Below, one piece after another: positions 1-64,000 of a stretch of DNA of 64,000 nt. Where the stretch lies: the NCBI RefSeq assembly GCF_032116555.1, contig NZ_CP134949.1, positions 1-64,000 on the forward strand, in the 5' to 3' direction. The stretch comes from Halobaculum sp. XH14. GTDB taxonomy: Archaea > Halobacteriota > Halobacteria > Halobacteriales > Haloferacaceae. How positions within the stretch are numbered: position 1 is the first letter of the stretch; every line of letters starts with the position of its first letter. Position numbers and translations under genes: made by a program. The notes under the pieces were generated by a model. That model saw only the letters and a program-made list of their open reading frames with translations. It did not search any database and had not been told where the DNA came from.

Positions 1-93
1 GACCCCCGACGGGCCCGGTTCAACCCCTGATCTCCCGTCGTCGGCAGAACCGAACGACCACGTTCATACCCCCCCGTCCACTACCGGCTACCA

Positions 94-1182
94 ATGGACG
101 GCCCGCTGTGGACCGAGACGCACGCCCCCGACCTCGCGGACGTCCCCCAGGCGGAGGTCCGCGACCGGCTCTCCCGCGCGGTCGACGAGCCGATGAACCT
201 CGTCGTGCAGGGTCCGCCCGGCATCGGCAAGACAGCCGCGGTCCGGGCGCTCGCCCGCGAGACGCACGCCGATGCGGACAACGACCTCATCGAGATCAAC
301 GTCGCGGACTTCTTCGACCGCACGAAAAAGGAGATCCGCACTGACCCGCGCTTCGAGCCGTTCCTCCAGGGTCGAAGCCGGATGGCGAAACGCGACATGA
401 TCAACCGCGTGCTGAAGGAGTCGGCCGCCAACGCGCCGATGTCGGGCGAGTTCAAGACGGTGCTGCTCGACAACGCCGAGGCCATCCGCGAGGACTTCCA
501 GCAGGCGCTCCGGCGCGTGATGGAGCGCTACCACCGCACCACACAGTTCGTCATCACCACCCGCCAGCCCTCGAAGCTCATCCCGCCCATTCGATCGCGC
601 TGCTTCCCGGTCCCGATGCGGGTGCCGACCACCGACGAGACCATCGACGTGCTCGCCGGGATCTGTGAGGCCGAGGGCGTCGAGTACGACGACGACGGCC
701 TGGAGTTCGTCGCCAGCGCTGCGAACGGCGACGTCCGCGAGGCCGTGCTCTCCGCCCAGGCCACGGCGGTCGAGCACGACGCGGTGACGATGCAGGGCGC
801 CTACGAGACGCTGAACGACGTCGGCACCGACGAGCAGGTGCTCTCGGCGCTGGAGGAGGCCCGCGCAGGCGACCTCTCGGACGCCCGGGGCACGATCGAC
901 GACCTGCTCTCCGAGGAGGGGTTCGACGGCGGCGACCTGCTGCGGGAACTGTGCCGGGTCGCGCGCTCGAAGTCCGACGCCTCCTCCGAGTCCGTCGCCC
1001 GCCTCCACGCGCTCGCCGGCGAGGTCGACCTCGACCTAACCGACGGCCTCGACGACCGACTCCACCTCACCCACCTGCTCGCCTCGTGGGCGGCGGGGCG
1101 GCGGACGACCCGGCAGGGGGTGCGCGGCGACGGGTCGGCGGCGGGCGAGGGGCGGTCGGCCCGCGGCGGGGCGGACGCGTGA
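94..1182 (+). CDS. rfcC: Replication factor C small subunit 2 (clamp loader)
   Basis: AAA+ ATPase of the archaeal clamp loader, which opens the PCNA ring and places it on primed DNA. The 362-residue protein has Walker A GPPGIGKT at residues 40-47, a Walker B-like LLDNAE at 124-129 and the SRC arginine-finger motif (IRSRC) at 166-170, followed by the lid and collar helices. Asparagine replaces the usual catalytic glutamate of Walker B, suggesting this subunit is the less active of the two small subunits. The last 30 residues are low-complexity Gly/Arg/Ala. The start is the first ATG. The stop overlaps the next GTG by four bases. The PCNA partner is encoded at 19784-20527. Family assignment is firm; the symbol follows Haloferax usage from memory. 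Confidence 0.92.
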   Translation: MDGPLWTETHAPDLADVPQAEVRDRLSRAVDEPMNLVVQGPPGIGKTAAVRALARETHADADNDLIEINVADFFDRTKKEIRTDPRFEPFLQGRSRMAKRDMINRVLKESAANAPMSGEFKTVLLDNAEAIREDFQQALRRVMERYHRTTQFVITTRQPSKLIPPIRSRCFPVPMRVPTTDETIDVLAGICEAEGVEYDDDGLEFVASAANGDVREAVLSAQATAVEHDAVTMQGAYETLNDVGTDEQVLSALEEARAGDLSDARGTIDDLLSEEGFDGGDLLRELCRVARSKSDASSESVARLHALAGEVDLDLTDGLDDRLHLTHLLASWAAGRRTTRQGVRGDGSAAGEGRSARGGADA

Positions 1183-1769
1183 ACCTCACCCCCGGCGCGT
1201 GGCGGTACGTCCTCCCGCCGCTGGCGCTGGGCATCCCGCTGCTCGCGCTGGTGTTCCCCATCGGCCTCGCGCTCGTCGGGATGTCGGCGTTCGCGGCCTG
1301 GTTCTTCCGCGACCCCGAGCGCAGTCCGGCGGGCGAGGGCATCGTCTCCCCGGCGGACGGCCGCGTCTCGGTGCTGCGCGAGGACGGCGACCGCGTGCGC
1401 GTCGGGGTGTTCATGAGCCCGTTCGACGTCCACGTCAACCGTGCTCCGGCGGGCGGCGAGGTGACGCGGCTCGACCACCGCGGCGCGGCGCACAGACCGG
1501 CATTCTCGAAGGAGTCGGCCCGCAACGAGCGCGTCGAGTTCTCGGTCGGCGACGTGGACGGCGCGCTCATCGCGGGCTGGTTCGCCCGCCGGATCACCCC
1601 CTCGGTTTCCCGTGGAGACGAGGTGACCCGCGGCGAGCGCATCGGCCACATCGCGTTCGGGTCGCGCGCCGACGTCGTGTTGCCCCCCGAATACGGCACG
1701 TCGGACGTGCGGGTGAGGAAGGGCGAGAAGGTGCGGGCCGGCGAGTCGATCGTGGCTCGTCGGGACTGA
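1179..1769 (+). CDS. pssD: Archaetidylserine decarboxylase (PSD family)
   Basis: Membrane-associated pyruvoyl enzyme that decarboxylates archaetidylserine to archaetidylethanolamine. In haloarchaea it is linked to lipid anchoring of archaeosortase substrates. The 196-residue protein has two N-terminal hydrophobic segments (about 10-42), then a WFFRDPER motif, SPADGRV near 57-63, and the self-cleavage region AFGSR at about 159-163, where the serine would become the pyruvoyl group. The GTG start overlaps the preceding RFC stop as GTGA, so the two genes are translationally coupled. The length fits the short archaeal/Gram-positive class of PSD. Confidence 0.88.
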   Translation: MNLTPGAWRYVLPPLALGIPLLALVFPIGLALVGMSAFAAWFFRDPERSPAGEGIVSPADGRVSVLREDGDRVRVGVFMSPFDVHVNRAPAGGEVTRLDHRGAAHRPAFSKESARNERVEFSVGDVDGALIAGWFARRITPSVSRGDEVTRGERIGHIAFGSRADVVLPPEYGTSDVRVRKGEKVRAGESIVARRD

Positions 1770-1824
1770 CGACCCCCGACGGCGACTCGGGCGATTTTTG
1801 TGCGCGTCCCGGCATCCTCAGTCC

Positions 1825-2211
1825 GTGCCCTCCTCCGATCCGCCCTGGCGCTACGGCGTCGCGGTGTTCCCGCTCGTTCCGCTCGCGACGCTGACCGACC
1901 TCGTCGGCTTTCGGGTGTTCCTCGAACTCGTCGCCGGGGGCTCGACGAGCGAGGCCGGAATGCTGGCCGCCGTCGTCGCCTTCCTCGTCTCCGCCGTCGT
2001 CTCGATCGCGGGCGGCGTCGCCGCGCTCGTCGTGCTCGGCGCGCTCCTGCTCGACGCGCGAGCGCTCCGACGAACGGACGCTGCCTTCGCACCGCATCCG
2101 GCCGTCGCCGGGGTCGTGGGGCTCGTCCACTTGCTCGCGTGGCTCCTCGCGCCGCTGTACGTCCTCTCGGTGCCGGCGCTCGCCTACTACACCTACCGGC
2201 GGTTCGCGTAG
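1825..2211 (+). CDS. Small multi-pass membrane protein, unknown function
   Basis: A 128-residue hydrophobic protein with about three or four membrane segments (VAVFPLVPLATLTDLV, AAVVAFLVSAVVSIAGG, HLLAWLLAPLYVLSVPALAYY). The chosen start is GTG at 1825; an upstream in-frame TTG at 1798 would add nine residues of non-coding character. It lies 55 bp after pssD in the same direction and ends 19 bp before the converging tRNA methyltransferase gene. No family recognised. Confidence 0.7.
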   Translation: MPSSDPPWRYGVAVFPLVPLATLTDLVGFRVFLELVAGGSTSEAGMLAAVVAFLVSAVVSIAGGVAALVVLGALLLDARALRRTDAAFAPHPAVAGVVGLVHLLAWLLAPLYVLSVPALAYYTYRRFA

Positions 2212-2230
2212 TCACCGGGCGTCGAGACGG

Positions 2231-3232
2231 TCAGCGTCCGTCGAGAACCAGCACGTGCCGGACGAGCGACCGGTGTACCCGGCGCTCGAACGAGTCCGTC
2301 ACCGACCACCCGGCAGCCTCCGCCTCGGCGCGCCAGGACCGGTCGGCGATCAGCACCCCGCGGGGCGCGACCCGGAAGGCCTCCGAGAGCGCGCCCTCCA
2401 CGAGGTCTGCCAGCCGGTGCCGGGCGATCTTCGACTGCCGGCCGTACGGCGCGTCGAACACGACGCCGTCGACGGCATCGTCCCGGAGTCCGAGCGCCGT
2501 GGCGTCGCCCCGAATCACCTCGAACTCGACATCGCCGGGCAGATACCGTGCGAGGTTCTCCCGCGTTCCCCGGACCATCTTCGCCTGCGCGTCGGCCCCG
2601 AGGACGTCGCTGCCGACGAGGCCGGCCTCGATGAGCGTCCCGCCCGTGCCACACATCGGGTCGAGCACGCGGGTGCCGGGGCCGGCGCCGGCGAGGTTGG
2701 CGTACGCCCGGGCGTCCATCGGCGCCATGCTCCCGGGCTGGAAGAACGGCCGATCGGTCGGCTTGCGCGTCGAGAAGTCCCGGACCGACTCGGCGACGAC
2801 CCAGCCGACCAGGCAGGTCCCGTCGGCGAACAGCACCCGGAGGACGTGGTCCGGATCGTCGAGGTCGACCGGGAAGCCGGCCTCGACGAGCGCCTCGCCG
2901 CACTCGCGCTCGGCAGCGCCGGTGCTCACGTCGGCCGAGTCGCGGACGACGCGGGCCCGGACCGCGACCGTCCCCTCGCGGCGTTCGGCGTCGGCGACGT
3001 CCCGCAGGCCCGACTCAACGACGGCCGTGGCGCTCGCGGCGTCAGCCCCTCCCTCGACCCGACCGAGCAGGTCGAGCGCGCGGTGGGTGTAGGCGAGCCC
3101 CCGGACGCGCTCGGGCGCGACCGCGTCGGCGACCGCGAGGCCCGGGGCGAGGACGGACACGCCGCTCGCGGCGGTCGCGGCCTCCCGGGCCGCGAAGGCG
3201 TCCTCCTCGCCGGCGAGTTCGAGCCCGTACAC
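2231..3232 (-). CDS. trmG10: tRNA (guanine(10)-N2)-dimethyltransferase
   Basis: SAM-dependent enzyme that makes m2,2G at position 10 of tRNA. The N-terminal half is a THUMP-like RNA-binding region. The C-terminal half is a Rossmann methyltransferase with motif I DPMCGTGGTLIEA and the catalytic DAPYGRQSK (the DPPY-type motif of N-methyltransferases on exocyclic amines). About 333 residues from the GTG at 3232, which gives the family-like opening VYGLELAGEEDAFA. An in-frame ATG at 3262 and a GTG at 3241 would extend it by 10 or 3 residues. It diverges from tbp, so the two share a 118-bp promoter region. Confidence 0.87.
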   Translation of the reverse strand: MYGLELAGEEDAFAAREAATAASGVSVLAPGLAVADAVAPERVRGLAYTHRALDLLGRVEGGADAASATAVVESGLRDVADAERREGTVAVRARVVRDSADVSTGAAERECGEALVEAGFPVDLDDPDHVLRVLFADGTCLVGWVVAESVRDFSTRKPTDRPFFQPGSMAPMDARAYANLAGAGPGTRVLDPMCGTGGTLIEAGLVGSDVLGADAQAKMVRGTRENLARYLPGDVEFEVIRGDATALGLRDDAVDGVVFDAPYGRQSKIARHRLADLVEGALSEAFRVAPRGVLIADRSWRAEAEAAGWSVTDSFERRVHRSLVRHVLVLDGR

Positions 3233-3315
3233 GGGCCCCACGTGGCGGCCGTCGGGTATCAACCCCGCGACTCGTCGCGTGTCGGTGCCGGCCCCGGATT
3301 TCGGCGGCGATACTA

Positions 3316-3331
3316 CTTTAACTCTTAAATA
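3316..3331 (+). promoter_or_regulatory. TATA-box region of the tbp promoter
   Basis: AT-rich stretch CTTTAACTCTTAAATA in otherwise GC-rich DNA, 20-35 bases upstream of the TBP start codon. This is where an archaeal TATA/BRE element should sit. It is followed by AGGAG at 3343-3347, so a short-leader transcript with a Shine-Dalgarno sequence is possible. Confidence 0.6.
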
Positions 3332-3349
3332 CGACCACTAGCAGGAGAG

Positions 3350-3910
3350 ATGGCCGACGCAAAGGAGTCGATACATATCGAGAACGTCGTCGCGTCGACG
3401 GGGATCGGGCAGGAACTCGACCTCCAGACGGTTGCGATGGACCTTGAGGGGGCCGACTACGACCCCGAGCAGTTCCCGGGGCTCGTCTACCGGACGCAGG
3501 ACCCGAAGAGCGCGGCGCTCATCTTCCGGTCGGGCAAGATCGTCTGCACGGGCGCGAAATCCACCGACGCCGTCCATCGAGCGCTCGATCTGGTGTTCGA
3601 CGAGCTGCGCGCGCTCGACATCCCGATCGAGGAGAACCCGGAGGTCACCGTCCAGAACATCGTCACCTCGGCGGACCTGGGTGCCTCGCTCAACCTCAAC
3701 GCGATCGCCATCGGGCTCGGGCTCGAGAACATCGAGTACGAACCCGAGCAGTTCCCCGGGCTCGTCTACCGGCTCGGCGAACCGGACGTCGTCGCCCTGC
3801 TGTTCGGCTCGGGGAAGCTCGTCATCACCGGCGGGAAGGAGCCCAGCGACGCCGAGGCGGCCGTGGACGTCATCACCGAGCGCCTCACGGAGCTCGGCCT
3901 CTTCGGCTGA
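3350..3910 (+). CDS. tbp: TATA-box-binding protein
   Basis: General archaeal transcription initiation factor that binds the TATA box and recruits TFB and RNA polymerase. The 186 residues form the classical saddle of two direct repeats: IENVVAS...YDPEQFPGLVYR...GKIVCTGAK in the first half and VQNIVTS...YEPEQFPGLVYR...GKLVITGGK in the second. The protein is strongly acidic, as expected for a halophile. The ATG at 3350 directly follows a purine-rich GCAGGAGAG. A small membrane-protein gene follows after 3 bp and may be co-transcribed. Confidence 0.98.
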   Translation: MADAKESIHIENVVASTGIGQELDLQTVAMDLEGADYDPEQFPGLVYRTQDPKSAALIFRSGKIVCTGAKSTDAVHRALDLVFDELRALDIPIEENPEVTVQNIVTSADLGASLNLNAIAIGLGLENIEYEPEQFPGLVYRLGEPDVVALLFGSGKLVITGGKEPSDAEAAVDVITERLTELGLFG

Positions 3911-3913
3911 GGG

Positions 3914-4267
3914 ATGTTACTCCAGACCTCGCCGGGCCGGGTCGTCGCCGGCTTCCTCCTCATCGCGGTGCTCTCGACGCTCGTCGCCAACACCGCCGCC
4001 TACTACGTGCTCGGTGACGCCGCCGAACTCCGCCGCGCGGTGCTCCCGGGCGTCGCCATGGCGGCCGTCGGCCTCACCGCCGCCGTGCTCCCGGTGGCGG
4101 CCGTCATCGGCCTCGCGCTCGTCGTCGACTTCGTTGCCGTCGCGGTCGCGTACGACCTGAACCGCCGCGGCACCGCGATGGTGACCGCGATGCACTACAC
4201 GCTCACGGTCGCGGTCGCGCTGTTCGCCAACTACTCGCTCGCGCTGTACCAGGACGCCCCGCTGTGA
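3914..4267 (+). CDS. Small membrane protein downstream of tbp
   Basis: A 117-residue protein with four predicted membrane segments: residues about 10-30 (VVAGFLLIAVLSTLVANTAA), 43-65, 64-82 and 90-110. The start ATG is three bases after the tbp stop, and the last four bases overlap the start of the CPBP protease gene, so tbp, this gene and the protease look like one transcript. No recognised domain or catalytic motif. Confidence 0.75.
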   Translation: MLLQTSPGRVVAGFLLIAVLSTLVANTAAYYVLGDAAELRRAVLPGVAMAAVGLTAAVLPVAAVIGLALVVDFVAVAVAYDLNRRGTAMVTAMHYTLTVAVALFANYSLALYQDAPL

Positions 4268-5259
4268 ACGACGCGTCGCCCCCGCCCGCGGGACCGTCCG
4301 AGGGCTCGTCCGAACCCCCGGACGCGCCCGACCCGCGGGGACGGTTTCCCCGACTGCGTCGCCTGTTCTGGATTCCGGACGAGCGCCGGCCGACCGCGCC
4401 GCTCCGGCTGTTCGCCGCGCTGGTCGTCGTCGCCGTCGCCGCGGTCCTCACGTCGCTCCTGCTCGTCTTCCTCCCGCTCTCGGGCGTCGCCGCCACGGTC
4501 GTCACGAGCCTGGCGATTCCGGTCGCCGTCACGCTCGCGGTGCTGGTTGCCGCCCGGTTCGTGGACCGCCGGCGGCTCGCCGACCTCGGCCTGAGACGGG
4601 AGCGGGGCTGGCTCGCGGACCTCGGCTTCGGCCTCGCGCTCGGCGTCGCCCTGCAGGCGCTCGTCGCCGGCGTCGGCCTCGCAGCCGGCTGGTACCGGCT
4701 CTCGGGCGTCCTCGTCGGCCCGCCGGTCGGCCTGCTGACGACGCTCGCGCTGTTTCTCGGCGTCGGCGTCTACGAGGAACTGCTGCTCCGGGGGTATCTG
4801 CTCACCAACCTCGGCGAGTGGTTCTCGCGGCACGCCGGGCCCCTTCGGGCGGCCGGCCTGGCGCTCGTCGCCTCCAGCGGCGTCTTCGGCGCTGCCCACC
4901 TCACCAACCCGGGCGCGACGCTCGTCTCGACGCTTGGCATCACGTTCGCCGGCCTGTTCCTGGGACTGGGCTACCTGCTCACCGGGCGGCTCTCGCTCCC
5001 GGTCGGCGTCCACATCTCGTGGAACTACGCGCAGGGGAGCCTGTTCGGCTTCCCGGTCAGCGGGCTGTCGGTGCCCGCGAGCGTGCTCGCGCTGGAGCCG
5101 ACCGGCCCCGAGGCGGTCACCGGCGGGAGTTTCGGCCCGGAGGCGGGGTTGCTCGGGATGGCCGCGCTGTGTGTCGGCATCGCGGCGACCACGTGGTGGG
5201 CCCGCTGGCGCGGGGAGGGGGGACTGGACGAACGGGTGCTGACGCTGGAGCGGCGCTGA
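4264..5259 (+). CDS. CPBP-family intramembrane metalloprotease
   Basis: Multi-pass membrane protein (331 residues) of the CPBP (CAAX protease and bacteriocin-processing) family. The family signature is complete: EELLLRG near residue 169, the first histidine in FGAAHL near 211 and the second in HISWNY near 249, forming the membrane-embedded catalytic centre. The first 40 residues are Pro/Ser-rich and probably cytoplasmic. The GTG start overlaps the preceding stop by four bases. Substrate unknown. A second, shorter CPBP paralogue is at 13713-14414. Confidence 0.87.
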   Translation: MNDASPPPAGPSEGSSEPPDAPDPRGRFPRLRRLFWIPDERRPTAPLRLFAALVVVAVAAVLTSLLLVFLPLSGVAATVVTSLAIPVAVTLAVLVAARFVDRRRLADLGLRRERGWLADLGFGLALGVALQALVAGVGLAAGWYRLSGVLVGPPVGLLTTLALFLGVGVYEELLLRGYLLTNLGEWFSRHAGPLRAAGLALVASSGVFGAAHLTNPGATLVSTLGITFAGLFLGLGYLLTGRLSLPVGVHISWNYAQGSLFGFPVSGLSVPASVLALEPTGPEAVTGGSFGPEAGLLGMAALCVGIAATTWWARWRGEGGLDERVLTLERR

Positions 5260-5369
5260 ACGAGCCCCGACGCGGCGTCCCTCGACGATCCACCCCGGTG
5301 ACCGTCAACGGCCCGAGGGGGCAGGGTCGACGCGGAACGTTGATACGGCCCGATGCTGGCTCCTTGAAC

Positions 5370-5756
5370 GTGTTCGAGTGGCTGTTCCCGACGTGGACGA
5401 ACCCGGCCCTCCTCGCGCTGCTCGTCGGTCTGCGCGCGGCGGCCAACGTCGCCCTGACCGCGCTGGTGGCCCGGTCGCGACCCCCGAAAGCGGGGTCGGT
5501 GGTCACGGTCGGCGCGGCGGCGCTCACCGTCCTCTCCGCCGCGCTTTCGGTGCTGGTCCTCCGCGGCGACCTCGGGCTCGGCGCGTCGTACCTCGAGTTC
5601 GCCGTCCAGGTCGTCCTCGTCGTCGCCGGCGGCTACGCCGTCCGGTCGAACGGCTCCACCAGGCAGGTGCGGGCGGCCCTGCTCGCGGCCGCCTGCGCGA
5701 TCGGACTGCTCCTCGTCACGATCCCGGCGTACGGCGAGGCGACCGTCGCGCCCTGA
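5370..5756 (+). CDS. Small four-helix membrane protein, unknown function
   Basis: A 128-residue protein with about four hydrophobic segments (ALLALLVGLRAAANVALTALV, VGAAALTVLSAALSVLVL, LEFAVQVVLVVAGGYAV, AALLAAACAIGLLLVTI). Start taken as GTG at 5370; a TTG two codons earlier (5364) is possible. It opens about 110 bp after the protease gene and may be transcribed separately. No family recognised. Confidence 0.65.
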   Translation: MFEWLFPTWTNPALLALLVGLRAAANVALTALVARSRPPKAGSVVTVGAAALTVLSAALSVLVLRGDLGLGASYLEFAVQVVLVVAGGYAVRSNGSTRQVRAALLAAACAIGLLLVTIPAYGEATVAP

Positions 5757-5834
5757 GGCGGGCGTCCGGAGCCGCGACGCGTGCTGTGGTCAGCCCACCG
5801 ACAGATACTTCTCGGAGACACGTCCACAGCCCCC

Positions 5835-7112
5835 ATGCGCCGTCGGACGTACCTCTCGGCCGTGGGCACGGGGATGGCGGGCCTCTCGGGCTGTGCGAGC
5901 GGGACTGACCCCGGGACGACGGGAACCGCCACCGAGCCCCCGACGGGCCGACACTCCGTGACGCCGTCCGGGACGCGGACCGAGACGCCGAGGCCGAACC
6001 CGGACACGATCTTCGTCGACCGCGAGGCGGGGGAACCCGGAAACCCCGGAACCGCCGAGGAGCCGCTCGACTCGATCCAGCGGGCCCTCGGTCACGCCCG
6101 GCCGGGCGAGACGGTGTACGTCCGCCCGGGCGTCTACCGCGAGCCCGTGTCGCCGCCCCGGAGCGGTGAGCCGGGCGCGCCGATCACGATCACCGGCCCG
6201 CCGGACGCGATCCTCAAGCCGAGCGAGCGGCGCTACTACATGCTCATCATCCGGCGGAGCCACGTCCACCTCACCGGCCTCACGGTCGACGGGCTCAAAC
6301 GCCCCGACGAGCCGGACTCCGTCGAATCGTACGCCCGGACCTCGCCGATCGTGACCCGGCCGCCGCCCGACACCGACGAGTACCTCCGGGACCTGGTCAT
6401 CGCGCCCCACGGGGTCGGCAACACTCGGAAGGCGCTCGTCGCCATCGACCGGACGCAGAACTCCGTCGTCGGCCCGTTCGAGGTGATCGGCCCCGGCGGG
6501 ACGAAGTACCTGCTCACGGACCGGCACGGGCACAACGGCGAGGTCGTCTACCTCGGCACGTCGCCGAGCAACCTCGGGACCGACTGGCACCCGTGGACCG
6601 AGTACGACCGGACGAGCGGCATCCGGGTCCACCACGTCGACAACTCGGCCGGGTACGCCCACTCGGAGCTGGTGAACACGAAGCTCGGGACCCACGACAT
6701 CACCGTCGAGTACTGCACCGACGGCGGGGGCTCGAAGAACACGGAGGACACCCCCGCGGCGTCGATGCGGCTCCAGAGCTTCGACACGACCGTCCGCTGG
6801 TGTGACCTCCGCGACGGGATGGGTCACGGCGTCGAGATCGGGAGCTACAAGGCCCGAGACGCACGCAGGGAGGGGAACCCGTCGGAGATCGAGCGGCGGG
6901 GCGGCTCGGACAACGCAGTGTACGGCAACCGGATCACCGGGTTCGACGACGAGGCGATCGCGTACCCGGTCGTCCGCGGACAGGCCGACCAGCGGTACGT
7001 CTGCGGGAACACGTACGACGGGGCCACCGACGGCACTCCCGACGCGAACTGCGGCGAGGAGGTGCCGACCGGCGACGGCATCGGGCACACCGGCGGCAAC
7101 ACCGAGCGATAG
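5835..7112 (+). CDS. Tat lipoprotein with right-handed parallel beta-helix
   Basis: Exported lipoprotein of 425 residues. It starts MRRRTYLSAV with lipobox LSGC, so Cys20 would be the lipidated residue, followed by a Thr/Pro-rich spacer. Residues from about 55 on (FVDREAGEPGNPGTAEEPLDS, then IQRALGHARPGETVYVRPGVYRE) match the DUF1565/pectate-lyase-like beta-helix fold, with repeated DITVEYC, TTVRWCDLRDG and NAVYGNRITGFDDEAIAY rungs. Such proteins bind or cleave surface polysaccharide, but no catalytic residues can be named. An upstream in-frame ATG-like start at 5781 would destroy the signal peptide and is rejected. It stands alone between unrelated genes. Confidence 0.82.
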   Translation: MRRRTYLSAVGTGMAGLSGCASGTDPGTTGTATEPPTGRHSVTPSGTRTETPRPNPDTIFVDREAGEPGNPGTAEEPLDSIQRALGHARPGETVYVRPGVYREPVSPPRSGEPGAPITITGPPDAILKPSERRYYMLIIRRSHVHLTGLTVDGLKRPDEPDSVESYARTSPIVTRPPPDTDEYLRDLVIAPHGVGNTRKALVAIDRTQNSVVGPFEVIGPGGTKYLLTDRHGHNGEVVYLGTSPSNLGTDWHPWTEYDRTSGIRVHHVDNSAGYAHSELVNTKLGTHDITVEYCTDGGGSKNTEDTPAASMRLQSFDTTVRWCDLRDGMGHGVEIGSYKARDARREGNPSEIERRGGSDNAVYGNRITGFDDEAIAYPVVRGQADQRYVCGNTYDGATDGTPDANCGEEVPTGDGIGHTGGNTER

Positions 7113-7158
7113 CTCCCCGTCGTGTCGTGGTGTGGCCTCCCCAACGTCGCCGCCGCAC

Positions 7159-8046
7159 TCACTCCACCAGCCGCTCGATCTCGGTGACGAGGATGTCGGT
7201 CGCGCCGACCGACTGCAGGTCCGAGATGACGCCGAACACCTCGCGCTCGTCGACGACGACGTGGACCGCGACGTGGTCGGCCTTCCCGTCAACCTCGCCG
7301 GCGTCCGTGGCCGACTTGGGCGAGTCCGCCACGTCCATCACGGTCGGCCCGCCCATCCCCGGAATGACGTCCTTCACGTCCTCCAGCCGGTCGCTCGGGG
7401 CGTTCATCATCAGGTAGCGCTTCCCGTCGGCGGCGATGACCGACGAGAGCGCCGTCTCGACCTCCCCGACCTTCGGGTCGTCGGCGACGTCCGGGCGGGC
7501 GAACAGCCGGACCGAGGAAGCGAGCACCTCGTCGATCACAGCGAGGCGGTTCACCTGCAGCGTCGTCCCCGTCGAGGTGATGTCGACGATTGCGTCGGCC
7601 ATCTCGACGTGGGGCGTGAGTTCCGTGGCGCCAGTCACCTCCACGACCCCGGCGTCGATGCCCTTCTCGTCGAGGTACTCGTGGGTGATGCGGGGGAACT
7701 CGGTGGCGACCGTGAGCCCCTCCACGTCCCCGGGTTCGGTGATGTCGCCCTCCTCGGGTGCGGCGAGCACGAGCCGGCAGTTGCCGAACGCGAGGTCGAG
7801 CAGGTCGTCCAGCTCCGCGCCCGACTCGCGGGCCTGATCGAGCCCCGTGACGCCCAGATCGGCCGCGCCGTCGGCGACGTACTCGGGAACGTCGGCGGCG
7901 CGTGCGAACAGCACGGAGACGTCGGGGTCGACGGTGTCGGCGTACAGCTGTCGGTCGGCGGTCTCCTCGACGTGCAGGCCGGCCCGTTCGAGGAGGTCCA
8001 TCGTCGGCTCGTGCAAGCGCCCCTTGTTGGGCACGGCGATGCGCAT
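7159..8046 (-). CDS. hisG: ATP phosphoribosyltransferase (histidine step 1)
   Basis: Condenses ATP with PRPP, the committed step of histidine biosynthesis. The 295-residue long form has a substrate-binding domain starting [19 protein letters not shown], the PRPP loop near [16 protein letters not shown], and a C-terminal ACT-like regulatory domain (from about 215) expected to bind histidine for feedback inhibition. Being the long form, it needs no HisZ. hisI lies 3.3 kb away on the other strand, so the histidine genes are scattered here. The ATG at 8046 is used; the huge in-frame upstream extension is a GC-driven open frame. Confidence 0.95.
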
Positions 8047-8145
8047 GCGCGAGTCCAGGGGGTGGGCCGGGAACTGTCTTTCCCTCCGAGCGGGACCGGC
8101 ACGGGGAGACGGTAGGCCTTTGGGCCGCGGTGCGGTGTCCCAGGT

Positions 8146-9345
8146 ATGTTCGTCCTCCAGTCCGAGCCGAGCGCCGCCGCGCCAGCGCTCGGCCCGCCGC
8201 TCGCCCTCTGGGTCCTCCTGTGTCTGGTCGCGCTCGTGGTGGGGCTCGTCGCCACGGCGATCACCCGCCGGCTGTCGAACCCGGTCGGGAAGTTCCGCCT
8301 GCTGTACCTCGGCGTGCTCCTCCCGCTCGGCCTGCTCGCCTACGGCCTCCTCTCGCTGCTGGATCTCGGCGCCGCGCTCCGCGCGCCGCTCGTCGGGCCC
8401 CGCTCCGGACCGCTCGGGGTCGTACTCGCGGACTTTCTCACGATGCTGGCGGCGGGGGTCATCGGGCTGGCCGCGTACGCGCCGACGGTCCCCGCCGTCC
8501 GCGACGCCCGCGACATCGACCTGGGCGTCGGCGAGAGCCTCGCGGCGATGGCGCGCTACCTCGCCGGGCTCAGCCTCGTGTTCGCGCTGGCGTTCGCGCC
8601 GTTCCGCCTCGGCGGGACCGACTCGCCGCTCGCGCTCGTCGCCGGCCTCGCCGTTCTGGTCGGGCTCCTCGTCGCGGCCTCGCCGTGGCTGGTCGAAGCG
8701 CTCCGCTCGACCCACCGCCCGAGCGGCGCGGACGCGGACCGGGTCGCCGACCTGCGGAAGCGTGCGGGCCTCGACGTCCGGGACGTCCGGGTGCTCGACA
8801 CCGACGACGAGGAGACGGCGAGCGCGCTCGTCCGCGGGCCGCCCCGGTTCCGCCGCCTGTTCGTCACGAGCACGTTCCTCGACGCGTTCGAGGACGACGT
8901 CGCGACCGCGCTGCTGGCGGTCCAGGCCGGCCGGCTTCGCTCGCACGCGCTGGCCCGCCGCATGGCCGCGGTCGTCGTCCCCGTCTTCCCGCTGGCGGCC
9001 GCGGTTTCGGGCGACGGTCCGGCCTGGCTCCTGCTCCTCGCGGCTGTCGTCGCGCTCGTTGGCGGTCTCGGGTTCGCGCGGCGCGGCGTCCTCGCGGCCG
9101 ACGACGACGCCGCCGAGCGGGTCGGCCCGGACGTACTCGTCGCGGCGTTCGAGCGCTACGCCGCGTTCCACAACCTGGAGCCGTCGCGCCGGCGGGTGCC
9201 GAACCCGCTCTCGGCCAACGTCCCGCTCGGCGACCGGATCGACCGCATCCGGGAACGCGGTGCCGACGCCGCCGGCGGTCGTCGTGGCGGGAACGGGGGC
9301 CACGCCGACGGCGAGGACGACGCCGCTCGACCTTCGACGGATTGA
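8146..9345 (+). CDS. M48/HtpX-like membrane protein lacking the zinc site
   Basis: A 399-residue protein with about five N-terminal membrane helices (20-180), a soluble segment, two more helices (275-305) and a charged, low-complexity tail. Residues 238-270 ([20 protein letters not shown], then AVQAGRL) align with HtpX VCVTTGLLRTLDDEELEGVL-AHELAH encoded at 41690-42556, but the HEXXH histidines and glutamate are replaced (V259, Q260, R263). I infer an inactive peptidase homologue that may bind or regulate rather than cut. It precedes the deaminase gene by 25 bp in the same direction. Functional assignment is uncertain. Confidence 0.65.
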
Positions 9346-9370
9346 GGGACCGTCGCCCCGCAGACGGGGT

Positions 9371-10735
9371 ATGACCACGCTCGAAATCACCGGCGGCCGC
9401 GTCCTCCGCCCCGGTCGGGACGGCGGGACGGGATCGTCCCGGGCGGCCGACCACTCGATCGAGGCCGCTGACGTCCTGGTCGGCGTCGAGGCGGGCGAGA
9501 TTCTGGCGGTCGGCCCGGACGTCGCCGAGGGGACCGACGCCACTGCCGGGGAAGCCGGCGGGGCCGACGAGACGCTGGACGCCTCGGGCGGCCTCGTCAT
9601 CCCGGGGCTGGTGAACGCCCACGGCCACGCGGCGATGACGCTCCTGCGCGGCTACGCCGACGACAAGCACCTCGAGGCGTGGCTCCGGGAGGACATCTGG
9701 CCCGCGGAGGCCGAACTGACCCCCGAGGACGTCGCCGCGGGCACGCGGCTCGCGGCGCTGGAGATGATCCGGAGCGGGACGACGGCGTTCGCGGACATGT
9801 ACTTCCACGTCGGCGAGGTCGTCGACGCGGTCCGGGAGGCGGGCCTGCGGGCACGGGTCGGGCACGGCGTCGTCACCGTCGGCAAGGACGACGAGGGCGC
9901 ACACGCCGACTTCGAGGAGTCGCTCTCTGTCGCCGAGAAGTTCGACGGCGCGGCCGACGGCCGGGTCCGGACGGCGGTGATGCCCCACGCGCCCCACACG
10001 GTCGGGAGCGACTACTTCGCGGAGTTCGTCCCGCGGGCCCGCGCGGCGGGCGTCCCGTTCCACTTCCACCTGAACGAGACCGAGGTGTACGTCGAGGAGA
10101 TCGGCGAGGAGGCGGGCGTCCGGCCGGCCGAGTACGCCGCCGACCACGACCTGCTGGCCGAGGACACCTGGGTCGCCCACGGCGTCCACATCGACGCCGG
10201 GGAGATCGACCGCCTCGCCGACTCCGGCACGGCGGTCGTCCACTGTCCGGCCTCGAACATGAAGCTCAACTCCGGGATGGCTCCCGTCCAGGAGATGCTC
10301 GACGCCGGCGTGACGGTCGCGCTCGGCACCGACGGCGCGGCCTCGAACAACGACCTCGACATGTTCGGGGAACTCCGCGACGCGGCGATGCTCGGCAAGC
10401 TCGCTGCCGACGACGCGGAGGCGGTCGACGCGGACACGGCGGTGCGGATGGCGACCGAGGGCGGCGCGAACGCGCTGGGCATCGAGGCCGGACGGGTCGA
10501 GGCGGGCGCGAAGGCGGACCTCGCGGTGGTGGATCTGGAGGCCGCCCATCTCACGCCCGAGCACGATCTGGTGTCGCACCTGGCGTACTCGGCGAAGGGG
10601 AGCGACGTTCGCCACACGGTGTGTGACGGCTCGGTGCTGATGCGGGATCGGGAGGTGCTGACGCTGGAGGAGGACGCCGTTCGGGAGCGCGCGGAGACGG
10701 CCGCGAGGGATCTGGCTGCGCGGGCGCGGGACTGA
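9371..10735 (+). CDS. dadD: MTA/SAH deaminase-type amidohydrolase
   Basis: Metal-dependent amidohydrolase of 454 residues, best matching 5-methylthioadenosine/S-adenosylhomocysteine (and 5'-deoxyadenosine) deaminases, which convert the adenine moiety to hypoxanthine. Visible metal ligands: HGH in [30 protein letters not shown] and the aspartate of [15 protein letters not shown]. The C-terminal beta-strand domain ends the composite barrel ([18 protein letters not shown]). Adenosylhomocysteinase is also in the window (54515-55804), so the cell has two ways to remove SAH. Exact substrate among the family is not certain. Confidence 0.85.
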
Positions 10736-10843
10736 CTTCGGGACGTTCGAGGATGGTGTTCTTGCCTGATCGGCGGTTTCGTCGACACGCCGTCGATCGT
10801 CTTGGAAGTCTTCGTGGCGTTCGTTTTCAGGCGACAGTCGATT

Positions 10844-10924
10844 GTCGTGGCGCACACCTCGAAAGCCCGCGCGGCCCCTTTCACTCCCGCCCACTGCGCC
10901 TCACCCTCCCCAGCCTCCTGTGCG
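10844..10924 (-). repeat. Modular hairpin repeat, copy A
   Basis: Reading the minus strand, the order is AGGAGGCTGGGGAGG, a GC-rich spacer, GTGGGCGGGAGTGAAAGGGG, a short CCGCGCGG palindrome, GGGCTTTCGAGG and GTGTGCGCCACGACAA. It lacks the long variable stem of copies C and D. It forms an inverted pair with copy B. Confidence 0.7.
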
Positions 10925-11130
10925 TTACCTCGGAGCAAACTCCTCGGAAGTCACCCTCGCTTCGCTCGCGTGAGCCTCGCACGAGCGGTCTCGCTACGCT
11001 CGATCGCTGCGCGCCACGTGGCCCGTGTCAGGTCGTGCGGTCGGCGCGTGCCGGCGGGCCTCCGTTCACGCGAGCGAGCCTGCGAGCGAGGGTGATCTCA
11101 CGAGACCACAGGTCTCGGGGAGTGCCCGCC

Positions 11131-11275
11131 GGGTGCGCGCGAGGGATGAGCGAGTGAAACGAGCGAATCGGCTGGGAGGCGTGTGGCTGTGCGGGGCGGC
11201 GCAGTGGGTGGGACTGAAAGGGGCCGCACCGAGCCGACAGGTGCGGGGGCTTTCGAGGCGTTCGATGCGACAACT
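11131..11275 (+). repeat. Modular hairpin repeat, copy B
   Basis: The left module GCGCGAGGGATGAG is at 11137-11150, GGCTGGGAGG at 11170-11179, GTGGGACTGAAAGGGG at 11208-11223 and GGGGGCTTTCGAGG at 11245-11258. The variable stem between them is CCGCACC (11224-11230) pairing with GGTGCGG (11240-11246) around a 9-base loop. Flanking GAAAG and CTTTC also pair. Confidence 0.75.
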
Positions 11276-11407
11276 GAGTCGACACGCATACCAACTGAGT
11301 CGACACACGATCCGAGAACGACCCGCACTACTGAGCAGCCAAACCGACCGCCTCGAATCGCCAGCGGACGCACAAGACATATCGGCCCGTCGCACCACCA
11401 CCCGAAC

Positions 11408-11836
11408 ATGAGTTCGACCGCCGAGGGCGTCGAGGTGGACTTCGGCGACGACGGGCTGGTCCCCGCCGTGGCCCAGGACGCGGACACCGGCGAGGTGCTG
11501 ATGCTCGCCTACGTGGACGAGGAGGCGCTGGCCCGCACGCACGAGACGGGCCGGGCCCACTACCACTCCCGCTCGCGCGACGAGTTGTGGGAGAAGGGAG
11601 CCAGCAGCGGGCACACCCAGGAGGTCCGGGAGGTCCGGGTCGACTGCGACGCCGACACCCTCCTCTATCTCGTCGACCAGACCGGCGGGGCGTGCCACAC
11701 CGGCTACCGCTCCTGTTTCCACCGCACCGTCGACGGCGTCTCCGTGAGCGACGAGAACGGAGGCTCGTCGACCGTAACGGTCGACGTAGACGTCGACGGC
11801 GAACGCGTCTTCGACCCCGAGGATGTCTACGAGTGA
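11408..11836 (+). CDS. hisI: Phosphoribosyl-AMP cyclohydrolase (histidine step 3)
   Basis: Zn-dependent hydrolase that opens the purine ring of PR-AMP in histidine biosynthesis. The 142-residue stand-alone enzyme has the family signature [20 protein letters not shown], the metal-ligand run [16 protein letters not shown] and [13 protein letters not shown] (conserved cysteines). A TATA-like GACATATCGG 27 bases upstream supports a leaderless start at this ATG. Its last 14 bases overlap the next gene, which suggests co-translation. Confidence 0.95.
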
Positions 11837-12995
11837 GACCGCCGCCGGCGACGGCGACGCGGGCGACGCCGAGCGGGCGCTCCGTCGGGCCCGTCGCCGA
11901 CTGCGCGACGCGGAGTCGGCCGTCGCGGAGTACGGCGAGTCCGACCTCGAACGGGTACGGGACGCGCTCGGGACCGCCGAGGGGCTGCTCGACCGGTACG
12001 AGGGCTCCGCGACCGGGACCGGCGACTTCCAGGCGTACGTCGAGTTCCAGGGCGAGTTCGCCGACCTCGTGGAGGGGCTCCCCGACGACCTCCCGGCCCG
12101 CGACGCGTTCGAGGCGGCCAACGACGTCGTCGACCAGCGCCGCCTCTCCGAGTCCGACTTCGCCGGCGCCCGCGAGCGGCTCGCCCCGGCACGCGAACTC
12201 GCCGAACTACTTTCCGACCGCGAGGCGGCCCGGAGCGCGCTCCGCGAGGCCGAACGCGACGCGCAGGCGCGGGTCGCCGACCTCGACGAGCGGGTCGACC
12301 ACCACGAGCGCGTCCTCGACCTCGGCGAGGCGCTGACCGGCGAGGACGCCGACGCGGCGTTCCAGGAGCGGGTCGCCGACCTCCGCGGGACGGTCGAGTC
12401 GTACGACGGGGCGGTGACGGACGCCTTCCGCGAGTACCGCCGGACGGCGAGCGCCCGCGAGTTCCTCGGCTTCGTCGCCGACACCGCGGCGTACCCGCTG
12501 GTCGCGTTCGAGACGCCGCCCGACGAACTGCTCTCGTACGTCGAGTCCCACGCGGTCGGCGAGGAGCCGCTCCCCGACCTGCTGGAGTTCGCCGACTACT
12601 CGACGTCGAAGCTCGGTCACTACGTCGAGAACCCCGGCACCTTCCGGACCCGGGTCCCCGTCCACAGGACGTATCTCGACCGGCTCTCGGCGGACCCCCT
12701 GCTCGTGGACTGGCCCGCCCCGCCGGCCGGCGAACTCGACGCGCTCGCGGGCGAACTCGTCTCGGTCGTCGCCAAGTTCGCCGACGAGGACGTCGTCGCG
12801 TCGGCCCGCGAACTGCGGCGCGCGGCCGCGGCCGACGACTACGACCGACTCCGCCGCGTCGCCCTCGCGGAGTCGGAGCTCACCGACGAGGAGCGACGGA
12901 AGCTCGAAGCGGGCGAGATCGAGGCGGAACTGGACGCCGCCCGCGAGGAGCGCCGACGGCTCCGCGACGCGCTGGCGGAGACGGACGATACCTGA
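11823..12995 (+). CDS. Coiled-coil acidic protein (DUF7118-like), unknown function
   Basis: A 390-residue, very acidic protein. Long alanine/arginine/glutamate helices at both ends (residues 15-60 and 340-385) predict coiled coils around a central region (about 225-300) with aromatic and proline residues ([39 protein letters not shown]). Overlap of 14 bp with hisI indicates one operon. It resembles a haloarchaeal family I believe is DUF7118, but I cannot assign a role; no membrane segment or nucleotide-binding motif is visible. Confidence 0.72.
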
Positions 12996-13028
12996 CGATT
13001 CCCGGCCCGGTCGGCCGGCTCCGGCCCC

Positions 13029-13580
13029 TCACAGCGACTTCTCGTACATCACGGTCGGGTACGCCTCGCCGGCGACCTCGAAGGTCGCCTCGCCCCGGAC
13101 CGTGAACCCGCGCGAGTCGTAGAAGCCGCGGGCGGCGTCGTTGTCGCGGAACGCTTCGAGGACCAGCGCCTCGGCATCGTCCGGAATCCGATCTACCCCC
13201 GCCTCGAGCAGCCGGCTGCCGATCCCCTCGCCCTGCCGGTCGGGGGCGACGTAGACGGCCCGCAGTCCGACCTCGTCGTCGCCGACGAACTGCTTGGTGA
13301 GCGCGGCGTCCAGGACGAACTGGGCGAAGCCGGCGACCCCGAGGGCGTCGGCGTCCCGGGCCGCCGAGCCGTCGTCGGCGCCGCCGACGGCGACGAGGAA
13401 CGTCTGACCCTCCCGCCGCGCGTCGTCGTAGCGCTCGCGGAGTTCCCGCCCCTCCGGGACGGTGAACCCGTCGAGCACCTCGGCCGGCAGGATGTGGCCG
13501 TAGGCGTCGCGCCAGGCGGTGCGGTTGACCGCCATCGCGCCGCGGTACTCCTCGAGCGACGTGACCGGGCGGACCTCCAT
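13029..13580 (-). CDS. GNAT-family N-acetyltransferase
   Basis: Acetyl-CoA-dependent acetyltransferase of 183 residues. The acetyl-CoA pyrophosphate loop is visible as YVAPDRQGEGIGSRLLEAG (the Q/R-x-x-G-x-G/A motif), followed by LEAFRDNDAARGFYDSRGF, the typical C-terminal strand-helix-strand of the fold. Opens MEVRPVTSLEEYRGAMAVNR. Substrate cannot be told from sequence. It converges on the hisI operon and is followed on the same strand by a CPBP protease gene. Confidence 0.87.
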   Translation of the reverse strand: MEVRPVTSLEEYRGAMAVNRTAWRDAYGHILPAEVLDGFTVPEGRELRERYDDARREGQTFLVAVGGADDGSAARDADALGVAGFAQFVLDAALTKQFVGDDEVGLRAVYVAPDRQGEGIGSRLLEAGVDRIPDDAEALVLEAFRDNDAARGFYDSRGFTVRGEATFEVAGEAYPTVMYEKSL

Positions 13581-13712
13581 GGTCGCGGGTCGCGCCCCGC
13601 CGTGAAAAATCGGGGCGGCGTGACAGATCGGAACGGGATGACGGGTCGGAGCCGAGTGACGGGTCGGGAGCGGGCCGACGGACCGCCCCTGCCGCCCCCG
13701 GCCGCCTCGATC

Positions 13713-14414
13713 TCAGCCGACGTACTGCATCAGGAACCGGGGGATGATGACGAACGCGTAGAGGTCGTTGATCGCGTGGGCGAGGATGCACGCCCCGAGG
13801 TTGCGCCGCCAGACGTACAGCAGCGTCAGGAGGAGCGCGTTGACCCCGATCTGGAGCGTCCCGCCGACGCCCCAGAACGGGAGGTGGACCGCGGTGAACA
13901 CGAGGAACGTGAGGCCCGCGCCGACCCAGACGCTCCCGGTCAGTTCGGCCAGCCGCTCGATCGGGTAGCCGCGGTAGAGCACCTCCTCGGTCACCGCGGC
14001 GGTGAGCGACAGCGCGATCAGGAGGGCGACCGGGAGGCGAGCGAGCGTCTCGATGCCGGAGACCGTGGTTTCGAACCCGAGCGCTGCCAGTAGCGGCGTC
14101 GTGACCACGTAGCTCGCGGCGCCGAGCACGAAGACGAGCACGGCCGCGGCGACGTCGCGCCAGCCGAGCCCACCGAGCCCGATGGAGTCGAGCCCCCGAC
14201 CCTCCCAGTACAGCACGAGGGCGACGAGCAGCCCGGTCACGAACCACTTCACGCCGAGGTCGTTCACGACGAGTTGCCTGAACTCGCCGCCCGGCAGCAC
14301 CGCCGAGCCGAGCGCCTGCAGGACCGAGAGGCCACAGAGCGCGATCACGAGCCCGACGAGGGTTGCGGCGTCGGTATCGATCGATTCGAGGCTGAACGTC
14401 GACTGTTCTGCCAT
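13713..14414 (-). CDS. CPBP-family intramembrane metalloprotease (short)
   Basis: Multi-pass membrane protein of 233 residues with the CPBP signature EEVLYRGYPIERL, the histidine of FTAVHLPFWG and the second histidine of HAINDLYAF. About seven or eight hydrophobic segments. It is a compact paralogue of the gene at 4264-5259, without the Pro-rich N-terminus. Substrate unknown. Confidence 0.85.
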   Translation of the reverse strand: MAEQSTFSLESIDTDAATLVGLVIALCGLSVLQALGSAVLPGGEFRQLVVNDLGVKWFVTGLLVALVLYWEGRGLDSIGLGGLGWRDVAAAVLVFVLGAASYVVTTPLLAALGFETTVSGIETLARLPVALLIALSLTAAVTEEVLYRGYPIERLAELTGSVWVGAGLTFLVFTAVHLPFWGVGGTLQIGVNALLLTLLYVWRRNLGACILAHAINDLYAFVIIPRFLMQYVG

Positions 14415-14543
14415 ACGCGCTCGTCGCCCGGCGACGACATCGACCCTCGGGCCGGACTGTCGAACCGACAGGTCGTGAGAAGGTTTATTGCGGGCCGTCC
14501 GCCGGAAGCGCCCGGTACGGCCGATACTGCCCCGAGTTCCGTG

Positions 14544-15905
14544 TTAGCGCGCCGCCTCGAGCGTCCGTCGCACGTCCGCGGCCAGTTCCTCGGCGCGGTC
14601 GGGTTCGCGGCCCTCCGCGTAGATCCGGACCTTCGGCTCCGTGCCCGACGGGCGCACGAGCACCCAGGCGTCGCCGTAGTCGAGGCGGTAGCCGTCGATG
14701 GTGCTCGGCGTGGCGTCGGCGTCCGCGGCGTACGCTTCGGCGGCCGCGAGCATCGCGTCGAGTTCGCGGTCGTCCTCGTAGGCGAGGTTGAGCCGGACGT
14801 TGTGGTAGTCGCCGTACGGCGCGACGACCTCGCTGACCGGCTCGCGGCGCTCGGCGAGCAGTTCGAGGAACTTCGCGCCGATGAACGCGCCGTCCCGGAC
14901 CAGCCGGTACTCCGGGAAGAAGACGCCGCCGTTGCCCTCGCCGGCGACGGGGACCGACTCGCCCGCGTCCCACAGTTCGCGGATGCGGGTGATGATGTTC
15001 GTCGAGCCGATGGGGGTGAGCTCCAGCGTCGCGCCCGCCTCCTCGCAGACGTCGACGAGGCGCTGGGAGACGTTCACGGCCGCGACGGTCGTGTCGCCGA
15101 CCGAGAGCCCCCGGGCCGCCAGCGCCGCGAGCGAGGCGTCGCCCTCGACGTACGCGCCCGTCTCGTCGTAGAAGATGGCGCGGTCCGCGTCGCCGTCGTG
15201 GGCGATGCCGACGTCAGCGTCCGCCGCGCGCACGAGGCGGCCGAGGTCGCCCAGGTTCGCCTCGACGGGTTCGGGCTGGCGGCCGGGGAAGTGGCCGTCC
15301 GCCTGCGCGTTGACCGTGACGACCTCACAGCCGAGTTCGCGGAAGAAGTCGGGGGAGGTGAGCGCCCCCGCGCCGTGGCCGGGGTCGAGCGCGACCGTCA
15401 GGCCGGCGGCCGCGACGGCGTCGCGGTCGACCGCGGCGAGCATGTCGTCGACGTACGCCTCGTTGGCGTGGGTGACCGCGGTCGTCTCGCCGACCTCGTC
15501 CCACGCCGCGTCGTGGAACGAGTCGGCCAAAAGCGCCTCCTCGATGCGTTCGAGCCGGTCGACCGGGAGTTCGATCCCCTCGTCACCGACGAGCTTCACG
15601 CCGTTGTACTCCGGGGGGTTGTGCGAGGCCGTGATGAGCACGCCCGGAACGGCCTCCTCCTCGCAGTAGCGGACCGCCGCCGGCGTGGGCGTGACGCCCA
15701 GCCGCGCCACGTCGACGCCGGCGCTGGCGATCCCCGCGGCGGCCGCGTCCGCGAACATCCCGCCCGTCGTGCGGGTGTCGCGGCCGAGCGCCACCCGGTC
15801 GGCCTCCCAGACGGTCGCGGCGGCCTTCGCCACGCGCAGGACGAACGCGGGGGTGAGCTCCTCGCCCGCGACGCCGCGGGTCCCGCTGGAGCCGAAGATC
15901 TTCAT
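14544..15905 (-). CDS. glmM: Phosphoglucosamine mutase/phosphomannomutase family enzyme
   Basis: Alpha-D-phosphohexomutase of 453 residues, moving phosphate between O1 and O6 of a hexose or hexosamine. All four domains are recognisable: the catalytic phosphoserine loop ITASHNPPEYNG near residues 91-102, the Mg-binding DGDADR, the sugar-binding GEGNGGVFFPE, and the phosphate-binding RPSGTEPKVRIYAE at the C-terminus. In haloarchaea such enzymes feed UDP-sugar or nucleotide-sugar synthesis for S-layer glycosylation. The split between GlmM and ManB activity cannot be made from sequence alone, so the symbol is tentative. Confidence 0.88.
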   Translation of the reverse strand: MKIFGSSGTRGVAGEELTPAFVLRVAKAAATVWEADRVALGRDTRTTGGMFADAAAAGIASAGVDVARLGVTPTPAAVRYCEEEAVPGVLITASHNPPEYNGVKLVGDEGIELPVDRLERIEEALLADSFHDAAWDEVGETTAVTHANEAYVDDMLAAVDRDAVAAAGLTVALDPGHGAGALTSPDFFRELGCEVVTVNAQADGHFPGRQPEPVEANLGDLGRLVRAADADVGIAHDGDADRAIFYDETGAYVEGDASLAALAARGLSVGDTTVAAVNVSQRLVDVCEEAGATLELTPIGSTNIITRIRELWDAGESVPVAGEGNGGVFFPEYRLVRDGAFIGAKFLELLAERREPVSEVVAPYGDYHNVRLNLAYEDDRELDAMLAAAEAYAADADATPSTIDGYRLDYGDAWVLVRPSGTEPKVRIYAEGREPDRAEELAADVRRTLEAAR

Positions 15906-15974
15906 TCGTGTCGGCTTCGGCCCGGTGGCGGCATAGTGGTTCCGAACGACGGTCGCCCGGATCGACTCGCGCCG

Positions 15975-16301
15975 TCAGTCGCCGGACGGGTCCGACGGTG
16001 ATCCGACCGTGATCTCGCCGTCGCTCCCGACCATCACGTCGACCCCGGCGTAGGTGAAGGAGACGCGGACGGTCGTCCCGCCGTCGTCCTCGACGCCCGT
16101 GAGGAGGCTGTTCAGGGCGTCGACGTCGATGCACTCCTGTAACAGCGGGACGGCCGTGGGGTCGCGGTCGGTGGCCTCCGCGACGGCCTCGATCAGGCCG
16201 ATGCTCGGCTTACCGCTCCCGTCCCAGACGGCTCGAACTCGGTCGTCCTCCCCCACGATTCCCGATCGTTCCACGTTCGACTCGTTCTCTTTTTCAGTCA
16301 T
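15975..16301 (-). CDS. HalOD1 output-domain protein
   Basis: Small (108-residue) acidic protein. After a charged 30-residue leader it is essentially one HalOD1 domain (GLIEAVAEATDRDPTAVPLL ... IDVDALNSLL ... VRVSFTYAGVDVMVGSDGEI), a haloarchaea-specific module proposed to be an output domain of signalling proteins. Here it stands alone without receiver or PAS domains. Its upstream region carries a TGGTA-N5-TACCA palindrome at 16387-16401. Confidence 0.83.
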   Translation of the reverse strand: MTEKENESNVERSGIVGEDDRVRAVWDGSGKPSIGLIEAVAEATDRDPTAVPLLQECIDVDALNSLLTGVEDDGGTTVRVSFTYAGVDVMVGSDGEITVGSPSDPSGD

Positions 16302-16740
16302 TCTGGAGGGTCGCTCCGAACGGCGCTGGTCCCCCGGCGATCCCCGCTCCCCGGCAGTCGTCCGCGCTTGGATTCAGCCCGGGGCATGGTACAATATACC
16401 ACGGCCGGGTAAATGTCTTTTGTGGCGGGTCTCGAAACCATTCCCCACGCGATACGGCAAATACCGGGCCGTTTTCGGAGGAATGAAATCCGCGCGTTCG
16501 GCGTTCACGATCCGGTGCCGGTCACCGTTCTGCCCCGTTCGAACCGCCTCAAACTCGTTCGGTCCCCTCGGACTCCCCGGGCTCGTTCCGATCGCCTTCG
16601 GACTCCATCGGACCCGTTTCGGCTCCGGCCGCGCGCGCTCGCCGGGTGGAGCGGCCGGGCTCCCGTCCGGCCGGCAGGGCGACGGCGCGTGAAACCACGG
16701 GACCTAAGACCCAGCACGGAGAGCACCACCAACACCACCG
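16302..16740. other. Intergenic gap between divergent genes
   Basis: About 440 bp without a convincing gene. GC is lower than in neighbouring genes, and the only notable structure is the 15-bp palindrome at 16387-16401. Open frames here lack haloarchaeal codon bias and domain content. It serves as the promoter region for the HalOD1 gene (leftward) and the CPGC protein gene (rightward). Confidence 0.55.
16387..16401. promoter_or_regulatory. TGGTA-N5-TACCA palindrome (possible operator/TATA)
   Basis: TGGTACAATATACCA is a perfect inverted repeat of 5-base arms around CAATA, in an AT-rich island. It lies 86 bases upstream of the HalOD1 start codon. Its centre could act as a TATA box, and the symmetry suggests a repressor site. 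Inference only. Confidence 0.4.
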
Positions 16741-17331
16741 ATGCCGCGGTTCGCGTACCCCTGCCCGGGCTGTCGCACCACGAACAGCCTGCACGACGCC
16801 GCCTGCGACCACGAGGGGACCGCCTGGACCCGCGTGGAGAAGGCGTACACCGACCTGCTCGCGGTGCTGGTGCGCGATGCCATCACGGAGGACGCGCTCC
16901 GCCACGCGGTCCACGGCGAGTGGTCGGCGCTCCACAACGCGGCGCTGGACCTGCTCGTCCGCGAGGGTCGGGTCCAGGAGACCGACGCGGGCCTCCGCCT
17001 GCTGACCGCCGAGGAGTACCGCGAGGCGGTCTCCGAGCCGCGGAGCGAGCCGATGGCGACGCTGTACCGACAGGGGAGCTACCCCGGCGCGCACGACAAC
17101 GCCGTGTTCGCCATGATCGCCTGGTACGAGATGGTCGGCCTGTCGTGGGAGGAGACTCGCGAGCACACCGTCGAGTGGCTGGAGGAGTCGGGCACCTGGG
17201 CCCGCGGCGGGTTCGAGGAGGCCTCCCCCGCGGCGCTCGTCGACAAGAAACGTCACGTGTACGAGGCCGGCTACGGCTGGAAGGAGAAGGCCCGCGCGGC
17301 AAAGCGCGTCATCGAGGCCCACCGGGGCTGA
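16741..17331 (+). CDS. Protein with N-terminal CPGC zinc-finger motif, unknown function
   Basis: A 196-residue soluble protein. Residues 1-25 hold CPGC followed by CDHEG, a likely half or rubredoxin-like zinc knuckle. The rest is helical with a probable winged-helix character (ALHNAALDLLVREGRVQE, then TDAGLRLLTAEEYREAV), and a basic C-terminal helix KKRHVYEAGYGWKEKARAAK. It may bind nucleic acid, but no named family is recognised. The following MFS gene starts 42 bp downstream and could share the transcript. Confidence 0.72.
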   Translation: MPRFAYPCPGCRTTNSLHDAACDHEGTAWTRVEKAYTDLLAVLVRDAITEDALRHAVHGEWSALHNAALDLLVREGRVQETDAGLRLLTAEEYREAVSEPRSEPMATLYRQGSYPGAHDNAVFAMIAWYEMVGLSWEETREHTVEWLEESGTWARGGFEEASPAALVDKKRHVYEAGYGWKEKARAAKRVIEAHRG

Positions 17332-17373
17332 GACTGACACAACCCTAAGTCCGCCGCCGCCGAAGGGGCCGAC

Positions 17374-18693
17374 GTGTCGCTCACGCGCTCGGCCACCGTC
17401 GCCGACGCCGAGCCCTCGCCGCCCGCCGGCTCCCGCCGCGCGGTCGCGGTGGTCGTCGGCGTCGTGTTCCTCGACCTGCTCGGCTTCGGCGTCGTCATCC
17501 CGGTCCTCCCCTTTTACGTGCGCTCGTTCGGCGTCAGCGACGTGTTCATCGGCCTGCTCGCGGCCTCCTACTCGCTCGCGCAGTTCCTCGCCGCGCCGAC
17601 GCTCGGCCGCATCTCCGACCAGTACGGCCGCCGGCCGGTGATCATGGCCTCGGTCGCGACGGCGGCCGTCGCGTGGACCGTGTTCGGCCTCGCCGCGGAG
17701 GTTGGAACGCTCGCGGGCACTGCCGCGGCCGTGGCGACGCTGTTCGTCTCGCGGACGCTCGCGGGGGCGGCCGGCGGCAACATCGCCGCCGCGCAGGCGT
17801 ACGTCGCCGACGTGACGCCCGAGGACCGCCGTGCCGGCGCGCTGGGACTGGTCGGGGCGGCGTTCGCGCTGGGGTTCGTCTTCGGCCCGGCCATCGGCGG
17901 CCTCGCCGCGAGCGACGGCGTCGTCGCGGCGGCGGACGCCGCGCTCCCGGCGTTCGTCCCGACGACGCGGTTCTCGCTGCCGAGCTTCGTCGCGGCCGGC
18001 CTGTCGCTGGTCGCGCTCGTCGCCGCCGCGCTCGTCCTGAAGGAGCCGGACCGGGAGCGCCGTCCGGCCCCGCGGCGGTCGCTGCTCGACTCGTTCCGGG
18101 ACGCGCTGGCGGACGCGACGCTCCGGCCGCTGGTGGTCGCGTTCTTCCTCGCCTCGGTCGCGTTCGCGGGCATCCAGGTGATGTTCATCCCGTTCGCGGC
18201 GGACTTCTACGGCTACGGCGCGACGGAGGCGGCGCTGTTTCTCACGTACATCGGCGTGCTCGGCACGGTGAACCAGGGCGTGCTCGTGGGGAAACTGGAG
18301 CGGCGCTACGGCGCGGCGCCGCTGGCGGTCGCCGGCGGGGTGTCACTCGCAACCGCGCTGGCACTCCTGCCGTTCACGCCGGCGGTCGGGAGCCTGCTCC
18401 CCGCGCCCGCCGGGCCGGCGTGGCTCGACGGCCCGCTCCTGGCGCTGCTCGCGGACGGCGCGCTGCTCTCGTTCGGCAACGGCGCGTTCACGGTGTCGCT
18501 CACGACGCTCGTCTCCCGCGCCGCGAGCGAGGAGACGCAGGGGGCCGCGTTCGGGGTGACGCAGGGCGCCGGGAGCCTCGGTCGGACGGTGGGACCGCCG
18601 GTCGCCGCCGCCGCCTACGTCGCGGCCTACTGGTCGCCGTTCGTCGCCGGCGCCGTGGTGCTCGTACCGGCGCTGTTTCTTCTTCGACGGTGA
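17374..18693 (+). CDS. MFS transporter, DHA-type drug/metabolite exporter
   Basis: A 439-residue, 12-helix major facilitator. The signature between helices 2 and 3 reads GRISDQYGRRPVIMAS (motif A), and motif C-like glycines occur in helix 5 (GLVGAAFALGFVFGPAIGGL), a pattern typical of proton-coupled drug/H+ antiporters. The central loop (residues about 225-245) is basic. The start is the GTG at 17374. Substrate unknown. Confidence 0.87.
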   Translation: MSLTRSATVADAEPSPPAGSRRAVAVVVGVVFLDLLGFGVVIPVLPFYVRSFGVSDVFIGLLAASYSLAQFLAAPTLGRISDQYGRRPVIMASVATAAVAWTVFGLAAEVGTLAGTAAAVATLFVSRTLAGAAGGNIAAAQAYVADVTPEDRRAGALGLVGAAFALGFVFGPAIGGLAASDGVVAAADAALPAFVPTTRFSLPSFVAAGLSLVALVAAALVLKEPDRERRPAPRRSLLDSFRDALADATLRPLVVAFFLASVAFAGIQVMFIPFAADFYGYGATEAALFLTYIGVLGTVNQGVLVGKLERRYGAAPLAVAGGVSLATALALLPFTPAVGSLLPAPAGPAWLDGPLLALLADGALLSFGNGAFTVSLTTLVSRAASEETQGAAFGVTQGAGSLGRTVGPPVAAAAYVAAYWSPFVAGAVVLVPALFLLRR

Positions 18694-19108
18694 GGGAGTT
18701 GCGATGAGGGATTCAGCCGGGTGGCGCGCGTGACGGCGAGCCCCGCAGGGGCGAGCGGACGCGCGCGAGGGACGAGCACCGCAGGCTCGCGAACGCGGTG
18801 AGCGAGCCGAGGAGCACAGGAGGCTGGGGAGGCTGAGGTGCTGTGCGGTGGCGGGGCGGTCTGGGTGGGACTGAAAGGGGCCGCGGCTGTCGGCGAACCC
18901 CGGCGCCTCAAGCACCGCAGGGAGCGAACGAAGTGAGCGACCGAGGAGCACAGAGCGTGCCGCGGGAGCCGACAGCCGCGGGGGCTTTCGAGGTGCTCCT
19001 CGCTGAACCCGAACGGGCGACGAGTGCGAAACGTCGAGAATCAAGCCACGCGGCGAATTTCGAGAACAGTCCCCACGAACCTCGACGAACGCCGGAGTCG
19101 AGTGATCC
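18694..19108. other. Gap between convergent genes
   Basis: No gene; almost entirely filled by copy C of the modular hairpin repeat. The remaining 100 bp before the HAD gene is AT-richer and featureless. Confidence 0.7.
18727..19007 (+). repeat. Modular hairpin repeat, copy C (longest)
   Basis: Fullest copy. Left block GCGTGACGGCGAGCCCCGCA to about 18773; linker GAGCACCGCAGG (18774-18785); hairpin GGCTCGC/GCGAGCC; linker GAGGAGCACAGG (18809-18820), then AGGCTGGGGAGG; GTGGGACTGAAAGGGG ending 18880; stem arm CCGCGGCTGTCGGC (18881-18894), a 73-base insert repeating both linkers, partner arm GCCGACAGCCGCGG (18968-18981), and GGGCTTTCGAGG. With GAAAG/CTTTC flanks the long stem is perfect apart from a GGG/GGG internal loop. 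Confidence 0.82.
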
Positions 19109-19726
19109 CTACAGAAACTCGGCAACCGCATCAGCGACCGAGTCCGGCCCCTCCACGTGAACCCCCCGCCACCCGAACTCCCGCGACGCCGCCACATCAG
19201 CGTCAAAGTCGTCACCGACCATGACGTGCTCGTCGGCCTCCAGCAGCTCCTCGGCCCGCCTGAACACGGCGGAGTCCGGCTTGTGCGCGCCGGCGTCGTA
19301 GCTCGTCAGGATCGCGTCGACGTACTCCGTCAGCCCGTTCGTCCCCAGCTTTCCGCGCTGCCACTCGGCCACGCCGTTCGTGAGGACGCCGACCGAGACG
19401 TCGTCGGTGCCCGACAGTTCGGCGAGCGCGTCGTGGACCGACGCCGGCGTCTCGGCCTCGTCGAACTCGGCGATGCGGAGGGCGTCGACGAAGTACGCCG
19501 GCTCCGCGTCGCCGCCCGCCGCGGCGATGGCGCGCTCGGCGCCGACGCGATACGGGTCGGGCTCGTGGGCCTCGAAGGCCTCGAAGAAGCCCCGGTCGTA
19601 CTCCGACAGGAACTCGTCGGTCGGCTCGATGCCCGCCGCGTCGCAGGCGCGTTCGAGGATGGCCGCGTAGTCGTCGATGTCGAGCAGCGTTCCGTCGAGG
19701 TCGAACCAGACGGCGAGACGGGCCAT
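19109..19726 (-). CDS. HAD-family hydrolase (phosphoglycolate phosphatase-like)
   Basis: Haloacid-dehalogenase-type phosphatase, 205 residues. All four motifs are present: FDLDGTLLD (nucleophile Asp9, general acid Asp11), VGVLTNG, the lysine of AHKPDSAVF and the metal-binding VGDDFDADVAASREFGW. A helical cap lies between about residues 17 and 90, so it belongs to the subfamily IA of small-molecule phosphatases. Substrate not predictable. It is 57 bp downstream of pcn on the same strand and may share its transcript. Confidence 0.88.
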   Translation of the reverse strand: MARLAVWFDLDGTLLDIDDYAAILERACDAAGIEPTDEFLSEYDRGFFEAFEAHEPDPYRVGAERAIAAAGGDAEPAYFVDALRIAEFDEAETPASVHDALAELSGTDDVSVGVLTNGVAEWQRGKLGTNGLTEYVDAILTSYDAGAHKPDSAVFRRAEELLEADEHVMVGDDFDADVAASREFGWRGVHVEGPDSVADAVAEFL

Positions 19727-19783
19727 GCGAACTGGCGGGCCGGCGCGGTGAAAAGGGTGCCGTGAGCGGGGGACGCGGTCGGC

Positions 19784-20527
19784 TCAGTCGCTCTGGATGC
19801 GCGGCGCGAGCATGAACGTCGTGTGGCCCATGCCCTCGGCGAACTCGTAGTGGAGCTTCACCGGGAACTCCTCGCCGAGTTCGATGCGGACCTCCGCGTC
19901 GGCCGGGATGGCCTTGTTCATGTCCTTCAGGTAGTCCAGCGAGAACAGCGAGTCGGCCGGGCCGGCCTGCAGGTCGATGAGGTCCTCGCGGGGAAGCTTC
20001 AGGTCGACGTCGTCGGTGTCGCCCTCGGCCTCGATGATGAACGCCTCGTCGGCCTCGTCGACGCGCAGGCGGATGTGGTCCGACACCATGTCGGCGGCCT
20101 TGATGCCGCGGTCGAGCTGGGCGCCCTCGAGGACGATCTCGGAGGTGAGATCGAGGTCCGGGATGTCCGGCTCCTGGCGGATGGAGTCCGGGTCGATGAG
20201 CGCGAGCGTGTAGCTCAGCCCCTCCATCTCGATGTGGAGCTTCCGGGTCTCCTCGTCGAGTTCCAGGTGGACCAGGTCACCCGAGTTGGCCATGCCGGCG
20301 ATGTCCTCCAGCCGGTTGAGGTTCACGCCGATGACGCCGCCGTCGGCCTCGTAGGACTCGAACGCGGCGGCCTCCAGCGAGAGGTCGACCATGCCGACGC
20401 TCGCGGGATCGACCGCTCGGATCGCGAGTTCGTCCTCGTTCAGCCGGATCTTGCACTCGTCGACCAGCACGCTCACCGAGTCGAGTGCGTCCCGGAGGGT
20501 CGACGCGCTCACGATGGCCTTGAACAT
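19784..20527 (-). CDS. pcn: DNA sliding clamp PCNA
   Basis: Processivity clamp of DNA polymerases, a homotrimeric ring loaded by RFC. The 247 residues show the two-domain PCNA fold: [20 protein letters not shown] and the highly acidic [20 protein letters not shown] in domain 1, the interdomain loop around residues 118-130 ([16 protein letters not shown]), and the C-terminal LAPRIQSD. Length equals that of other haloarchaeal PCNAs. A TATA-like TATTTTGA (20553-20560 on the minus strand) sits about 28 bases upstream of the ATG, so the transcript is probably leaderless. Confidence 0.97.
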
Positions 20528-20712
20528 GTGTGGGCGCTACGGTTGACCCCCTCAAAATACCCGCGGTTCACCGACCCGAGCGAGCCGCCGTGTGCACGGA
20601 ATCGGCCGGGCGAGGCCGTCGATCCGGGAGCGCACGTCCGCGGACCGTTCGTGAAACGCTCTCGCGGTTCGCTCGTAGTTCGGCCGTGGAACGCTCGTAA
20701 TTCGCCCGCAGT

Positions 20713-20886
20713 TCAGTCAGGCCGACCGTCGGTGCCGGCGAGCAGGTAGTACACCGCGAGGAACGGCAACAGCGGCAACAGCAGGAGCGCCACGCCGGCC
20801 CCGACGAGCCACCCGGCGACGCCCATCTGCGGGAGGCGAGCGTACCCCCGGTTCGATCCCAGCGAGTACGGCGAATCGTCAGCCAT
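20713..20886 (-). CDS. 57-residue single-pass membrane protein
   Basis: Small gene read directly from the minus strand: MADDSPYSLG at the start, hydrophobic VALLLLPLLPFLAVYYLLA at about residues 33-51 and a short polar tail ending GRPD, TGA at 20713-20715. A strongly hydrophobic helix flanked by charged ends, in-frame haloarchaeal codon usage and a position in an otherwise empty divergent gap support a real gene. Family unknown; similar tiny membrane proteins are common in Halobacteria. Confidence 0.6.
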   Translation of the reverse strand: MADDSPYSLGSNRGYARLPQMGVAGWLVGAGVALLLLPLLPFLAVYYLLAGTDGRPD

Positions 20887-21008
20887 ACGCGATGATTTTC
20901 GACGGGGCGGTTTGAACGCCTCGAAAGCGGTCAGTCGTGAACCGGTCGCGCCCCCCCCCGGGACGCGGAACGAACCGCATAACCGCCTCGGGCCGCAAGG
21001 AACGGCAA

Positions 21009-21791
21009 ATGGGTCGCAAGGACGAGTACTACAACAAGGCGAAACAGCAGGGCTACCGCGCCCGCTCGGCCTACAAGCTCCAGCAGCTCGACGAGGAGTC
21101 AGACCTGTTCTCGGGCGGCGAGACGGTCGTGGACCTCGGCGCGGCCCCGGGCGGGTGGCTCCAGGTCGCAGCCGAGCGCGTCGGCGACCACGGGCGCGTC
21201 GTCGGCGTCGACTTCCAGTCGATCGACGGCCTGGAGCACGACCACGTGAAGACGGTGCGGGGCGACATGACCGAGGACCGGACGCGCTACTACCTCCGGA
21301 AGGCGCTCGGCGCCGAGGAGGGCGAGCAGGTCGTCGACGTCGTCGTCTCGGACATGGCCCCGAACATGTCCGGTGAGTACTCGCTGGACCACGCGCGCTC
21401 CATCCATCTCGCCCGCCAGGCGTTCGAGGTCGCGCTCGAACTGCTGAAGCCCGGCGGCGACTTCGTCGTCAAGGTGTTCGACGGCCAGGATCTGGCCGAC
21501 TTTCGCGCGGACGTGGAGCCCGAGTTCCAGTACGTCCGGGCCTACACGCCCGAGGCCAGCCGGAAACAGTCCTCCGAGCGCTACCTCATCGGCAAGGGCC
21601 GGACCGACGCGCCGGTCGCCGAGGACGACGAGGTGGAACTGAAGATCGTCGACGTCGGCGACGAGGGCGACGGCATCGCACGGATCGAGGGGTTCACGGT
21701 GTTCGTGTCCGGCGCCGAGGAGGGCGAGACGGTTCGGGCCCGGGTCGGGGACGTGAAGCCGCGGTTCGCGTTCGCGGAGCGGCTGGACTGA
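21009..21791 (+). CDS. rlmE: 23S rRNA 2'-O-ribose uridine methyltransferase with TRAM domain
   Basis: RrmJ/FtsJ-type SAM-dependent methyltransferase that methylates the A-loop uridine of 23S rRNA. 260 residues. The basic opening MGRKDEYYNKAKQQGYRARS supplies the K of the KDKE tetrad; SAM-binding motif VVDLGAAPGGWLQVA follows, then the catalytic aspartate in VVSDMAPNMSG and lysine in GGDFVVKVFDG. Residues from about 195 form an RNA-binding TRAM domain (VDVGDEGDGIARIEGFTVFV), a fusion found in archaea but not in bacterial RlmE. TATA-like GCATAACCG lies 26 bases upstream, so it is probably leaderless. Confidence 0.93.
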   Translation: MGRKDEYYNKAKQQGYRARSAYKLQQLDEESDLFSGGETVVDLGAAPGGWLQVAAERVGDHGRVVGVDFQSIDGLEHDHVKTVRGDMTEDRTRYYLRKALGAEEGEQVVDVVVSDMAPNMSGEYSLDHARSIHLARQAFEVALELLKPGGDFVVKVFDGQDLADFRADVEPEFQYVRAYTPEASRKQSSERYLIGKGRTDAPVAEDDEVELKIVDVGDEGDGIARIEGFTVFVSGAEEGETVRARVGDVKPRFAFAERLD

Positions 21792-21914
21792 TCTGCAGGT
21801 TCTCTACAGGTCGGTGATGCCGTTTGTTCGTCGCGGAGTTGGTCGAACGCCTCCGCCGGGATGCCGAGGACCAAGTAGGCGAGGGGCACTACGAACTCAT
21901 TTCGTAGTCTTGCC

Positions 21915-21935
21915 ATGGACGGAGAGTCCGTCCAT
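21915..21935. terminator. Perfect 9-bp hairpin between convergent genes
   Basis: ATGGACGGA-GAG-TCCGTCCAT, a perfect 9-bp stem with a 3-base loop, between the 3' ends of rlmE and the DUF5518-like pseudogene. Position suits a bidirectional terminator or RNA end-processing site. No T-run follows, so the role is inferred. Confidence 0.4.
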
Positions 21936-21953
21936 CAATCCGTCGTAGCAGTA

Positions 21954-22410
21954 TTATGACGCGTTCGTCCCGGTGTTCCATCGTGAGGTAACGGTGTTTG
22001 CCACCCACCCACCGACACGACCGCATGCCAGACCGAACACGGGAGAGACGCACAGGACTAGCCCAGTCGCGAAGACCCAGAATACGACTCTGGACAGCGG
22101 CCATGCCGCCGTCGCACCACTTGACTACTGTCACGATGAGCGTGAGCACCGCGACGACGCCACCAAGAAAACCGGCGCGGAATCCGACATCATCCGGGTC
22201 TCTCGAGCGGATTACGGCGATACCCCCCGCGATGAACGCTCCAATAACCATGATACCGCCACCGATGGTCGCCTCCGAGTTCGGCAACCAGTTTATCATG
22301 GCAGCGATGGGCAGTGAGGCTACCGCGCCGATGAGCGCGAACCGCCACGCCGATGGGGTAGTGCGGAGGAGCGATGGGGACATTCGTCCCAGGAAATCAT
22401 CGAGCGCCAT
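21954..22410 (-). pseudogene. DUF5518-like membrane protein, frameshifted
   Basis: Haloarchaeal four-helix membrane protein broken by one indel. From ATG 22410 the frame gives membrane segments (WRFALIGAVASLPIAAMINW, GGIMVIGAFIAGGIAVI, FLGGVVAVLTLIVTVV) up to about position 22123. It then turns into non-membrane sequence (KWCDGGMAAVQSRI), while the +1 frame continues with the expected fourth helix (SRVVFWVFATGLVLCVSPVF, then GLACGRVGGWVANTV) and ends at TAA 21954-21956. GC here is lower than in the surroundings. The DUF5518 label is from memory; a sequencing indel is the alternative explanation. Confidence 0.6.
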
Positions 22411-22515
22411 CAATACTCTTCGTCAGCGAACGGAGTACGCTCCGTCAGAGTGTCACTCTCGGCGCTCTAAGCCATCAAAAACGGGCCGTGACGACCGCTC
22501 GCTGTTCCGCCCGCG

Positions 22516-23244
22516 TCAGTCCGCGTACGCCAGTCGCTCCGACCCGCTCCGCGACCGGACCGCCCCGACGACGGCGTAGACGAACGGCGTGTCGACGACG
22601 GCGATGAGCAGCTTCAGGGCGTACTGCCCGACGACGAGCGCGGCGATGCTCGGGCCCGCGGCGGCCGTCAGCGGCAGGCCGAGCTGTGCCCCGATGCCCA
22701 GTTGCGGGAGGACGTAGAACGCGACGCCGACGAACAGCACCGTGTCGACGAGCTGGCTCGTCGCGGTCGAGCCGACGTTGCGGAGCCAGAGGTGGTCGCC
22801 GTCGGTCGCGTCGCGGATGCGGTGGAACACCAGCACGTCCCAGTTCTGGCTCACGAGGTACGCGAGCAGGCTGCCGGCGACGATGTTGGTGCTCGCCCCG
22901 AGCACGGTCGCGAACGTCGACGCGAACTCGGGGTTCGCGGCCGGCGCGGCGATGGTGCTCCACACCAGCGCGAGCACGACGAAGTTCATCAGGAACGCCA
23001 CGTTGACCATCTCCTGGGCCGCCCGCCGGCCGTACAGCTCCGCGTAGCAGTCGGAGGCGAAGAACGTCACCGCGTACGCCAGCGCCGCGCCGGGCAGCGT
23101 CAGCGTCGCGCCGGCAAAGGGCAGCGAGAAGGGGATCGCGACCGCGAGCAGCTTCGCGGCCGTCACCTGCGCGACCACGAGCGCGGTCACGAACAGCGCG
23201 ACGATGGCGAGACGTTCGGGCGGAAGTCGGGTGGCGCTACTCAT
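22516..23244 (-). CDS. Queuosine/archaeosine precursor transporter (YhhQ family)
   Basis: Six-to-seven-helix membrane protein of 242 residues with the YhhQ/DUF165 hallmarks: FFASDCYAELYGRRAAQEMV near residues 61-80, and TSQLVDTVLFVGVAFY. Bacterial members import 7-deazaguanine precursors; in archaea the expected use is preQ0/preQ1 for archaeosine. The ATG overlaps the upstream RHH regulator gene by eight bases, so the two are co-expressed and the regulator may control the transporter. Confidence 0.82.
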   Translation of the reverse strand: MSSATRLPPERLAIVALFVTALVVAQVTAAKLLAVAIPFSLPFAGATLTLPGAALAYAVTFFASDCYAELYGRRAAQEMVNVAFLMNFVVLALVWSTIAAPAANPEFASTFATVLGASTNIVAGSLLAYLVSQNWDVLVFHRIRDATDGDHLWLRNVGSTATSQLVDTVLFVGVAFYVLPQLGIGAQLGLPLTAAAGPSIAALVVGQYALKLLIAVVDTPFVYAVVGAVRSRSGSERLAYAD

Positions 23245-23431
23245 CGTCGTCCCCCGTCGCGTCCTCCTCCAGCCGGCCGTGCCGGGCGTCGATCTCGTCG
23301 AGCACGTCGAGGGTTTTTCGGACGGACGCTCTCACCGCGTCGCTCCGGTTCACGAACTTGCCGTCGTCGCCGACGTGCTCGTCGAGGTCGGCGAGGAGTT
23401 CGCCGGGGATCTCGACGCTTATTTTGGGCAT
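23237..23431 (-). CDS. Ribbon-helix-helix (CopG-type) DNA-binding protein
   Basis: A 64-residue regulator. The N-terminal strand MPKISVEIPGELLADLDEHV and the helices VNRSDAVRASVRKTLDVLDE form a complete RHH fold, which dimerises and reads DNA with the strand. A short acidic tail follows. First gene of a two-gene operon with the YhhQ transporter; likely an autorepressor, by inference from context. Confidence 0.85.
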   Translation of the reverse strand: MPKISVEIPGELLADLDEHVGDDGKFVNRSDAVRASVRKTLDVLDEIDARHGRLEEDATGDDDE

Positions 23432-23516
23432 ACTGGGAGATTCCCTCGGGATTATTTGAAGGCACTCATTGATCGGTGGTTGGCTCGGTGGGCTACAGCG
23501 GAATTTCGGTCGGGGG

Positions 23517-23748
23517 TGCCGCGACTACCTCGAAAGCCCCCGCGGCCCCTTTCAGTCCCACCCACCGCAACCGCACCGCCCCGCACCTCACCCTCCCCAG
23601 CCTCTTGCGCTTCTCGCTCCCTGCGGTCGCTGTCGTTCGAAAGGCGCTTCGCGCCTTTCGTGATGACGAGACGCCGCTGGCGTCTCGAACCACGATGCTC
23701 ATCCCTCGCGCGCGTCCGCTCGCCCCTGCGGGGCTCGCCGTCACGCGG
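23517..23748 (-). repeat. Modular hairpin repeat, copy E
   Basis: Minus-strand copy. Left block GCGTGACGGCGAGCCCCGCA ... GAGGGATGAGCATCG (23694-23748) is nearly identical to copy C. It is followed by two perfect hairpins, CGAGACGCC/GGCGTCTCG (23667-23687, 3-base loop) and CGAAAGGCGC/GCGCCTTTCG (23638-23660, 3-base loop), then GAGGCTGGGGAGGGTGAGG and GTGGGACTGAAAGGGG. The final variable stem is reduced to CCGCGG before GGGCTTTCGAGG (end near 23528). It fills the gap between the RHH gene and tatC2. Confidence 0.8.
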
Positions 23749-23803
23749 GTCACCGCTACCGGTGGGAAGTCACGTCGCCCGCGAAAATCGCGACCGGGCA
23801 GCC

Positions 23804-26554
23804 CTACCGCGTCGTCCCGACCGTCGGCTTCCGGAGGTCCCGCCTGCCGCCGAGCGTCAGCACGAACAGGACCCCCAGCCCGATGCCGTACGCGACCATC
23901 AGCGGCACCGTCACGAGGAACATCGTGATGACGTCCGCGGGGGTAAACAGCGCCGCGGCCAGCATGATGGCGACGGTGACCTCGCGCCAGCGCTTCCGCA
24001 TCGCGCGGTAGGAGACGCCCGCCGAGTTGAGCAGGATCATCAGGATGGGTACGTCGGCCAGGACGCCGATGCCCAGCGTCGTGAAGATGACGAGCCAGAA
24101 GAAGTCGCTGATCCGGTAGCTGATGATCATCCCGGCCCGCAGCGCGTCGCCGACGAGCCACGAGATGACCGCCGGCGCGATGGTCGTGTAGCCGAGGTAG
24201 AGCCCGCCGAACAGCCCCACGAGCAGCATCGCGGTCCAGCCGAAGATGACCTGTCTTCGCCCGCGGACGAACCCGCGCTCCCGGAGCGCCGGCCAGGCGT
24301 AGTACGCCGCGAACGGGAGCACGGCGGCGATCCCGAGCAGCGTCGAGATCTTCACCTCGAAGATGAGCGCCTCGACCGGGTGGAGCACGATGACGCCGAA
24401 CTGCTCCGCGCCCTCGCCGACCACCTCCTCGGGGAGCCGACGGACGAAGTTCCGCCGGACGTCCCCGATCCCGCCCGAATACAGCCACGCGAACGTCCCG
24501 GCCATGACGACGCCGAAGACGACGACGAGCCGGAACGCCCGGGAGCGCAGCGAGTTGGCGATGAACGCCAGGTCGTCGTAGTAGCCGCCGATGTCGTCCT
24601 CGTCGGAGTCGCCGTCGGTCAGTCCGTCGAGGAACGTGCTGCTCGCGCGTGACGTCCGGTCGCCGATGTCGTCGGACGCGCCGGGGACGCCTCCCCCGCC
24701 CGAACCGCCGGCCGCCTCCCGAGCCCGCTGGACCTCGTCGAACCGGTCGAGGACGACCCGCGCCTTCTCCGTGTCGCCCGCCTCGGCCGCCGTGCTCGCC
24801 AGGAAGTTCGCCCGCTGTTCGGACACCGCGGCGAAGGTGGCGTTCGGGGCACGCCGGACCTCCTCGGCCGAGAGCACTCCGATGTCGACCGCCTCCGGGT
24901 CGGTGCCGGCCGAGTACGCGACGTACACCGACAGGAGCGCGCCCAGCAGGACTGCGAGCAGCAGCCCCGCGGCGGCGAACAGGCCGAGCGCGGCCGTCCC
25001 CGTCACTGGCACCCACGCGGTCAGCGCGGCCGCCGAGGTGCCGTACTCGGTCAGGACGCCGTCGGCGAGTTCGGGCCGTTCGAGCAGCAGATAGCCGACC
25101 GCGAAGACGACCCCGCCGATGCCAAGCAGCACGTTCCACAGCCCCGTGAACCGGGCTCGCCAGTCGACGAAGCCGCTCCCGCGCCGGATCGCGCCGAGGA
25201 CGGCGCCGTCGCCGGTGAGCAGGTCCCGCGGCGGGCCGGCGGAAGCGGCCGCGCCCGCCGCGTCGCCATCCGCCGATTCAGCACCCTCGCCCGCCTCGCC
25301 GGCGGCTTCGGCCTCGTCGTAGCGGTCGAGGATGGCCTGCGCCTTCGCGGGGTCGTCGGATTCCATCGCCGCCTCGGCGGCCGCGAGCGCCTCCTCCTCG
25401 TCCATCCCGGCGAACGCCTCGGGCGGCGCGGACCGGACGCCGTCGGCGTCGAGCCCGGCGAGGTCGATGCTCCCCGGCTCGCCGACCTTGCCGCCCACGT
25501 CGACCGCGGCGTTGAGTTCGACGTAGATGTAGTACGCCAGCGCGACCAGCATCGCCGCCAGCGCGGCGACGACGGCGGCGACGATCGCGACGGTCTCGGT
25601 CAGGACTGGGACCCTGGACGTGGTGAGGCCGGCGATTGCGGCGTTCACCGCCTCGGGGCCGCCGCGGAGGAAGAACAGCGCGACGGCCGCGCCCACGAGC
25701 ACGCCGATCCCGCCGAGTTCGTTCCAGTTGCGCCTGGCGGTGGCGGGGGCGTCGATGCGGGCGCTCCCACGCTTTGCAGTGACGACGACCTTCGCGAGGT
25801 AGAGCGAGGCGCCGTACAGCACGAGCAGCGGCACCGCCCACATGACCTGGGTGAACGGGTCCGGCGGCGAGAAGAACGCGCCGAACACGAAGATGAGCAG
25901 GACCGCGTAGCGCCACTTGTCGCGGAACGTCTCGTACGGGATGATCTCCGCGTAGGAGAGCGCCGTCACGACCAGCGGCATCTGCGCGGCGAAGCCGAAC
26001 GAGAACGTGAGCAGCATGATGAACTCCGCCCACTTCACGATGGAGTAGGTCGGCGAGATGCCCGCCGAGAGGGCGTTGTTCGCCAGGAACGCGAACATGA
26101 ACGGGAAGAAGACGAGGTAGCCGTACGCGACGCCGCCGACGAACAGTCCCGCGGCGAGCAGGCCGATCAGGACGAGTTTCCAGCGGGCGACGGGCGTCTG
26201 GGGCCACAGGCCGCGTTCGCGGAGCGGCTCCCGGGCGAAGTAGAGGAACGGCGGGATGGCGACGAGTATCCCGACCGCGAGGCCGATCTTCGCCTGCAAC
26301 AGGATGACGTCGAACGGCGTCTGGGCGATGATCTTCACCTCCTGTGCGGTCAGCGAGTCCAGCCGGGCCTCGGTGACGGCCTTCAGGAACTCCCAGACGT
26401 AGAGCCGCAGCGAGTAGAACGTCCCGAGGAACCCGACGAGAAAGACGATGAACACCTTCTGGAGGTCCTTCTGGGCCGAGCGGAGCATGGCCCGGACCGT
26501 GTCCTGGCCGGCCGCCAGCGCCTGCTGGGTGTCCTCGTCGAGTGCGCTCGACAT
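23804..26554 (-). CDS. tatC2: Twin-arginine translocase TatC, double-domain form (TatCt)
   Basis: Core receptor of the Tat exporter, which moves folded proteins carrying RR signal peptides; the main secretion route in haloarchaea. At 916 residues it contains two TatC domains: residues about 30-270 (LGTFYSLRLYVWEFLKAV, FSFGFAAQMPLVV) and about 680-910 (FRLVVVFGVVMAGTFAWLY, TLGIGVLADVPILMILL). Between them sit two tandem modules, each two membrane helices followed by an acidic cytoplasmic helix bundle with similar opening (GLDADGVRSAPPEAFAGM and GVLSAEEVRRAPNATFAAV). Start is the ATG giving MSSALDEDTQ; an upstream in-frame extension is low-complexity. Divergent from tatC1. Confidence 0.92.
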   Translation of the reverse strand: MSSALDEDTQQALAAGQDTVRAMLRSAQKDLQKVFIVFLVGFLGTFYSLRLYVWEFLKAVTEARLDSLTAQEVKIIAQTPFDVILLQAKIGLAVGILVAIPPFLYFAREPLRERGLWPQTPVARWKLVLIGLLAAGLFVGGVAYGYLVFFPFMFAFLANNALSAGISPTYSIVKWAEFIMLLTFSFGFAAQMPLVVTALSYAEIIPYETFRDKWRYAVLLIFVFGAFFSPPDPFTQVMWAVPLLVLYGASLYLAKVVVTAKRGSARIDAPATARRNWNELGGIGVLVGAAVALFFLRGGPEAVNAAIAGLTTSRVPVLTETVAIVAAVVAALAAMLVALAYYIYVELNAAVDVGGKVGEPGSIDLAGLDADGVRSAPPEAFAGMDEEEALAAAEAAMESDDPAKAQAILDRYDEAEAAGEAGEGAESADGDAAGAAASAGPPRDLLTGDGAVLGAIRRGSGFVDWRARFTGLWNVLLGIGGVVFAVGYLLLERPELADGVLTEYGTSAAALTAWVPVTGTAALGLFAAAGLLLAVLLGALLSVYVAYSAGTDPEAVDIGVLSAEEVRRAPNATFAAVSEQRANFLASTAAEAGDTEKARVVLDRFDEVQRAREAAGGSGGGGVPGASDDIGDRTSRASSTFLDGLTDGDSDEDDIGGYYDDLAFIANSLRSRAFRLVVVFGVVMAGTFAWLYSGGIGDVRRNFVRRLPEEVVGEGAEQFGVIVLHPVEALIFEVKISTLLGIAAVLPFAAYYAWPALRERGFVRGRRQVIFGWTAMLLVGLFGGLYLGYTTIAPAVISWLVGDALRAGMIISYRISDFFWLVIFTTLGIGVLADVPILMILLNSAGVSYRAMRKRWREVTVAIMLAAALFTPADVITMFLVTVPLMVAYGIGLGVLFVLTLGGRRDLRKPTVGTTR

Positions 26555-26889
26555 ACCGTTGGGGAGCCTCCTCGCGGTTATCAACCTTTTCACACCGCGA
26601 CCTTTTACGCTGCGGGCCGCCTCCGGCGGCCCTCGGTAAAAGCTCGACCAAAAGCACTCCTCCCTCCCTTCACTCGCTCCGCTCGTTCGGGTCGCTCGTC
26701 GGCCCGCTCGCTCGGTCAGCACGGCTACGCCGTGCTTCCCTCCCTCCCGGAGGGTGAACTGGTGCCTTTGGCGGCTGGACGGTCGTCGCCCCGTCGGAAG
26801 CCGGACGATCGCACCTGACTCGCCGACGCGACCGACTTTCTCACGAGTCCATCGGAAAAGGCCTATAACTGACGGGGGAGGTAGAACGG
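26555..26889. other. Divergent tatC promoter region with hairpins
   Basis: About 335 bp without a gene. It contains an interrupted hairpin at 26602-26642 and a 7-bp hairpin AGCACGG/CCGTGCT at 26718-26736, plus GCTCGxTCGG-type short repeats. Both Tat genes must be transcribed outwards from here; no clear TATA box is visible for either. Confidence 0.5.
26602..26642. repeat. Two-tier hairpin upstream of tatC2
   Basis: CTTTTAC (26602-26608) pairs with GTAAAAG (26636-26642), enclosing a second perfect stem GGGCCGCC (26614-26621)/GGCGGCCC (26625-26632) with a 3-base loop. Structure read directly; role unknown. Confidence 0.6.
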
Positions 26890-28167
26890 ATGATGACCGA
26901 GGACGCGGACGGGTCTCCAGAGTCGACGCCGAGCGACGGCGCCGACGAATCCGCGTCCGACGACGAGGAGCAGGTCTCGGACGGAGCCTCCGACGGCTCG
27001 GAGGCGCCGGACACGGATTCGGGGGAGAATCGGGATTCGACGAACGACTCCGGGTCGGGCACGACGGACGTGGAGGATGCCGACGAAACGGCTACTGACA
27101 CTTCGGAGGACGACGAGCCCGAGGCGACTGACTCCGCTGCTGACCCCGATTTGGACGGCGACGGAACGCTCGAGAAGGTCGACCGACCTGACGACCCGGC
27201 CGACGCGGTGGCCGACGACCTCGACGTCGGCCCCGAGGAGCCCGAATCGACCCCGGACGCCGGTCGGGACGGCGAGGGCTCCGCCGAACCCGTCGACGCC
27301 GACGCGGCGGAGGCGGAGAAAGAGGAGGAACTGACGACCGCCCAGAAGGGGATGCAGACCGTCGAGAACGTCGGCAACGCGCTCGGCGGCTCCGTCGAGG
27401 GGCCCGACTCCGACCAGGAGATGCCCCTGACCCAGCACATCGAGGAGATGATGCGACGGCTCGCGGCCGTCTTCGCCGTCGCCGCGGTCGTCTCCGGCGC
27501 GGTGCTGTTCGTCGGCAGCGTCTCGCCGGTGGTGCCGAGCGCGGCCGAACTCATCCGCTACTTCTGGGACTACCACGTCGGCCTGCCGACCACGCCGGGC
27601 GGCGAGGGCGGCTACTCGCCGTACGTGTACGGCCCGCTCGAGTACCTCCTCACCAAGATCAAGGTCGTCGGGCTGGCCGGCCTGCTCGCGGGCCTCCCGA
27701 TGTTCGTCTACCAGACGTACCGCTTCATGCGCCCCGGCCTCTACCCCCACGAGCGCCGGTACTACCTCGCGGCCGTTCCCACGAGCCTCGTGCTGGGCGT
27801 CGTCGGCGCCGCGTTCGCCCACTTCGCCGTCCTCCCGTTCGTCTTCGACTACTTCATCAGCTACACCGTCGGCACCGCCGAACTCGCGTTCGGCCTGAAG
27901 GAGACGTTCAACCTCATCCTCATCATGATGGGCTACTTCGCGGTCGTGTTCCAGATTCCGCTGTTCATCCAGCTCGCCATCATGATGGGCGTCGTCACCC
28001 GCCAGTGGCTGGAGGACCGCCGGCTCATCTTCTGGGGCGGGTTCCTGGGGCTCGCGCTCACGTTCATCTCGGTGGACCCGACGGGCTTTGCGCCCATCAT
28101 CGTCGCCGTCACGATGATCACCCTCTTCGAGGGGACGCTCGCGCTGCTACGCTGGACCGGGAACTGA
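26890..28167 (+). CDS. tatC1: Twin-arginine translocase TatC, single-domain form (TatCo)
   Basis: Second TatC receptor of the haloarchaeal Tat system, 425 residues. Residues 1-175 are an extremely Asp/Glu/Ser/Thr-rich, disordered cytoplasmic extension. The TatC domain follows (PLTQHIEEMMRRLAAVFAVA, then VSGAVLFVGSVSPV near 180), with six helices and conserved PxFVYQTYRFMRPGLYPHERR and FKLKETFNLILIMM-like segments (here FGLKETFNLILIMMGYFAVV). An ATG one codon later (26893) is equally possible. Back to back with tatC2, and followed by a lipoprotein gene that itself carries an RR-type signal. Confidence 0.93.
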   Translation: MMTEDADGSPESTPSDGADESASDDEEQVSDGASDGSEAPDTDSGENRDSTNDSGSGTTDVEDADETATDTSEDDEPEATDSAADPDLDGDGTLEKVDRPDDPADAVADDLDVGPEEPESTPDAGRDGEGSAEPVDADAAEAEKEEELTTAQKGMQTVENVGNALGGSVEGPDSDQEMPLTQHIEEMMRRLAAVFAVAAVVSGAVLFVGSVSPVVPSAAELIRYFWDYHVGLPTTPGGEGGYSPYVYGPLEYLLTKIKVVGLAGLLAGLPMFVYQTYRFMRPGLYPHERRYYLAAVPTSLVLGVVGAAFAHFAVLPFVFDYFISYTVGTAELAFGLKETFNLILIMMGYFAVVFQIPLFIQLAIMMGVVTRQWLEDRRLIFWGGFLGLALTFISVDPTGFAPIIVAVTMITLFEGTLALLRWTGN

Positions 28168-28209
28168 GCGGGCCGGACGCTTTTCTCGGAGGGCCGTGAC
28201 CGCCGACGC

Positions 28210-28752
28210 ATGCAGCCCTCCAGACGGCGCACGCTCGGAGCGCTCGCGTGTACCGCCCTCGCCGGCCTCGCCGGCTGTACGAGCGGCTTCGGCTCCGACG
28301 GCACCTCCACCGACGACTCCTCGGCCGGAAAGCCGTCGACCGACGGCACGCCCTCCGACGAGCAGCCGACCGGCGGGACCCCCGCGGTGGACCTCGAGGC
28401 GAGCCTGCACGGCCCCGACGGCACCCGTCACCTGTTCGACGAGCGCGACGTCGAGACCGTCGGCCCGGTCGAACGGACGGGCAGTTCCCCCGGCGTCCCG
28501 GTCACGCTGACCGACGGGGGGACGTCGTCCGTCGGCGAGACGGTGCGCACGGCGGGCGTCGCTGACGACCCCGACGCCTGCGAGATCGCCATCGCGGTCG
28601 ACGGCGAGGAGGAGAACCGCTTTGGCATCACCGGCGGCCTGGCGGAGGCCATCGCCGAGGGGGAGTGGGAGGGCGAGTTCCTCCTGCTGTTCGAGGACCG
28701 GGAGCGGGCCACGAAGGTCCGGCAAGCGCTCCTGGGGACCGGAACCGAGTAA
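28210..28752 (+). CDS. Secreted lipoprotein, unknown function
   Basis: A 180-residue exported protein. The signal MQPSRRRTLGALACTALAG ends in lipobox LAGC with Cys23 as the anchor, and an RRR-T-L core suggests Tat export. A Ser/Thr/Asp-rich linker (residues 25-62) precedes a compact domain (about 63-178) with the hydrophobic run EFLLLFEDRERATKVRQALL at its end. It lies 42 bp after tatC1 in the same direction, so co-transcription is likely. No domain recognised. Confidence 0.75.
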   Translation: MQPSRRRTLGALACTALAGLAGCTSGFGSDGTSTDDSSAGKPSTDGTPSDEQPTGGTPAVDLEASLHGPDGTRHLFDERDVETVGPVERTGSSPGVPVTLTDGGTSSVGETVRTAGVADDPDACEIAIAVDGEEENRFGITGGLAEAIAEGEWEGEFLLLFEDRERATKVRQALLGTGTE

Positions 28753-28858
28753 CCCGCCGCCGGTTCGGTAGCCGCCCTCCTGACGGGATTCGTTCACGGC
28801 GACGACTGCCGTTCGGCCGCATCGTCACGCCCCCACCCGCCGGCGTCACCACGGCAAC

Positions 28859-28867
28859 GCTTATATT
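28859..28867 (+). promoter_or_regulatory. TATA box of the arsR operon
   Basis: GCTTATATT centred about 28 bases upstream of the arsR start. This predicts a leaderless transcript beginning near 28889-28895, inside the double operator. Confidence 0.65.
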
Positions 28868-28896
28868 AGTGTACCCTAATATTAGCAGGTGCTAAT
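28865..28896 (+). promoter_or_regulatory. Two adjacent ATTAG-N6-CTAAT operators
   Basis: Two 16-bp inverted repeats abut with no gap: ATTAG-TGTACC-CTAAT (28865-28880) and ATTAG-CAGGTG-CTAAT (28881-28896). The first overlaps the end of the TATA box; the second covers the predicted transcription start and touches the ATG at 28895. An ArsR-family dimer on each site would block TBP binding and initiation. Confidence 0.75.
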
Positions 28897-29269
28897 GAAT
28901 GGCCAGCAGACCGACGGCGAACTGACCGACGGGCGGGGGCCGCGAGCGGCCGACTGCTGTGCGCGCGGTCACTCGCTCACCGACGGCGAGGTGGCCGCCG
29001 ACGTGGAGACGCTCGCGGCGCTCGGTAACGACACCCGGTACGAGGCGCTCCGCTTCGTCGCCGAGGCGGACGACGCCGTCTGCGGCTGCGAGCTGGAGCC
29101 GTCGCTCGGCGTGAGCCAGGGCGCGGTCAGCCAGGCGCTCTCGCGGCTGTTCAGCACCGGGCTCGTCGAACGACGCAAGGAGGGCCGGTGGCGCTACTAC
29201 TCCGCGACGCCGCGGGCGACCCGGCTCCTGGACGTCCTCGGCGACACGAGGTCGACCGCCGATGACTGA
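28895..29269 (+). CDS. arsR: ArsR/SmtB-family arsenic-responsive repressor
   Basis: Winged-helix repressor of 124 residues. The recognition region reads GVSQGAVSQALSRLFSTGLVERRKEGRWRYY. Cysteine pairs at CCARGH near the N-terminus and VCGCELE in the second helix of the DNA-binding domain are candidate As(III) ligands. The ATG at 28895 fits the TATA box position; a GTG two codons upstream (28889) is the alternative. It overlaps arsM by eight bases, and the double palindrome in its own promoter points to autorepression relieved by arsenite. Confidence 0.9.
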   Translation: MNGQQTDGELTDGRGPRAADCCARGHSLTDGEVAADVETLAALGNDTRYEALRFVAEADDAVCGCELEPSLGVSQGAVSQALSRLFSTGLVERRKEGRWRYYSATPRATRLLDVLGDTRSTADD

Positions 29270-30092
29270 CGAGGCGGCGGAACGGCGGACGGCCGTGCGG
29301 GAGCGCTACGCGGGCATCGCCACGGAGCAGTCGCGCGAATCCGGATCGTGCTGTGGCGGCACGGGCGGTTCCCGTGACTCTCCCGCGGAGCGGTCGTCGA
29401 AACACGGCTACTCCGACGAGGACCTCGACGCCGTCGCCCCGGGTGCGAACCTGGGGCTCGGCTGTGGCAACCCGACCGCGCTCGCGGGGCTCGAAGCGGG
29501 CGAGGACGTCCTCGACCTCGGCTCGGGCGGCGGGTTCGACTGTTTCCTCGCGGCGCGGGAGGTCGCTCCCGACGGCCGCGTCGTCGGCGTCGACATGACC
29601 CCGGAGATGGTCGAGAAGGCCCGCGAGAACGTCGAGTCGAACGACGCGGACGACGTCGAGTTCAGGCTCGGCGAGATCGAACACCTCCCGGTCGCGGACG
29701 GCGTGATCGACGTGATCATCTCGAACTGCGTCGTGAACCTCTCGCCGGACAAGCCGCGGGTGTTCCGCGAGGCGTACCGCGTGCTCCGCCCGGGGGGCCG
29801 CCTCGCCGTCTCGGACGTCGTGCTGACGGCCGAACCGCCGGAAGGGCTCGACGCCGACCCGGAGTCGGTCGCCGCGTGCGTCGGCGGCGCGTCGCCGACC
29901 TCGGCGCTCGAGACGATGCTGACGGATGCCGGGTTCGTCGACGTCTCGATCGAGCCGAAGGACGAGAGCGAGTCGTTCATCCGCGACTGGGACGACGAGC
30001 GCGACCTCGCGGAGTTCCTCGTCGCCGCGACCATCGAGGCCGAGAAGCCGACGGCCGAACGCCGATCCGGGCGCGAGGAGGGAGCCGCGTGA
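29262..30092 (+). CDS. arsM: Arsenite S-adenosylmethionine methyltransferase
   Basis: Methylates As(III) to volatile or less toxic methylarsenicals. 276 residues. Motif I of the SAM fold is VLDLGSGGGFDC; the three conserved As(III)-binding cysteines of the family are at C68 (GLGCGN), C156 (SNCVVNL) and C206 (AACVGG), so the protein should be active. An additional CC pair lies at residues 30-31. The C-terminal helix region resembles the As(III)-binding domain. Overlaps arsR, so it is regulated by it. Confidence 0.93.
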   Translation: MTDEAAERRTAVRERYAGIATEQSRESGSCCGGTGGSRDSPAERSSKHGYSDEDLDAVAPGANLGLGCGNPTALAGLEAGEDVLDLGSGGGFDCFLAAREVAPDGRVVGVDMTPEMVEKARENVESNDADDVEFRLGEIEHLPVADGVIDVIISNCVVNLSPDKPRVFREAYRVLRPGGRLAVSDVVLTAEPPEGLDADPESVAACVGGASPTSALETMLTDAGFVDVSIEPKDESESFIRDWDDERDLAEFLVAATIEAEKPTAERRSGREEGAA

Positions 30093-30170
30093 CCGCTCCC
30101 GGAGGGGCCGAGTCTCGCCGGCCAACAGTCCGATCAGGACCGATCCGCGCGGGGTCGAACCGGCCGGAGC

Positions 30171-30211
30171 CGAACCGACCCGCGACCGCAACGAACCGAC
30201 CCGCGACCACG
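30171..30211. repeat. Two-copy 21-bp tandem repeat
   Basis: CGAACCGACCCGCGACC occurs twice with a 21-bp period in the gap after arsM. It is the only distinctive feature of that 137-bp gap. Confidence 0.6.
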
Positions 30212-30229
30212 GCACTCACCACACGCTCG

Positions 30230-30517
30230 ATGTACGGACCACCCGCTCCGCGAGACCGTTCAGGTATCGACCAGCCCAGTTGGCAGGCAGTGTTCAGGGC
30301 CTACGCGATGCTGGCCGCGGGGGTCCTGTCGCTCTTGGCGATCGCCCGCCCGCTCGCCGCTGCCGGCGTCCTCGCGGCCGTCGTCGGCCCGTCGCTCGCC
30401 GCACGCCGAGCCGCCGCACTGGCTCGCTGTCTCCGGGTTTGCGGCGAGTTCACGGTCGACCTCGGCGGGAGCGTCCGCGTCACGGTCACGAGGACGGGCG
30501 TCGAGGCCGCTTCATGA
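30230..30517 (+). CDS. Small membrane protein in the ars operon
   Basis: A 95-residue protein: a polar N-terminus, one or two hydrophobic stretches (AYAMLAAGVLSLLAIARPLA, AGVLAAVVGPSLA; residues about 27-60) and a soluble tail with a C-x3-C pair (ARCLRVCGEF) that could bind a thiophilic metal. The ATG at 30230 gives a sensible start; a GTG at 30089 would add a repetitive arginine/proline leader and is rejected. The stop overlaps the arsN2 start by four bases. Not a recognised efflux pump family. Confidence 0.6.
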   Translation: MYGPPAPRDRSGIDQPSWQAVFRAYAMLAAGVLSLLAIARPLAAAGVLAAVVGPSLAARRAAALARCLRVCGEFTVDLGGSVRVTVTRTGVEAAS

Positions 30518-30963
30518 CCGAGCCGTCGATCACCCTCGAACCGGCGGGATCGAAGGGTATCGACCGCGTCGAGGCCGTGCTCGCGGCGAACGACCTCCCG
30601 AACGGCGACGTGCGGGCGAAGCCGGAGTGCTTCTATCTCGCGCGGTCGGACGCGGCGGTCGTCGGGGTCGGCGGCCTCGAACCGCACGGGGAGAACGGCC
30701 TCCTCCGGTCGGTCGTGATCGGTGAGTCGAACCGCGGGCGGGGGTACGGCGCGGCGCTGTGTGACGCCCTGGAGGCGCGGGCGAGCGAGGAGGGCGTGGG
30801 GACGCTCTACCTGCTGACGACGACCGCGGCGGGGTTCTTCCGCGGCCGCGGCTACGAGGCGCTCGACCGGGCAGCCGTTCCGTCTGCCGTCCGGGGGACG
30901 ACCGAGTTTACGGATCTCTGTCCCGCGTCGGCGACCTGTATGCGGAAGCCGCTGGACCGGTGA
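30514..30963 (+). CDS. arsN2: Arsenic-resistance GNAT acetyltransferase (ArsN2 type)
   Basis: A 149-residue GNAT enzyme. The acetyl-CoA loop is VVIGESNRGRGYGAALCDAL, followed by LYLLTTTAAGFFRGRGYEALDRA. The small size, the closing segment TEFTDLCPASATCMRKPL and its place behind arsR/arsM match ArsN2-like acetyltransferases, thought to detoxify organic arsenicals by N-acetylation. Last gene of the arsenic operon. Assignment rests on both sequence type and context. Confidence 0.85.
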   Translation: MTEPSITLEPAGSKGIDRVEAVLAANDLPNGDVRAKPECFYLARSDAAVVGVGGLEPHGENGLLRSVVIGESNRGRGYGAALCDALEARASEEGVGTLYLLTTTAAGFFRGRGYEALDRAAVPSAVRGTTEFTDLCPASATCMRKPLDR

Positions 30964-31076
30964 CCGTCCGCACGACGCTCCCCGGGGAAACCGGACGGCG
31001 CGTCTCCAGGGGAACTGGTGACCGGGTGGGTGCTGGTTTTCGACCGGGGCCGAGAGAATAGCCGTCGAGGGACGCT

Positions 31077-31997
31077 CTACTCGCCGCCCGGGTACGTTCT
31101 GGAGAGGTCCTCGGCCACCGCCCCGCCGTCGCCGAACCCCTCCGTTTCGACTCCACCATCGCCGTCTTGCGGTTCCGTCCCTTCGACCGTCGCGGGGCTG
31201 ACGCTTCCCGTCCGGTACCCCTCCAGGTCGAGCGTGACGTGGTCGAACCCCAGATCGAGCAGGTGCTCGCGCGCTGCCGTCACGAACTCGGGGTCGAGCG
31301 CGGCGGCCAGTTCGTCAGCGCCGACCTCGATGCGGGCGAGGCCGTCGTGGTCGCGTACGCGGAACTGCGAGAACCCCCAGGTTCGGAGCATGCGCTCGGC
31401 GTTCTCGATGCGGGTCAGGCGCTCCTCGGTGACCTCGATGCCAGTCGGGATGCGTGAGGAGAGACACGCCATCGAGGGCTTGTCGGCCACGTCGAGGCCG
31501 TAGTGGGCGGCGATCTCGCGCACCTCGTCCTTGGTGATGGCGGCCTCCAGCAGCGGGGAGGCGACGTTCAGTTCCTCGACGGCCTGGAGCCCCGGCCGGT
31601 GGCCCTCGCCGGGGTCGGAGGCGTTCGTCCCGTCACAGACCGTCTCGATGCCGCGCTCGCGGGCCGCCTCGTACATCCGCGAGAGCCGCATCGTCCGGCA
31701 GTGGTAGCAGCGGTCCTCGCCGTTGGTCACGAACTCGGGGTCCTCGAGCTCGGAGAACGACACGACCGCGTGCTCGATGCCGATGTCGTCGGCGACCCGG
31801 CGGGCGTCCTCGAGTTCCGCCGCGGGCAGCGTCTCGCTCCGCGCGGTGCAGGCCACGGCGTCCTCGCCGAGCGCGGCGTGGGCGAGCGCGGCGACCACGC
31901 TGGAGTCCACGCCGCCCGAGAAGGCGACGAGCGCGCCATCGAGGGTGGCGAGCGACTCCTTTGCGGCGGCGGCCTTCGCCGCGACGTCGTCGTTCAT
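31077..31997 (-). CDS. larE: ATP-dependent sacrificial sulfur transferase LarE
   Basis: PP-loop enzyme that inserts sulfur into the pyridinium precursor of the nickel-pincer nucleotide of lactate racemase. 306 residues, with the PP-loop AFSGGVDSSVVAAL near residues 26-39, the RCYHCRTMRLSRMYE cysteine pair, and the C-terminal half PSMACLSSRIPTGIEVTEER. That motif holds a cysteine at about the place where other LarE proteins have the sacrificial one; CxxC-containing relatives may instead use a [4Fe-4S] cluster. larB and larC are not in the window, but a LarA-like protein is at 62188-63480. Confidence 0.88.
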   Translation of the reverse strand: MNDDVAAKAAAAKESLATLDGALVAFSGGVDSSVVAALAHAALGEDAVACTARSETLPAAELEDARRVADDIGIEHAVVSFSELEDPEFVTNGEDRCYHCRTMRLSRMYEAARERGIETVCDGTNASDPGEGHRPGLQAVEELNVASPLLEAAITKDEVREIAAHYGLDVADKPSMACLSSRIPTGIEVTEERLTRIENAERMLRTWGFSQFRVRDHDGLARIEVGADELAAALDPEFVTAAREHLLDLGFDHVTLDLEGYRTGSVSPATVEGTEPQDGDGGVETEGFGDGGAVAEDLSRTYPGGE

Positions 31998-32067
31998 GGG
32001 TGAACTGTGGACTCGCGGGCCAAAAGGGCCGCGTTTGGGGCGATTCGTACTTTCAGATTCGGGTGGT

Positions 32068-32085
32068 GCTTCGACGCCTCGAAGC
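32068..32085. repeat. 7-bp hairpin upstream of the DUF5787 gene
   Basis: GCTTCGA-CGCC-TCGAAGC, a perfect stem with a tetraloop, in the 203-bp gap between larE and the DUF5787 gene. No other structure is seen in that gap. Confidence 0.5.
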
Positions 32086-32200
32086 CGAACGAGGTCTGAA
32101 CGGGCGCGTCCCGGGGCGTCCAGGAGCTGAATCGGTCCCGCTCACCACGTCCGGTCCACGCGCGACCCTTTTCCCCGTCCACCCCACAACGCCACCAGGG

Positions 32201-33160
32201 ATGGAGTTCGGCTTCGAACTGGCGCTGTGTGCCCACCTCGAACGCGCGAGAGACTGGGTGCTCGCCCGCCAACTCGGGGGCGCAGTCGCCTCGCCCGGCT
32301 CCCGCGTGATGGACGTCGTCGGGATCGAGCCCGGCCCAGGGTTCGACGACCGGGCCAGCATTACCGACGCGGAGATCCCGCACGCCGCCATCGAGGCAGA
32401 CGTCGGCGTCGGGCAGGCGCGCGACTGGCGGGACGCGTTCGAGGGGCACCCGGATCACGCCCGCGAGCGGGTCGAGGCGGCGGTCGAGTGCGGCTTCCTC
32501 GCGCGCGGGCGGCGCGGCGGCCGGGAGTACGTCCGCCAGACCGCCCGCTACCCCGACGACTGGGTCGGCAAGCTCGTCGGCATCGAGAACAAGCCCGACC
32601 TCGGGACGCCGGGCGACCTCGAACGACAGCTCCGGTTCGACGTCTCGCTCGCCCTGTTCGACGAGGTGGTGCTGGCGACCACGAGCCACGTCACCGGCGC
32701 GCACCTGAACCGCATCCCGGACGCGGTCGGCGTCTGGCGGTTCGACCCCGGTTCGGGCGAGCGGACGGTGCTCCGCGAACCCGCGGAGCTGCCCGTGACC
32801 GAATCGGGCATCGAGACGGTCGGGGAGCGACCGTTACGGACCGAAATCGCGGTCGTCGACGCCGAGACCAAGGCGAAGAAACGCCGCCGCATCGCGGAGC
32901 GAGCCTACGGGAAGGGCTGGCGAACGTACGAGTTTCCGGACTGCGCGCGCTGTGTGGCGACCCCCGACGGCCGGTCCGAGTGCGCCCACTTCGACCGCGT
33001 CGTCAACCCGGCGGAAGCGTGCGGGCCGGACTGCTCCGGCTACGAGGAGAGTGAACCCGCGTCGGTCGATCCCGCGGCGCTCCGGGACGAGCACACCCCC
33101 TGGAACCGCGACCCGGCGGGGGCCGTCCGCAGACAGAGCGGGCTGGACCGGTTCGGGTGA
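32201..33160 (+). CDS. DUF5787-family protein, possible Fe-S nuclease-like fold
   Basis: A 319-residue haloarchaeal conserved protein. The N-terminal part (MEFGFELALCAHLERARDWV) and the segment DDWVGKLVGIENKPDLGTPG suggest a PD-(D/E)xK-like core, with the E-N-K triad in place of E-x-K. The C-terminus carries cysteines C-x2-C, then C-x-H and C-x3-C (DCARC ... SECAH ... EACGPDC), arranged like the Fe-S or zinc cluster of Cas4/AddB-type nucleases. The fold is my inference; DUF5787 is from memory. It stands alone on its strand. Confidence 0.65.
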   Translation: MEFGFELALCAHLERARDWVLARQLGGAVASPGSRVMDVVGIEPGPGFDDRASITDAEIPHAAIEADVGVGQARDWRDAFEGHPDHARERVEAAVECGFLARGRRGGREYVRQTARYPDDWVGKLVGIENKPDLGTPGDLERQLRFDVSLALFDEVVLATTSHVTGAHLNRIPDAVGVWRFDPGSGERTVLREPAELPVTESGIETVGERPLRTEIAVVDAETKAKKRRRIAERAYGKGWRTYEFPDCARCVATPDGRSECAHFDRVVNPAEACGPDCSGYEESEPASVDPAALRDEHTPWNRDPAGAVRRQSGLDRFG

Positions 33161-33205
33161 CGGCGGATCGGCCGTGGCCGCGGTGGCGACGGCAACCGCT
33201 CCCGG

Positions 33206-34720
33206 TCAGCCTCGCCGTCGAATCGCCGCCACGGCGGCGACGACCGCGAGCGCGACGACCACGCCCGCGCCGACGAGCGGCGCGGAGCCGCCGAGCGAGG
33301 GGCCGTCCTCGCGGGGCGGGACCGTCGTGGGGGCGGGGCCCTCGTCGGTGCCGCCGTCCGTCCCGTCGCCGCCGGTGTCGGTGCCGGCGTCACCGCCGCC
33401 CGTCTCGCCCCACAGCTCGTCGTCGGGGACGAGCCGGCTGCCGCCGTCCCAGCCCGTCAGGTACGCGTAACACTCCTCGATGCGCGCGGTGTCGTAGCCG
33501 GCGCTGCCTTGCATCCGGTGGGTACCCTCGGCCCTGAGCTGTCGCATCGTCGGCCCCTCGGAGCCGGGGTCGGTGCCGACGCGCTCGGCGTCGTACGGCT
33601 GCCAGGGGGTGTAGAACTCCCAGACGACCTCGCCGCGCGGCGTGACCTCCACGACCCGGTGGCCGTGGCGGTCGGTGACGAGCGTGTTGCCGTTCGGCAG
33701 GCGGTCGGCGTCGCGCGGTTCGTCGAGCCCGCCGCCCTCCAGCACCCACGTCTGCTCCCACTCGCCGTCGACGCGGGCGTACTCGACCACCCGGTCGTTC
33801 ATGCTGTCGGCGACGAGCACGGTGCCGGTGCCGTTCTCGCCCTCGATGTAATCCGGGTTGTGCTGCTCGTTCAGCACGTCGTAGTCGTCGTCCGAGCCCA
33901 GCGTCCACAGGATCTCCTTCGACTCGCGGTCGATGGCGATGGTCTGATCGAAGTTCCGGACCGAGACCATGAACACGCCGTCGCGGATCTCGTCAACGTC
34001 GTTGACGTGGGTCCAGTCCTCGCCGTGGGGCCCGCCGCCCGAGTGGGAGAAGCGGTCGGTGTGGTTCTCGAAGCGCCACTCCCAGACGGTCTCCTCGCGG
34101 GTGGCGTTGTAGACGACGACGCGGTTCCGGCCGTCGCCCTTGTCGACGGTGACGTACTCGTCGTCGCCGATCGCGTCCACGTCGTGGGCGTCCTCGACGT
34201 TCTCCAGCCGCCGGACCGACTCGTGCTCGCCGGTCGCCGGGTCGACGCGCTCGACGACGGAGATGCCCGGTTCGGTCGTCGCCACGAGCAGGTCGCCGTT
34301 CGCCATCGGGTCGACGTCGTAGAGCCACCAGCGGCCCGCCGCGCTGTCGTTGTGGACGCCGACGACCGAGCCGTTCGGGGCGACCCCGACCATCAGCGAG
34401 GCCGTCTTCCCGCCGGCGCGCGCGCCCTGGATCGTCAGCAGCGTCGTGGAGTCTGGCTCCTGGCTGATCGTGCCGACACAGGGGTTCAGGCTGCCGGACT
34501 GGCTCGACTGGACGCCCGTTCCGGCCACGCCGGCGACGCTCCCGGGTCCTGAGCCGCCGGTTCCGCCGGCGACGACGCCTCCGCCGGCCCCGCCGCCGAG
34601 CGCCGCGACCGCGGGCGAGAGCGCGAGCAGCGCGACGAGCAGCGCCGTCAGGGCCGCCGCGCGGCCGCGACCCGCTCCGGGCTCACGACCTCCACGGCGT
34701 CCTCCACCGGGACCCGTCAC
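33206..34720 (-). CDS. Membrane-anchored arylsulfotransferase (ASST) family protein
   Basis: Cell-surface protein of 504 residues with an N-terminal hydrophobic segment (AAALTALLVALLALSPAVAAL) and a C-terminal helix (LVGAGVVVALAVVAAVAAIR) after a Thr/Asp/Gly-rich stalk. The body (residues about 85-430) repeats beta-propeller blades such as DPMANGDLLVATTEPGISVV and ADRLPNGNTLVTDRHGHRVV, matching the arylsulfotransferase family, which transfers sulfate between phenols. HNDS and the many conserved Asp-His motifs cannot be assigned catalytically here. Overlaps the upstream sugar dehydrogenase gene by four bases. Confidence 0.8.
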   Translation of the reverse strand: MTGPGGGRRGGREPGAGRGRAAALTALLVALLALSPAVAALGGGAGGGVVAGGTGGSGPGSVAGVAGTGVQSSQSGSLNPCVGTISQEPDSTTLLTIQGARAGGKTASLMVGVAPNGSVVGVHNDSAAGRWWLYDVDPMANGDLLVATTEPGISVVERVDPATGEHESVRRLENVEDAHDVDAIGDDEYVTVDKGDGRNRVVVYNATREETVWEWRFENHTDRFSHSGGGPHGEDWTHVNDVDEIRDGVFMVSVRNFDQTIAIDRESKEILWTLGSDDDYDVLNEQHNPDYIEGENGTGTVLVADSMNDRVVEYARVDGEWEQTWVLEGGGLDEPRDADRLPNGNTLVTDRHGHRVVEVTPRGEVVWEFYTPWQPYDAERVGTDPGSEGPTMRQLRAEGTHRMQGSAGYDTARIEECYAYLTGWDGGSRLVPDDELWGETGGGDAGTDTGGDGTDGGTDEGPAPTTVPPREDGPSLGGSAPLVGAGVVVALAVVAAVAAIRRRG

Positions 34721-36066
34721 GTCGACGCCTCCAGCCTGACGAGCACGTCGTCACGCTCGCGCGGGAAGCCGTCCGTCGCCCGTCCGTCCCGGTTCGAGGT
34801 GATGGCGTAGATGCCGCCGTCGGTGCCCTGCTCGACGTGGCGGACGCGACCGAGTTCGTTTTCGAGCACCGGGTTCACGGTCGCGGTGTAGGCGTCGTCG
34901 AGCCAGTCGGCGTCGAAGCGCCGGCCGCCGTTCTCCGGCGGGAGTTCGGCCTCCGGCGGGGTGAGCGTCGTCACGAGCACCTGCTGGCTCCGCAGGCCGC
35001 CGACGATCAGCCGGTTCCGCCATGACGGGACGACGTCGCCGGTGTAGAACAGACAGCCCGTGGGCGCCCAGGTTCGGTTTCCGGTGTTGAACAGCGGGCG
35101 GTGGACGCCCTCCGCGTTCCGGTACTCCTCCTCGGTGCGGACGTCGGGCCAGCCGTAGTACGCGCCCGCCTCGAGGCGGTTGAGTTCGTCCTTCGCGGAC
35201 GGGCCGTGCTCGGTGGCGACGGTCGTCCCGTCGGGGAGCCAGGCGATGCCCTGCGGGTTCCGATGGCCGTAGGTGAACACCCGCGGGTCGCCCCCGTCGA
35301 TGTCGGGGTTGGCGGGCGCGGGTTCGCCGTTGACGGTGATGCGGAGCGTCGCGCTCCCGAGGCTCGACGGGTCCGTCCCGTTCGCCTCCTCGCCGCCGTC
35401 ACCGGTCGTCGCCCAGAGATGTCCGTGCGGGCCGAAGGTGAGCCGGCCGCCGTTGTGGATGTTCGAGCCCGGAATGCCCTCGACCAGCACCGTCTCGGTC
35501 CTCGAGGGGTCAGCCGCCGAGAGGTCGAACCGGGAGATCCGGTTCTCGCGCCCGTCGCCCTCGGGGGCGGTGTAGTAGACGAACAGCAGTTCGACGTCGG
35601 GGTAGCCGGGGTGGACCGCGACGCCGAGGGTGCCGCCCTCGCCGCCCTTCACCCACCAGGGCTGCTCGTCGTGGCCCGGCGGGACCGACCCGGCGTCGAT
35701 GGCGTCCTCGGGCGCGAGCACGGACTCGACGTCGCCCGCCGAAAAGCGCGTGACTCGACCGACCCGCTCGGTGACGAACAGGTCGCCGTTGGACGCGACG
35801 GAGACGTCCCACGGGATCTCGAGGTTCTCGACGAGGACGTTCACCTCGACGTCGGCCGCCGGCGCGTCGGTCGGCACCGCCCAGTCCTCCGTCGGCGTGA
35901 ACGAGGTCTCGGGCTCCGGTGCGGCGGTCGGCGTCCCCGTCGGCGTGTCCGGCGAGCCGAGGTCCGGCGGCTCGTCGTCGGGAGGGCTCTCCGGCTGGCT
36001 ACAGCCGGCGACGGCGGCGGCACCCAGCGCCGCCAGCGCCCGGCGTCGGGACCAGTGGTTCGACAT
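34717..36066 (-). CDS. PQQ-dependent sugar (aldose) dehydrogenase, Tat lipoprotein
   Basis: Secreted beta-propeller oxidoreductase of the soluble glucose-dehydrogenase/Asd/hedgehog-interacting-protein type, 449 residues. The signal MSNHWSRRRALAALGAAAVA with lipobox VAGC (Cys22) predicts Tat export and lipid anchoring. Propeller motifs include IPWDVSVASNGDLFVTERVG, SNIHNGGRLTFGPHGHLWAT (with the catalytic-type histidine), FTYGHRNPQGIAWLPDGT and EHGPSAKDELNRLEAGAYYG. The downstream ASST-like gene overlaps it, so both form an operon for surface sugar or aromatic chemistry. PQQ use is inferred from family. Confidence 0.85.
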   Translation of the reverse strand: MSNHWSRRRALAALGAAAVAGCSQPESPPDDEPPDLGSPDTPTGTPTAAPEPETSFTPTEDWAVPTDAPAADVEVNVLVENLEIPWDVSVASNGDLFVTERVGRVTRFSAGDVESVLAPEDAIDAGSVPPGHDEQPWWVKGGEGGTLGVAVHPGYPDVELLFVYYTAPEGDGRENRISRFDLSAADPSRTETVLVEGIPGSNIHNGGRLTFGPHGHLWATTGDGGEEANGTDPSSLGSATLRITVNGEPAPANPDIDGGDPRVFTYGHRNPQGIAWLPDGTTVATEHGPSAKDELNRLEAGAYYGWPDVRTEEEYRNAEGVHRPLFNTGNRTWAPTGCLFYTGDVVPSWRNRLIVGGLRSQQVLVTTLTPPEAELPPENGGRRFDADWLDDAYTATVNPVLENELGRVRHVEQGTDGGIYAITSNRDGRATDGFPRERDDVLVRLEAST

Positions 36067-36248
36067 GTGCGTTGGGACCGGTGGCTCGGGGAAGTGTTTT
36101 CCGGGTACGGGTGAACCGGAACGGAGACAGCTCCGAACCGACCGTCGGCGGAACCTCGGATTCTCGAACGGCGGACGAACCGACCAAATTGGGAAGAATA
36201 CGACCGAATCGGGAGGGTTCGCGCACGACCGGTGGTTCCCGAGACGCG

Positions 36249-36668
36249 TCACCGATCCGACGACGTCGACCCGCCGGCACCGTCGACCGGCGTCGAAGCG
36301 TCGGTCGATCCCGACTCCCCGGCGATCCCCAGTCCGGCCACGGCGCCGGCGACCGCGACGCCGAACACGAACGCGGCGAGCAGGCCGGTCGGAAGCGAGC
36401 CCAGCCCGAGCGCGTCGCCGAGCCGCAGGGCCGCCCCCGCCGACAGGTTCAACAGCACGACGTAGACGAACAGCCAGCCGGGGATCGTCGGGCCGTCGTG
36501 GCCCGTTCCCCAGGCGTCCCACTGGCGGATCAGGCCGTTAGCCGCGATCGCCCAGACCAGCCCGTGTGCGAGCGGGAACAGCAGCACGCGGGGGAACCCC
36601 TGGTACGTGAGCGCGGCCGGAACGAGGAACGCGACGAGAGTGAGGAGCCGACGGGCGCGGTCGTCCAT
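36249..36668 (-). CDS. Small membrane protein, unknown function
   Basis: A 139-residue protein with four membrane segments (LLTLVAFLVPAALTYQGF, LAHGLVWAIAANGLI, WLFVYVVLLNLSAGAAL, LLAAFVFGVAVAGAVAGLGI) and a Ser/Gly/Asp-rich tail. Start taken at the ATG giving MDDRARRLLT rather than 24 bases upstream. No family recognised. Confidence 0.68.
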   Translation of the reverse strand: MDDRARRLLTLVAFLVPAALTYQGFPRVLLFPLAHGLVWAIAANGLIRQWDAWGTGHDGPTIPGWLFVYVVLLNLSAGAALRLGDALGLGSLPTGLLAAFVFGVAVAGAVAGLGIAGESGSTDASTPVDGAGGSTSSDR

Positions 36669-36737
36669 ACCGTCCCACACGCGTCCAGCCACAAAACCAC
36701 GGGCGGTCGGGAGCCCCTGGAATCGAGCAGGGGCGGG

Positions 36738-37799
36738 TTACAGCAGCCCCATCGCGGCCAGCACCACCGTCAACACGTCGCCGTAGACGAGCGACACCAC
36801 CAGCCCGAAGAACAGCGGGACGACGAACGGCAGCCCCGGCGACACCCAGACCGCGTCGGCCTCCGACACCGTCTCCAGCCCCTCGCGGAGCGTCGCCGGG
36901 TCGGTGCCGTAGGCGGTTCCCTCGAGGGAGTCGAGGAAGCGCTCGGCGGCCCACGGGTCCTCGTACTCGGGGGCGTCCACCGGCTCCGCATCCGCGACCG
37001 TCCCGTCGACCGATTCACCCGCGGTGGACGTCCCGCCGTCCGTCCGCGGGCCGACGTGGACCGCGCCGTCCGTCGGGTTCGCGGTGTCGGTCACGCTATC
37101 GGGGTTCCGGTGACGCTCCGGGTCGGCGCGGAGGTCCGCGAGCGTGCTCCCCCGCCAGCGGAGATACATCCGGAGTGCGTCGAGGTCGAGGCCCCGCGAC
37201 GGGAGTCCGTCCCCGGCCTCGAGCAGCGAGCCGTGACGGTCCGGCAGCGTCCCGATGGAGGCCCACTCCCCGACGAACATCGCGGGGGAGACTCGACCGG
37301 CGAGCGCGTTCCGGACGCCGAGCGAGAGCACGAACACCGCGCCGAGCAGCACGGCGTTCGTGAGCGCCGACATCGCCGTGACGCCGAGCGTCGAGGGGAC
37401 CACGGGATAGACGGTGTCGTGGAGCCACGTCACGCCCGGCAGCACCCACGTCGGGACGATGTACTCGGGCGTGCCGGGGAACACGACCGCGAGGGTGACG
37501 AGCGCCTTCATGTCCGCGCCGCCGAACGCCGCCATGCGATACGCGAGCACGGAGAACGGGACGAGAAACAGCAGCGCGAATCCCGTCCGGATCAGGAACA
37601 GCCGTCCCTCGTAGCCCGCGAACGGGTAGAGGGCGGCGGCGTCGAGCGCGAGCGCGACGAGGCCGACCGCGACGAGCGGCGGCCAGAGCCGGTTGGGGAG
37701 CCGACGGGTGCGGACGTCTCGGTAGGCCGCCCAGGCGAACGCCGGCACGACCAGGAGGCGGAGCAGGTCGGCCAGCGTGGCGATGCCGAGCACGGTCAT
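36738..37799 (-). CDS. pibD: A24-family prepilin/preflagellin peptidase (PibD-like)
   Basis: Membrane aspartyl protease that removes class III signal peptides from archaellins and pilins. 353 residues. The two catalytic aspartates are visible: D28 in AAYRDVRTRRLPN and D96 in the GGADMKAL (GxGD-type) motif. A long acidic loop (about 185-315) interrupts the membrane part before the final helix, making it larger than typical PibD. An ATG three codons upstream (37808) is also possible. A pilin-like substrate candidate is encoded at 40887-41579. Confidence 0.87.
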   Translation of the reverse strand: MTVLGIATLADLLRLLVVPAFAWAAYRDVRTRRLPNRLWPPLVAVGLVALALDAAALYPFAGYEGRLFLIRTGFALLFLVPFSVLAYRMAAFGGADMKALVTLAVVFPGTPEYIVPTWVLPGVTWLHDTVYPVVPSTLGVTAMSALTNAVLLGAVFVLSLGVRNALAGRVSPAMFVGEWASIGTLPDRHGSLLEAGDGLPSRGLDLDALRMYLRWRGSTLADLRADPERHRNPDSVTDTANPTDGAVHVGPRTDGGTSTAGESVDGTVADAEPVDAPEYEDPWAAERFLDSLEGTAYGTDPATLREGLETVSEADAVWVSPGLPFVVPLFFGLVVSLVYGDVLTVVLAAMGLL

Positions 37800-37889
37800 T
37801 GGGGGCATCGGGGACCGGGGGGAGTTAGCCGTTGGGAATCGCGGTGCGGACGGCGTGCCCCGGGTCGGCGGCCGCGGTGGCGCGGGCGG

Positions 37890-38900
37890 TTACTCCGCCG
37901 TGGGTTCGCGCACGGCGGCGCGCTGGTCGGGGATGAGATCGAAGGCGGGTTCCACGTCGCCGAGCACGAGGAGCGCGTAGTAGCGCAGGTACGTCTGGAC
38001 CGGCACCTGCACGAGCGCCGCGACGGCGACGAGCGACAGCCCGAACAGGAGGGCGAAGACGGCGAGCAGCCCGATGCCGACCGGTTCGGCGACGAACGCG
38101 AACACGGCGATGCCGAGCGCGGCGAGGAGCCCGAACGGGATGAACAGCGCGACCGCCACGAGTGCGGTCACGATGCCGACGGCCAGCCCGCCGAGGACGG
38201 AGAGGAAGAACCCCACGACGGCGTACGCGAGGTACTGCACCCACTGGTCCGTGATGGTCGGCCAGAGCCGCCGCCAGCCGGCGAGGACGCCGCCGCCCTC
38301 CAGCACCATGAGCGGGACGACGAACACGGTCGTGAACCCGTTGACGAGGCCAGCCACGAGCGCGAGCAGGAGGAGGAGCGGCAGCAGGACCACGAAGAGC
38401 GCGATGGCGACGCCGCCGCCGACCCCGCCGACGCCAAGCAGCGGGAGCACGAACGGCGCTGCGAGGAGCAGGACCGCGCCGAACACGAACAGGCCGACGA
38501 CCAGTCGGAACGCGAACAGCCGCACGCCCTGCCGCCAGCGGCGACCCCAGTAGCGCCTGATGGTGACCTCCCGGTTCCGGAGCGACTCGACGAAGACGAA
38601 CTCCATGATCGACCCGACGAGAGCGAGCGACAGCGCGACGAGCAGGACCGCGCCGACGACGGCGGCGACCGCGAGCCACGCCCGCGGGCCGAGGTCGGGG
38701 AACGCCATCCCGCCCGGCGGCGTTCCCCCGGTACCGTCCCCGCCGGGACCGGCCTGGAAGCTGCTCGTGCCCGCGCCCGGCCCGCCGACGAAGAACACGA
38801 CGACCGCGAGTTTGACCCACACGGTTCGGTCGATCGGGGTGAGGAACTCGCGGGTGACCGCCAGCGCGTCGTCGACGTTCTCGAGAGCGTGCAGGGCCAT
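37890..38900 (-). CDS. DUF7544-like multi-pass membrane protein
   Basis: A 336-residue membrane protein starting MALHALENVDDALAVTREFL. One hydrophobic segment in the N-terminal third, a Gly/Pro-rich loop (residues 45-65), then about six helices with glycine-rich runs (VLPLLGVGGVGGGVAIALFV). GRRWRQGVRLF and VPVQTYLRYYALLVLG are conserved-looking motifs. I recall a haloarchaeal family of this kind as DUF7544 but cannot state a function. It lies 90 bp upstream of pibD on the same strand. Confidence 0.7.
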   Translation of the reverse strand: MALHALENVDDALAVTREFLTPIDRTVWVKLAVVVFFVGGPGAGTSSFQAGPGGDGTGGTPPGGMAFPDLGPRAWLAVAAVVGAVLLVALSLALVGSIMEFVFVESLRNREVTIRRYWGRRWRQGVRLFAFRLVVGLFVFGAVLLLAAPFVLPLLGVGGVGGGVAIALFVVLLPLLLLLALVAGLVNGFTTVFVVPLMVLEGGGVLAGWRRLWPTITDQWVQYLAYAVVGFFLSVLGGLAVGIVTALVAVALFIPFGLLAALGIAVFAFVAEPVGIGLLAVFALLFGLSLVAVAALVQVPVQTYLRYYALLVLGDVEPAFDLIPDQRAAVREPTAE

Positions 38901-39052
38901 GGGGCCCCGTACGGCCGCCAGCATGAAGAGAGTAGGAGTCGGTCGACGCGTGGTCGGGGCTCGGCCTCGTCGGGTCGGAGCTCAAGTGGCGTCGAACGTG
39001 TGAGAAGATGGCCGCAGCGTCGTCGGTCGTCGCAGAAACCGGACGTCGCCGA

Positions 39053-39442
39053 TCAGATGACGCGGTTCTGCAGGTAGTCGAGATGCTTCGCGTTGTAGAC
39101 GATCTGAATCTCGTCGGCCGCCGGCGAGCCGATGCAGGTGAGCCGGACGTTCTTCTCCTCGACCTCCTCGTCCGAGAGGATCTGCTGCATGTCCATGTCG
39201 ATCTCGCCCTCCGTCACGATGGCCGCGCAGTTGGCGCAGGCGCCGGCGCGGCACGAGAACGGCCAGTCGTACCCCTGTGCCTCCGCGGCCTCGAGGATGT
39301 ACTCGCCCTCGTTCACTTCGAGTTCGCCGTAGTCCTCGTCGTCGAGGCCGGCGTCGGCAGCCTCCGCGAAGAGGTCGTCGTCGTCCATCTCCCAGCCGTG
39401 GTCATCGAGCACTTCGTAGTTGAGGTATTCGACCGTGGGCAT
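39053..39442 (-). CDS. fdx: Halophilic [2Fe-2S] ferredoxin
   Basis: Plant-type ferredoxin of 129 residues that carries electrons for 2-oxoacid oxidoreductases. Cluster cysteines are C64, C69, C72 ([12 protein letters not shown]) and C103 (LTCIG). The extra acidic N-terminal domain (residues 10-45: [18 protein letters not shown]) is the known haloarchaeal adaptation. The first ATG after a TTG codon is used. A TATA-like ATCTAATTG lies about 28 bases upstream on the minus strand, consistent with leaderless transcription. Confidence 0.96.
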
Positions 39443-39611
39443 CAAGGCCGGATTCGGCGGCCGCCCAATTAGATGTTGCTATCTCCGTGCCCGAATTCGC
39501 CATCCTCGGGGGATTAGGCCGGCCGAAACCTCTGGATTCGAGCCGGGCGGGCGGTGCCGTCCGCCTCCCGAACCGACCGCACAGTCACCCGACGGGAGCC
39601 GGATCGGGCCC

Positions 39612-40781
39612 TCAGACCGGCGAGAGCGTGAACAGCGCGTAGGATGCCGCAAACGAGAGCGACGGTGTGAGGATCCAGAAGAAGATGACCCGGCCCGTCG
39701 TGCCGGGGTTGAACAGGTCGTCCGCGAGCAGGTCCTCGCCCTCCTCCTCGCCGACGCCGGGCACCGTTCCCTCGCCCTCGTTCTCGGCCGCGAGCGCGTT
39801 CACCGACACCTCCGGGCGCTCGCCCCGGACCGCGTCGCCGACGCTCGTCGTCCGGGTCGCGCGGCCCCAGCCGAGGCCGACGATGCACATCGTCGCCGAG
39901 ACGGCCAGCGACGCGGGGATGTCGATGTACGAGAGGAACGTGATGAGGCTCGCGGAGACGACCTCGACGATGAGCGCCGCGAGCAGCGGCAGGTCCGTGA
40001 GGTCGTTGCCGACCGTGTCGAGCGTCCGCCGGGCGATGGTGAACGCCCCGAGGCCAATTGCGGCCGAGGCGACGAGGATGCCCACCTCGATCGAGAGGTT
40101 CGCCTCCGGGCTCCCGACCAGCGGCGCGACGGCGTTTGCCGCGTTCGACGCGCCCGCCGAGAACGCCATGTAGCAGGCGATGAGGACGACGACGACCGTG
40201 CCGAGCAGTTCGCGCGGCGTCGTCCCTGCCGCGCGCCGAACGCGGGGAAACCCGCCGGCGACGGCGAACTCGACGACCGGCCCGTCCGAGCGGTCGATGG
40301 CGAACCGCGCGTCGAGGTACGGGTAGAGATAGCGCCCGATGACCGCACAGACCCAGAATGCGATGACCGGCGAGACGAGCCACCAGCCGATGATGCGAAC
40401 CATCACGTCCGCGTTCAGCGTGTTCGTCGCCGCGCCCAGCCCGGCGATGGCACCGACGGCGGTCATGGAGGTGGAGGCGGGGACGCCGAACGTGTTGGAG
40501 ATGAGCAGCGCGAGCCCGACGAAGAAGAGGACGGCCACGCTGGCCACGAGGGTGAACTGTCCGGACGGGACGATGCGGCCGCCCATCGTGTCGATGACCC
40601 CGCGGCCGACCGTCCACGCACCCAGCAGCGCGAAGCCGGTCATCAGTCCCGCCGCGGTGAGTTTCGAGACGAGGCCGCTGCCGACGGCGGGGCCGAACGC
40701 GACCCCCGTCGAGGAGCCGCCGATGTTGAAACCGACGAAGACGGCGACCGCGAGCCCGACGAGGAGGAGGAGTTCGACCAC
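39612..40781 (-). CDS. pitA: Inorganic phosphate transporter (PiT family)
   Basis: Low-affinity phosphate:cation symporter, 389 residues and about ten helices. The two PiT signature repeats are present: N-terminal FVGFNIGGSSTGVAFGPAVG and C-terminal AFSAGASNAANAVAPLVGS, with matching LISNTFGVPASTSMTAVGAI (the GxxxSxTH-like region). A cytoplasmic acidic loop (about 310-350) precedes the last helix. No PhoU/DUF47 partner is adjacent. Confidence 0.9.
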   Translation of the reverse strand: MVELLLLVGLAVAVFVGFNIGGSSTGVAFGPAVGSGLVSKLTAAGLMTGFALLGAWTVGRGVIDTMGGRIVPSGQFTLVASVAVLFFVGLALLISNTFGVPASTSMTAVGAIAGLGAATNTLNADVMVRIIGWWLVSPVIAFWVCAVIGRYLYPYLDARFAIDRSDGPVVEFAVAGGFPRVRRAAGTTPRELLGTVVVVLIACYMAFSAGASNAANAVAPLVGSPEANLSIEVGILVASAAIGLGAFTIARRTLDTVGNDLTDLPLLAALIVEVVSASLITFLSYIDIPASLAVSATMCIVGLGWGRATRTTSVGDAVRGERPEVSVNALAAENEGEGTVPGVGEEEGEDLLADDLFNPGTTGRVIFFWILTPSLSFAASYALFTLSPV

Positions 40782-40886
40782 ACCGTCACTGTCGGCCGGG
40801 ACGAAATAAGTCCCACGTCCGGCGGGTGACTCGGGGGCGGGGCCGGTTCGAAACCCCGGTCCGGTCGCCGGACCTCGTCGGGACCG

Positions 40887-41579
40887 TCACCAGCGCCACC
40901 AGTCGCCGCCGTCGGTTCCGCCGGTGTCGTCGTCACCACCGTCGCCGTCGTCACCGCCCCACCAGTCGTCCCACCAGCCGCCGTCCCACCAGTCCTCATC
41001 GGCGGGGGGTGCGGCCGGCGGCGCGGGAGTGGGTGACTGCGTCGGAGTGGCGGTGGGCGTCGCGGTCGGTTCCGGGGACGGCGTCGCGGTCGGTTCCGGG
41101 GATCGCGTCGAAGTCGGTCCCGTGGTCGAAACCGGGGGCGGCGGCGACGAGGACGCCGGGGGCCCCACGCCCACCGTCGCGTCGTCGACGACCGTCTCGG
41201 ACGGCCGGTGGACGACGAGGAGGTCGAGCTCCGCGGGGCCGTCGAACGGGAACGGCGCTGCGGCGTAGCGCCACGTCGAGCCCGGTTCGAACGCGGTGCC
41301 GCCGTCGGCGAGCGTCCCGTCCACGAACGTCACGCTCGCGCTTCCGTTCGGTCCCCGAAGGACGAGCGAGAGCGCCGAGAGCGGGACAGCGTCCCCGCCG
41401 GCGTGGGTGACCGAGACGCCGGACGCGTTCGCGTCGAAGCGGTAGTCGCCGTACGTGGCGCTCCCGGCGTCGGCGTCCGTCACCGAGCCGACGACGACGC
41501 CGACCGTCCCCGAGACGAGGACCGCGACGACGGTGAGCGTCACGACCCCGATCGCCTCCGTCTGTGCGCGCCCGGCCAC
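40887..41579 (-). CDS. Type IV pilin-like protein with Trp/Asp/Gly-rich tail
   Basis: A 230-residue exported protein. The N-terminus GRAQTEAIGVVTLTVVAVLV is a class III signal with processing expected before the EAIG-type segment, as in haloarchaeal pilins. A beta-rich head follows (about 45-130), then an unusual tail: Pro/Thr/Ser repeats (PEPTATPSPEPTATPTATPT) and finally WWDGGWWDDWWGG with further acidic Gly/Trp repeats, ending WWRW. The tail suggests a stalk with an aromatic sticky tip. The peptidase PibD is 3 kb away. Confidence 0.78.
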   Translation of the reverse strand: MAGRAQTEAIGVVTLTVVAVLVSGTVGVVVGSVTDADAGSATYGDYRFDANASGVSVTHAGGDAVPLSALSLVLRGPNGSASVTFVDGTLADGGTAFEPGSTWRYAAAPFPFDGPAELDLLVVHRPSETVVDDATVGVGPPASSSPPPPVSTTGPTSTRSPEPTATPSPEPTATPTATPTQSPTPAPPAAPPADEDWWDGGWWDDWWGGDDGDGGDDDTGGTDGGDWWRW

Positions 41580-41658
41580 CCGAAACGGTCGGGCGACCTG
41601 ACAGTAAATCGCTTCGACCCGGCTATCGAGCGCTGATACTCGCGTGCCGCCACGACAG

Positions 41659-41666
41659 CGTTTAAG
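41659..41666 (+). promoter_or_regulatory. TATA-like box of htpX
   Basis: CGTTTAAG 24-31 bases upstream of the ATG at 41690 supports that start and a leaderless mRNA. Confidence 0.5.
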
Positions 41667-41689
41667 CCGTGAAGCGAGTAGAACGGGAC

Positions 41690-42556
41690 ATGGAATGGAA
41701 GACTGACTGGGGGTTACGTGGACGCATGGTCTTCACGATGTTCCTCCTGTTCGCCCTCTACATCGTCTTCGCGGCGGTGCTCTCACAGACGAGGTACGTC
41801 GGGTTCCTGGTGCTCATGGTGCCGTTCCTGCTCGCGCAGTTCTTCTTCAGCGACAGGCTCGCGCTGTACTCGATGGGGGCCAAGGAGGTGAGCGAGGAGG
41901 AGTACCCCGACCTGCACCGGAAGATCACGCGGCTGAGCCAGCAGGCCGACCTGCCGAAGCCGAAGGTCGCCGTGTCCGACGCCCGGACGCCGAACGCGTT
42001 CGCCGCCGGGCGCTCACAGAAGAAGGCGACGGTCTGTGTGACGACCGGACTCCTGCGGACGCTCGACGACGAGGAGCTGGAGGGCGTGCTCGCTCACGAA
42101 CTCGCGCACGTGAAGAACCGCGACGTGATGGTGATGACCATCGCCTCGTTCCTCTCGACCATCGCGTTCATGGTCGTCCGCTGGGGGGCGTTCTTCGGCG
42201 GCGGGCGGAACCGAAACGGCGGCGGCGTGCTCGTCGCCATCGCCGCCTCGCTGGTCGTCTGGATCGTCTCGTTCATCCTCATCCGGGCGCTCTCGCGCTA
42301 CCGCGAGTTCGCCGCGGACCGCGGCGGGGCGGCCATCACGGGCAAGCCGGGCGCGCTCGCCTCGGCGCTTTTGACCATCGACGGCCGGATGGACAAGGTC
42401 CCGGACGACGACCTGCGCGAGACCTCCGAGATGAACGCCTTCTTCATCATCCCGCTCAAGAGCGGCGTCGTCGGGAAGCTGTTCTCGACCCACCCGAGCA
42501 CCGAGAAGCGCGTGGACCGGCTGCGCGACCTGGAGCGGGAACTGGAGACGGTCTGA
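41690..42556 (+). CDS. htpX: Zinc metalloprotease HtpX (M48B)
   Basis: Membrane protease of quality control, 288 residues. Two N-terminal helices (14-55), catalytic HELAH at 136-140, two central helices and the third zinc ligand in FAADRG (about 209). The C-terminal FSTHPSTEKRVDRLRDLE is characteristic. The start ATG is preferred over one 21 bases upstream because of the TATA-like box. It is followed by rmuC and pspAB, a gene order fitting membrane/DNA stress response. Confidence 0.95.
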   Translation: MEWKTDWGLRGRMVFTMFLLFALYIVFAAVLSQTRYVGFLVLMVPFLLAQFFFSDRLALYSMGAKEVSEEEYPDLHRKITRLSQQADLPKPKVAVSDARTPNAFAAGRSQKKATVCVTTGLLRTLDDEELEGVLAHELAHVKNRDVMVMTIASFLSTIAFMVVRWGAFFGGGRNRNGGGVLVAIAASLVVWIVSFILIRALSRYREFAADRGGAAITGKPGALASALLTIDGRMDKVPDDDLRETSEMNAFFIIPLKSGVVGKLFSTHPSTEKRVDRLRDLERELETV

Positions 42557-42632
42557 TTCGTCTCGGGTTCCGGGACGTGCACTGATTCTTCGGAGACGGT
42601 GAGCAGGATTTCGACGGCCAGGAACGCCTCGA

Positions 42633-42666
42633 TGGCCGCGGGGGCTTCCGCGGTCTGCACCACGAT
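42633..42666 (+). repeat. Remnant of the modular hairpin repeat (copy G)
   Basis: GGCCGCGGGGGCTTCCG followed by GGTCTGCACCACGATG resembles the right end of the repeat (GGCCGCGGGGGCTTTCGAGG, then GTGCGCCACGAC). It is degraded and lies in the 188-bp gap between htpX and rmuC. Confidence 0.45.
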
Positions 42667-42713
42667 GCCGTCGCATTCTGTTCGACACACTGTATCCAAT
42701 ACCACGAACCAAC

Positions 42714-42722
42714 GCTTATACC
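42714..42722 (+). promoter_or_regulatory. TATA-like box of rmuC
   Basis: CGCTTATAC-type sequence about 27 bases before the ATG at 42745; predicts a leaderless transcript for rmuC-pspAB. Confidence 0.5.
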
Positions 42723-42744
42723 CGGAGTTTCCCTACCCCGAAAC

Positions 42745-43740
42745 ATGTTCCCGCTCCAGTCGAGCGACATCGCGCTCACGCTCGAAACCGCGCTGCTCGG
42801 GGTCGTCGTGGCGCTGTTGCTCGTCGTCACCGTGCTCCTGTTGCGGCTCTGGGCATCCGTCCGGGGAATCGACGACGACGAGATCGAGGTCGACTCGGAC
42901 GCGCTCACCGCCGCGGTCAGTCGCACGTTCACCGACCTGGAGTTCGCCGAGAAGGTCGACCGCATCGAGACGCACGCCGACAGCATGCAGAACCTCCACG
43001 CCGACCTGGACAGCATGCTCCGTGACCCCCGCGAGCGCGGCGCGTTCGGGGAGGAACAGCTCGACGTGCTGCTCTCCGAACACCTGCCCCCGGAGATGTA
43101 CGGCCTGCGCGAACAGGTCGTCGACGGGAAGACGCCCGACGCCCACATCCGCTCCTCCTCGGGGCTCATCTGCGTCGACGCGAAGTTCCCGCTGGACAAC
43201 TACGAGCGCGCCGTCGCGGCCGAGGACGAGGCCGAGGCGGCCCGCCACCGCGACGCGTTCGCGGGCGACGTGCGGTCACAGCTCCGGAAGATCGCCGACG
43301 ACTACGTCCGACCCGCCGCGGGCACGACCGACTTCGCGTTCGCCTTTCTCCCCTCCGAGAGCGTCTACTACCACCTCGTCACCGAGGAGTACGACATGCT
43401 CCGCGAGTTCACGAGCGAGGGCGTGCAGGTCGTCTCGCCGCTGACGTTCGGCCACAAGCTCGAGCTCATCAAGGCCGACGTGCAGGCCAGACAGCTCTCC
43501 GAGGAGGCCGAGGCCGTCGCCGAGCAGCTCGACGGGCTCCGGGAGTCGTTCGCCGCCGTCGAGGACGAGTGGGGCGTCCTCCGGACCCACGTCCGCAACG
43601 CCGCGAACAAGGCCGACGACGTCGACCGGCGGTACCGCAGGCTCCGCGAGGAGTTCGACCGCGTGGACAGTCCGAGCCTGGCGGACGAGAGCGACGCGAG
43701 CCCCGCGGTCGGGATCAGCACCGACGGGGAGGGGAACTGA
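42745..43740 (+). CDS. rmuC: RmuC-family DNA recombination/repair protein
   Basis: A 331-residue protein: one N-terminal membrane helix (13-35), a coiled-coil stretch, and the RmuC core with the PD-(D/E)xK-like nuclease residues in SSSGLICVDAKFPLDNYERA, then AFAFLPSESVYYHLV and VVSPLTFGHKLELIKADVQA, followed by coiled coil and an acidic tail. RmuC restrains inversions and rearrangements in bacteria; the archaeal role is inferred. The stop TGA shares its last base with the pspAB ATG, so translation is coupled. Confidence 0.9.
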   Translation: MFPLQSSDIALTLETALLGVVVALLLVVTVLLLRLWASVRGIDDDEIEVDSDALTAAVSRTFTDLEFAEKVDRIETHADSMQNLHADLDSMLRDPRERGAFGEEQLDVLLSEHLPPEMYGLREQVVDGKTPDAHIRSSSGLICVDAKFPLDNYERAVAAEDEAEAARHRDAFAGDVRSQLRKIADDYVRPAAGTTDFAFAFLPSESVYYHLVTEEYDMLREFTSEGVQVVSPLTFGHKLELIKADVQARQLSEEAEAVAEQLDGLRESFAAVEDEWGVLRTHVRNAANKADDVDRRYRRLREEFDRVDSPSLADESDASPAVGISTDGEGN

Positions 43741-44351
43741 TGGGGCTGTTCGACTCCGTGAAGGCGGCGCTGGGCATCCACGCCGAGTCCGACGCGACGC
43801 GCGAGGCCTACCCCGAGGACCTGTTCGGGATGAGCACCGCCTACGTGACGATGGAGGCCGACCTCGGCTTCCGGCCGGTCGGCGAGGCCGCGCTCTGCTT
43901 CTCCTCGGTCGACTCGACCGACTTCGCCGGGGCGGTCGAGGAGGTCGAGGAGATCCTCCACGCCGGGAGCGAGGAGACGGGCACCGAGTTCCGGCTCCAC
44001 GAGGACGACCACGGCTATCACTGGGTCGTACTCGCCGACGACGACCCCGAGGACCTGGTCACCTCGATCCACTTCGCCGCGGACACGTTCGTCGAGCGCG
44101 GCTACGGTTCGCGGCTCCTCGCCGCGGTGTTCGGGTTCGAACGGGAGGACGCCCCCGACGAGCGGGGCTACTGGGTGTACTCGTTCCGCCGCGGCGCGTA
44201 CTACCCGTTCGCGCCGACGAACGGCGAGCACGACAAGCGCATCGAGGGGAAACTCGAGTCGGTGCTCGACGGCGAACTCGACCTCGAACCCGAGAAGGAG
44301 TACTGGTACCCGCTCTGGCCGGACGGCCCCGGGAACCACCCCTGGGGGTGA
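43740..44351 (+). CDS. pspAB: PspA-associated protein PspAB
   Basis: A 203-residue soluble acidic protein beginning MGLFDSVKAALGIHAESDAT, the hallmark of the PspA-associated PspAB family. Such proteins occur with PspA and HtpX in haloarchaeal envelope-stress clusters. Conserved aromatic motifs include GYHWVVLADDDPEDLVTSIH and RRGAYYPFAP. No catalytic residues are apparent. Overlaps rmuC by one base; htpX lies just upstream, which supports the stress role. Confidence 0.88.
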   Translation: MGLFDSVKAALGIHAESDATREAYPEDLFGMSTAYVTMEADLGFRPVGEAALCFSSVDSTDFAGAVEEVEEILHAGSEETGTEFRLHEDDHGYHWVVLADDDPEDLVTSIHFAADTFVERGYGSRLLAAVFGFEREDAPDERGYWVYSFRRGAYYPFAPTNGEHDKRIEGKLESVLDGELDLEPEKEYWYPLWPDGPGNHPWG

Positions 44352-44405
44352 GCCGCACCGTCGGCCGTGCCGAACGCTTTTGCCCCGGAGCCTGAATTCC
44401 CGCAC

Positions 44406-44744
44406 GTGATCCCCGACACGAAGTCCCTCGTCGCCACGGTCGGCCTCGTGACGGTCGTGCTCTCGGAGTGGCCGCTCGGCGACGAGTCGCCGGCGTATCT
44501 GGCGATCCTCGGCGGGCTCGCCCTGCTCATCCTCGTGCTGACGGTCCGAACTGACCTCCGCGACACGCGCGCCGCGGGCGTCGCAGTCGGCGGGCTCGCG
44601 ACGCTTCTGGGCGGCTTCCACCTCGCGTTCGGGCGCGGACTCCCCGACGTCGCCTTCGGCGGCGTCATCGCCGGCTTCGGCCTCCTCGTGCTGGCGAACA
44701 AGCTCGGACTGGCACCGTGGTCCGACGAGGACCCGGTCGTCTGA
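44406..44744 (+). CDS. Small membrane protein, unknown function
   Basis: A 112-residue protein with four hydrophobic segments (LVATVGLVTVVLSEW, LAILGGLALLILVLTV, AAGVAVGGLATLLGGFHLAF, VAFGGVIAGFGLLVLANKLG) and a short acidic end. GTG at 44406 is used because the 13 codons before it, from another GTG at 44367, look like leader. No family recognised. Confidence 0.65.
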   Translation: MIPDTKSLVATVGLVTVVLSEWPLGDESPAYLAILGGLALLILVLTVRTDLRDTRAAGVAVGGLATLLGGFHLAFGRGLPDVAFGGVIAGFGLLVLANKLGLAPWSDEDPVV

Positions 44745-44844
44745 GCCGCCGGCCGTCGCGGCTTCCCACCTAAACGTTCTCGGATCCGACAGAACCGTCC
44801 CGTCGCCTGCTCGCATTTTCACTTCCACTTCTCTGTTAACGGGG

Positions 44845-44853
44845 GTTTATGTA
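44845..44853 (+). promoter_or_regulatory. TATA box of radA
   Basis: GGTTTATGT about 30 bases upstream of the ATG at 44879 indicates transcription starting at or just before that ATG. It rules out the longer in-frame start at 44849, which lies inside the box. Confidence 0.6.
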
Positions 44854-44878
44854 CGGAGCCGCACAAGCCGGAATCACG

Positions 44879-45910
44879 ATGGCAGAAGACGACCTCGAAA
44901 GCCTTCCCGGCGTGGGGCCGGCGACGGCGGACAAACTCGTGGACGCGGGCTTCGAAAGCTACCAGAGCATCGCGGTCGCCAGTCCGAGCGAACTGGGCAA
45001 CACCGCCGACATCGGCGACTCGACCGCCAACGACGTCATCCAGGGCGCGCGTGAGGCCGCCGACGTCGGCGGCTTCGAGTCCGGCGCGCAGGTGCTCGAA
45101 CGCCGCCAGCAGATCGGGAAGCTCTCCTGGCTCATCCCGGAGGTCGACGAGATGCTCGACGGCGGGCTCGAGACGCAGTCGATCACCGAGGTGTACGGCG
45201 AGTTCGGCGCCGGCAAGTCCCAGGTCACCCACCAGATGGCCGTAAACGTCCAGCTCCCGAAGGAGTACGGCGGCCTGGAGGGAAGCTGTATCTTCATCGA
45301 CTCCGAGGACACGTTCCGCCCCGAGCGCATCGACGACATGGTGCGCGGGCTGGACGACGAGATCATCGAGGCGCTGCTCGAGGACCGCGAGATCGAGGGT
45401 GCCCCCGGCGACGACGAGGCGATGGAGGCGCTGCTCGAGGACGTACTCGACAAGATCCACGTCGCCAAGGCGTTCAACTCCAACCACCAGATCCTCCTCG
45501 CGGAGAAGGCCAAGGAGGTCGCCAGCGAGCACGAGGACGACGAGTTCCCGGTCCGCCTGCTCTGTGTCGACTCGCTCACGGCCCACTTCCGCGCGGAGTA
45601 CGTCGGCCGCGGACAGCTCGCCGACCGCCAGCAGAAGCTGAACAAGCACCTCCACGACCTGATGCGCGTGGGCGACCTCTACAACTCGGTCGTGCTCGTG
45701 ACGAACCAGGTCGCCTCGAACCCGGACTCCTACTTCGGCGACCCGACCCAGCCCATCGGCGGCAACATCCTGGGCCACACCTCCACGTTCCGGATGTACC
45801 TCCGCAAGTCGAAGGGCGACAAGCGCATCGTGAAGCTCGTCGACGCGCCGAACCTGGCCGACGGCGAGTCGATCATGCGCGTCCAGGACGCGGGGCTCAA
45901 GCCCGAGTAG
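44879..45910 (+). CDS. radA: DNA repair and recombination recombinase RadA
   Basis: Archaeal Rad51/RecA homologue that performs strand exchange. 343 residues. An N-terminal helix-hairpin-helix domain ([20 protein letters not shown]), the polymerisation linker, Walker A GEFGAGKS at 107-114, Walker [13 protein letters not shown] and the C-terminal loop L2 region [20 protein letters not shown]. It has no intein, unlike some haloarchaeal radA genes. Length matches the family exactly when started at [10 protein letters not shown]. Confidence 0.98.
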
Positions 45911-46042
45911 TCGGCAACGCCCCCGGATTCGTCCGCGACACGCGCCCCGTTTTTCCCCTTCCGATCTCACCCCCGAGCGACGGCGTCGCTGCTGGACGTG
46001 GTTTCGGGAGGAAACCGCCACCCGGCCGAACCCGCGAGTGCC

Positions 46043-46471
46043 TCAGTCCTCGGTCTTCGTCACGTCGAGGTCCTCGAGCTCGCCCTCGTACAGCTTCGCG
46101 CCGTCCTGGGCGATCTGTCTGGCGAGCACGGCGCACTTGATTCGCATCGGGGAGATGTCGACGCCGAGCATCTCGGTGACGTCGTCGGTGTCCAGTTCCG
46201 CCAGTTCCGCGAGGCTCATCCCGTGGAGCCGTTCGGAGAGCATCGACGCCGACGCCTGCGAGATGGCACAGCCATCGCCCGAGAACGCGACGCCCTCGAT
46301 GGTCTCCCCGTCCTCGGCCAGTTTCACGTCGACCGTGATGGTGTCGCCACAGGAGGGGTTCTCCCCAGTGTGCGAGAACGTCGGGTCCTCGAGCTCGCCG
46401 TAGTTCCGGGGGTTCTTGTAGTGGTCCAGGATCTGCTGGCGATACATGTCCGAGCCGCCGCCGATTCCCAT
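46043..46471 (-). CDS. sufU: Fe-S cluster assembly scaffold SufU/IscU family
   Basis: Scaffold or sulfur-acceptor protein for Fe-S assembly, 142 residues. The three conserved cysteines are C41 (NPSCGD, with D43), C68 (GDGCAIS) and C113 (RIKCAVLA). This pattern fits the SufU subgroup, which receives sulfur from SufS via a zinc site. The partner cysteine desulfurase is encoded 142 bp upstream on the same strand. Confidence 0.93.
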   Translation of the reverse strand: MGIGGGSDMYRQQILDHYKNPRNYGELEDPTFSHTGENPSCGDTITVDVKLAEDGETIEGVAFSGDGCAISQASASMLSERLHGMSLAELAELDTDDVTEMLGVDISPMRIKCAVLARQIAQDGAKLYEGELEDLDVTKTED

Positions 46472-46613
46472 TGTTGTCGGTAGTTGGCGAGTCGACCCGA
46501 AAAGCCTACCGCCCCACCTGTTGGAGCGAGCGGCTCTTTTCGTCCGACATTTTCGAGAAGCGGTGAGGGAAACGCGAGCGGAGCGAGCGCGAGGGCACCC
46601 GACGATGAAAGAT

Positions 46614-47894
46614 TTAGGCGAACAGCTCCCGCGCGTCGTCGACCGCCTCGACCAGTTTGTCGACCTCCTCGCGCGTGTTGTAGACGTAGAAGCTCGCGCG
46701 GGCCGAGGCCGCCGTGCCGAGCACGTCGTGGAGCGGCTGGGTACAGTGGTCGCCGGCGCGGATGGCGACGCCGTGGTCGTTGAGGATGCTCGAGAGGTCG
46801 TGGGCGTGGACGCCGTCGACGTTGAACGAGACGAGGCCGGCGCGCTCGTCGCCCGGCGGCCCGTAGATCTCGACGTCCTCGGGCTCGGTGAGCCGGTCGT
46901 ACGCGTACTCCGTGAGCTGTGACTCGTACTCGTGGACGTTCTCCATGCCGATCCCCTCGAGGTAGTCGATGGCGGCGGTGAGCGCGATGCCCTGCTCGAT
47001 GACCGGCGTGCCGGCCTCGAACTTCCAGGGCAGGTCCTCCCACTCGGTCTCCTCGAAGGTGACCTTGCGGATCATGTCGCCACCGTAGAGGTACGGCTCC
47101 ATCCCCTCCAGGATCTCCTCCTTGCCGTACAGCACGCCGATGCCCGTCGGGCCGAGCATCTTGTGGCCCGAGAAGGCGAGGAAGTCGCAGTCGAGTTCCT
47201 TCACGTCGACCGGCCGGTGGGGAACCGACTGGGCGGCGTCGAGGAAGATGTACGCGCCGTTGTCGTGGGCGATGTCGGCCAGTTCCGCGACGGGGTTGAC
47301 GGTCCCGAGCGTGTTCGAGGAGTGGACGACCGAGACGAGCTTCGTGTCCTCGTCGATGAGTTCGCGGGCGTGGTCCATGTCGAGGCGGCCGTCGTCGGTG
47401 ATGCGGACGAACCGCGCCTCCGCGCCGGTCTTCCGGGCGGTCTGCTGCCACGTGACGAGCGAGGCGTGGTGCTCCATCTGGGTGAGCACGACGTTGTCGC
47501 CCGGGCCGAGTTCGTTCAGCCCCCAGGCGTACGCGACGAGGTTCTCGGCCTCGGTGGCGTTCTTGGTGAAGACGACCTCCTCGCGGCCGGCCGCGCCGAT
47601 GAACTCCGCGACCCGGTCGTGGGCGTTCTCGTAGGCGACGCTGGCCTCCTGGCTCAACTGGTGGATGCCGCGGTGGACGTTCGCGTTGTACGAGCGGTAG
47701 TAGTCGGCGATGGCGTCGACGACCTGGTCGGGCGTCTGGCTCGTCGCGGCGCTGTCGAGGTAGACGAGCGGCGTCGTGTCGCCCTCGTCCTCCCCGGGAA
47801 CGGTGGCGTCGCCGCCCACCTTCCGGTCGAGGATGGGGAAGTCCGCCCTGACGGCCTCGACGTCGAGGGGGGACGGTTCCTGTGTGGGTTCCAT
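46614..47894 (-). CDS. sufS: Cysteine desulfurase SufS
   Basis: PLP enzyme that takes sulfur from cysteine for Fe-S cluster assembly, 426 residues. Class V aminotransferase fold with YLDSAATSQTPDQVVDAIAD, the PLP histidine motif MEHHASLVTWQ, the Schiff-base lysine in FSGHKMLGPTGIGVLYG and the catalytic cysteine loop AIRAGDHCTQPLHDVLG. The single-residue type cysteine loop (SufS/CsdA group) agrees with a SufU partner. Start at MEPTQEPSPL; ten upstream codons are probably untranslated. Confidence 0.95.
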   Translation of the reverse strand: MEPTQEPSPLDVEAVRADFPILDRKVGGDATVPGEDEGDTTPLVYLDSAATSQTPDQVVDAIADYYRSYNANVHRGIHQLSQEASVAYENAHDRVAEFIGAAGREEVVFTKNATEAENLVAYAWGLNELGPGDNVVLTQMEHHASLVTWQQTARKTGAEARFVRITDDGRLDMDHARELIDEDTKLVSVVHSSNTLGTVNPVAELADIAHDNGAYIFLDAAQSVPHRPVDVKELDCDFLAFSGHKMLGPTGIGVLYGKEEILEGMEPYLYGGDMIRKVTFEETEWEDLPWKFEAGTPVIEQGIALTAAIDYLEGIGMENVHEYESQLTEYAYDRLTEPEDVEIYGPPGDERAGLVSFNVDGVHAHDLSSILNDHGVAIRAGDHCTQPLHDVLGTAASARASFYVYNTREEVDKLVEAVDDARELFA

Positions 47895-47987
47895 TGTCGG
47901 GGACAGGGGTTGGAGGGCTAACATCCCTTCGGTCCTGCCGGCCGGGCGAAATCGGTTCCCCTTACGTTGCCGGAGGAACGTCGGGAA

Positions 47988-48206
47988 TCATCCCTCCGTC
48001 TCCCCGTCCAGCCCCTCCTCGTCGACCTCCACGAGAAAGCCCGTGACGTACGAGAGCAGCGCGTAGAGGCCGAGCGCGACGACGACGAGCGCGCCGAAGC
48101 CGACGACGGGGGCCTGCGCGATGAGGTAGAACGACGCGAGGAGGAGGAGCAGCGCGAACATGCCGAGGAGGGCGTCGATGCGGACGAGCAGGTCGGTGTC
48201 GGCCAT
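47988..48206 (-). CDS. Two-helix small membrane protein
   Basis: A 72-residue protein, MADTDLLVRI followed by two adjacent helices (LGMFALLLLLASFYLIA and GFGALVVVALGLYALLSYVT) and an acidic tail EVDEEGLDGETEG. The ATG at 48206 is preferred to one 27 bases upstream. No known family. A copy of the modular repeat lies immediately upstream. Confidence 0.65.
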   Translation of the reverse strand: MADTDLLVRIDALLGMFALLLLLASFYLIAQAPVVGFGALVVVALGLYALLSYVTGFLVEVDEEGLDGETEG

Positions 48207-48667
48207 GACTTTTTCGAGGGTACGTCGGACCAAAAGAATGCGGGCCGTTTCCGGTGGGGCGACGGTTCCGGGGGAGCGTCGTCAGGCGCGCGGCGGCCGC
48301 GCGGAGCGCGGCCGCTCGTGCGAGGGACGAGCATCGCAGGCCGAAGGCCGAGGAGCGCAGGAGGCTGGGGAGGGCGAGGTGCGGTGGGTGGGACTGAAAG
48401 GGGTCGGCTGGGTACGCGAACCCCGGACCCGCAAGCACCGCAGGGCGCGAACGGAGTGAGCGACTGAGGAGCGCAGCGTGGTCCGCGGGAGCGTACCCAG
48501 CGGGGGGCTTTCGAGGCAGTCGTCGCTAAATCCGAGCCATCACAGAGTGCGACACGTGATAAACCGCCAGCTGCAGGGGCTTTCGCGGTGGTTACCCCAG
48601 CAATCCCAGCGGCAGCAAAGTCACCTAACCAACTCCCAAAACGTAAGAACCCTCGATCGAACGAACC
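48207..48667. other. Gap filled by modular repeat copy D
   Basis: No gene. The repeat occupies about 48300-48530. A second fragment with GGGGCTTTCGCGGTGGT at 48577-48593 resembles the right end of the repeat and is followed by AT-richer sequence with no feature. Confidence 0.65.
48300..48530 (+). repeat. Modular hairpin repeat, copy D
   Basis: Linker GAGCATCGCAGG (48329-48340), small hairpin GGCCGAAGGCC, linker GAGGAGCGCAG (48350-48360), AGGAGGCTGGGGAGGGCGAGG, GTGGGACTGAAAGGGG to 48403. Stem arm GCTGGGTACGC (48407-48417) pairs with GCGTACCCAGC (48491-48501) across a 73-base insert that repeats both linkers (48434-48444, 48466-48476). It ends GGGCTTTCGAGG and CGTCGCTAAA. Layout and lengths match copy C although the arms share no sequence. 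Confidence 0.82.
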
Positions 48668-48970
48668 CTATCGCAGCCAGAGTAGCTGCGCGTGAACCGT
48701 CTCCCCGACCTCCAGCACGCGGTCCTCGTCGATGATGCCCGCCTCCACCGCCACGGAGACGCACTCCTCGCCGACGAGGTTCGCCGTGTTCGCGCCCATG
48801 AGGCTCTCGACGACCCGGTCCTCGTCGGCCGACTCGGCGTCGTCGCCGCCGTAGAACGCCTCGGTCACCTCCAGGGTGACCGTCCCGTTCTCGTACGTCT
48901 CGCCGAGACAGTCCGGGTCACAGACCGAGACCAGGGTCCCCTCGGGCGTGTCACGCTCCTTCAGCAGCAT
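48668..48970 (-). CDS. DUF424-family small protein
   Basis: A 100-residue protein matching archaeal DUF424: MLLKERDTPEGTLVSVCDPD, CLGETYENGTVTLEVTEAFY and IDEDRVLEVGETVHAQLLWL. It is read from the ATG at 48970, overlapping the end of the TPR gene (ATGA). Structural homologues suggest a small beta-rich domain sometimes linked to translation or RNA, but function is unknown. Co-operonic with the TPR gene upstream. Confidence 0.82.
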   Translation of the reverse strand: MLLKERDTPEGTLVSVCDPDCLGETYENGTVTLEVTEAFYGGDDAESADEDRVVESLMGANTANLVGEECVSVAVEAGIIDEDRVLEVGETVHAQLLWLR

Positions 48971-49731
48971 CAGTGCCCCTCGCGTTCCTCGTACTCCTCG
49001 ACCATCTCCTGCTCGGCCTCCTTGCGGAGCTCCTCGGCGCGCTCGGCCGCGGCCTCGGCCTCCTCCTCCTCGCCGAGCTCGTCGAGCGCGCGGGCCTTCT
49101 CCTCTAGCACCTCGGCGTTGCGCATGCCGAGGCGGATGGCGTTGTCGAAGGCGTTGACCGCGTCCTCCAGCAGGCCGCGCTCGACCAGGAAGAAACCCCG
49201 ATTGTACCACGCCTGGGCGAACCGCGGGTCGATCTCGACGGCGCGCTCGGCGTGTTCGAGCGCCTGGCTCGTCTCGCCGAACTCGTGGAGCGCGTACGCC
49301 AGGTTCGTCTCGGCGCTGGCGGCGTGCTCGGAGTCGTCGTCGATACGGAGCGCCTCGCGGTAGGCGCCGATGGCCTCGTCGTACTCCTCCAGTTCCGCGT
49401 GGGCGACGCCCTTGTTCACCCAGGCTTCCTGCTCGTCGAGGCTGTCGTCCTCGGCAAACTGGGCGGCGCGGCCGAACGTCTCGGTCGCCTCCTCGAACCG
49501 GTTGATCGCCATGTAGGAGAGCCCGACGTCGATGAGGCTCTCCACCTCGACCTGCTCTTTCGCGATGTTCCGCTCGTCGAGGAGGTCGGTGAGGGCCCGG
49601 GTGTCGACGGGGTCCACCTGCGAGGGGTCGGCGTTCAGCGCCTCCGGGTCGAGGGTGAACTCCTCGTAGTCCTCGTCGAGTCCCTGCCCGGACGAGAACT
49701 CGTGTGGTCGGTCCTGCTCCTCGTCGGTCAT
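48970..49731 (-). CDS. Tetratricopeptide-repeat protein
   Basis: A 253-residue acidic protein with about five TPR units, including LSYMAINRFEEATETFGRAA, VAHAELEEYDEAIGAYREAL, LAYALHEFGETSQALEHAER and WYNRGFFLVERGLLEDAVNA, plus a charged coiled-coil end. It probably acts as a scaffold for protein contacts. No signal or catalytic domain. The first 55 residues are disordered and very acidic. Divergent from thpR and overlapping DUF424. Confidence 0.87.
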   Translation of the reverse strand: MTDEEQDRPHEFSSGQGLDEDYEEFTLDPEALNADPSQVDPVDTRALTDLLDERNIAKEQVEVESLIDVGLSYMAINRFEEATETFGRAAQFAEDDSLDEQEAWVNKGVAHAELEEYDEAIGAYREALRIDDDSEHAASAETNLAYALHEFGETSQALEHAERAVEIDPRFAQAWYNRGFFLVERGLLEDAVNAFDNAIRLGMRNAEVLEEKARALDELGEEEEAEAAAERAEELRKEAEQEMVEEYEEREGH

Positions 49732-49805
49732 ACCACGGGGTTGGCGAACCGTGCGGGTAAGGCTTGCGCGTCGGGCTTTTCACGGTCCAGTTCCCCAGTT
49801 CCCGT

Positions 49806-50363
49806 ATGCCACGGCTGTTCGTCTCGCTCGACCTCCCCGACGCGCTCGCGGAGTCGGTCGCCGCCCTCCGGGACGAGGCTCCCGACGCGCCCGGCCTCTC
49901 GTTCACCGACCCCGAGCAGGCGCACGCGACGCTGAAGTTCCTCGGCGACACCCCCGACTCCGACGTCGAGAAAGTGACCGACGCGCTGGACCGGGCAGTC
50001 GCCGACGCCGACGTGGGGCCGTTCCCCGTCGAGGTGGGCGGCCTCGGCGCGTTCCCGAACGACGAGTACATCCGCGTCGTCTGGGTCGGCGTCCGCGAGG
50101 GCGCGTCCGAACTCGGCCGCCTCCACGAGGCGGTCGAGCGCGAGACGACCGCGCTCGGCTTCGAGGCGGAGGAGCACGAGTTCACCCCGCACGTCACGCT
50201 GGCGCGGCTGAGCAACGGGCGCGAGAAGGACGCCGTCCAGCGATTCGTCCGCGAGCGCGACCCCGACGTGGGGCGGTTCGAGGCGACCGAACTGTGCCTG
50301 ACGGAGAGCGACCTCACCGAGGCGGGGCCGGAGTACCGGACCGTCGAACGGTTCCCGCTCTGA
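49806..50363 (+). CDS. thpR: RNA 2',3'-cyclic phosphodiesterase (LigT/2H family)
   Basis: 2H phosphoesterase of 185 residues that opens 2',3'-cyclic phosphates at RNA ends; first known as a 2'-5' RNA ligase in vitro. The two catalytic motifs are HATLKFLG (residues about 39-46) and HVTLARLSNG (about 130). Start MPRLFVSLDLPDALAESV follows the family. Stands alone, divergent from the TPR gene. Confidence 0.92.
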   Translation: MPRLFVSLDLPDALAESVAALRDEAPDAPGLSFTDPEQAHATLKFLGDTPDSDVEKVTDALDRAVADADVGPFPVEVGGLGAFPNDEYIRVVWVGVREGASELGRLHEAVERETTALGFEAEEHEFTPHVTLARLSNGREKDAVQRFVRERDPDVGRFEATELCLTESDLTEAGPEYRTVERFPL

Positions 50364-50471
50364 GCGAGAGTCCGGCCGCGCTGCGAGCGGTTTTCACACG
50401 ACTGCAGTCGGTTGTGCGGAGCGTTCGCACGCGGTCGGGGCGCTTACCCCGGGTCGCCGAGAGTGCGGGCC

Positions 50472-51739
50472 ATGGCGACCGGCACCCGGGACCCGGTGGC
50501 GGACTCGCGCGTCCACCTCGGCGGCCTCCTGGTCGCGGCCGTCGGGTTCGTGGTGACCCGCTCGGCGACGCGAGCGCGAGCGGGACTCGGCCCGGCGAAC
50601 CGCCCGGCTCACCGCGCTGAACCGAATCCTCAGGCACGAGGTGCTCAACCGCGTGAGCGTCGTCCGGGGCTACGCCGAACTCGACGGCTCGCAGGGGAAG
50701 GCCGCCATCGGGCGGAGCGCCGACGCCATCGAGAAGGCCGTCACGGAGGCGGGCCGGATCGCCCGCCCGGACGTCGTCCTCTCGCCGGTCCCCGTCGCCG
50801 ACGCGGTCGAGCGTGGCGTGGCGTCGGTCCGCGGGCACTCCCCCGACGCGACGGTGACCGTCCGGGACGACGGCGGCGACGCCCTCGTCTGTGCGACCGA
50901 CCGCCTCGCGGACCTGGTCGAGCACCTCGTCGAGAACGCCGTCGAGTACACCGGCCCGGACTCGCGGGTCGTCGTCGACGTCCGGGCCGACGCCGCGACG
51001 GCCACGCTCCGGATCGCCGACGACGGCGGTGGCCTCCCCGAGCGCCAGCGTGCACTGCTCACACGCCGGGACCCTGCCGGAGTACGACGACCCGAACGCG
51101 GGGTTCGGGCTGACGTTCGTCCGCCTGCTCGCCGAGGAGTTCGGCGCCGGCATCGCGGTCACGCCGGGCATCGACGGCGGGGGGACGGGCGTGGAGGTGA
51201 CGTTCCGCCGCGAGGGAACCCCGGCGGCCCGCCTGACCGACCGCGACGGCGTGACTACCGCCCGACTCGCCGACGTTGCCGCCGCGGCCGTGCTCGCGGG
51301 CGTCCTCATGGGGCTCGTGCAGACGGCCATGGGCGGGTCCGTCCCGGTCATCGGCGCGCTGTACGGCGTCGAATCCGCGGTCGTCGGCTGGACGACCCAC
51401 CTGTTCCACAGCCTCGTGTTCGGCATCGGCTTCGCCGCCGCGCTCGACCACCCCCGACTCGGTCCCTGGCGGGGGCGGCCGCTCCGGATGGTGGCGCTGG
51501 GGCTCGCCTACGGCGTCCTGCTGGCGCTGCTCGCGGCCGGCCTCGTGATGCCGCTCTGGCTCCGCGCGGTCGGGATTCCGGCCCCGCTCCCGCTGCTGGG
51601 CGCCATGGGGCTGGTCGGCCACCTCGTCTGGGGCGGAACGCTCGCGCTCGGGTTGCTCGGGCTGGATCGGCTGCGCGACCGGGTGAGCGCGCCGCGGACG
51701 GTCGCGGGCCCTCACGCTGGCGCCGAAAGGGGACGGTAA
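50472..51739 (+). pseudogene. Sensor histidine kinase with membrane C-terminus, two frameshifts
   Basis: A HisKA/HATPase protein spread over three frames. Frame 1 begins MATGTRDPVADSRVHLGGLL with one membrane segment. Around 50550-50580 it shifts to a frame reading ARRTARLTALNRILRHEVLN, which holds the phospho-acceptor histidine, the N box VENAVEYT and G box IADDGGGLPE. Near 51055-51070 a second shift leads to YDDPNAGFGLTFVRLLAEEF. The third frame continues with an unusual C-terminal domain of about five membrane helices (DVAAAAVLAGVLMGLVQTAM onward). Both shifts are in the +1 direction in GC-rich runs; either true decay or sequencing indels. Confidence 0.75.
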
Positions 51740-51930
51740 CCCGCTGAACCACCCCGCGGGTTCATTCCCCCCGCGCCCGAACGACGGGACGATGAACGAC
51801 CCGTACCGGGGGGACTCGAGCCGGGGAGTTCCCTGCGGAGCGAGCCCGACGTGCCGCGCACGGTCGAACAGGCCGCTGAACGAGGGAGCTCCGCACGGGG
51901 CACTCAGGAACGGTCGGTCGGTCGGGGCAG

Positions 51931-53193
51931 ATGGCTGAATACGAGATACTACTGGTACTCGTTGGTCTCGCCATCTTCGGGGCGGTCGTCCTGCCGCGAG
52001 TCCTCTCGGACGTGCCGATGTCGTTTCCGATAATATACGTGGCCGCAGGGGCGATCCTCTTTTCGCTCCCCCTAGGAGTCGAGACGCCGGACCCCGTCAG
52101 ACACGGCGATCTCGCCGAGCGACTCACCGAGCTCGTCGTGATAATCGCACTGATGGGTGCGGGACTGAAACTCGATCGGCCGTTCGATTGGCGGGCGTGG
52201 TCGAACACCTGGCGACTGCTCGCCATCACGATGCCGGTGACCATCGTCGCCACCGCCGTCCTCGGCTGGGGCCTGCTGGGCGCCCTGCTCCCGACCGCCA
52301 TCTTGCTCGGTGCCGTCGTCGCACCCACTGATCCGGTACTGGCTTCGGACGTACAGGCGTCGCCCCCGACCGAGGCGATAGACGAACAGACCGATCCCGA
52401 GGAGCAGGAGGGCGAGATTCGGTTTGCGCTCACGTCCGAGGCGGGCCTCAACGACGGACTCGCGTTTCCCTTCACGCACCTCGCCATCGCGGCGGCTGCG
52501 GCTGCCGGGGCATCGTCACTGGGCTGGGTGGGCGAGTGGTTCCTCGTTCACGTTCTCTACGAGATAGCGGTCGGCGTCGTGGTTGGGTACCTCGTCGGGC
52601 AACTCATCGCCCGAGTCATCTTCAGTAGGGCCGTCACGACCGAGTTGGGAAAAGTCATGGAAGGCGCGGAGGTGTTGGCGGCCACGTTCATCACGTACGG
52701 CCTGACCGAACTCCTCCACGGCTACGGCTTCATCGCGGTCTTCGTCGCTGCACTCGAACTCCGTCACTACGAGTGGGAACACGAGTACCACGTCGCCATC
52801 CACGACTACGCCGTGATGGTCGAACGGATCGTGATGGCAGCGGTCCTCGTACTGTTCGGCGGAACCATCGCCGGCGGACTGTTCGACCCACTGACGATGC
52901 TCGACGTGACGGTCGGTCTCCTGCTCGTCTTCGTGATCCGCCCGACGGCCGGGTTGCTCGGTCTGTTCGGCACGTCGATGCCCTGGCGGGAGCGACTCGT
53001 CGTCTCGTCGTTCGGCATTCGCGGCGTCGGTTCGTTCTACTACCTCGCGTTCGCGCTCAACGAGGCGACGTTCGCGGAGCGGGAACTGCTCGTCGCCGCC
53101 GACAAACTCTGGGCGCTGGTCGGGTTCGTCGCCCTCGCGTCCATCGTCGTTCACGGGATCTCGGCCAACACCGTGATGAGTGCGTTCGAGTGA
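51931..53193 (+). CDS. Na+/H+ antiporter, CPA1/NhaP type
   Basis: Cation:proton antiporter of 420 residues and about 12 helices. The ion-binding motif is LLGAVVAPTDPVLASDVQ (the TD-P of CPA1), followed by LTSEAGLNDGLAFPFTHL, the second conserved aspartate region, and FGIRGVGSFYYLAFA with the helix-10 arginine. It would help export sodium in a salt-in organism. Codon usage is a little less GC-biased than its neighbours. Lone gene after a 190-bp gap that shows nothing else. Confidence 0.9.
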   Translation: MAEYEILLVLVGLAIFGAVVLPRVLSDVPMSFPIIYVAAGAILFSLPLGVETPDPVRHGDLAERLTELVVIIALMGAGLKLDRPFDWRAWSNTWRLLAITMPVTIVATAVLGWGLLGALLPTAILLGAVVAPTDPVLASDVQASPPTEAIDEQTDPEEQEGEIRFALTSEAGLNDGLAFPFTHLAIAAAAAAGASSLGWVGEWFLVHVLYEIAVGVVVGYLVGQLIARVIFSRAVTTELGKVMEGAEVLAATFITYGLTELLHGYGFIAVFVAALELRHYEWEHEYHVAIHDYAVMVERIVMAAVLVLFGGTIAGGLFDPLTMLDVTVGLLLVFVIRPTAGLLGLFGTSMPWRERLVVSSFGIRGVGSFYYLAFALNEATFAERELLVAADKLWALVGFVALASIVVHGISANTVMSAFE

Positions 53194-53324
53194 ACCCGTG
53201 AGGAGGGCTCCGGCGAACTCACCGCGCCTCCTCTCCCGATAGCGTTCGTCCCGCCTTCAGTCCGGTATCGCCCTCCATGCGGTCGAACGCCGGTGGTGAT
53301 TCTACCGGCAGCGACGACCGCGAG

Positions 53325-54404
53325 TCAGACGCCGGTCGCCCGGCCGTCCGGCGCCGCCTCGTCGTCCAGGGGGTCCTCCATCTGGCCCATCACGGCCTCG
53401 AACGCGTCCGTCGCCGTCAGGAGGCCGACGACCTCGCCCTCCGAGAGCACGAGCGCGAGCTCCTGCCCTTCGGCCTGGAACCGGTCGACCGCGTCGCTGA
53501 CGCTCGTCTCGGGACTGATGGTCATCGGCGGCGCGGCCAGTTCCTCGAGGGTCGTCTCGCCCAACCGGAGCTCGTCCACCGCGCTCAGGACGGCGGGGAC
53601 GTACACGATGCCGCGGAAATCGCCCGACTCCTCGCCGACGAGTGGGTAGCGCGTGTAGCCCGCGGAACGCATCCGGTCGAGGTTCTCCGCGGTCGAGTCG
53701 GCCGTCGAGAGGAACACGACGTCCTCCTCGTCGACCATCAGGTCGACGACCGGGCGCTCGCCGGCGGTGAGCGCGTTGACGACCTCCTCGTGGCGCTCCT
53801 CGGAGAGGTCGCCGCGGTCGAGCAGCGAGTCGAGGCGATTGCGGAGCTGCGCGCGGTTCTCGACGATCTCCTCTTCGGTCTCCAGCCACGCGCCGGTCAT
53901 CTCGACGCCGAACAGCGCGAGCGTCCACTTGGCGACGTGGTCGCCGACCCACATCACGGGGTAGAGGAGCTTCGCGAAGTAGTACAGCGGCGTCGCCCCG
54001 TAGCGACAGACGAGCTTCGTGCGCTCGACGCCGAGGTACGTCGGCGTCTGCTCGCCGTGCGTGAGGTGGAGGAGGTTGATGATGAGGAACGCGAGCAGCG
54101 CGCCGGCGCCGACCGACGCCAGCCACGTGTTCGCGAAGTACGGCTCGAACAGCGCCGCGAGCGCCGGTTCCGCGACGATGCCGACCGCGATGGAGGAGGC
54201 GGTGATGCCGACCTGGCAGGTGGTGAGATAGATCTCCAGGTCGTCGGTCATCGCCCAGGCCCGGCGGAGCCCCGGCGCGTCGAACTCCGACTCGCTGTAC
54301 TGTCGGACCCGCGTCAGGGCGAACTCGATGGCGACGAAGAAGCCGTTCGCCAGGATAAGGCCCAGCCCCGCGGCGAGGCGGACGAGTATCTCGGCGGTGT
54401 TCAT
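53325..54404 (-). CDS. CNNM/CBS-domain transporter-like (hemolysin C/CorC type)
   Basis: Membrane protein of 359 residues: DUF21/CNNM transmembrane domain (residues 1-200, about four helices, with NGFFVAIEFALTRVRQYSES and LLYPVMWVGDHVAKWTLALF) followed by a CBS pair (about 215-345: GERPVVDLMVDEEDVVFLST and LVLSEGEVVGLLTATDAFEA) that binds adenine nucleotides. Relatives export magnesium and other divalent cations. The CorC_HlyC C-terminal domain is absent, so it is a shortened form. Confidence 0.87.
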   Translation of the reverse strand: MNTAEILVRLAAGLGLILANGFFVAIEFALTRVRQYSESEFDAPGLRRAWAMTDDLEIYLTTCQVGITASSIAVGIVAEPALAALFEPYFANTWLASVGAGALLAFLIINLLHLTHGEQTPTYLGVERTKLVCRYGATPLYYFAKLLYPVMWVGDHVAKWTLALFGVEMTGAWLETEEEIVENRAQLRNRLDSLLDRGDLSEERHEEVVNALTAGERPVVDLMVDEEDVVFLSTADSTAENLDRMRSAGYTRYPLVGEESGDFRGIVYVPAVLSAVDELRLGETTLEELAAPPMTISPETSVSDAVDRFQAEGQELALVLSEGEVVGLLTATDAFEAVMGQMEDPLDDEAAPDGRATGV

Positions 54405-54514
54405 CGCCCGAACGTCCCGGCCGACGATACAAGGTTTTGTTGGCTCGAACTGGTCGGATGGCCCTCGGCCCCGACTGACCCGCCGCGGACGGGACGCCCC
54501 GCCGTCCGGTCAGC

Positions 54515-55804
54515 TCACGTCCCGTGCTGCCAGGAGCCCATGTACTCGCGCTGCTCGTCGGTGAGTTCGTCGTGGGCGACGCCCTCGGCGTCGAGTTTGA
54601 TCTCCGCGACCTCCCGGTCCAGTTCGTCGGGCACCTCGTGGACGCCCGCCTCGTACTCGTCGCCGTTCTCGACGAGTTCGCGGACGCAGACCGCCTGCAC
54701 GCCGAAGCTCTGGTCCATCACCTCGACCGGGTGACCGAGCGCGATGGGCGCCGCGAGGTTGACGAGCCGTCCCTCCGCGAGCACGTTCAGCCGGCGGCCG
54801 TCGGACGTCTCGTACGCCTCGACGCCCTCGCGGGCCTCGTAGCGGTCGACCGCCAGGTCGGCGAGTTCCTCGAGGTTCACCTCGACGTCGAAGTGGCCGG
54901 CGTTGGCCAGCAGGACGCCGTCCTCCATGACCTCGAAGTGCTCACGCGTGACGACGTCGCGGTTGCCGGTGGTCGTGAGGATCACGTCCGCCTCCTTCGC
55001 TGCCTCGGCCATCGGCTTCACGTCGTAGCCCTCCATGTGGGCTTCGAGCGCCCGGCGCGGTTCGACCTCGGTGACGACGACGTCGGCGTTCTGGCCGGCC
55101 GCCTTCTTGGCGACGCCCTTGCCGCAGTAGCCGTAGCCGGCGACGACGACGGTCTTGCCGGCCCACGAGAGGTTCGTCGTCATCGCGATCGTGGCGAGCG
55201 AGGACTCGCCGGTGCCGTGGACGTTGTCGAACAGGCGCTTCATCGGCGTGTCGTTCACGGCGAAGATGGGGTACTCGAGCGCGTCGTCCTCGTCCATCGC
55301 CCGCAGGCGGTGGACGCCGGTCGTCGTCTCCTCACAGCCGCCGACGATGGAGTCGATGAGGTCGGGGTGGTCCTCGTGGACGGCCGCGACCATGTCCATC
55401 CCGTCGTCGACGGTGACGGTCGGCCCGTGGGAGAGCACCGACTCGATGGCGGCGTAGTAGCCCTCGTCGTCGACGCCCCGCACCGCGTAGGAGGTGATGT
55501 TCTCGTGGGTGTCGAGCGCCGCGCTCACGTCGTCGTGGGTCGAGAGCGGGTTGCAGCCGGTGATGGCGACCTCCGCGCCGCCGTCGGCAAGCAGCTCGAC
55601 GAGCGTCGCGGTCTTGGCCTCGACGTGCATCGCCATGCCGATGACCTGCCCGGCGAACGGCCGGGACTCGACGTACTCCTCCCGGAGTTCCGAGAGGATG
55701 GGCATGTGCTGTATCGCCCAGTCCATCTTCTTTCGGCCTTCCTCGGCGGCTTCCTGCGGGTTCTCGAGATGTTCGGTGACGGGGGCGTACGGCGTCTCGC
55801 TCAT
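54515..55804 (-). CDS. ahcY: Adenosylhomocysteinase (SAH hydrolase)
   Basis: NAD-dependent enzyme that splits S-adenosylhomocysteine to adenosine and homocysteine, sustaining SAM-dependent methylation. 429 residues, with the SAH-binding MAMHVEAKTATLVELLADGG and ITGCNPLSTHDDV, the catalytic lysine/aspartate region ENDTPMKRLFDN-like (FAVNDTPMKRLFDNVHGTGE), and the NAD fold VVVAGYGYCGKGVAKKAAGQ. Ends in the shorter archaeal/Thermotoga-type C-terminus without the KxxY tail. TATA-like GTTAAGAA is about 28 bases upstream. Confidence 0.96.
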   Translation of the reverse strand: MSETPYAPVTEHLENPQEAAEEGRKKMDWAIQHMPILSELREEYVESRPFAGQVIGMAMHVEAKTATLVELLADGGAEVAITGCNPLSTHDDVSAALDTHENITSYAVRGVDDEGYYAAIESVLSHGPTVTVDDGMDMVAAVHEDHPDLIDSIVGGCEETTTGVHRLRAMDEDDALEYPIFAVNDTPMKRLFDNVHGTGESSLATIAMTTNLSWAGKTVVVAGYGYCGKGVAKKAAGQNADVVVTEVEPRRALEAHMEGYDVKPMAEAAKEADVILTTTGNRDVVTREHFEVMEDGVLLANAGHFDVEVNLEELADLAVDRYEAREGVEAYETSDGRRLNVLAEGRLVNLAAPIALGHPVEVMDQSFGVQAVCVRELVENGDEYEAGVHEVPDELDREVAEIKLDAEGVAHDELTDEQREYMGSWQHGT

Positions 55805-56134
55805 GTGGCGTGGGTTCGGGTGGTCGGTTCTTAACGCCGCCGAAGGCGGATGCTGGTTCCGTTCGTCGTTCTCGGGGCGGCCGGTTTCGACGTCGTGGTC
55901 AGTTCAGTTGTCGTGGCGCACGCCTCGAAAACCCCCAGTCGTTCACGCCCAGTATCGTTTCGGCCTCGGCCACGACCGCATCGAAACGACGACCAACCGA
56001 CCGGAAGCGCCGACGGCCACGGCAGCTTTCGCGGTGGTCTCGACGCGATCAGTCGGATATCGTTCGGGGAAACCGGATCACGGCCATCGAAGCCGACGTC
56101 ACCATTGAATAGCCGCGAGCGCCCTCGATTCACC
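55805..56134. other. Divergent gap with repeat remnants
   Basis: About 330 bp between ahcY and the cupin gene. It holds a minus-strand remnant of the modular repeat at 55908-55938 and a fragment CAGCTTTCGCGGTGGT near 56020, similar to one at 48577-48593. The remainder is featureless; open frames through it lack domain content. Confidence 0.5.
55908..55938 (-). repeat. Remnant of the modular hairpin repeat (copy F)
   Basis: On the minus strand CTGGGGGTTTTCGAGGCGTG followed by CGCCACGACAA closely matches the right end of copy A (GGGCTTTCGAGG, GTGTGCGCCACGACAA). The upstream modules are lost. Confidence 0.55.
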
Positions 56135-56536
56135 ATGGAGCCAGTCGACTTCGAGGAGGCCGAGACGTACGAACCCGACGAGGGCTGGCAGCGCCGCGCG
56201 CTCGCCGGGAGCGACGAGTTCAGCTTCGAGTGGTTCGAGAAGCCGCCGGGCCACTCCTCGCCGATGCACGACCACGAGAACGAGCAGGTCTGTCTCGTGC
56301 TCCGCGGGGAACTCACAATCCACACCGATGACGACGCCGTGACGCTCGGGGAGTACGACTCGGTGCTGCTCGAATCGTGGGAGTCCCACCGCGTCGAGAA
56401 CACGGGCGAGGAACTCGCCGTCGGCCTCGACGTGTTCGCGCCGGGCCGCTCGTTCGACTTCTGGACCGACCGCGCGGACGGGGGCGACGAGGAGGACGGC
56501 GGCTCGGACGAGGCTGGATCGGGGGCCGACGGGTAG
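56135..56536 (+). CDS. Cupin-domain protein
   Basis: Single-domain cupin of 133 residues. Metal-binding motif 1 is SSPMHDHENEQVCLVLRGEL and motif 2 ESWESHRVENTGEEL; the tail is Asp/Gly-rich. Could be a sugar-binding or sugar-isomerising cupin, or a small dioxygenase. The stop is directly followed by the FAH gene ATG, so both belong to the same operon and probably the same pathway. Confidence 0.83.
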   Translation: MEPVDFEEAETYEPDEGWQRRALAGSDEFSFEWFEKPPGHSSPMHDHENEQVCLVLRGELTIHTDDDAVTLGEYDSVLLESWESHRVENTGEELAVGLDVFAPGRSFDFWTDRADGGDEEDGGSDEAGSGADG

Positions 56537-57367
56537 ATGCGGTATCTCGCCCGGACCGCGGACGGCCGGCCGCTCGTCGGCGACGACGAGGGGTTCGTCC
56601 CGCTCGCGGCCGCCTACCCCGACGCCGAGCGGGTCCGCGACGTCCTCCCGCGGGCGCCCGACGGCCTCCGCGACCTCGACGGGGTTCCCGCGGACCGGAC
56701 GCCGCGCGAAACCCTGTCGTTCGGCCCGTTCGTCGACGAGCCGGGCAAGCTGTTCGGCATCGGGCTGAACTACGCGGACCACGCCGCCGACCTCTCGGAG
56801 GACCCGCCCGAGGAGCCGGCCAGCTTCTTCAAGCCGGCCAGCGCGGCCACCGGGCCGGGCGGCCCCATCCGACTCCCGCCCGAACGCGGCTCCGAGGTCG
56901 CCGCCGAGCGGGTCACCGCCGAGGCGGAACTCGCGGTCGTGATCGGGCGGACGTGCCGGAACGTGGCCGTCGACGCGGTCGACGAGGTCGTCGCCGGGTT
57001 CGCGCCGGTCGTCGACGTGACCGCCGAGGACGTGCTCGAACGGAACCCCCGGTTCCTGACCCGGGCGAAGAGCTACGACACGTTCCTCGTGCTCAGCCCG
57101 CACCTCGCCGTCACCGGGCCCGGCACGGACCTCGAGGACGTCGAGGTGCGGACCGTCGTCAACGACGCCGTGGAGTCGCGAAACGTGGCGTCGAACATGC
57201 ACTTCTCGCCGCGCGAACTCGTGGCGTTCCACTCCGAGGTGATGACGCTCGAACCCGGCGACGTGATATCGACCGGGACGCCGGGCGCCCACCCCATCGA
57301 CCCCGGCGACCGCGTCCGCGCCGAGGTGGAGGGAATCGGGACGGTGGCCGCGGACGTCGTCAGGTGA
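56537..57367 (+). CDS. Fumarylacetoacetate hydrolase (FAH)-family enzyme
   Basis: 276 residues. The C-terminal FAH fold shows GKLFGIGLNYADHAADLSED, the metal-binding glutamates in VTAEAELAVVIGRTCRNVAV and the catalytic loop VDVTAEDVLERNPRFLTRAK, with SYDTFLVLSP. Members cleave 2,4-diketo acids or hydrate 2-keto-pentenoates. Next to a sugar ABC importer and an enolase-superfamily dehydratase, a 2,4-diketo-3-deoxy-sugar-acid hydrolase or a related step is the likeliest role, but the substrate is unproven. The first 75 residues form a small acidic leader domain. Confidence 0.85.
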   Translation: MRYLARTADGRPLVGDDEGFVPLAAAYPDAERVRDVLPRAPDGLRDLDGVPADRTPRETLSFGPFVDEPGKLFGIGLNYADHAADLSEDPPEEPASFFKPASAATGPGGPIRLPPERGSEVAAERVTAEAELAVVIGRTCRNVAVDAVDEVVAGFAPVVDVTAEDVLERNPRFLTRAKSYDTFLVLSPHLAVTGPGTDLEDVEVRTVVNDAVESRNVASNMHFSPRELVAFHSEVMTLEPGDVISTGTPGAHPIDPGDRVRAEVEGIGTVAADVVR

Positions 57368-57481
57368 GGACGGATTACTATTCAGTTGGTTACCAGATTA
57401 CGATAACTACCGTCCTGAGTTTCACTATGTCTATCTGACGCTGCAACAACTATATTACGGTATATGAGTAATTGGTGTGGT
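57368..57481 (+). promoter_or_regulatory. AT-rich promoter of the ABC operon with inverted repeats
   Basis: Strikingly AT-rich compared with its surroundings. TATA-like ACTATATTA sits at about 57449-57457, roughly 28 bases before the ATG at 57482. ATTAC-N9-GTAAT (57454-57472) overlaps it and extends towards the start, a plausible repressor site. GGACGG (57368-57373) and CCGTCC (57410-57415) form a wider inverted repeat just after the FAH stop. Confidence 0.5.
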
Positions 57482-59029
57482 ATGGCAGAACACAGCACGA
57501 ACAGGCGGACGTTCCTCGCCGCGACGGGCGTGACGGGGATGGGAGCACTGGCCGGCTGTGCCGGCTTCGGCGGCGGTGGCGGCGGCGGAGGGGGCAACGG
57601 TGACTTCCTCTCGACCGCCCAGCAGCTCGGCATCGCGGACAACTGGCAGCAGCGCCGGATCGGGGCCGCCGACGACTGGCCCATCGAGGCGCGGCGGGAG
57701 GTGCCCGAGCGCCAGAGCGCCACGACCTGGACCGACAGCGGGGCGTTCCAGAGCGCGGTCGAGAACGACGTGTGGACGCCGCCCGAGGGGTGGCAGGACA
57801 CCGCCGCGGGCGACGTGGAGACGCTGCAGATACTGAACCACGGCGCGGCGAACATGGAGTTCGACCCCGCGACGCTGGCCGCCCACGAGATGTTCACCGA
57901 GATCACCGGGATCGAACTCGACGTCATCGAGATCGGCGTCGACCAGGCGAACACGCGCGAGCAGCAGTTTCTCTCCTCGGAGGAGCCGAGCCCGCACGCG
58001 TTCAACGTCGACGGCATCCTCGTCCCGGTGTTCGTCGAGCAGGGCTACCTCGAGGCCACGGACGCTCTCTACCCGGAGGGCGGCTACGAGCCGTACATTC
58101 CGGCGCTCCAGAGCCTCGTCCAGTGGGACCTGGACCCCCAGTACGAGGGGACCCACACCTTCGGCTACCCGAACATCGGCGAGGCGAGCATGGGCCACCT
58201 GCGGCCGGACCTCATCGAGGAGCAGGGGATCGACCCCGAGCGGTTCCAGGGCGAGTGGTCCTGGGACCTCCTCGAGGAACTGGGCGAGGCGTTCGCGGGC
58301 ACCGACGTCAACGCGTTCGCGTACTACGCCGGCACCTCGACGTACCTTGCGTACTCGTTCCGGGAGCTGCTGTTCCAGCAGGGCGGGCGCATGGTTCAGG
58401 ACGACGGGACGGTCGTGATGAACTCGGACGCCGCCGTCCGGGTCATCCAGAAGATGCGGGACTGGCGCGACGCGGGCTACGTCCCCAGCGACGTCATCTC
58501 CTACGGCGAGGGGGACATCGTGGACCTGATGGCGTCGGGACAGCTCGCGTACACCACCGCGTTCAGCGACTTCGTCCCCCGGCTGCTCCAGGAGTACGAG
58601 CCCGGATCCCAGTACCAGGTGGTCGTCCCGCCGGCGGCCAACGCGGGCCCGTCGCCGACGCAGGCGGGGCTCGTCGCGCCGAACACGACGAGCATCAACC
58701 GCTTCTCGGACACGGGCCACAAGCTCGCCGCGATGCTGTACGGCGACCTGAAGCTGAGCTACTTCACCCAGTGGCTGGAGTTCACCTACGAGGGGAACAT
58801 CTCGTACATGGACCAGGTGTACACCGACTCCTCGGAGAACGACTTCGTCACGTTCGGCGGGGTGATGGGGAACGCCATCGAGAACGGCGTCCTCGAACTG
58901 TTCCCGCAGATGGCCTCGGTGTTCCAGCAGATGCTCTCGCCGGTCCAGCGTGCGATCCAGGGCTCGATCGAACCGCAGGCGGCCATGGACCAGGTGCAGG
59001 AGTTCGTGGACTCCGAGATCAACGAATGA
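57482..59029 (+). CDS. Sugar ABC transporter substrate-binding lipoprotein
   Basis: Extracytoplasmic binding protein of the carbohydrate-uptake CUT1 type, 515 residues. Signal MAEHSTNRRTFLAATGVTGM with lipobox LAGC (Cys26) means Tat export and lipid anchoring, then a Gly-rich linker. The two-lobed body has VETLQILNHGAANMEF and a C-terminal helix with QAAMDQVQEFVDSEI. It is longer than typical family members (about 420), with extra sequence at residues 45-110. First gene of the importer operon. Confidence 0.92.
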   Translation: MAEHSTNRRTFLAATGVTGMGALAGCAGFGGGGGGGGGNGDFLSTAQQLGIADNWQQRRIGAADDWPIEARREVPERQSATTWTDSGAFQSAVENDVWTPPEGWQDTAAGDVETLQILNHGAANMEFDPATLAAHEMFTEITGIELDVIEIGVDQANTREQQFLSSEEPSPHAFNVDGILVPVFVEQGYLEATDALYPEGGYEPYIPALQSLVQWDLDPQYEGTHTFGYPNIGEASMGHLRPDLIEEQGIDPERFQGEWSWDLLEELGEAFAGTDVNAFAYYAGTSTYLAYSFRELLFQQGGRMVQDDGTVVMNSDAAVRVIQKMRDWRDAGYVPSDVISYGEGDIVDLMASGQLAYTTAFSDFVPRLLQEYEPGSQYQVVVPPAANAGPSPTQAGLVAPNTTSINRFSDTGHKLAAMLYGDLKLSYFTQWLEFTYEGNISYMDQVYTDSSENDFVTFGGVMGNAIENGVLELFPQMASVFQQMLSPVQRAIQGSIEPQAAMDQVQEFVDSEINE

Positions 59030-59053
59030 CCGGACGGCACGCACCGATTCGCC

Positions 59054-60001
59054 ATGGCCACTGAGGAGTACGAGGGCGAAGTAGGCCCCCACGGCGGCGG
59101 CCTCACCGGCGCCGTCTCCGACTGGGTGAACGACCACATCCGGACGGTGCTGCTCGGCCCGTCGCTGGTGGCGCTGTTCGTCGTGTTCATCTACCCGGCG
59201 GTGATGTTGCTGTGGCTGTCGCTCCAGAACACCCGCGGCTTCGGCGAGACGTTCGAGCCCGCGTACAACTACGGGCGCATCTTCACCGACCCGACGTTCT
59301 GGAACGCGGTCGAGAAGACGCTGATCTACTCGTTCGGCTCGCTGTTCGTCTCGGTGAGCGCCGGGCTGGTCATCGCGCTCGCGCTGAACAAGCTGCTCAA
59401 CCAGCGGCTGCGTGACGCCTACTCGACGCTCATCCTCATCTCGTGGGCGGTGCCGCTGTCCATCGTCGGGGTCACCTGGCAGTGGATGTTCGACGGGCAG
59501 CTGGGGGTCGTCAACCAGGTCCTGGTCGATCTGGGAATCCTCGAAACCGGCTACTCCTGGCTCTCGAACTCCGTGTCCGCGATGGTCGTCGTCATCCTCG
59601 CGGACTCGTGGTCGCGCATCCCGTTCGCGACCATCGTGCTGCTCGCGGGGCTCCAGTCGATTCCCCAGGACATGTACGACGCCGCCAAGACCGACGGCGC
59701 GACGACCTGGCAGACGTTCCGGCACGTCACGCTGCCGTACCTCCGGCCGTCGTTCTTCGTCGCGGGACTCATCACCTGGATGTTCGCGTTCCGCGCGTTC
59801 GCCATCCCGTACTCGACGACGGGCGGCGGGCCGGGCGGCGCGACCGAGACCCTCGCCATCTACATCCACCGCTTCGGCATCCAGCTGCTCGACTACGGGT
59901 TCGCCTCCGCGGTCTCGGTGTTCCTCGTCGCGGTGACGCTCGTCGTCGCGACGGCGTACGTCTACTTCATCCTCGAACAGATGGAGGAGATCGAGGTCTG
60001 A
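59054..60001 (+). CDS. Sugar ABC transporter permease (MalF/UgpA type)
   Basis: Six-helix permease of 315 residues with an N-terminal helix (LLGPSLVALFVVFIYPAVML). The coupling-helix EAA motif that contacts the ATPase reads DMYDAAKTDGATTWQTFRHVTLP near residue 215-235. 24 bp after the binding-protein gene. Confidence 0.93.
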   Translation: MATEEYEGEVGPHGGGLTGAVSDWVNDHIRTVLLGPSLVALFVVFIYPAVMLLWLSLQNTRGFGETFEPAYNYGRIFTDPTFWNAVEKTLIYSFGSLFVSVSAGLVIALALNKLLNQRLRDAYSTLILISWAVPLSIVGVTWQWMFDGQLGVVNQVLVDLGILETGYSWLSNSVSAMVVVILADSWSRIPFATIVLLAGLQSIPQDMYDAAKTDGATTWQTFRHVTLPYLRPSFFVAGLITWMFAFRAFAIPYSTTGGGPGGATETLAIYIHRFGIQLLDYGFASAVSVFLVAVTLVVATAYVYFILEQMEEIEV

Positions 60002-60002
60002 C

Positions 60003-60872
60003 ATGGCGGGAGCGGAGTTCGGCCTGGACCAGTACCGGCGACGACAGCGGCTCTGGGACGCCGTGGAGAGCCGCTACGTCGTTCACCTCGTGCTGTTCGC
60101 GGCGGTGTTTTTCGCGATCTCGCCGCTGGTGTGGCAGCTCCTCACGTCGTTCAAGACCCAGCAGGGCGTGCTCGCGCTGACGTACCTGCCGCTTGACCCG
60201 ACGCTGGCCGCCTACGAGCGGGCGCTGATCGACCGCGGGTTCTGGCGCGCGGTCGTGAACAGCGTCATCATCGCCTCCGCGTCGACGGCGATCGTGATGG
60301 TGCTCGGGACGCCGGCCGGCTACGTGTTCAGCCGGTTCCGCTTCCCGTTCGACAACGCCGTGTTCGTGTTCGTCCTGTTCACGCGGTTGTTCCCGCCGAT
60401 CGGGCTGGTGACGCCGTACTACCGGATCATGACGACGACCGGGCTGTTGAACACGAAGACGGGCATCGTCATCGCGAACGTCTACCTCTGGCTCCCGCTG
60501 GTCATCTACATCATGCGGAACTTCTTCATCACCATCCCCCAGTCGCTCGACGAGGCGGCCAGGGTTGACGGCTGCACGAAGATCCAGGCGTTCTGGCACG
60601 TCGTGTTCCCCGTCGTCCTGCCCGGCTTCGCCGCGGGGACCATCCTCACCTTCCTCTACTCCTGGCGGGAGTTCCTGTTCGCGTTCACCGTCAGCACCGA
60701 CCTCACCTCGATGACCATCCCCGTGGCGACGTTCCTGTTCGTCGGGGACGCCGGCATCGACTGGGCGGCGATGGCCGCCGCCTCCATCGTCTCGGTCATC
60801 CCGTCGGCGCTGGTGGTGGTCTTCTTCCAGCGGTACATCGTCGTCGGCATGACGGGAGGGCTGAAGGGATGA
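60003..60872 (+). CDS. Sugar ABC transporter permease (MalG/UgpE type)
   Basis: Six-helix permease of 289 residues. EAA motif SLDEAARVDGCTKIQAFWHV at about 180-200. Starts one base after the preceding stop, so it is translated with its partner. Ends GMTGGLKG, as is typical of MalG-type permeases. Confidence 0.93.
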   Translation: MAGAEFGLDQYRRRQRLWDAVESRYVVHLVLFAAVFFAISPLVWQLLTSFKTQQGVLALTYLPLDPTLAAYERALIDRGFWRAVVNSVIIASASTAIVMVLGTPAGYVFSRFRFPFDNAVFVFVLFTRLFPPIGLVTPYYRIMTTTGLLNTKTGIVIANVYLWLPLVIYIMRNFFITIPQSLDEAARVDGCTKIQAFWHVVFPVVLPGFAAGTILTFLYSWREFLFAFTVSTDLTSMTIPVATFLFVGDAGIDWAAMAAASIVSVIPSALVVVFFQRYIVVGMTGGLKG

Positions 60873-60966
60873 CCGGGATCAGGCCGCCCCGAGCGACGCG
60901 AATCACCCGCGCGAGCGGGACTCCGGACGCACCGGCCGCACGACCGACCACGGAGACCATCGATCA

Positions 60967-62166
60967 ATGAGCGACACAGCAGGACCCAAAGCGGACGAGC
61001 GGACGACCCAACCGACCGATCGCGACGTCAGCCTCGAACTCAGGGACGTCACCAAGACGTTCACCGAGGACGACGGCTCGACCGTCGTCGCGGTCGAGGA
61101 CCTGGACCTGACGATCTACGACGGGGAGTTCGTCGTGATCGTCGGCCCGTCGGGCTGTGGAAAGACCACGACGTTGCGGATGATCGCCGGCCTCGAGGAG
61201 CCGACCGAGGGGGACGTCGTCATCGAGGGACGCGACGTGGCGGGGCTCGACCCCCGCGAGCGCGACATCGCGATGGTGTTCCAGAACTACGCGCTCTACC
61301 CCCACAAGACGGTCCGGGAGAACATCGCGTTCCCGCTCCGGATCCGGAAGTTCCCGGACGAGGAGGTCGAGGGGCGCGTCGAGGACGTCGCCCGGTCGCT
61401 CGACATCCCGGAACTGCTCGAGCGCCGCCCGTCGGAGCTCTCGGGCGGCCAGCAGCAGCGGGTCGCGCTCGGGCGCGCAATCGTGCGCGACCCGGCGGTG
61501 TTCCTGTTCGACGAGCCGCTGTCGAACCTCGACGCGAAGCTCCGCATCGAGATGCGGACCGAGCTGAACAAACTCCACGACCGCGTCGGGAAGACGTCGG
61601 TGTACGTCACCCACGACCAGGTCGAGGCGATGACGCTCTCGGACCGCGTCGTCGTGCTCGACGACGGGCGGCTCCAGCAGTTCGCGCCGCCCCAGGAGCT
61701 GTACGGCGCCCCCGCCAACAAGTTCGTCGCGGGCTTCATCGGCGAGCCGCCGATGAACTTCTTCGCCGCCCGCGTCGAGGAGCGCGGCGGCGACTGGTGG
61801 GTCGTCTCCGACGCGTTCGAACTCCGCCTGCCCGACGAGCACGACGCGAAACTCCGGGAGTGGACCGGCGACCTCGAGAACGCCGAGTTCGGCGTCCGAC
61901 CGGAGCACCTGTTCGACGTCGCCGTGGAGGGCGACCCCGGCGAGGGAGCGACGTTCGACGCGCTGGTGAAGGTGATCGAACCGATGGGGCCACACATGGA
62001 CGTCACCGTCGCGCCGTCGGAGCGGCCCGACGACGAGGACGCCGAGTTCACCGCGCGGGTGTCGAACGAGAGCGACGTGGCCACCGAGAGCCGGGTCACG
62101 CTCGGCGTCGAACTGGACAAGGCACACCTGTTCGACGGCCGGACCGGCGAGAACGTCCTCCGGTAG
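60967..62166 (+). CDS. Sugar ABC transporter ATP-binding protein (UgpC/MalK type)
   Basis: ATPase of the importer, 399 residues. Walker A GPSGCGKT at 60-67, signature LSGGQQQRVALGRA, Walker B VFLFDEPLSNLD, switch histidine in YVTHDQVEAM. The C-terminal TOBE/regulatory domain (from about 245) shows GVRPEHLFDVAVEGDPGEGA and ends DKAHLFDGRTGENVL, typical of the MalK/UgpC group that can serve several sugars. 94 bp separates it from the permease genes; that gap looks non-coding. Confidence 0.93.
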   Translation: MSDTAGPKADERTTQPTDRDVSLELRDVTKTFTEDDGSTVVAVEDLDLTIYDGEFVVIVGPSGCGKTTTLRMIAGLEEPTEGDVVIEGRDVAGLDPRERDIAMVFQNYALYPHKTVRENIAFPLRIRKFPDEEVEGRVEDVARSLDIPELLERRPSELSGGQQQRVALGRAIVRDPAVFLFDEPLSNLDAKLRIEMRTELNKLHDRVGKTSVYVTHDQVEAMTLSDRVVVLDDGRLQQFAPPQELYGAPANKFVAGFIGEPPMNFFAARVEERGGDWWVVSDAFELRLPDEHDAKLREWTGDLENAEFGVRPEHLFDVAVEGDPGEGATFDALVKVIEPMGPHMDVTVAPSERPDDEDAEFTARVSNESDVATESRVTLGVELDKAHLFDGRTGENVLR

Positions 62167-62187
62167 TTGCCGGGCCAGCCCCGCCCC

Positions 62188-63480
62188 TCACTCCGCCGGT
62201 TCGAACGACGGCTCGCCGTCCACGAACGAGAGTTCCTCCGGTCCCTCCACGACGACGCCCTCGGGCGGGTCGCGCGCGAGCGCCTCGGAGACGCGGAACG
62301 ACGACAGCGACGCGGTGTCCCGGATCCAGGCGACGCGGACGTCCGCCGGGTCGTAGGTCCCGACGGTGGAGAGCGCGGCCGTCAGCGCCCGCTCGTCGTC
62401 CGGGAGGACGACCGGGAGCTTCGCCTTGCTGAGCGACCCGCTCGTCAGCGCGTTCGTGTACACCTGGTCGAGGTCGAGTTCATCGGCGACCGCGCGGGTC
62501 GTCACGTCCGCCAGCCCGATGCCGTTGCCGTTGCCGTGGGTCGCCTCCGTCAGCCCCCGCACGACGATGCGCTTGATGTCGGGCAGCGCCGGGTCCTCGG
62601 CGTTCAGCACGCTGTACCGGCCGACGACGTTCGTGTCCATCCCCGCGCCGGAGACGTCCTTGCCGATCTCGTCGACGACGAGCACGTCGAGGTCGTCGAA
62701 CGGGAGCGTCGGCATGTACTCGTCGGCCCGCTCCAGCAGCGGCTCCTCCGCGTCGGGGAGCGCCGACGCGGGCACGCCCTCGACGTGGGCCGTCCGGTCG
62801 TGGAAGTTCTCAACGACGGCGAGGCCCCCCAGCAGCGGCGTCTCGGCGCGGACGACGTCGTAGGCCGCGGCGATGACGGGTACGTACCCCTCGACGAGCG
62901 CGTGCTCGTGGGCCGCCTTCGCGCCTGGCTGTTTGCCCAGCCCGATGGTCGCCATCTTCGTCAGCCCGCTCTCGAACCGGCCGGTGAAGTTGGTGTGGGC
63001 CTTCACGCGGTTGATCACGAGGACCCCGTCGGCCTCCAGGGCGGCCGTCGAGAACGGCACCGTCGCGCCGACCGCGGAGTCGCCGAGGTCGGTCGTGTCC
63101 ATCCGCGCGTCGATCGGACAGCCGAGTGCGTCCTCGGTCAGCCCGATGCCGGCGAGCGTCCGCCGCTGGCCCTCGGCGGTCGCGCCGCCGTGGCTCCCCA
63201 TCGCCGGCACGACGAACGGCTCGAAGCCGCGACGTGCCAGTTCGTCGATCACGGCCCGTGCTGCTGGAACGACGTCGTGGATGCCACGGCTCCCCAGCCC
63301 GACCGCGACGCTCCCCCCCGGGGGGACGTCGCCGAGCGGGAGTTCGTCCACCTCCGCGCGGGTCCTCCCCTCGACGTCGTCGAGTTCGGGCGTCTCCGGC
63401 TCGTACCGCACCGACGCGAACCGGGGGAGGGTCGGTCGGCCGAGCGCCGCGTCGACGACATCGGCGTCCGGGAATCGCAT
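62188..63480 (-). CDS. LarA-like (DUF2088) nickel-pincer-type protein
   Basis: Homologue of lactate racemase LarA, 430 residues from MRFPDADVVDAALGRPTLPR. The N-terminal Rossmann-like domain has VGLGSRGIHDVVPAARAV and PAMGSHGGATAEGQ. The pincer-lysine/histidine region reads VKAHTNFTGRFESGLTKMAT, where LarA has the catalytic H and the lysine that carries the cofactor. This subgroup usually acts on other 2-hydroxy acids or is uncharacterised. LarE at 31077-31997 could supply the cofactor. Converges on the ABC operon and diverges from the enolase-superfamily gene. Confidence 0.85.
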   Translation of the reverse strand: MRFPDADVVDAALGRPTLPRFASVRYEPETPELDDVEGRTRAEVDELPLGDVPPGGSVAVGLGSRGIHDVVPAARAVIDELARRGFEPFVVPAMGSHGGATAEGQRRTLAGIGLTEDALGCPIDARMDTTDLGDSAVGATVPFSTAALEADGVLVINRVKAHTNFTGRFESGLTKMATIGLGKQPGAKAAHEHALVEGYVPVIAAAYDVVRAETPLLGGLAVVENFHDRTAHVEGVPASALPDAEEPLLERADEYMPTLPFDDLDVLVVDEIGKDVSGAGMDTNVVGRYSVLNAEDPALPDIKRIVVRGLTEATHGNGNGIGLADVTTRAVADELDLDQVYTNALTSGSLSKAKLPVVLPDDERALTAALSTVGTYDPADVRVAWIRDTASLSSFRVSEALARDPPEGVVVEGPEELSFVDGEPSFEPAE

Positions 63481-63576
63481 GCTCGTTCGTTGGCGAGCGG
63501 CGAGTAAACCGTGTCGGCGGTGCTGCGCGGTCTCGTGTCCCGTCGTTTCGTGTCGTGTGGTACCACTGAGCATAAC

Positions 63577-63585
63577 GATTTACCG
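63577..63585 (+). promoter_or_regulatory. TATA-like box of the dehydratase gene
   Basis: CGATTTACC about 25 bases before the ATG at 63606 supports that start and a leaderless transcript. Confidence 0.45.
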
Positions 63586-63605
63586 ATCCGTCCCGAAAGG
63601 CTCGT

Positions 63606-64000
63606 ATGGAAGTCGCCGAGGTCGAGAGTTTCGCGGTCTCCATCCCGCTGGCGGAGCCGGTGTCGTTCGCGACCCGGACCGTCGAGGAGCGTGACCACGC
63701 CGTCACGTACGTCCGGACCGACGACGGGGTCGAGGGGCTCGGCTACACGCTCGGCTACGGCGGGGCGGGGCTCGTCGCCGACGCCGTGACCGACGTGCTC
63801 GCGCCCATCGTCGAGGGCGAGGACCCGCGCGACACCGAGCGCCTGTGGCGCGAGATGTTCGACGGGACGGTCCAGATCGGGCGGAAGGGCGTCATGCTGC
63901 GGGCCATCGCGACCGTGGACGTCGCGCTGTGGGACGTCGCCGCGAAGGCGGCGGGCGTGCCGCTGTACAAGTACCTCGGGGCGTACCGCGACTCGGTTCC
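63606..64000 (+). CDS. Mandelate racemase/muconate-lactonizing (enolase superfamily) enzyme, partial
   Basis: Cut off by the end of the window after about 131 residues. The N-terminal capping domain of the superfamily is visible: VESFAVSIPLAEPVSF, VTYVRTDDGVEGLGYTLGYG and the helical ATVDVALWDVAAKAAGVPLY. Metal-binding residues lie beyond the window. In Haloferax, members of this group dehydrate D-gluconate, D-xylonate or related acids; the adjacent importer and FAH enzyme fit such a sugar-acid pathway. Substrate cannot be assigned from the visible part. Confidence 0.88.
   Translation, partial: MEVAEVESFAVSIPLAEPVSFATRTVEERDHAVTYVRTDDGVEGLGYTLGYGGAGLVADAVTDVLAPIVEGEDPRDTERLWREMFDGTVQIGRKGVMLRAIATVDVALWDVAAKAAGVPLYKYLGAYRDSV

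Follow-up and report, generated by a model that had tools for sequence, protein, structure and literature searches.

A family of nested palindromic repeats in Halobacteria that probably grows by insertion into a conserved hairpin

In the 64,000-nucleotide stretch of haloarchaeal DNA analysed here (the window), a pair of short linker sequences occurs both outside and inside the long stem of a single element, which raises the question of how such a nested arrangement comes about. The element, termed copy D, occupies positions 48390-48516 and belongs to a set of some hundred repeats scattered through the genome of this salt-loving archaeon. An earlier note on this DNA had placed the linker pair both outside and inside the long stem of copy D, and this layout proved exact, the outer pair lying at 48330-48360 and the inner at 48434-48476; the inverted repeat 48396-48417/48491-48512 indeed encloses 73 nt, and copy C (18867-18993, plus strand, a single-insert form), with its stem at 18873-18894/18968-18989, is built in the same way. 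Read along the plus strand, copy D is preceded by an outer linker-hairpin module (48330-48360), which is composed of the linker AGCATCGCAGG with one mismatch (48330-48340), a hairpin (48341-48349), and the linker GAGGAGCGCAG (48350-48360). A G-rich spacer (48361-48389) ending in GGGT follows, and most of the 93 genomic sites described below have GGGT or GGGC before the foot. The foot, or host, hairpin begins with the conserved 5' arm GGGACTGAAAGGGGTCG (48390-48406) and closes with the 3' arm GGGGGGCTTTCGAGG (48502-48516), while its centre is occupied by a 95-nt insert (48407-48501), recognized from the 32-nt short copies and from orthologous short/long pairs. The outer stem pairs 48404-48417 with 48491-48504, as indicated by the inverted repeat and by covariation, and the middle stem pairs 48421-48429 with approximately 48480-48489, two-sided changes being found in all 7 of its 7 helix pairs. 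Innermost are the 5' linker AGCACCGCAGG (48434-48444), a hairpin (48445-48465), and the 3' linker GAGGAGCGCAG (48466-48476), the two linkers pairing through GCACC/GGAGC. A degenerate second 3' foot arm lies downstream as a direct repeat (48574-48588, plus strand).

The two linkers differ in how far they stand out from the window. With at most one mismatch, the AGC linker AGCACCGCAGG gave 6 matches against 1.22 expected, a number reached by 0 of 100 shuffles, and the GAG linker (GAGGAGCRCAG) gave 6 matches against 4.71 expected, reached by 35 of 100 shuffles; by count alone the latter is not significantly over-represented, and its four exact matches are confined to copies C and D. Most copies also carry GGGTGGGACTGAAAGGGG...GGGGG, represented in copy D by 48386-48403 together with 48502-48507, and these four G-runs could possibly fold into a G-quadruplex in which the nested stem makes up a loop. 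Potassium is abundant in haloarchaeal cells.

The 3.68-Mb genome, comprising three contigs, was then surveyed with the two ends of the foot hairpin. The left end GGGACTGAAAGGGGCCG at up to two mismatches returned 111 matches against 0 for the control, and the right end CGGGGGCTTTCGAGG returned 224 against 15. From these, 93 sites were extracted, 91 of which carry the left end at this threshold (91/111). The proposal that short, single-insert, and multiple-insert forms coexist was borne out by their classification: 18 of the 93 were short (30-39 nt), 46 held a single insert (107-139 nt), 20 were multi-insert forms (at least 150 nt), and 9 fell elsewhere (two of 49-63 nt, five devoid of the right end, and two with a weaker left end). 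Stretches from two related genomes yielded a comparable series among 82 sites, namely 14 short, 42 single, 13 multiple, and 4 intermediate forms and 9 without the right end. In its short form the element consists of a conserved 32-nt hairpin with a CCG|CGG centre, and it is at this centre, as had been suggested, that the insert is located; the usual insert of about 95 nt (single forms of 107-139 nt minus 32) has its own matched arms and is frequently flanked by CCGCGG at both ends. The inner linker pair was present in 42 of the 46 single-insert and 19 of the 20 multi-insert copies and in none of the 18 short ones. The outer pair was found in 17/46 and 8/20, respectively, so the description of the linkers as occurring once outside and once inside applies to copies C and D and fails for most copies.

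Other members of the series lie in the window. Short 32-nt forms without an insert are found on the minus strand at 23528-23559 and at 10857-10888, the latter being the divergent partner of a 49-nt form at 11210-11258 (plus strand) that retains part of the 3' outer arm. It probably represents a long form that has collapsed, and both the 49-nt and the 63-nt form look like such losses. Upstream of many short copies, for instance L067, L073, L056, and L062, the flank is of another kind and contains a covarying hairpin, whose stems include GACTACC/GGTAGTC, GACACCC/GGGTGTC, and GACTGAC/GTCAGTC; perhaps this flank represents an older form of the element. At several sites the 3' foot arm CGGGGGCTTTCGAGG also repeats downstream at a spacing of 57 bp (C1:437409/437466/437523, 443510/443567, 828751/828808, and 1082407/1082464), giving a tandem-like tail without 5' arms.

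The role of the linkers became clear from a consensus fold built on 44 single-insert copies, one of the 45 references (L079, whose insert is inverted) being left out. The fold contains 30 pairs in four helices, i.e., the foot GAAAG/CTTTC, an outer stem of 14 pairs, a middle stem of 7 pairs, and a linker helix of 4 pairs in which GCACC pairs with GGAGC and a CG pair is replaced by UA in three copies. Two-sided changes were observed in 20 of the 30 pairs. Paired cells amounted to 94.7% against 73.8% in shuffled alignments, and covariation reached 0.459 against 0.128 for the shuffled (sd 0.009) and at most 0.099 for slid versions, figures whose independence is overstated in that the structure was drawn from the alignment on which it was scored and the copies are relatives of one another. 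The linkers recur, therefore, because both form the base of one hairpin that is present in two places, and the alternative that they serve as tags was rejected, the two pairing together at the base of the innermost hairpin. The earlier suggestion that the linker-hairpin module is the unit copied did not hold: what is inserted is the whole unit of about 95 nt, complete with an outer and a middle stem. Nor was local copying of the module supported, the likeness of inner and outer hairpins within a copy being 0.107 against a permuted mean of 0.114 (p=0.56) in the 18 copies having both.

What is preserved in these copies is the match between arms, the arm sequence varying from copy to copy while complementarity is retained inside each. 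Among 65 long copies, the outer arms match at 10.4 of 14 positions within an element and at 7.7 of 14 between elements (0 of 10,000 permutations), and matching also holds for both the outer and the middle arms of the single-insert copies that could be parsed, 42 of 46 (0 of 5,000 permutations for either stem). These parsed copies hold 28 outer, 27 middle, and 36 innermost-hairpin sequences in many combinations. The foot stem covaries as well, reading GAAAG/CTTTC in 71, GGAAG/CTTCC in 8, GAACG/CGTTC in 1, and otherwise in 8 of 88 sites, and its internal mismatch is kept, being exactly GGGG/GGGGG in 74 of 88 sites of this genome and GGG/GGG in 67 of 73 in the relatives. The longest perfect stem is at most 14 bp in 65 of 67 long copies; the remaining two reach 15 bp and 24 bp, and the latter (C1:2608245) resembles the product of palindrome correction. 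In the minus-oriented half of L147, from the related genome G293, the 3' foot arm complements the 5' foot arm almost perfectly, where a mismatched arm is usual, as if it had been corrected from that 5' arm. The insert lies inverted inside the same foot in L079 and L145. Among 13 linker modules situated far from a left end, four (L065-, L038-, L013+, and L021+) have an outer 5' linker flank that runs into the 3' flank of an inner linker, as would result if recombination had removed what lay between two nested modules.

Comparison with the related genomes revealed that occupancy and form both vary. The intergenic site of copy D is empty in both relatives, the gap measuring 456-468 bp in this genome against 105 and 61 bp. 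Among 11 orthologous pairs chosen for matching on both flanks, a difference by the insert was seen in five, which are short in one genome and long in the other at the same place and in the same orientation. Four are short in this genome and long in the relative (L055/L147, L056/L166, L049/L138, and L035/L172); in L055/L147 both halves of a divergent pair differ in this way, and in L035/L172 the short copy is degenerate. L032/L143 is the opposite case, long here and short in the relative. Both copies are long with differing arms in L065/L160 and L082/L156, the copy of this genome is degenerate in L052/L145, the site is long throughout in L017 compared with L140 and L176, and at L038/L142 the element is missing here and occupied in the relative. 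The outer modules differ in the orthologous flanks of L049/L138, which may be independent arrivals. Beside the genes orthologous to those at L055 and L056, no element was found in a third species or an outgroup, so that the direction between short and long is left unpolarized at these sites, and at the empty sites the ends of the element and any target duplication are unreadable because the flanks have diverged.

Nesting extends to further levels, where five recurring double-hairpin modules of 50-75 nt were recognized. DH4, which spans 55-60 nt and is arranged as TGGTTCGA-hairpin-TCGTCATCACGAA-hairpin-TCGAACGA, keeps its constant strands invariant between copies while its hairpins vary. It lies after CG and before C (CG^C) in 11 of 11 cases and before CAG in 8 of 11, its hosts being either of the inner linkers (5' or 3'), an outer linker, and a DH1-like context; no target duplication was seen on comparison with uninterrupted linkers. 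The window holds one such module in an outer linker at CG^CAG (23633-23692, minus strand) as well as a DH1 module (10925-10974, minus strand). At L018 (C1:925079), the sequence 5' of DH4 is an inner-linker flank and that 3' of it is of DH1 type, an arrangement that would fit recombination of two elements through DH4.

The sites are mostly intergenic, 16 of the 93 overlapping a predicted ORF according to a crude ORF caller. Most are single halves, and where neighbours are close (within 600 bp on the main contig) they are divergent in 9 of 9 cases. With the same crude caller, no preference for gene orientation was detected among 71 sites (20/19/16/16), i.e., the 93 minus the 16 that overlap an ORF and the 6 lacking a flanking call on one side. 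At up to one mismatch, 165 of the 292 class genomes and 52 of 77 genera contain the left end, with 88 copies in this genome and 48, 83, 84, 44, and 46 in G292, G293, G146, G135, and G260, respectively. Genus g30, from another family, has the same host foot hairpin with a different insert devoid of these linkers. In genus g27, two long halves were observed back to back (L200, L201, and L202), their left ends about 49 bp apart, with a shared hairpin centre of about 30 bp and outer ends CCAGAAAGCCCC...GGGGCTTTCTGG. Plasmids of Halobaculum halophilum, Halobaculum salinum, Halorussus, Natrinema, and Haloplanus hold relatives, with no annotated feature beneath the match, and the exact short form was detected by a collection scan in one named record, from Halobaculum gomorrense. 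None of 50,697 phage records gave a match, and a virus-borne element was rejected, four exact 16-mer matches in viral contigs (G+C 0.54-0.67, no right arm) looking like chance.

Candidate enzymes were also sought. The Y1 transposase domain PF01797 gave no match in this genome or in G292, G293, G146, G135, and G260, and it is present in 19 of 30 genomes searched; the reverse transcriptase domain PF00078 gave none in 10 genomes, this one included. Retro-movement was rejected on the latter result, a diverged enzyme being possible. Since neither enzyme was found, non-autonomous repeats served by a trans-acting activity are favoured.

The reading preferred here, to which a probability of roughly 0.6 is assigned, is that copy D belongs to a family of non-autonomous palindromic mobile repeats of Halobacteria that grow by nested insertion. 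It rests on a dispersed, mostly intergenic distribution indifferent to gene orientation, varying site occupancy, orthologues that are short in one genome and long in another, inverted inserts, arm covariation, the fixed target of DH4, divergent neighbours, and the unrelated-looking insert found at the same tip in another family. The base unit would be the foot hairpin GGGACTGAAAGGGGCCG | CGGGGGCTTTCGAGG, a conserved structure whose foot pairs as GAAAG/CTTTC, whose GGG/GGG stays unpaired, and whose tip is CCG/CGG; in some places two halves of it stand divergently. The tip would act as a landing site for a palindromic unit of about 95 nt (outer stem, middle stem, and linker-based inner hairpin), and the expanded element and its flank would in turn receive double-hairpin modules of 50-75 nt, at least one of which has a fixed target and shows no target duplication. 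The folded single strand would be the substrate of a trans-acting enzyme or of a replication-coupled strand switch, and hairpins with fixed mismatches would be what some trans-acting activity recognizes. The main direction would run from short to long, and the matched arms would be maintained mainly by selection for the fold, one arm occasionally being corrected from the other. A further step, put forward tentatively, is that the fold and not the sequence is kept, so that concentric shells (foot, outer stem, middle stem, inner hairpin, and double-hairpin inserts) behave as exchangeable matched pairs, spread and nested by an activity that recognizes folded hairpins, with no Y1 transposase or reverse transcriptase detected. 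Several points weigh against the mobile reading: no mobilizing enzyme was found, the diverged flanks of the empty sites hide the ends of the element and any target duplication, the direction from short to long is unpolarized, one of the five short/long pairs is long here and short in the relative, the 49- and 63-nt forms look like losses, L049 and L138 may have arrived independently, and such strong conservation of the fold could reflect an RNA function.

That the long forms are ancestral and the short ones arose by deletion between the CCGCGG repeats at the insert ends is judged rather unlikely. CCGCGG does often stand on both sides of the insert, the 49- and 63-nt forms look collapsed, and the modules in which an outer 5' flank runs into an inner 3' one resemble deletions between nested modules; however, inserts occur in both orientations and form a multi-level series with a fixed target, and the unrelated-looking insert that occupies the same tip in another family argues for gain at this tip. 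Hairpin-templated correction and strand switching at palindromes, known as quasipalindrome correction, could produce matched arms by mutation alone, without mobility of the insert or selection. The 24-bp perfect stem of C1:2608245 and the complementary arm of L147 are of the kind expected, but stems should then lengthen, whereas 65 of 67 long copies lack a perfect stem above 14 bp, the GGG/GGG mismatch persists at the frequencies given above, and the same modules appear at unlinked sites with a fixed target. This origin is accordingly regarded as quite improbable.

Two other accounts would assign the hairpins to a known kind of element. Under the first, they belong to a structured non-coding RNA, or an RNA-like regulatory element, that is present in many copies and tolerates expansion of its peripheral stem; an RNA function would maintain the fold, and nesting would be only stem expansion. 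The two-sided changes, the fixed mismatches and internal loops, and a foot conserved across the class are what such an RNA would show; yet about a hundred copies, presence and absence at orthologous sites, divergent paired halves, and the lack of an orientation preference speak against it, and Rfam contributes no match, giving 0 in the window at gathering thresholds (Rfam 15) and 0 at E up to 1 within 48150-48650. An RNA element is thus considered unlikely, and a transcription terminator or UTR element was rejected on the absent orientation preference. Under the second, the family is REPIN-like, and its foot hairpin is the substrate of a Y1 transposase, either of IS200/IS605 type or associated with REPs, that mobilizes it. 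Imperfect hairpins and divergent pairs agree with the general REPIN layout, as far as it is described in the excerpts of PMC3116915, but PF01797 is absent from all six genomes named above despite their 44-88 copies each; IS200/IS605 or RAYT mobilization was rejected on its absence from the genus, which leaves this account very improbable.

How short palindromic repeats without an enzyme of their own originate, grow, and spread is an open question, and a nested-hairpin family offers a rare chance to study growth of palindromic mobile DNA by nesting. The coexistence of short, single, and multiple forms, orthologous sites with and without the element, and a readable module target make both stepwise growth and the missing enzyme testable, in relatives of genetically tractable archaea. 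The family also carries a warning that strong stem covariation in dispersed copies need not imply a functional RNA. Fungal mitochondrial double-hairpin elements and cyanobacterial small dispersed repeats are further relatives in kind.

No description of a nested foot-hairpin family was found in the open-licence PMC papers searched, and no haloarchaeal motif is named in the excerpts of PMC2864571. Nearest among described systems are the SMR-A repeats, REPINs, and yeast mitochondrial GC clusters. The excerpted account of SMR-A from Haloquadratum walsbyi (PMC3119063) describes an element of about 110 bp with terminal inverted repeats and many copies, situated in the near-terminal palindromes of PATEs or IS605-type transposons, for which no target duplication is reported and mobilization is called enigmatic. 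Compared by description, the present insert is likewise haloarchaeal, about 95 nt long with matched outer arms, and placed inside the palindrome of another element, where the CCGCGG centre could hide a target duplication. Unlike that described for SMR-A, the host here is a conserved REP-like foot hairpin, for which no link to IS605 elements was found and Y1 is absent, the nesting runs several levels deep, and the arms covary as matched shells. Judging from the portions of PMC3116915 and PMC3733652 available, REPs and REPINs are also short, imperfect, extragenic, non-autonomous hairpins, often in inverted pairs, and the present family is a high-copy, short, extragenic imperfect palindrome (111 left ends) with inverted pairs in 9 of 9 cases; it departs from REPINs with RAYTs in lacking a Y1 transposase in the genus and in bearing large nested inserts in the hairpin tip. 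In the excerpts of PMC4478555, the GC clusters of yeast mitochondria are tiny palindromic mobile units under a fold constraint that merge and shuffle, so that one homologous site can hold a stand-alone or a merged form; they are organellar, an AG target duplication is reported for them, and a reverse transcriptase is available there, none having been found in the 10 genomes searched here. The repetitive hairpin-forming elements of sponge mitochondria, which invade intergenic DNA and are scattered, are similar in behaviour and again organellar, layered matched shells being unmentioned in the excerpts of PMC2800124. Within the portions of the SMR-A, REPIN, and GC-cluster accounts compared, concentric matched shells around a conserved foot are undescribed, and it is this feature that sets the present family apart.

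Follow-up and report, generated by a model that had tools for sequence, protein, structure and literature searches.

A predicted nickel-pincer-dependent sugar-acid C2-epimerase of LarA homologue group 22 in a haloarchaeal sugar-acid locus

Near the end of the window, the whole 64-kb stretch of haloarchaeal DNA analysed here, lies a gene for a homologue of the lactate racemase LarA, surrounded by genes for sugar-type transport and for putative sugar-acid enzymes (Table 1). Its end and an ABC sugar-type transporter operon are 21 bp apart; that operon is itself preceded by an FAH-family gene, and the transporter genes thus separate the FAH gene from the larA homologue. Across a gap of 125 bp, a gene of the enolase superfamily (MR/MLE) is transcribed divergently from the larA homologue, followed by a second MR/MLE gene. 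The full-length product of the divergent gene had L-talarate/galactarate dehydratase as its best NCBIfam match (269 bits, under the cut-off of 500), and the neighbouring enolase-type dehydratases fall below every curated NCBIfam cut-off. Relatives of the FAH protein include members of the diketo-deoxyrhamnonate hydrolase family and, in the PDB, L-2,4-diketo-3-deoxyrhamnonate hydrolase (8GSR). The initial annotation had described a LarA-like protein with FAH and enolase-superfamily dehydratase genes nearby and with LarE encoded in the same window, and profile searches bear out each of these assignments. No SDR gene accompanies the larA homologue in the 64-kb window; the closest SDR relatives in the genome are at C1:205205-205996 (72%) and C3:114306-115094. 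A Cupin_2 protein is encoded immediately before the FAH gene (55850-56536, plus strand, with a listed start that may be too far upstream) and possibly belongs to the same operon.

Table 1. Genes of the locus and residues of the LarA homologue, in window coordinates
Feature	Position	Strand	Evidence or remark
larA homologue, group 22, 430 aa	62188-63480	minus	ATG at 63480; predicted NPN-dependent C2-epimerase
R65, likely Arg75 equivalent (cofactor phosphate)	63286-63288	minus	spacing; 82/82 invariant
H97, catalytic His108 equivalent	63190-63192	minus	hhalign alignment; 82/82 invariant
H162, catalytic His174 equivalent	62995-62997	minus	hhalign alignment; 82/82 invariant; followed by Thr-Asn
K175, Lys184 equivalent (covalent cofactor link)	62956-62958	minus	hhalign alignment; 82/82 invariant
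H191, His200 equivalent (nickel ligand)	62908-62910	minus	spacing; 82/82 invariant
larE (sulfur insertase for cofactor), CXXC-C type	31077-31997	minus	TIGR00268, 293.7 bits, cut-off 150
FAH-family hydrolase/dehydratase	56537-57367	plus	PF01557, E 2.4e-52
ABC transporter solute-binding protein	57464-59029	plus	PF01547, E 8.2e-10
ABC sugar-type permease 1	59054-60001	plus	operon ORF; local HMM groups with CUT1-type permeases
ABC sugar-type permease 2	60003-60872	plus	operon ORF; local HMM groups with CUT1-type permeases
MalK/UgpC-type ATPase	60967-62166	plus	PRK11650 UgpC, 432.8 bits, cut-off 432
Enolase-superfamily (MR/MLE) sugar-acid dehydratase-like	63606-64709, past window end 64000	plus	PF02746, E 1.9e-20

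The larA homologue is a member of the LarA superfamily and belongs to nickel-pincer (NPN) isomerase group 22. It matched NCBIfam NF052515 (nickel pincer cofactor-dependent isomerase, group 22, a number that follows Desguin et al. 2020, PMC7583248) at 501.7 bits against a cut-off of 400, over profile positions 1-387 of 392 and hence at full length. The Pfam Lar_N profile gave 17.4 bits, under its cut-off of 23.3, as did DUF362 (PF04015), under a gathering cut-off of 24, and a Lar_N search of the organism's own genome returned no match at E <= 0.001. Scores of group 22 do not exceed the Lar_N cut-off, and Lar_N alone would therefore overlook the gene. Neither the protein nor its profile of 30 sequences matched any PDB sequence, and LarA membership therefore rests on NCBIfam, on the fold and on profile-profile comparison. 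An AF2 model built from 63 aligned relatives (mean pLDDT 93.9) was searched against the PDB with Foldseek, and all 16 significant matches were LarA-family proteins. With VIA-align, 12 LarA-family entries (among them lactate racemase, malate racemase, a broad-spectrum LarA, the single-histidine LarA homologues and 4nar, GntE2) stood at Z 18.7-21.2, while the next, unrelated chain reached 6.2; the match covers model residues from about 17 to 392, the full length of the two-domain fold.

Relative to the 81%-identical orthologue of Halobonum tyrrellensis, 54 of 428 codons differ at position 1, 44 at position 2 and 151 at position 3, and this dominance of third-position differences indicates that the frame is under selection as a protein. 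The same pattern rules out a chance ORF and identifies the plus-strand ORF overlying the gene as a shadow. A second group-22 paralogue, 46% identical to the first, is encoded at C1:362956-364233. This clade-B gene (loci L171 and L123) sits in a sugar-acid island (G000:C1:346-370 kb) in which MR/MLE and FAH genes are each represented twice, alongside one DapA-like gene, IclR and an ABC transporter of CUT1 type.

Active-site conservation was assessed across 82 archaeal and bacterial sequences of group 22, and R65, H97, R158, K160, H162, K175 and H191 were invariant in all of them. Equivalences were drawn with hhalign against canonical haloarchaeal LarAs, which were linked in turn to L. plantarum LarA by phmmer. 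H191 falls in a gap of that alignment, and its equivalence to His200 rests on the spacing of 16 residues from K175, which holds throughout the 82 sequences and recurs in LarA (K184/H200), Mar2 (K181/H197) and GntE2 (K164/H180) (PMC7583248). R65 likely corresponds to Arg75 of LarA as judged by spacing: 32 residues separate it from the first histidine, versus 33 in L. plantarum LarA, and hhalign alone places it two residues off.

Around this conserved core, group 22 departs from LarA at several positions. The residue three before the arginine, where an equivalent of Asp72 was sought, is Val, Ala or Leu in 80 of 82 sequences (Ser by hhalign), and residues 58-67 include no conserved acid. The larA homologue is accordingly not placed in the LarA, Mar or GntE activity groups. 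A three-residue insertion leaves 13 rather than 10 residues from the catalytic histidine to the cofactor lysine. Near the place of Lys298, K274 is invariant and R288 is present in 77 of 82 sequences; the hhalign alignment does not extend to the C-domain. The second catalytic histidine is followed by Thr and then by D, N, A, G, S, R or M in 81 of 82 sequences, the larA homologue itself having Thr-Asn. This loop has been linked to substrate type, being Phe-Phe in LarA and Glu-Ser in GntE2 (PMC7583248).

The initial annotation had considered the histidines and lysine for the nickel-pincer cofactor to be conserved, and had named loss of the lysine in orthologues, or absence of larB and larC, as grounds for giving up a pincer enzyme. 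H97, H162, K175 and H191 are kept in all 82 relatives, and both genes were found when the genome outside the window was searched, larB at C1:196539-197183 and larC at C1:940175-941536. LarE of the window contains a CXXC motif (Cys97, Cys100) together with Cys178. Such a pattern of CXXC plus a further cysteine has been linked to [4Fe-4S]-dependent sulfur insertion that is catalytic and not sacrificial (PMC9283937). No canonical Lar_N protein is present in this genome, which leaves its two group-22 paralogues as the sole cofactor users recognised there.

Across the class, group 22 is present in 129 of 292 haloarchaeal genomes. LarC was detected in 127 of these 129, versus 118 of the 163 genomes that lack group 22 (Fisher p 9e-11, with relatedness not removed), and LarC occurs with group 22 and with no canonical LarA in 110 of the 292. 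In one of the two LarC exceptions (G234), larB and larE adjoin the group-22 gene on a 5.8-kb contig, and larC may merely be encoded outside it. The other genome, G093, is 99% complete and has no larB, larC or LarE over the cut-off, though its group-22 gene is intact. Its locus (L165, G093:C1:1533300-1553200) carries a full module of two MR/MLE genes, the larA homologue, SDR, FAH and a TAXI-TRAP transporter, with active-site residues intact. In six of the Bacillota-type loci collected (L065, L083, L085, L095, L106 and L111), larE, larC or both are no more than 10 kb away from the group-22 gene. LarC without either group 22 or canonical LarA was observed in 64 of the 292 class genomes, which may hold other, unrecognised nickel-pincer clients.

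The gene context of group 22 was surveyed in loci drawn from a scan of GTDB genomes and from the class genomes, with all frames searched by local HMMs, and 20 random 20-kb haloarchaeal stretches served as the control. Among 33 clade-A loci, MR/MLE genes were found in 20, FAH in 20, SDR in 19 and TRAP/TAXI transporters in 11, and an MR/MLE dehydratase occurred together with FAH within 10 kb in 19. The Bacillota/Bathyarchaeota branch (n = 19) has a different complement, with IlvD/Edd in 12 loci, TRAP in 12, FAH in 11, GarD-like/SAF in 10 and KGSADH in 9; a dehydratase (IlvD/Edd or GarD-like) and FAH were found together, likewise within 10 kb, in 11 of the 19, and the KGSADH of these Bacillota operons scored 863 bits against a cut-off of 770. 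None of the 20 random stretches contained MR/MLE, IlvD/Edd, GarD-like or FAH genes. The enzyme families persist across group-22 loci while arrangement and transporter type vary, although the loci share descent and are not independent. A protein of about 315 residues (cluster c15, L111:11453-12397 and relatives) is a conserved neighbour in the Bacillota operons and matched neither Pfam nor NCBIfam under the thresholds applied.

Sugar-acid context was seen in only 1 of 32 of the most distant group-22 members, those of planctomycetes, Latescibacterota and Poribacteria. In seven Latescibacterota/Gemmatimonadota loci (L056, L058, L063, L079, L080, L096 and L099), the group-22 gene follows one for an iron-dependent alcohol dehydrogenase. 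This setting differs from the sugar-acid one, and group 22 may therefore not be uniform in function.

Two non-phosphorylative pathways provide a framework for these gene sets. In Route II, a 2-keto-3-deoxy acid is converted to 2-oxoglutarate, with KGSADH acting last; in Route III, SDR and an FAH hydrolase lead to pyruvate and glycolate or lactate (PMC6336799). By analogy, the Bacillota operons, with IlvD/Edd, GarD-like, FAH and KGSADH proteins, look like Route II, and the haloarchaeal sets of MR/MLE, SDR and FAH look like Route III. The sugar acid is the only class of compound with a C2-hydroxyl stereocentre that is common to both routes, which makes a C2-epimerase the simplest reading. We therefore favor, as the probable function of the larA homologue, NPN-dependent C2-epimerisation of a sugar acid (an aldonate or a related compound) that feeds a sugar-acid dehydratase. 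Loading with NPN, epimerisation and the class of substrate are each predicted from family, fold, the invariant residues, the cofactor genes and gene context. The context counts (19/33 and 11/19 versus 0/20), from which the substrate is inferred, strengthen the initial annotation's proposal of a sugar-derived 2-hydroxy acid, and not lactate, as substrate.

Under the proposed mechanism, NPN would be made by LarB, LarE and LarC encoded in the same genome, tethered by K175 and bound through its nickel by H191. The C2 hydride of the sugar acid would pass to the cofactor by proton-coupled hydride transfer, giving a transient 2-keto acid, and would return to the opposite face so that C2 is inverted, with H97 and H162 as the presumed acid/base pair. 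The epimer could then serve as substrate for the divergent enolase-superfamily dehydratase or dehydratases, and the remainder of the non-phosphorylative route would fall to a C4 dehydrogenase, which in relatives is the SDR, and to the FAH enzyme.

The products of Route III suggest a different role, that of an NPN-dependent racemase of a small end-product 2-hydroxy acid (lactate, a glycolate-type acid or glycerate), and D-2-hydroxyacid dehydrogenase-like genes do lie near 12 of the 33 clade-A and 8 of the 19 Bacillota-branch loci. We consider this unlikely: the Bacillota operons with KGSADH should finish at 2-oxoglutarate, a compound other than a 2-hydroxy acid, yet they contain the same enzyme; moreover, the group-22 gene adjoins the dehydratases, small and polar residues make up the substrate loop, and the named neighbour clusters include neither a lactate permease nor a lactate oxidase family. 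The departures in the active site (the absent Asp72 equivalent, the unclear Lys298 equivalent and the conserved three-residue insertion) could alternatively signify that the protein uses NPN for some other, or one-way, hydride transfer on a sugar acid with no reversible epimerisation at C2; the authors of PMC7583248 suggested that other hydride chemistry may occur in LarA homologues without catalytic residues. To this we assign a low probability, given that both histidines of the two-base mechanism are present in 82 of 82 sequences, unlike the single-histidine subfamily (PMC12611868). That the protein is a DUF362-like relative sharing the N-terminal fold and no NPN enzyme at all, as its identical subthreshold Lar_N and DUF362 scores and the module of G093 without cofactor genes might suggest, is very improbable in view of its full-length LarA fold, the nickel histidine and NPN lysine at exact spacing, and the association with cofactor genes both across genomes (LarC in 127/129) and in gene clusters with larB, larC or larE.

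Sugar-acid C2-epimerisation, the reading we prefer, has a close precedent in the D-gluconate 2-epimerases GntE1 and GntE2 (groups 19 and 20). The larA homologue shares with them the fold (4nar, Z 18.7), the K-H spacing of 16, a sugar-acid context and small polar residues behind the catalytic histidine. It differs in belonging to another branch, with no GntE model among its matches, in having no Asp72 equivalent, in its three-residue insertion and in its neighbour genes. L. plantarum LarA (5HUQ/6C1W) is likewise similar in fold (Z 19.4-19.5) and in both catalytic histidines, the NPN lysine and the nickel histidine, but identity is about 13%, Thr-Asn/Asp in group 22 replaces the Phe-Phe of LarA, and the larA homologue has neither Asp72 nor a lactate gene context. 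Lactate racemase was rejected as its function on the basis of the absent lactate genes and the different loop. A carbohydrate-linked subfamily without the second histidine has been described (PMC12611868), and its members LarABw and LarASp resemble the larA homologue in fold (Z 19.9-20.6) and in carbohydrate gene context; they have Asn at the second catalytic position, however, where the larA homologue has H162, and the presence of both histidines rules out assignment to that subfamily. Routes II and III share with the group-22 loci the acid-sugar dehydratase, SDR, FAH and KGSADH families, but as described in PMC6336799 they involve no nickel-pincer step.

Group 22 already has an NCBIfam name, one that assigns no substrate, and its fold is known; the larA homologue joins a known family. 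Twenty-five groups of LarA homologues were defined and 13 proteins assayed, none of them from group 22 (PMC7583248); nine further homologues were added by PMC11770544, in the text of which group 22 was not found. We found no assayed group-22 member in the literature, and Supplementary Table S1 of PMC7583248, a list of contexts by group, may already note that of group 22. What is added here is the link to the cofactor genes, the active-site departures and the argument from Routes II and III for a sugar-acid substrate. More tentatively, there is some chance that group 22 contributes a hitherto unrecognised reaction, dependent on nickel, to non-phosphorylative sugar-acid catabolism in Bacillota and archaea. 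With its modified active site (the Asp72 equivalent absent, the three-residue insertion conserved and perhaps a different Lys), it would catalyse either C2-epimerisation of aldonates/aldarates or a related hydride-transfer isomerisation that would be new for NPN. Gene context leaves a small number of sugar acids as candidate substrates, and growth on them is predicted to require nickel.

Group 22 is common in haloarchaea, given its frequency in the 292 genomes sampled. Haloferax volcanii has larB, larC and larE, and the client of its cofactor was left open (PMC8305020); a Haloferax genome carries a group-22 match, which makes group 22 a candidate nickel-pincer client in Haloferax.
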